From Candidatus Desantisbacteria bacterium CG1_02_49_89 (lineage in GTDB: Bacteria; Desantisbacteria; UBA1551): a DNA stretch of 12,477 nt. The stretch spans positions 1 to 12,477 of the forward strand of contig MNUP01000017.1 in the NCBI GenBank assembly GCA_001871075.1, in the 5' to 3' direction. The notes beneath the pieces are model-generated. The model was not told the origin of the DNA and made no database searches. It saw only the letters and a list, made by a program, of their open reading frames with translations. Below are positions 1-12,477 of the stretch, one piece after another (the stretch's first letter is position 1; each line of letters opens with the position of its first letter). The position numbers and the translations under genes are program-made.

Positions 1-1
1 A

Positions 2-397
2 ATATCCATTCAACCGGCATATGCTCAAACTATGGAGGGAATGAACGGAATGGGCGGGGAGCCGGCAAATATTGAACCTATGCCTGAGACGGAAAAAGAA
101 TGGGTGCGGCAATCAATGGCATTTGCGGACATCCTGGGAATGCTGGACGCGTTTAAAGAGCCAGCAGGCGACATGAAAGATGCGGCTATGCCAGAAGACG
201 GTTACGCCGCGGAAGAAGATTCATTCTGGGTTTCGGATTTTATGGATGAAATGGGATCTGAAAAAGCTCTTAAAATGGAATCCATGAAGACGAAAGAAAC
301 GAAGGAGATGAAATCTGACGAGGAAATGATAATGGAGAAAGAAGAAGATTTGATGGAACCGGAGGATATGGGAGTAATGGGAGACGGGATGATGTAG
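2..397 (+). CDS. Exported methionine-rich acidic protein, 5' end outside the window
   Basis: The reading frame is open from base 2, so the gene starts upstream. The first visible residues, ISIQPAYAQT, look like the end of a Sec signal peptide with cleavage after AYA, so the internal ATG at base 32 is probably not the start. The mature part, about 120 residues, has roughly 20 methionines, including clustered MEGMNGM, MIM and a terminal MM. It is rich in Glu, Asp and Lys and has no cysteine or histidine. One short hydrophobic patch (SMAFADILGMLDAF) is followed by a low-complexity charged tail. I recognise no family. Methionine clusters can bind soft metals such as Cu(I), and acidic runs can bind Ca2+, but neither is shown here. 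A hairpin directly follows the stop codon. I am confident that the gene is real and exported; its function is unknown. Confidence 0.6.
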   Translation: MSIQPAYAQTMEGMNGMGGEPANIEPMPETEKEWVRQSMAFADILGMLDAFKEPAGDMKDAAMPEDGYAAEEDSFWVSDFMDEMGSEKALKMESMKTKETKEMKSDEEMIMEKEEDLMEPEDMGVMGDGMM

Positions 398-410
398 GGG
401 CCTTAGCCCC
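397..410 (+). terminator. Short GC hairpin at the stop codon, possible weak terminator
   Basis: GGGGC and GCCCC pair around a CTTA loop, and the hairpin begins on the last base of the stop codon. Only a short run of three T follows, so intrinsic termination would be weak. The hairpin resembles the CAGGGC-TTYA-GCCCTG modules at 3605 and 12199, so it may instead be a repeat module. Confidence 0.35.
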
Positions 411-422
411 GTTTGACGAACC

Positions 423-573
423 TACTGAATATTGCATAATACCTTGACAGCTGTCTTTGCGAGCCCCGATGAATATCGGGGCGAAGCAATCTCGTTTTTA
501 ACGACGGGATTGCCACGGACTTTGCCCTCGCAATGACATTAAAAAGCGTCAACCAATTAAGCGAACATCAGTA
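423..573 (+). repeat. Type A hairpin element with terminal inverted repeats, copy A1
   Basis: This 151 bp non-coding element begins TACTGAATATTGCATAATAC and ends in TCAGTA. Its left and right ends are imperfect inverted repeats, both containing TACTGA, a GC-TAAT core and TTGAC. Inside are inverted copies of TGTCTTTGCGAG and CTCGCAATGACA, a GCAATCTCG/CGGGATTGC pair around TTTTTAACGA, and a perfect GCCCCGAT/ATCGGGGC hairpin (464-482). A second copy lies in the opposite orientation at 8164-8355. It carries no ORF and looks like a MITE or similar passive palindromic element. No target-site duplication is evident. Confidence 0.75.
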
Positions 574-592
574 AAAGTTCTAATTCGCGTTT

Positions 593-829
593 ATGCCGGA
601 AGAGTTTTTATTCTTGTTCGGTCTATTTGTTTTTGCGGGTTGTGCGCCGAGACACTATATTAAGGTTCCGGACAATGTCCGGAAAGTATCGATTTGCGAA
701 GTAATGGAGAACAGGCAAGATTATGTCAGGAAAGAGGTTATTTTAGAAGGGAAAGTCGTATCACTTTTTCCAGGATATTTTACGTTACAGTGCCTGCATA
801 ATTCTAATTTTAAAATAGACAAAATATAA
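593..829 (+). CDS. Small putative lipoprotein with OB-fold-like segment, possibly decayed
   Basis: This 78-residue frame has a hydrophobic stretch, FLFLFGLFVFAGC, that ends in a plausible lipobox with Cys17. The segment after it (KVSICEVMENRQDYVRKEVILEGKVV in part, residues 31-56) resembles the start of small OB-fold proteins that open with a bend-and-strand pattern ending in EGKVV. Two things are odd. The n-region is MPEE, with no Lys or Arg before the hydrophobic core. The protein also stops soon after the first predicted strands, with an AT-rich tail (NSNFKIDKI) that does not look like a completed OB fold. No ribosome-binding site precedes the ATG, and the A1 element ends only 19 bases upstream. 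It may be a remnant whose ends were replaced. It stops 18 bases before the ATPase start. Confidence 0.35.
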   Translation: MPEEFLFLFGLFVFAGCAPRHYIKVPDNVRKVSICEVMENRQDYVRKEVILEGKVVSLFPGYFTLQCLHNSNFKIDKI

Positions 830-847
830 TGCGGGAAAAGGGATGGA

Positions 848-3523
848 ATGACAGCCGATAAAGAACATTCAATGTCAGCGGAAGCGGTGCTTGAAGGCCT
901 GAAGACCCGGGCCTCCGGCCTCACCGAAAAAGAGGCGGCAGACAGGCTGGCGGAGTTCGGACCCAATGAGCTGAAGGAAAAGAAAAAGGCGTCTTTGCTG
1001 AAGCTGTTCTTCTCCCAGTTCAACAATTTCTTTATCTATATCCTGATGGCCGCGGTAGCAATATCCATGCTGCTTGGCGAATGGCTTGACAGCATCGTGA
1101 TACTGGTGATCCTCATCCTGAACGCGGTGCTGGGTTTCCTGCAGGAGTTCAGGGCCGAGAAATCCATAGAGGCGCTGAAAAAACTCTCAGGCCTGAAAGC
1201 CAGGGTTGTCAGGGACAATTCGGTTAAGGAGGTCCCTGCCGCAAGCCTTGTTCCCGGTGACCTGATCCTGGTTGAGGTCGGGGAAAAGATACCGGCTGAC
1301 GCTAGGATTGTCAGCGGCATGAACCTTGAAGCCCAGGAATCCGCGCTCACAGGTGAATCTCTGTCTGTTTCAAAGAACAGCGGGCCGCTCGCCGAGGACA
1401 CTCCTATCGCTGACAGGAAGAACATGCTGTATTCCGGCACTATAATAACCGCGGGCCATGCCAGGGCGGTTGTGACAGGCACGGGCATGTCCACGCAGAT
1501 AGGGAAGATAGCCGGGCTCATCCAGGGCATAGTGATAGAAACAACGCCTTTGCAGAAAAAATTACAATCCCTTGCGGGATGGCTTGGCTGGGCGATCATT
1601 TTCATATCCGCGTTTGTTTCTTTTACAGGGGTGCTGAAAGGCGGGAAACTGCTGGAGATGATAATTATCGGGGTCAGCCTTGCGGTTGCCGCGATACCCG
1701 AAGGCCTGCCAGCGGTTGTGACCATAAGCCTGGCAATAGGCGTGCAGAGGATGATAAAGCGCCACGCGCTTGTCAGGCGCCTGCCGCTTGTGGAAACGCT
1801 TGGGTGCGCCACCGTGATATGCTCTGACAAGACCGGCACGCTTACCTGCAACGAAATGACAGTCAAAAAAATATATTATAACGGCAGGACCATTGACGTG
1901 GCAGGGTCCGGGTACAGATCCGAGGGCGAATTCCTTGAGGGCGGAAAGAAGATCAGCCCAAAGGATCTTGAGCCGCTCCTGCTCGCGGGAGCGCTTAATA
2001 ACAATTCGGTGCTTAAGGACGAAAAGCTCATAGGCGACCCCACTGAAGGCGCGCTTCTTGTCAGCGCGAGAAAAGCAGGCATAAACGACGCCGGCATGGC
2101 AGACCAGTATCCCAGGACAGGCGAAATAGGATTTGACAGCTCACGCAAGATGATGACCACTATCCACGACAACGCGGGCCGCGGGTTTGCCGGGGCGAAA
2201 AAGCTTGTTTTTACAAAGGGCGCTGTTGAAATGGTCCTGGATAAATGCAAATATATAACCGTGGACGGCAATGCCAGGGAAATGACGGAAGATGACTACG
2301 AAGAAATATTCAGGAAGAACCTGGAGCTGGCGGGTTCAGCCCTGCGGGTGCTGGCATTCGCCTATAAGAAATTGGATAAGGACGCGAAGGACCAGAATGA
2401 GATAGAAAAAGACCTGGTATTCATCGGCCTGCAGGCGATGATAGATCCTCCCCGCCCCGAGGTCCTGAACTCGATAAAGGAGTGCGGGGACGCCGGAATA
2501 AAGGTAGTGATGATAACCGGGGATTTTCTTGTTACAGCCCAGGCAATAGCAGGGGAGATCGGGCTGCAGGGCAAGGCTCTCACCGGGAAAGACCTGGACG
2601 CGGGCACAGATCTTGACGCGGTCGTTGAAGGCACTTCGATCTACGCGAGGGTGAACCCGGAGCACAAGATAAGGATAGTGGAGGCGCTTAAGAAAAAGGG
2701 GCACATAGTCGCGATGACAGGGGACGGGGTTAACGACGCGCCCGCACTTAAAAGGTCCGACATAGGCGTTGCGATGGGCCTGAGCGGCACAGACGTGGCA
2801 AGGGAAGCGTCCGGAATGATACTGACGGATGACAACTTTACCTCAATAGTGAACGCAGTTGAGGAAGGCAGGATAATATACGACAACATAAAGAAGTTCG
2901 TTAACTACCTGCTCTCCTGCAACCTGGGGGAAGTGCTTGTCCTGTTCATAGCCATGCTTATCGGGTTCAGGGATTTAAACGGCTCGATAATCGCGCCCCT
3001 TACCGCGATACAGATCCTGTGGATGAACCTTGTAACTGACGGACTGCCCGCGCTTGCCCTGGCAATGGACCCTTCGGAAAAAGGCATAATGAAGCGCCCG
3101 CCCAGAAAACCGGATGAAAGTATCGTGTCAGGCAACATGGTCATGAATATCATTGCGATAGGGGCGCTTGTGTGCGCCGGCGTCCTGTTCCTGTTCAACA
3201 AGGGGCTGGGATCCTCAGGCGTTGAAGAGGCAAGGACAATGGCGTTCACCGCGATAGTGGTTTTTGAGATAGTCAGGATAGCCATGATACGCTCGCAGTA
3301 CAAGACCGGCCTGTTCTCGAACGTGTACCTGGTCCTTGCCGTGGCAAGCTCCGTGATACTGCAGTTCCTGGTTGTTTACGTCCCTGTCCTGAACAGGATC
3401 TTCAAAACCGTGCCGCTCAACCTGAACGAGTGGCTGTGGATAGCGGGCACAGGGGCGGTCCTTTACGCCGCGGGCAGCGCCGCCTCCGTTTTGATCAGAA
3501 AAGTGACATCAGAACGCGACTAA
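848..3523 (+). CDS. P2-type (SERCA/PMR1-like) Ca2+-transporting ATPase
   Basis: This is an 891-residue cation pump of the inner membrane, complete and of normal family length. Domains in order: N-terminal cation-ATPase domain (about 1-60), two membrane helices, the actuator domain with TGES at 168-171, M3-M4 with PEGLP at 284-288, the phosphorylation site DKTGTLT with Asp327, a nucleotide-binding KGA at 457-459, the hinge TGDGVND at 624-630, and a six-helix C-terminal part. Ion-site residues match the Ca2+ pump pattern: Glu285 in M4, Asn692 and Glu695 in M5 (NLGE), Asn727, Thr730 and Asp731 in M6 (NLVTDGLP), and Glu807 in M8. This suggests Ca2+ export, although related bacterial pumps move Mn2+ or Na+. 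The start at 848 follows a weak purine-rich AAGGGATGG. A hairpin at 3605 may end the transcript. Confidence 0.93.
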   Translation: MTADKEHSMSAEAVLEGLKTRASGLTEKEAADRLAEFGPNELKEKKKASLLKLFFSQFNNFFIYILMAAVAISMLLGEWLDSIVILVILILNAVLGFLQEFRAEKSIEALKKLSGLKARVVRDNSVKEVPAASLVPGDLILVEVGEKIPADARIVSGMNLEAQESALTGESLSVSKNSGPLAEDTPIADRKNMLYSGTIITAGHARAVVTGTGMSTQIGKIAGLIQGIVIETTPLQKKLQSLAGWLGWAIIFISAFVSFTGVLKGGKLLEMIIIGVSLAVAAIPEGLPAVVTISLAIGVQRMIKRHALVRRLPLVETLGCATVICSDKTGTLTCNEMTVKKIYYNGRTIDVAGSGYRSEGEFLEGGKKISPKDLEPLLLAGALNNNSVLKDEKLIGDPTEGALLVSARKAGINDAGMADQYPRTGEIGFDSSRKMMTTIHDNAGRGFAGAKKLVFTKGAVEMVLDKCKYITVDGNAREMTEDDYEEIFRKNLELAGSALRVLAFAYKKLDKDAKDQNEIEKDLVFIGLQAMIDPPRPEVLNSIKECGDAGIKVVMITGDFLVTAQAIAGEIGLQGKALTGKDLDAGTDLDAVVEGTSIYARVNPEHKIRIVEALKKKGHIVAMTGDGVNDAPALKRSDIGVAMGLSGTDVAREASGMILTDDNFTSIVNAVEEGRIIYDNIKKFVNYLLSCNLGEVLVLFIAMLIGFRDLNGSIIAPLTAIQILWMNLVTDGLPALALAMDPSEKGIMKRPPRKPDESIVSGNMVMNIIAIGALVCAGVLFLFNKGLGSSGVEEARTMAFTAIVVFEIVRIAMIRSQYKTGLFSNVYLVLAVASSVILQFLVVYVPVLNRIFKTVPLNLNEWLWIAGTGAVLYAAGSAASVLIRKVTSERD

Positions 3524-3545
3524 CTGTAGTCATTAGTTTAAAAGC

Positions 3546-3577
3546 GTGTCAACGTGTCAACGTATCAACGTGTCAGA
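3546..3577 (+). repeat. Tandem array, 8 bp unit GTGTCAAC, four units
   Basis: Four imperfect copies of GTGTCAAC (third GTATCAAC, fourth GTGTCAGA) lie just after the ATPase stop. The same unit family recurs at 12093-12124. In both places the array runs directly into GCAAA-R-R-CAAGGAATTTTAT. Confidence 0.85.
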
Positions 3578-3585
3578 GCAAAAGC

Positions 3586-3620
3586 AAGGAATTTTATCGT
3601 AACTCAGGGCTTTAGCCCTG
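3586..3620 (+). repeat. Partial copy of the AAGGAATTTTAT hairpin element
   Basis: AAGGAATTTTAT (3586-3597) is followed by AACTCAGGGCTTTAGCCCTGAT. This equals the left end plus the last hairpin of the complete 100 bp element at 12133-12232. The middle hairpins and the right inverted repeat are missing. Confidence 0.65.
3605..3620 (+). terminator. Hairpin CAGGGC-TTTA-GCCCTG followed by ATATTTT
   Basis: A perfect 6 bp stem with a 4-base loop is followed by ATATTTT, about 80 bases after the ATPase stop codon. It could act as an intrinsic terminator. It is also a repeat module (same stem at 12199-12214), so termination is unproven. Confidence 0.4.
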
Positions 3621-3626
3621 ATATTT

Positions 3627-3646
3627 TAATCCGTGGATATCCGTGG
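3627..3646 (+). repeat. Two units of the 10 bp ATCCGTGG repeat
   Basis: Two copies of WATCCGTGG with 10 bp spacing lie 44 bases upstream of the radical SAM start codon. Related three-unit versions precede the genes at 4924, 5768 and 9900. Confidence 0.6.
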
Positions 3647-3676
3647 CTGACATTTTGTGTTTTCGCAGTGGATCGC

Positions 3677-3681
3677 AGGAG
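3677..3681 (+). promoter_or_regulatory. Ribosome-binding site that fixes the radical SAM start
   Basis: AGGAG lies 9 bases before the ATG at 3691. A longer in-frame GTG start at 3643 has no such site and would place a charged 16-residue extension in front of the signal peptide, so the ATG is preferred. Confidence 0.6.
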
Positions 3682-3690
3682 CCGAAAAAA

Positions 3691-4815
3691 ATGAAAAAAG
3701 CGATTTTGTTTTTTTTGTTGTTTGCCTTACACGTTACACCTTACACGTTACACGTTGTCCACGCCCAGGAAGCGGGCTTGCAGAAGCAGGAGCTGGGCAA
3801 GACCCACCCGCGCGAGGCGATGTATTACCGGAGGCTTGCCGAAGGCAGCGTCCAGTGCCAGCTGTGCCCGAGGAACTGCCCTATCCCTCCCGGAGGCACG
3901 GGATTCTGCAGGGTCAGGGAGAACGTAAAGGGGACGCTTTACACAAACGCGTTCTCAAATCCCACCGCGGTGCACATAGACCCGATTGAGAAAAAACCTT
4001 TCTTCCATTTCCTGCCCGCGACAGCCTCGTTTTCCATAGCGACAGCCGGCTGCAACCTGCGCTGCTTATTCTGCCAGAACTGGGAGATATCCCAGAAGAG
4101 CCCGAAGGAAACTTATAATTTCTTTCTCACGCCTGAAGCCGCGGCAGGCCTTGCGAAAAAAGCGGAGTGCGCGTCAGTTGCATACACTTACAGCGAGCCG
4201 ACGAATTTTTACGAGTACATGCTTGCGTGCGCGATAGAAGTTAAAAAATTGGGGCTGAAAAACGTCTATCACTCCTGTGGATACATAAACGAGAAACCGC
4301 TGAAAGAACTCGTAAAATATCTGGACGCGGCGAACATAGACCTTAAGGGCTTTTCCGAGGATTATTACAAAGAAATGTCCTCAGCGTCCCTCGCGCCCGT
4401 GCTCGAAACCCTGAAGGCGCTTAAGAAGAACGGGGTCTGGGTGGAGATCACAAACCTTGTCATTCCCACGAAGAACGATGATCCGGAAATGATCAAGGAG
4501 ATGTGCGCCTGGGTGGTGAAGAACCTGGGCCCGGACGTTCCCATACACTTCTCAAGGTTCTACCCGCAGTACCAGCTCAAGAACCTTCCGCCTACCCCGG
4601 TTGAAGCCCTTGAAAAAGCCGTGGAGATCGCGAGATCGCAGGGAGTGCTTTACTGCTATATCGGCAACGTGCCGGGGCATCCGGCTGAGGACTCGTACTG
4701 CCACAACTGCGGGAAGCTGCTCATAGACCGGTTCGGATACCAGATAAGCGCGAACAACATAGTGAACGGCAGGTGCAAGTACTGCAAAGCCCAGATCCCC
4801 GGGGTTTGGAAGTAG
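3691..4815 (+). CDS. amrS: AmmeMemoRadiSam-system radical SAM enzyme with signal peptide
   Basis: This is a 374-residue member of the radical SAM family that co-occurs with AMMECR1 and Memo proteins and resembles pyruvate-formate-lyase activases. An N-terminal cysteine set (Cys56, Cys59, Cys63 in CQLCPRNCPIPPGGTGFC) is typical. It is followed by the SAM/[4Fe-4S] motif CNLRCLFC (Cys121, 125, 128) and a C-terminal zinc-ribbon-like CHNC...CKYC (337, 340, 362, 365). The family usually begins near MYYRRLAEG (residue 40 here). The extra N-terminus starts MKKAILFFLLFALHV and ends VVHAQ, a Sec-type signal peptide without twin arginines. Export is unexpected for an oxygen-sensitive Fe-S enzyme that needs SAM. 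Part of that signal is encoded by a 7 bp tandem repeat (3727-3754). The AMMECR1 and Memo partners are not in the window. The reaction is unknown for this family. Confidence 0.9.
   Translation: MKKAILFFLLFALHVTPYTLHVVHAQEAGLQKQELGKTHPREAMYYRRLAEGSVQCQLCPRNCPIPPGGTGFCRVRENVKGTLYTNAFSNPTAVHIDPIEKKPFFHFLPATASFSIATAGCNLRCLFCQNWEISQKSPKETYNFFLTPEAAAGLAKKAECASVAYTYSEPTNFYEYMLACAIEVKKLGLKNVYHSCGYINEKPLKELVKYLDAANIDLKGFSEDYYKEMSSASLAPVLETLKALKKNGVWVEITNLVIPTKNDDPEMIKEMCAWVVKNLGPDVPIHFSRFYPQYQLKNLPPTPVEALEKAVEIARSQGVLYCYIGNVPGHPAEDSYCHNCGKLLIDRFGYQISANNIVNGRCKYCKAQIPGVWK
3727..3754 (+). repeat. In-frame heptamer array TTACACG inside the signal peptide
   Basis: Four copies of TTACACG (second TTACACC) lie inside the coding sequence and encode the LHVTPYTLHV part of the signal peptide. 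Its form matches the intergenic heptamer arrays elsewhere in the window. A degenerate fifth unit, TTGTCCA, follows. Confidence 0.8.
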
Positions 4816-4830
4816 CATAAAAGCCAAATT

Positions 4831-4875
4831 CAGTTTACATAGTTTATACAGTTTACAAAGTTTACAGAGTTTTAA
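4831..4875 (+). repeat. Tandem array, 9 bp unit CAGTTTACA, about five units
   Basis: Five imperfect 9 bp units (consensus NAGTTTACA) fill the space after the radical SAM stop codon. They merge directly into the 10 bp array that follows. Confidence 0.8.
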
Positions 4876-4910
4876 TCCGTGCTAATCCGTGAGAATCCGT
4901 GGTTAAAAGG
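4873..4910 (+). repeat. Three 10 bp AATCCGTG units plus TTAAAAGG before a start codon
   Basis: Three units with consensus NAATCCGTGN at exact 10 bp spacing end in GTTAAAAGG, 13 bases before the ATG at 4924. The AAGG is the only ribosome-binding-like sequence for that gene. The same arrangement is seen at 5728-5766. Confidence 0.75.
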
Positions 4911-4923
4911 TAGTTATGCATCA

Positions 4924-5571
4924 ATGAAAAGCGAACTCGGAAAATTATTCCTGACAGGTCTAACAATGGGGTGGGGGCCGTGCATGGGCGTGTGCCTGCC
5001 GGTTATCCTGCCTTATATCGCGGGCGCTGAAAAGGGATGGAAAAAAGGTTTTCTGGCAAGCCTCGCGTTCTCAGTTTCCAGGTTTACCGCCTACGTTATC
5101 CTGGGATTTCTCGCGGGTTTTGCCGCGAAAATGCTTTTAAGGGGATTTTACCAGCATAACATAGGTCTTTATATCAATAAGGTCGGCGCGGCAATAATTA
5201 TCCTGTTCGGCGTATTGATAATCCTTGGAAAAAATTTCCAATCACCGTTCTGCAGGATCTTACGGGAGCATACGATCGAAAAGGGGATGAGGGGCACGAT
5301 AATCCTGGGATTTCTCACAGGCCTTTCTCCCTGCGCCCCGCTTATGGGCGCGCTCGCGATGATAATACTTGAGGCGAAAAACGGCTTGCAGGGTATGGCT
5401 TTTGGCGCGGCTTTCGGGCTTGGAACAATGCTTTCTCCGGTCTTGCTGTTCGGGACACTCGCTGGCGGCGCGTCTTCTTACCTGCTGAAATTTAAAAGGG
5501 CGTCGGATATAGCGGGGCGGGCATGCGGAGCGCTCCTGGCGCTGTGGGGCGTTTTGATCCTTCTGCGATAG
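4924..5571 (+). CDS. DsbD/CcdA-like cytochrome c biogenesis transmembrane protein
   Basis: This is a 215-residue integral membrane protein with about six hydrophobic segments, of the CcdA/DsbD transmembrane-domain class that passes electrons from cytoplasmic thioredoxin to envelope thiols. The diagnostic feature is a duplicated half with a Pro-Cys in the first and fourth helices: GPCMGVC (Cys20, Cys24) and LSPCAPL (Cys137). Cys110 lies in a loop. Each half also has a hydrophobic run that starts with a GFL or GLT turn. The ATG at 4924 is chosen over the in-frame GTG at 4879, which would translate the upstream repeat. The gene lies 108 bases after the radical SAM gene and precedes the spermidine-synthase-like gene on the same strand. 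A TauE/SafE-type exporter label is possible, but the paired Pro-Cys favours thiol chemistry. Its partners are unknown. Confidence 0.82.
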   Translation: MKSELGKLFLTGLTMGWGPCMGVCLPVILPYIAGAEKGWKKGFLASLAFSVSRFTAYVILGFLAGFAAKMLLRGFYQHNIGLYINKVGAAIIILFGVLIILGKNFQSPFCRILREHTIEKGMRGTIILGFLTGLSPCAPLMGALAMIILEAKNGLQGMAFGAAFGLGTMLSPVLLFGTLAGGASSYLLKFKRASDIAGRACGALLALWGVLILLR

Positions 5572-5595
5572 TAGTCATGGGCCATGTGTAAAATC

Positions 5596-5623
5596 AATTA
5601 TGAATTATGAGTTATGAATTATG
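5596..5623 (+). repeat. Heptamer array AATTATG, four units
   Basis: Four units of AATTATG (third AGTTATG) lie 25 bases after the preceding stop codon. The array leads into GAGTCAAAAGCAAGG, the same junction as the arrays at 3546 and 12093. Confidence 0.8.
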
Positions 5624-5633
5624 AGTCAAAAGC

Positions 5634-5665
5634 AAGGTTTCTATTTTAAATAACAAAAATCCTTC
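5634..5665 (+). repeat. Short degenerate relative of the AAGG...CCTT element
   Basis: AAGGTTTCTATTTT and AAAAATCCTT form imperfect inverted ends about 32 bp apart, followed by CAT as in the 12133 element. An AT-rich run of TTTTTAA units (5666-5696) follows. No gene is seen here. Confidence 0.4.
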
Positions 5666-5701
5666 ATTTTTAATTTTACATTTTTAATTTTTAATTGAGT
5701 T

Positions 5702-5766
5702 CTCCGTGCCTCCGTGATTAATTAGTTGTAATTCGTGGGAATCCGTGGAAATTCGTGGTTAAAAGG
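5702..5766 (+). repeat. CTCCGTGC pair, then three 10 bp ATTCGTGG units and GTTAAAAGG
   Basis: Two 8 bp units (5702-5717) are followed by three 10 bp units with consensus NAATYCGTGN (5728-5757) and GTTAAAAGG. The array ends one base before the next start codon, and its AAGG would have to act as a very closely spaced ribosome-binding site. Confidence 0.7.
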
Positions 5767-5767
5767 T

Positions 5768-8104
5768 ATGTTACCGATAATCTTTTTCGTCCTGGGAGCG
5801 GTTTCAGCGCTGGTGCAGTCCGTTACCATCAGGGAATTCCTTAACGTCTTTTACGGTAACGAACTTGTGCTGGGCGCTGTGCTGGGCATCTGGCTCTTGT
5901 GGGTGGCTGCCGGATCTTTTACTGGAGCGTACCTGGTGAAAAAGATCAAAGGGCTGTACAGGTTCTTCATAACCCTGGTGACAGTGGGCGCGTTCTTCCC
6001 GCTTGTCCAGCTTTTTCTTATCAGGACAGCCAGGTCAGTGCTCGGCGTCCCGTCGGGCCAGTATATCCCGTTCTTCACAACCGTCCTGTATTCCGCCGCG
6101 GTAATGTTCCCTTTCTGTTTCCTGGCAGGCATAGCTTTTCCGCTTGGCGCCAGGATATACTGCGCGAAGGAAGAATATGAGAACACGGCTGAGGAGATCT
6201 CGAAGCTTTACGTGTCCGAATCCCTGGGTTTCCTTGCCGGCGGCGCCGGTTTTACTTTTTATTTCGCCCTTCATTACCAGGCGTACCTCCTGCTTTCAGC
6301 TGCATTCGCCTGTGTCCTGGCTTCAGTCTGGTTCCTGGCAATGAAAAGGATAAAATTCGCCTCAAAGCCGGCAGGCGTGGTATTCGCGCTCGCGTGCCTG
6401 GGCCTGTCAATTTATTCCCTGGTCGCGTCCGGCGCCCTTGAAAAAGAAACCGTGCGCAGGCGCTGGGAATCGCTTAACAGGAGGATAGAGCTTGTCGAGA
6501 CGGCTGACACGAAATACCAGAACATAGCCGTGGGGAAATTCCTCGGGCAGTACAGCATGTTCGGCAACGGCAACCTGCTTTTTTCCTTCCCGGATGAATA
6601 CGAGGACGCGCCGCTCGCGAACTACGTTCTTTTCCAGCACCCGAACCCCAGAAGCGTGCTTGTCATCGGCGAGGTGCCTGCGGGGGTCCTGGGGTTCATG
6701 CTGCTTCACCCGGATATTTCGGTTGACTGCGTTTTTCTGGACAGCAAACTAATGCAGGCGATGGGCCGCTACGCGGGCGAGGTCCCTGGCATAAAGGACA
6801 ATAACAGATTGAAATATATCCACGAGGACGGCAGGCATTACGTGAAAGGCTGTTCCCGCAAATATGACGTGGTTTTTCTGGCTCTTCCGCAACCCTCTAC
6901 GGCCATGGTTAACAGGTATTACACGCGGGAATTTTTCAGGGAAGCCGCGGGGATACTCGAGAAGGGCGGGGTATTCGCCTGCTTCGGCGCCAGCACAGCG
7001 GACGCGATAACCTGGCAGGTCGGCAACTATTTCAGCTCCGCGTACAGGACGCTTTCAAGCGTGTTCGCGGACGTTAAGGTGAGCACGGGATACTCGAATT
7101 ACTTTTTCTGCGCGCAGGAAACCGGGGTCGTGACCGATGATTATAAGGTCCTGCAGGAAAGATACTGGTCAAAAAACGTAAGGATGCCGTTCTTTTCAGA
7201 AGAGCATTTCCCGTATTTCTTCCCGCCGGACAGGGTGCGGTATATAAACGATTTCCTGAAAGAATGGCGCTGGTCCAGGGTAAACACGGACCTCAAGCCT
7301 GTTTCGTATTTCTATTCCCTGCTTGAGTGGGACGCGTATTCGGGTTCACGCATGGGCCCTTTATTGAGAAGGCTCGGGGAATGGTTCAGGGTCGGATGGG
7401 CGGTTATGCTCCTGGGCCTTTTCCTTGCCATGCGGTATTTTACCATCCTGGTACGCAGGAGAACGCCGGCGCAGCAGCAGAGGTTCAGCGCCCTTTTCGC
7501 TATATTCGCCTGCGGCTTCGCCGCGATGGGACTGGAGATCATGCTTATATTTTTGTTCCAGAACCTTTACGGATACCTTTACCAGATGATAGGTTTCATC
7601 ACCGCGGTGTTCATGTGCGGGCTTGCCGCGGGAGGGTGGGTCGCGCTCAGATCCCTGAAGAAAAACGGGGAAGCGAACCGGCGCAGGCTTGTTTTCGCGT
7701 GCTGCGGCATGGCTCTTTTCCCCCTGCTGATCCCGTTTCTGTCATGGATTTTCGCGTCAGCCGCTTTTTCAAAAATGCCCCAGGGTTTGTCACAGTTCTT
7801 TTTCATGGTCCCGGTCTTCCTTATCGGGTTCATCGCGGGCTTTGAATTCCCGCACGCGTCGTCGGTTTACGGCTCCACGGCGATCGGCAGCGGGAAAACA
7901 GCTGGGATGGTCGGCTGGGCGGATAATTTCGGAGGGTTCCTTGGCGCGGCGCTTTGCGGCACGTTATTGATCCCGGTGCTGGGCATCACCGGCGCCTGCC
8001 TGGTTATTTCTCTGTGCAGTATTGCCGCGGTCATCCTGCTTGTTTTCCAGGTTAAAACGAAAAAGATCGAAGTTATGGTTGTAAATAAAGATCCTGGATC
8101 CTAG
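5768..8104 (+). CDS. Polytopic membrane protein with central spermidine-synthase-like domain
   Basis: This is a 778-residue fusion: about seven membrane helices (1-230), a soluble Rossmann-like aminopropyltransferase domain (about 245-500), and about six further helices (545-770). The N-terminal REFLNVFYGNELVLG signature and the central PQPSTAMVNRYYTREFF (374-390) are typical of the fused MFS/spermidine-synthase group. The SAM-binding glycine loop is degenerate: IGEVPAG at 300-306 in place of a GGGDG-type loop. The usual catalytic aspartate after the fourth strand is replaced in VVFLALPQP. It is therefore unlikely to make spermidine, and its substrate is unknown. The ATG at 5768 is preferred to the in-frame GTG at 5735 because the latter reads through the 10 bp repeat. 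The C-terminal KDPGS and stop codon are encoded by a heptamer array. It follows the DsbD-like gene and may belong to the same transcript. Confidence 0.85.
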   Translation: MLPIIFFVLGAVSALVQSVTIREFLNVFYGNELVLGAVLGIWLLWVAAGSFTGAYLVKKIKGLYRFFITLVTVGAFFPLVQLFLIRTARSVLGVPSGQYIPFFTTVLYSAAVMFPFCFLAGIAFPLGARIYCAKEEYENTAEEISKLYVSESLGFLAGGAGFTFYFALHYQAYLLLSAAFACVLASVWFLAMKRIKFASKPAGVVFALACLGLSIYSLVASGALEKETVRRRWESLNRRIELVETADTKYQNIAVGKFLGQYSMFGNGNLLFSFPDEYEDAPLANYVLFQHPNPRSVLVIGEVPAGVLGFMLLHPDISVDCVFLDSKLMQAMGRYAGEVPGIKDNNRLKYIHEDGRHYVKGCSRKYDVVFLALPQPSTAMVNRYYTREFFREAAGILEKGGVFACFGASTADAITWQVGNYFSSAYRTLSSVFADVKVSTGYSNYFFCAQETGVVTDDYKVLQERYWSKNVRMPFFSEEHFPYFFPPDRVRYINDFLKEWRWSRVNTDLKPVSYFYSLLEWDAYSGSRMGPLLRRLGEWFRVGWAVMLLGLFLAMRYFTILVRRRTPAQQQRFSALFAIFACGFAAMGLEIMLIFLFQNLYGYLYQMIGFITAVFMCGLAAGGWVALRSLKKNGEANRRRLVFACCGMALFPLLIPFLSWIFASAAFSKMPQGLSQFFFMVPVFLIGFIAGFEFPHASSVYGSTAIGSGKTAGMVGWADNFGGFLGAALCGTLLIPVLGITGACLVISLCSIAAVILLVFQVKTKKIEVMVVNKDPGS

Positions 8105-8166
8105 ATGTTAGATCCTAGATCAAAGATTTTTAAAGATAGATCCTGGATGCTGGATATTAGATCCTA
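8090..8166 (+). repeat. Heptamer array GATCCTG, interrupted
   Basis: Units of GATCCTG or GATCCTA run from inside the last codons of the preceding gene to the left end of the A2 element, broken by a GATTTTTAAAGATA stretch. The reverse-oriented counterpart lies on the other side of A2 at 8384-8417. Confidence 0.8.
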
Positions 8167-8355
8167 CTGATATTCGCTTAATTGGTTGACGGTTTTTGAT
8201 GTCATTGCGAAGGCGAAGCCTGTGGCAATCCCGTCGTTAAAAACGAGATTGTTTCGCTTGCCCGCCACGCTTGCCCGCCACGCTTTGCTCGTGGTTTCAG
8301 CTCGCGGCTTCGGCTCGCAAAGACAACTGTCAAGGTATTATGCGATTATCAGTAG
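8164..8355 (-). repeat. Type A hairpin element with terminal inverted repeats, copy A2
   Basis: This element matches A1 in the reverse orientation. It starts CTACTGATATTCGCTTAATT and ends TATCAGTAG; the two ends match at about 22 of 27 positions as inverted repeats. It shares TTGAC, TGTCATTGCG, the GATTGCC and AACGAGATTG hairpin core, and GCAAAGACAACTGTC with A1. It is 41 bp longer because the loop near 8255-8310 contains duplicated TTGCCCGCCACGC units and a GCTCGCGGCTTCGGCTCGC stretch where A1 has the GCCCCGAT hairpin. It contains no gene. Confidence 0.75.
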
Positions 8356-8383
8356 ATTAAGGACTTATTTAAATAAACTCCCT

Positions 8384-8417
8384 CATCCAGGATCAAGGAT
8401 CCAGGATCCAGCATCTG
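8384..8417 (+). repeat. Heptamer array GATCCAG, inverse of the array left of A2
   Basis: Five units of roughly GATCCAG (first CATCCAG, last CATCTG) are the reverse complement of the GATCCTG array at 8090-8166. The two arrays could pair and enclose A2 in a larger stem. Confidence 0.75.
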
Positions 8418-8430
8418 TATTTAAAAACGA

Positions 8431-8459
8431 TTGACTTTTGTCTTTAAATATGATATAAT
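8431..8459 (+). promoter_or_regulatory. Sigma-70-type promoter with extended -10, upstream of bioY
   Basis: TTGACT (8431-8436) and TATAAT (8454-8459) are separated by 17 bases, and TGA directly precedes the -10, giving an extended -10. Transcription would begin near 8466 and leave a leader of about 115 bases before bioY. No biotin-operator palindrome or known riboswitch is recognisable in the leader. Confidence 0.75.
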
Positions 8460-8536
8460 ATAGCATCAAACTTAATAGAGTATGTTATGTGGTATTTTAG
8501 TTGTTTCAGTTTTTACGATGCACGAAGAACAGCTTG

Positions 8537-8558
8537 CCCGCCAATCTTGCTGGGCGGG
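8537..8558 (+). other. Hairpin in the bioY leader
   Basis: CCCGCC and GGCGGG pair around a 10-base loop. There is no U-run, so it is not a standard terminator. Similar TTGCCCGCC pieces occur inside A2, so it may be a repeat fragment. The bioY ribosome-binding site GGAGG (8573-8577) lies 14 bases beyond it. Confidence 0.4.
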
Positions 8559-8581
8559 ACGCACGACTTAATGGAGGCCAC

Positions 8582-9193
8582 ATGACCGAGAGAATAATGG
8601 ATCTGCGCTATGAAGCTTTCGCGTGGAGAGAAAGCAGGGGGATCGCCGGAAAACTTATGCTGAGCGTTTGTTTCGCCGGGATAACCGGCCTTCTCGCGGG
8701 AATACGTATCCCGCTTCCTTTCACGCCTGTGCCGATAACAGGCCAGGTGCTGGGTGTATTTCTGGGAAGTATATTCCTGGGAAGGAAATACGGCGGTATC
8801 AGCCAGATATTTTACGTTTTCCTTGGGCTGTGCGGCATACCGTGGTTTGCCGGGTGGAAAGCGGTATCGTTCTACCAGTTCCTGTCAAGCCCCACCGCGG
8901 GCTATCTTGTCGGGTTCGTGTTCGCGGGTTTTTATCTGGGGGATATAGCGGATAGGAAAGTAGGTAACCGTTTTTTCCCGCGGCAGATCCTGGCAATGCT
9001 GAGCGCCACGCTCATATACTATGCCTGCGGGACCGTGCACCTCGCGCTTTTAATGAAGCTGGATTTGCAACAGGCGCTCGCGATGGGTGTGCTGCCTTTT
9101 ATAGCGGTTGATCTTGTTAAGGCGGTCATCGCGGCATCGGTTTCATCAGCGCTCCTGCCTAAAAAATCATTCACCACCGAATCCGACCGCTGA
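8582..9193 (+). CDS. bioY: BioY, biotin-binding S component of an ECF transporter
   Basis: This 203-residue membrane protein has about six helices and binds biotin for uptake, working alone or with the shared EcfT/EcfA energising module, which is not in this window. The family signature RIPLPFTPVPITGQ lies at 42-55, followed by GGISQIFYVFLGLCGIP (71-87), SSPTAGYLVGF (102-112) and PFIAVDLVKA (172-181). The ATG at 8582 is chosen because GGAGG stands 4 bases upstream and the N-terminus then matches normal BioY length; the frame is open further upstream to 8501 but has no signal there. It is apparently monocistronic, with its own good promoter at 8431. The likely meaning is biotin salvage, consistent with a reduced-genome or auxotrophic lifestyle, though the absence of biotin synthesis genes cannot be judged here. 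Confidence 0.93.
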   Translation: MTERIMDLRYEAFAWRESRGIAGKLMLSVCFAGITGLLAGIRIPLPFTPVPITGQVLGVFLGSIFLGRKYGGISQIFYVFLGLCGIPWFAGWKAVSFYQFLSSPTAGYLVGFVFAGFYLGDIADRKVGNRFFPRQILAMLSATLIYYACGTVHLALLMKLDLQQALAMGVLPFIAVDLVKAVIAASVSSALLPKKSFTTESDR

Positions 9194-9207
9194 AATCCAA
9201 AAGATTT

Positions 9208-9305
9208 CCACGAAATCCGCGCCTACGCCAAGGCTTCGGCGGGCAGGCACGAAAGTATCACGAAAACACGAAAGAAATCACCACTGAGGCACTGAGGCAC
9301 GGAGA
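9208..9305 (+). repeat. Repeat-rich gap with CACGAAA and CACTGAGG units
   Basis: The 207-base gap after bioY holds spaced CACGAAA copies (9211, 9248, 9259, 9267), a GCCTACGCC...GGCGGGC hairpin near 9220-9243, and two exact CACTGAGG units plus CACGGAGA (9282-9305). No promoter with correct spacing was found: TTGACT at 9325 has no matching -10. Confidence 0.6.
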
Positions 9306-9387
9306 AGTACTTTTGGCTGAAAGCTTGACTCTTGATACTTAAAATAATCACTGTAATCATCAGTTAAAATCACCGTAATCATTTTTG

Positions 9388-9394
9388 AAAGGAG
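9388..9394 (+). promoter_or_regulatory. Strong ribosome-binding site AAAGGAG
   Basis: AAAGGAG lies 6 bases before the ATG at 9401 and is the best Shine-Dalgarno sequence in the window. It fixes the start of the NIL-ferredoxin gene. Confidence 0.75.
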
Positions 9395-9400
9395 TTAAAA

Positions 9401-9808
9401 ATGGTATCGAGAAGGATAGTGATGAAGTTTCCCCACAGGCTCCTGGACCAGCCTATCATAAGCAACCTGGTTAAGGATTACAACCTTGAATTCAACATCC
9501 TTAAGGCGTCCGTTATGCCCAACGAGGAAGGCCTGCTCGTCCTGGAGCTTACCGGGACGGAAAAAGATTATGAAAAGGCTTTGGAATATCTTAAAAAGAC
9601 CGGCGTGAATTTACAACCTTTGAGCCAGGACATCAAGCGCAACGATAAACGCTGCACGCACTGCGGGGCGTGCGTTACTATCTGCCCTGCGGGAGCTCTT
9701 GCGCTGGACCAGAAAACAAGGAAGGTCGATTTCCACGACGACAAGTGCATCGTGTGCGGGCTGTGCATCAACGCCTGCCCTGTCAGGGCGATGGAGATCC
9801 ACTTTTAA
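9401..9808 (+). CDS. NIL-domain protein fused to a 2[4Fe-4S] ferredoxin
   Basis: This is a 135-residue cytoplasmic electron carrier. Residues 3-78 form a NIL domain (an ACT-like ligand-binding fold first seen beside methionine transporter ATPases). Residues 82-135 form a bacterial ferredoxin with two complete CxxCxxCxxxCP motifs: Cys85, 88, 91, 95 and Cys116, 119, 122, 126. In methanogens and some anaerobes, NIL-ferredoxins of this layout act with a DUF39 protein in making homocysteine from aspartate semialdehyde by reductive sulfur insertion. No DUF39 gene is visible here. The downstream genes larE and cysteine desulfurase are also sulfur-handling, which supports a sulfur role. Length and start are normal. 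The array at 9812 begins three bases after its stop codon. Confidence 0.9.
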   Translation: MVSRRIVMKFPHRLLDQPIISNLVKDYNLEFNILKASVMPNEEGLLVLELTGTEKDYEKALEYLKKTGVNLQPLSQDIKRNDKRCTHCGACVTICPAGALALDQKTRKVDFHDDKCIVCGLCINACPVRAMEIHF

Positions 9809-9811
9809 ATA

Positions 9812-9845
9812 CAGTGTCCAGTATCCAGTGGCCAGTGTCCAGCAG
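9812..9845 (+). repeat. Heptamer array CAGTGTC, four to five units
   Basis: Four units, CAGTGTC, CAGTATC, CAGTGGC and CAGTGTC, plus a partial fifth begin three bases after the ferredoxin stop codon. The unit is close to the CAGTCCA array inside larE. Confidence 0.85.
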
Positions 9846-9850
9846 AGGAT

Positions 9851-9886
9851 TAATCTTGTGAAAATCTTGTGAAATCGCGTGGTTAA
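9851..9886 (+). repeat. Three AATCNNGTG units plus GTTAA before larE
   Basis: TAATCTTGTG, AAAATCTTGTG and AAATCGCGTG are followed by GTTAATTTT. This is a degenerate version of the AATCCGTG triplets before the genes at 4924 and 5768, again immediately upstream of a start codon. Confidence 0.55.
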
Positions 9887-9899
9887 TTTTAAATTGAAA

Positions 9900-10697
9900 A
9901 TGAAACTAAGCCAAAAATATAAAAAATTAATGGATATTCTGGCGGGGATGAAGAGCGTGCTGGTGGCGTATTCCGGCGGGGTGGACAGCACACTTCTGTT
10001 GAAAGCCGCGGGAGAAACGCTCGGAGGAAACGCCCTGGCAGTGATAGCATTCTCTTCCACGTATCCGGCTGATGAAATAAAGAAAGCCGCTGCCCTGGCA
10101 AAAAAGTCAGGCGTAAAACACGTCATAATAAACACGAGCGAGCTGAAAAACCCGGACTTCAGGAAAAATCCCGTGAACAGATGTTACTTTTGCAAGAAAG
10201 AACTTTTTTCAAGGCTTAGCGGGATAGCGAAAAAGAACAAACTGAAATTTGTGGCTGACGGCTCAAATTCCGACGACCTGAAGGATTTCCGCCCCGGAAA
10301 CAGGGCGAAGAAAGAGCTGGGAGTAAGAAGCCCGCTGCAGGAAGCAGGCCTTACCAAGAAAGACATACGCGCGCTTTCAAAGAAATTAAAACTGCCTACC
10401 TGGGACAAGCCTTCTCTTGCCTGCCTTGCCTCAAGATTCCCTTATGGCACATCCCTGACAGAACCCGGACTTGAAAGAGTGAATAAAGCGGAGAATTTCC
10501 TGCGCAAGCTGGGATTCACCCAGGTGCGGGTAAGGCATTACGGGGATACAGCGAGGATTGAGGTAGAACCTGACAAGATACAGTCCACGGTCCACAGTCG
10601 ACAGTCCATAGTTAAAAGACTAAAGCGGATGGGGTATAAATACGTGACAGTGGACCTGGAAGGTTACAGGACAGGCAGCATGAACGAGATCTTTTAA
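9900..10697 (+). CDS. larE: LarE-type ATP-dependent sulfur transferase
   Basis: This is a 265-residue PP-loop enzyme. The family adenylates a carboxylate and inserts sulfur, as in synthesis of the nickel-pincer cofactor of lactate racemase. The ATP pyrophosphatase loop SGGVDST lies at 25-31. The conserved NRCYFCKKELF gives Cys95 and Cys98, and KPSLACLASRFPYG gives Cys175, the position of the sacrificial cysteine in characterised LarE. Three cysteines might instead hold a [4Fe-4S] cluster, as reported for some anaerobe LarE proteins. The C-terminal DLEGYRTGSMNE is typical. No LarB or LarC is present, so the client may differ. Start choice is uncertain: ATG at 9900 gives a natural N-terminus but has no Shine-Dalgarno, and an upstream GTG at 9879 lies within repeat sequence. 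Codons for residues 228-237 come from a heptamer array. Confidence 0.92.
   Translation: MKLSQKYKKLMDILAGMKSVLVAYSGGVDSTLLLKAAGETLGGNALAVIAFSSTYPADEIKKAAALAKKSGVKHVIINTSELKNPDFRKNPVNRCYFCKKELFSRLSGIAKKNKLKFVADGSNSDDLKDFRPGNRAKKELGVRSPLQEAGLTKKDIRALSKKLKLPTWDKPSLACLASRFPYGTSLTEPGLERVNKAENFLRKLGFTQVRVRHYGDTARIEVEPDKIQSTVHSRQSIVKRLKRMGYKYVTVDLEGYRTGSMNEIF
10581..10608 (+). repeat. In-frame heptamer array CAGTCCA inside larE
   Basis: Four units of CAGTCCA (second CGGTCCA, third CAGTCGA) lie inside larE and encode about residues 228-236 (QSTVHSRQS). They sit in the variable region just before the conserved KRLKRMGYKYVTVDLEGY. The reading frame is maintained. Confidence 0.8.
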
Positions 10698-10698
10698 C

Positions 10699-10770
10699 TC
10701 GTAACATCGTGTTTCGTAACATCGTTGTTCGCCAAAATTTTGACGATGTTACTATGTTACGATGTTACGA
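10699..10770 (+). repeat. Large inverted repeat of TCGTAACATCG units after larE
   Basis: TCGTAACATCG units on the left (10699-10727) face ACGATGTTAC units with 8 bp period on the right (10743-10770), with a central AAAATTTT. The region could form a stem of over 20 imperfect pairs and might terminate larE transcription, although no clean U-run follows. Confidence 0.6.
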
Positions 10771-10775
10771 AATAG

Positions 10776-10814
10776 ACTGGCCAAACTGGCCAAACTGGCA
10801 AAACAGGCCAAACT
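10776..10814 (+). repeat. Tandem array, 9 bp unit ACTGGCCAA, 4.3 units
   Basis: Units ACTGGCCAA, ACTGGCCAA, ACTGGCAAA, ACAGGCCAA and a partial ACT end three bases before the start codon at 10818. The only purine-rich, ribosome-binding-like sequence for the next gene (CAGG) lies within the last unit. Confidence 0.85.
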
Positions 10815-10817
10815 AAT

Positions 10818-11993
10818 ATGAAACAAACTCGAAAAATATACCTGGATAACGCCGCGACAACTCCCGTGCACGCGGAAGTAGTAAAGGTGATGCAGGCCTG
10901 CCTTGCGGATATTTTCGGCAATCCTTCAAGCATTCATTCTTTCGGAAGGGAAGCCAAAGAAGTGATGGAAAAGGCAAGGGACAGCGTTGCGAGCCTTCTC
11001 GGAAGCAGGAACGAGGAGATCGTTTTCACCAGCGGCGGCACAGAATCCGATAACTCCGCGATCAAAGGTGTTGCTTTCGCGAACAAGGACAAAGGGAACC
11101 ATATAATAACGTCCACGGTGGAGCACCACGCTGTGATCGAGACGTGCAGGTTCCTGGAAACGCAGGGCTTTAAGATAACTTACCTTCCTGTGGACGGCAG
11201 CGGGCTTGTGGACCCGGGCAGCGTGAAGAAAGCCGTCACTGACAAGACCGTGCTCATTTCCATAATGCACGCGAACAACGAGATAGGGACGATCGAGCCG
11301 GTTGAAGAGATCGGCAGGATAGCCCGCGAAAAAGGCATATATTTCCATACGGATGCCGTGCAGACAGCGGGGCACATCCCAATAAATTTGAAAGAACTTC
11401 CGGTTGACCTTCTTTCGGTTTCAGCGCATAAGCTTTACGGCCCAAAGGGGATCGGCGCTCTTTATATCCGCAAAGGCGTGAAAATGGCAGCGTTCATTCA
11501 CGGCGGGGAGCAGGAGCGCAACAGACGCGCCGGCACTGAGAACATCCCCGGGATAGCAGGGTTCGGAAAAGCGGCTGAAATAGCAAAAAAGGAAATGCAG
11601 ACCGAAATGAAACGGCAGGCCGCGCTCAGGGATAAAATGATAAGCGGGATACTGAAAAAGATAGAGAAAACCCGGTTGAACGGCCATCCAACCAGGCGCC
11701 TGCCGAACAACGTGAGCATGAGCATTGAATACGTTGAGGGAGAATCCATACTGCTTAACCTGGACCTGGCAGGCATAGCCGCGTCATCCGGTTCAGCGTG
11801 CAGTTCAGGTTCCCTTGAGCCGTCCCACGTCCTTCTTGCAGCCGGGATCCCGCCTGAAGTCGCGCGCTGCTCGATAAGGTTCACGCTCGGAAGATATACT
11901 ACAGACGGCGAGATTGAGCAAGTGTTGCAAATCCTGCCCGGAATAATAATGAAACTGAGAAAGATGTCGCCGCTGTTTAAAGACAGTCATTAG
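10818..11993 (+). CDS. nifS: Cysteine desulfurase, NifS/IscS family (group I)
   Basis: This is a 391-residue PLP enzyme that converts cysteine to alanine and leaves a persulfide on a mobile cysteine for Fe-S cluster, thiolation or cofactor synthesis. It starts with YLDNAATTP. Conserved features follow in order: TSGGTESDN (71-79), the PLP-stacking histidine in TVEHHAVIE, NNEIGT, the cofactor DAVQTAGH, the PLP lysine Lys205 in SAHKLYGPKG, RAGTEN, and the active-site Cys328 in SGSACSSGSLEPSHVL. The cysteine loop is of the group I type. Length is normal and the gene looks intact. It lies 120 bases after larE, separated by repeats, so a shared operon is uncertain. It is a natural sulfur donor for LarE and for assembling the clusters of the NIL-ferredoxin. 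No IscU-type scaffold or MnmA follows within the window. Confidence 0.93.
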   Translation: MKQTRKIYLDNAATTPVHAEVVKVMQACLADIFGNPSSIHSFGREAKEVMEKARDSVASLLGSRNEEIVFTSGGTESDNSAIKGVAFANKDKGNHIITSTVEHHAVIETCRFLETQGFKITYLPVDGSGLVDPGSVKKAVTDKTVLISIMHANNEIGTIEPVEEIGRIAREKGIYFHTDAVQTAGHIPINLKELPVDLLSVSAHKLYGPKGIGALYIRKGVKMAAFIHGGEQERNRRAGTENIPGIAGFGKAAEIAKKEMQTEMKRQAALRDKMISGILKKIEKTRLNGHPTRRLPNNVSMSIEYVEGESILLNLDLAGIAASSGSACSSGSLEPSHVLLAAGIPPEVARCSIRFTLGRYTTDGEIEQVLQILPGIIMKLRKMSPLFKDSH

Positions 11994-12061
11994 CCTGCCC
12001 TGAACCCGAATGACATGTCCTTCGATGTCTGAAAGGCGTAGTAGGAAATGAGTGGTTCGGG

Positions 12062-12082
12062 GTCATGAGTCATGTGTCATTT
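12062..12082 (+). repeat. Heptamer array GTCATGA, three units
   Basis: GTCATGA, GTCATGT and GTCATTT stand in tandem, with a degenerate GTTCAAA next. The 68 bases between the desulfurase stop and this array show nothing recognisable. Confidence 0.7.
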
Positions 12083-12092
12083 GTTCAAAAAC

Positions 12093-12124
12093 GTGTCAAA
12101 GTATCAGAGTGTCAAAGTATCAGA
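12093..12124 (+). repeat. 8 bp array GTGTCAAA / GTATCAGA, four alternating units
   Basis: GTGTCAAA and GTATCAGA alternate twice. This is a relative of the GTGTCAAC array at 3546-3577 and is likewise joined to GCAAAG-CAAGGAATTTTAT. Confidence 0.85.
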
Positions 12125-12132
12125 GCAAAGAC

Positions 12133-12232
12133 AAGGAATTTTATTGCCCGCCCCTTTGGGGCGAGGTCTCGCCCCGATGGACATCGGGGCGGATAACTCA
12201 GGGCTTCAGCCCTGATTTGAATAAAATTCCTT
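12133..12232 (+). repeat. 100 bp hairpin element with perfect 12 bp terminal inverted repeats
   Basis: AAGGAATTTTAT (12133-12144) and ATAAAATTCCTT (12221-12232) are perfect inverted repeats. Between them are three hairpins in series: CGCCCC-TTT-GGGGCG, CGCCCCGAT-GGAC-ATCGGGGCG and CAGGGC-TTCA-GCCCTG. A partial copy lies at 3586-3620. The middle hairpin is shared with the A1 element, so modules move between families. It contains no ORF. Confidence 0.75.
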
Positions 12233-12235
12233 CAT

Positions 12236-12405
12236 CTAGTGTGATGTCACATAAATCCCTTGACATTTGATTCTGCTTTGAGTTGTCATTGCGAGCGACC
12301 AAAGGGAGCGTGGCAATCTCGATTTTTAGGTCGAGATTGCTTCGTCGTTAACACTCCTCGCAATGACAGCCCAAATGTAAAGAACTGTTAGAGACACCAC
12401 ACTAG
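12236..12405 (+). repeat. Type B hairpin element with CTAGTGTG terminal inverted repeats, copy B1
   Basis: This 170 bp element starts CTAGTGTGATGTC and ends with the inverse of CTAGTGTGGTGTC (12 of 13 positions match). Inside, ACATTTG and TGTCATTGCGAG occur near both ends in inverted orientation, and GGCAATCTCG faces CGAGATTGC around ATTTTTAGGT. The core resembles that of the type A elements, but the ends differ. No ORF is present. Confidence 0.75.
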
Positions 12406-12477
12406 TGTGGTGTCACATAAATCCCTTGACATTTGATTCTGCTTTGAGTTGTCATTGCGAGCGACCAAAGGGAGCGT
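12402..12477 (+). repeat. Type B element, copy B2, cut by the window end
   Basis: From CTAGTGTG at 12402 to the last base, the sequence repeats 12236-12311 almost exactly; the one clear difference is GGTGTCAC for GATGTCAC. B2 shares its first CTAG with the last CTAG of B1, so the two are direct, abutting copies. The junction is a perfect 22 bp palindrome (12393-12414). Confidence 0.8.

Follow-up and report, generated by a model that had tools for sequence, protein, structure and literature searches.

What generates the short tandem repeats that crowd the gaps between genes in a stretch of 12,477 nucleotides (hereafter the window) from Candidatus Desantisbacteria bacterium CG1_02_49_89? A first-pass annotation, made from the letters alone, had described the unit sequence as differing from gap to gap under one shared architecture, and had proposed a single generating mechanism, such as slippage or a template-switching polymerase, rather than the spread of a repeat. 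The sections below take up the arrays themselves, the rules that their units follow, their distribution and turnover in other microbes, and the explanations that these observations allow.

Arrays in the window and across the host genome

Tandem Repeats Finder (TRF) was run on the window, and the whole genome was sampled in sets of 233 kb and 769 kb. All of the units named in the first-pass annotation were recovered, between positions 3545 and 12125 (Table 1); the run added TTACACG and ACAGTCC arrays inside genes and an array of ACGATGTT. No gap from 3524 onward is without an array, where the annotation had spoken of nearly every gap. A literature search for the array strings returned nothing useful.

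Table 1. Tandem arrays of the window; the last column but one counts arrays of the same unit elsewhere in the 769-kb sample
Position	Strand	Unit and copies	Detection	Same-unit arrays	Remarks
3545..3575	+	F5 [CGTRTCAR] x4, unit CGTGTCAA	TRF, family alignment	29	followed by half-core CAAAAGCAAGGAATTTTAT; 95% identity over 79 bp to other host-genome places
3727..3756	+	TTACACG x4.3	TRF	13	within 5' end of radical SAM protein gene
4832..4872	+	F3 [AGTTTAYAN] x4, unit AGTTTACAA	TRF	34	
4873..4901	+	F1 [AATYYGTGNN] x3, unit AATCCGTG	TRF		59 exact pairs across genome, linker 2 nt in all
5596..5624	+	F4 [ARTTATG] x4, unit AATTATG	TRF	48	
5730..5758	+	second F1 array, AATTCGTGGGAATCCGTGGAAATTCGTGG	TRF, family alignment		
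8089..8121	+	AGATCCT x4.7	TRF	4	
8385..8415	+	ATCCAGG x4.4	TRF	7	
9282..9304	+	F2 [CACNGAGR] x3, unit CACTGAGG	TRF		own-genome and worldwide family
9812..9842	+	CAGTGTC x4.4	TRF	13	
9852..9874	+	AATCTTGTGAA x2	TRF		F1-like ending CGTGGTTAA directly downstream
10580..10612	+	ACAGTCC x4.7	TRF		inside larE
10743..10770	+	ACGATGTT x3.5	TRF		faces TCGTAACATCG at 10699-10731
10776..10814	+	ACTGGCCAA x4.3	TRF	0	
12062..12080	+	GTCATKW x3 (TRF unit GTCATGA)	TRF, family alignment		weak, score 31
12093..12125	+	second F5 array, CGTGTCAAAGTATCAGAGTGTCAAAGTATCAGAG, unit GTGTCAAAGTATCAGA	TRF, family alignment		half-core present

The array at 9852..9874 may be tied to F1, as far as can be read from its sequence. 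The F5 core at 12093..12125 appears, on inspection of the letters, to be split by an inserted palindrome. Arrays also lie inside genes for conserved enzymes; HypF carries an 8-residue insert relative to 3vth, and the array within larE is in frame, with zero length change relative to solved LarE proteins.

The arrays extend well beyond the window. In 769 kb of the host genome there are 305 intergenic arrays within about 107 kb of non-ORF DNA, which refutes the possibility that the rest of the genome lacks them. Copy number is mostly three to five, and the most frequent period is 7 (156 arrays), followed by 9 (50), 8 (44) and 10 (33). Nor does composition account for their density: at periods of 6 to 12 and a score of at least 40, 233 kb of the genome contains 90 intergenic arrays where 20 shuffles, made gap by gap with dinucleotides preserved, average 0.6, and at a score of at least 45 the same 233 kb contains 57 where the shuffles average 0.05. 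Chance origin of the gap arrays is thereby ruled out. The host carries about 5.3 arrays per 10 kb, where loci of other genomes have a median of 0.5. The one same-order relative compared has 0.7 per 10 kb, a background density that rules out order-wide inheritance of the arrays.

Families of degenerate words

Most array units belong to families scattered over the genome, and within each family the period and the degenerate positions are fixed and the copy number nearly so. Those of the host include [CGTRTCAR]x4, [AGTTTAYAN]x4, [ARTTATG]x4, [AATYYGTGNN]x3 and [CACRGAGR]x3. The same positions are degenerate in every unit of a family, and the fixed positions mostly agree at 92% or more. Among F1 arrays of at least three units in the host genome, 27 of 28 have exactly three, as do most own-genome copies of F2 (CACRGAGR). 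One architecture shared by many different units is borne out, and it is because several families coexist that periods 7, 8, 9 and 10 are found side by side, as the annotation had noticed. Its view that the unit changes from gap to gap holds for neighbouring gaps and fails genome-wide, where most units recur (Table 1).

At degenerate positions, two units from one array agree hardly more often than two drawn from different arrays: agreement within and between arrays was 0.55/0.52, 0.55/0.56, 0.36/0.43, 0.54/0.46 and 0.36/0.47 in five families. Identical F1 and F5 arrays are nevertheless in excess, so some copying does occur.

Most families have no orientation bias relative to genes; between codirectional genes the sense and antisense counts are 24 and 25 for F4, 19 and 18 for F3, 12 and 14 for F5, and 21 and 13 for F1. 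This absence of bias in most families, together with the lack of any Rfam match in the window, rules out a strand-specific RNA or translation element. Some arrays form hairpins, and all 19 of the 19 facing inverted pairs of F4 are in +- order; several families have no inverted partner nearby.

Occurrence in other microbes and turnover between species

Some of the words are found across phyla, with the same copy numbers and the same variable letters, and some families appear to have spread between phyla by horizontal transfer. The F2 word, CACRGAGR x3, occurs in at least 120 stretches of a viral collection, where 175 of 184 arrays have exactly three units. On these contigs the array often has an inverted copy facing it: such pairs number 32 against 2, at spacings of 10 to 212. 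The own-genome sample has no F2 pair within 150 bp.

No near relative of the host emerged when named genomes were searched with NifS, so the host's gaps are not directly comparable with those of another strain. Turnover was instead compared across three draft species of one unrelated genus (G094, G290 and G291). At the same gap, arrays appear, vanish or switch word among the three species, at times in one arm of a hairpin only, which is the behaviour that the first-pass annotation had proposed to look for between close relatives. The arrays at L329:5130 and L329:6273 are present in G094 and absent in both congeners, and words are swapped arm by arm at L328:13311 and L211:955. The nearest other copies of arrays gained in G094 are only 82-88% identical within that genome, whereas the identity of a retained array between species is about 98%. 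There is therefore no sign of an existing element being copied faithfully. In retained arrays the fixed positions change at 9.8% versus 16.6% for the variable ones, and since the fixed positions do still change, constraint after insertion is weak. Because this genus has arrays gained, lost and rewritten between species, it offers a natural experiment for finding the enzyme responsible.

Origin of the arrays

The explanation that we favour, tentatively, is that small non-autonomous insertion elements of many families are dispersed over the genome, and that the arrays are the part of them that can be recognised. Such an element would comprise three to five tandem copies of one degenerate word at fixed spacing, doubled in several families into two inverted arms that face each other across a short loop or a palindromic core. 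A DNA-binding protein or recombinase, working in trans during insertion or copying, would read the invariant letters of the word, and the R, Y and N letters would go unread and hence be free to vary. Elements would enter gaps, and occasionally genes in frame, and would also be lost, while arms or whole arrays could be swapped for a different word via recombination at shared letters. We infer both the reading protein and the route of transposition. Genome-wide families, degenerate positions repeated from unit to unit, fixed copy number, independence of units, the lack of orientation bias in most families, arrays inside conserved enzyme genes, arrays of G094 that its congeners lack, arm-wise word swaps, facing inverted pairs and cross-phylum occurrence all speak for dispersed elements. 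Against them, the dozens of words within a single genome would demand many specificities, larE shows replacement without length change, the arrays gained in G094 have no faithful copy in that genome, and constraint after insertion is weak. The spread of repeats, which the annotation had set aside in favour of a generating mechanism, is also partly right: every unit makes up a family dispersed over the genome, and some of these families occur in more than one phylum.

The mechanism that the annotation named first, slippage, here joined with quasi-palindrome template switching, would grow repeats locally, gap by gap, in unconstrained DNA. Neighbouring gaps do have different units, some arrays form hairpins and arrays turn over fast, but words are shared between places of the genome and between phyla, the copy number is nearly fixed for each family, and units within an array are as diverse as those between arrays. 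Slippage would leave adjacent copies identical and copy number open-ended; the diversity within arrays tells strongly against it as a source of the copies and rules it out in the five families compared. Local growth might still be at work on singletons like ACTGGCCAA, and template switching is compatible with word swaps in one arm; as a general account, local growth is improbable. Spread by a REP/RAYT (Y1 transposase) or reverse-transcriptase system is very improbable. Y1 matches number ten in the host genome (G000), which also has a single partial match to RVT_1, and hairpins would suit such a system, but neither Y1 transposase nor RVT_1 reverse transcriptase had a match in G094, G290 and G291, drafts that are 93, 75 and 83% complete and whose arrays vary.

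Two further accounts are both unlikely. The arrays may be multi-site platforms, preserved by selection, to which global regulators or proteins of chromosome architecture (IHF/HU-like) bind. This has been put forward for Geobacter metallireducens (PMC2700814), and it would make the arrays widespread sites without an assigned reader. Words that are fixed in number and spacing and contain unread positions fit this account, as does the slower change at fixed positions of retained arrays; the nearly equal orientations, insertion into enzyme genes, and gain, loss and word change at the same gap between sister species do not, and the divergence of fixed positions implies that any selection acting once an array has arisen is weak. 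It is also doubtful, though conceivable, that a short degenerate word is written three to five times by a putative polymerase or end-processing system as it fills or joins gap DNA, the fixed letters being templated or read and the others free, with the strand perhaps copied back to give a facing inverted arm. Units that act as independent draws, a counted copy number, gained arrays without a close match at another locus, and whole arms that switch word at once would follow from such writing. Against it, the dozens of words per genome, some of them shared with distant phyla, require a template store, the array-rich genus (drafts) has no RVT_1 match, and F1 and F5 arrays that are identical more often than expected indicate some copying. 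It seems similarly doubtful that distant bacteria and archaea share an activity, not based on Pfam RVT_1 or Y1, that writes degenerate words a counted number of times (three to five) into chromosomal gaps and can replace one arm of a standing array by a different word. If words are written and not copied, DNA would be synthesised or inserted in a way that is new.

Relation to known repeats

Reports made piecemeal over decades, from cyanobacteria, Geobacter and Beggiatoa, can be brought together as one class with a measurable grammar: a degenerate word, counted copies and, in several families, inverted pairing. The STRR heptanucleotides of cyanobacteria are degenerate tandem short words dispersed in gaps, and 156 of the 305 host arrays are likewise tandem heptanucleotides in intergenic DNA. 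Unlike STRR sequences, the host arrays are non-cyanobacterial, combine periods 7-10, have a copy number fixed per family and include facing inverted pairs.

The class 2 sites of G. metallireducens consist of three tandem copies of TCTCCGTS[Y] (= RSACGGAGA), paired on opposite strands at variable distance, and their binding by a global regulator is only predicted (PMC2700814). They are the reverse complement of F2 in the same three copies, and the opposite-strand pairing at variable distance recalls the F2 pairs of the viral contigs, though the own-genome sample has no such pair within 150 bp. Other classes, with four or five tandem degenerate 7-8-mers within and between genes, follow the same design. 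The Geobacter description covers a few families in one species, read as regulator sites, whereas the host has dozens of families per genome and independent units; turnover in a set of related species and cross-phylum occurrence also go beyond that description.

The TAACTGA repeats of marine Beggiatoaceae, cyanobacteria and Bacteroidetes are tandem heptamers, patchy over distant phyla and at strain-specific positions, with no evident transfer mechanism (PMC4679880). Most of the Beggiatoa sets run forward and sit immediately upstream of a start codon (PMC4679880), unlike the host arrays, whose orientation is mostly unbiased. Small, dispersed, intergenic and in some cases hairpin-forming, the host arrays also resemble REP/BIME and Rickettsia palindromic elements. 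They depart from these elements in that their core is a tandem array, several families lack a nearby inverted partner, and the array-rich genus has no Y1 match. In-frame insertion into genes is common to the Rickettsia palindromic elements and the host arrays.

Arrays across the genome

The array phenomenon is real, genome-wide and absent at such density from the one same-order relative compared, where arrays number 0.69 per 10 kb, close to the background level of other loci. The first-pass annotation had described short tandem arrays in gaps, with periods of 7-10 and three to five copies, and Tandem Repeats Finder recovered arrays of these periods, in about these copy numbers, at the sites it had named. 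In 233 kb of the genome (the window plus 20 stretches picked by contig number, not content), 90 intergenic arrays scored at least 40, compared with 0.6 expected when each gap was shuffled with dinucleotides preserved; the density is thus not matched by shuffled gaps. Other parts of the genome have arrays as well, with 305 in 769 kb (period ranking 7 > 9 > 8 > 10), "intergenic" being approximate because ORFs were simple longest-frame calls.

Families and their arrangement

Units do differ between neighbouring gaps, as had been proposed, but they are not private to their gaps, since 313 of 361 arrays group into 43 clusters of at least two members (one mismatch permitted). The pattern AATCCGTG-N{0,3}-AATCCGTG has 59 matches in the genome, with a linker that is invariably two bases but of many kinds, and its reversed form has none there. 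Each family prefers a unit number: exactly three in 27 of the 28 F1 arrays (AATYYGTGNN) having at least three units, mostly three in F2 (CACRGAGR), and mostly four in F5 (CGTRTCAR), F4 (ARTTATG) and F3 (AGTTTAYAN). Gaps are mosaics in which F3 adjoins F1, GTCATKW arrays adjoin F5, and others likewise, and 54% of the bases in gaps have a match in a different gap. Family alignments reveal a half-core, CAA-NNN-CAAGGAATTTTATT, common to F5 and F4. An F4 array often faces an inverted partner of its own family at a distance of about 60 bp, and the 19 such pairs all have the +- order; facing inverted pairs were not found in this genome for F1, F2 or GTCATKW.

Arrays and other repeats in the window and in G094, a draft genome of genus g95
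Position	Feature	Observation
Window 452-541, 8197-8330, 12285-12370	TGTCATTGCGAG...CAATGACA long palindromic dispersed repeat	class apart from the arrays; in several own-genome gaps
Window 10580-10612	ACAGTCC array	within larE
Window 12127-12236	F5 core AAGGAATTTTATT...AATAAAATTCCTT	interrupted by GC-rich palindrome and ACTCAGGGCTTCAGCCCTGA hairpin: nested insertion
Window 12221-12296, 12394-12469	tagtgtgatgtcacataaatcccttgacatttg... direct repeat, ~76 bp	spacing ~173 bp, near contig end
L329:5130	array in G094 only	short gap in both congeners
L329:6273	array in G094 only	short gap in both congeners
L328:15662	three-plus-three-unit hairpin	missing in G291
L212:1600	array	five vs two units between species
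L328:13311	right arm ATCCGTG words to ATCTGCG words	left arm retained with one change
L211:955	left part swapped	sharp boundary at CAGATT common to both
L212 (G094 C12) ~1729-1845	GGATGAATCCCGTTAGACC...GGTCTAACGGGATGAAGG palindromic insertion, ~116 bp	empty site clean in G291; resembles a distinct MITE-type element

Turnover between species

Three species of the unrelated genus g95 (drafts G094, G290 and G291) carry F1 and other arrays and are syntenic with one another at ~77-95% nucleotide identity. Four G094 stretches were selected for having F1 arrays and four more for synteny alone. Among 47 G094-G291 gap pairs, 16 lack an array, 14 have an array that was detected in just one of the two species, and both have arrays in the rest, with differing units in 10 (one borderline) and the same units in 7. 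Arrays therefore appear, vanish or change unit at matching gaps, a comparison that had been suggested for close strains, with gain or loss polarized only at gaps where both congeners agree. The closest other copy in the G094 genome is 88% identical for the L328 hairpin and 82% for L329:13700, and one retained array is ~98% identical between species. Retained arrays differ at 9.8% of fixed positions (53/542) and at 16.6% of variable positions (26/157), so the word seems to be imposed mainly at birth and kept only weakly afterwards.

Arrays inside genes

Four own-genome genes contain the F5 word in frame, those for HypF, a HycI-type protease, an NrdG-like activase and a TIGR03960-like radical SAM protein, the last two named from sequence resemblance only. 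Insertion is evidenced by alignment for HypF alone of the four, with an eight-residue (24-nt) insert relative to 3vth at the F5 array. The larE gene, despite its array, aligns without gaps to LarE structures, and the array therefore appears to stand for sequence of the same length, the native sequence apparently having been overwritten without length change.

Origin of the arrays

Slippage, put forward earlier as a generating mechanism, predicts near-identical neighbouring units. Alignment of all copies places the variable positions identically in every unit of a family (in F5, position 4 is G/A, 8 is A/G and 1 is C/A), and the remaining positions are mostly at least 92% constant. In all five families tested, units agree at variable positions about as well between arrays as within them, which argues strongly against slippage as the main source of copies. 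In F5, where 36 of the 40 arrays are distinct, the variable columns are unlinked (mutual information 0.027 vs null 0.027); other families have some linkage. Flanking sequences are little or no more similar for the most similar arrays than for randomly paired ones. Some copying does occur, as an excess of identical arrays in F1 and F5 shows.

Our tentative preference, at a little under an even chance, is that the arrays are small insertion elements, whose fixed letters would be recognised by a trans-acting protein and whose arms would be exchanged through recombination. It is favoured because neither Y1 transposase nor RVT_1 had a match in the three g95 drafts. Alternatively, degenerate words might be written de novo. 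The most conventional alternative is that the arrays are regulator platforms; the Geobacter metallireducens genome has the same word as F2, likewise in three copies and in opposite-strand pairs, listed as predicted regulator sites (PMC2700814).

Occurrence in other organisms

Of 290 genomes, 20 contain the F1 pattern, nearly all of them from different families, and none contains its reverse. A Methanoperedens archaeon contig (L129) has a facing pair of F2 arrays, and a Nitrospirae contig (L168) has a single one. In IMG/VR, F2 matches at least 120 stretches, whereas a permuted word matches 17, some of which are long period-8 tracts; F1, F5 and F4 have 14, 11 and 84 matches. Among the F2 matches listed, the unit number is exactly three in 175 of 184 arrays, A or G occupies position 4 in ~94%, TTCAC or a variant usually lies 5', and pairs are facing in 32 cases versus 2 in opposite order. 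Linker letters in these matches agree at 0.39 within arrays and 0.38 between contigs; position 4 agrees at 0.71 versus 0.46, probably reflecting organism-specific preference. Since viral-collection contigs may be host DNA, these matches support wide occurrence but not phage carriage. In one outlier, the viral-collection stretch L345, one end carries long CACRGAGC runs, of at least nine units rather than three.

TAACTGA heptamers likewise have a patchy distribution across distant phyla, and no mechanism of transfer is evident for them (PMC4679880), and G. metallireducens has further tandem 7- and 8-mers within and between genes (PMC2700814). No paper uniting the Geobacter words, the TAACTGA heptamers and the present arrays as one class was found in the open-licence literature. 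The unit AATCCCCCTC, which forms four arrays in the own-genome sample, is similar to a G. metallireducens repeat, CCYTC "class 4", that the authors of that genome paper saw in many other genomes (PMC2700814).
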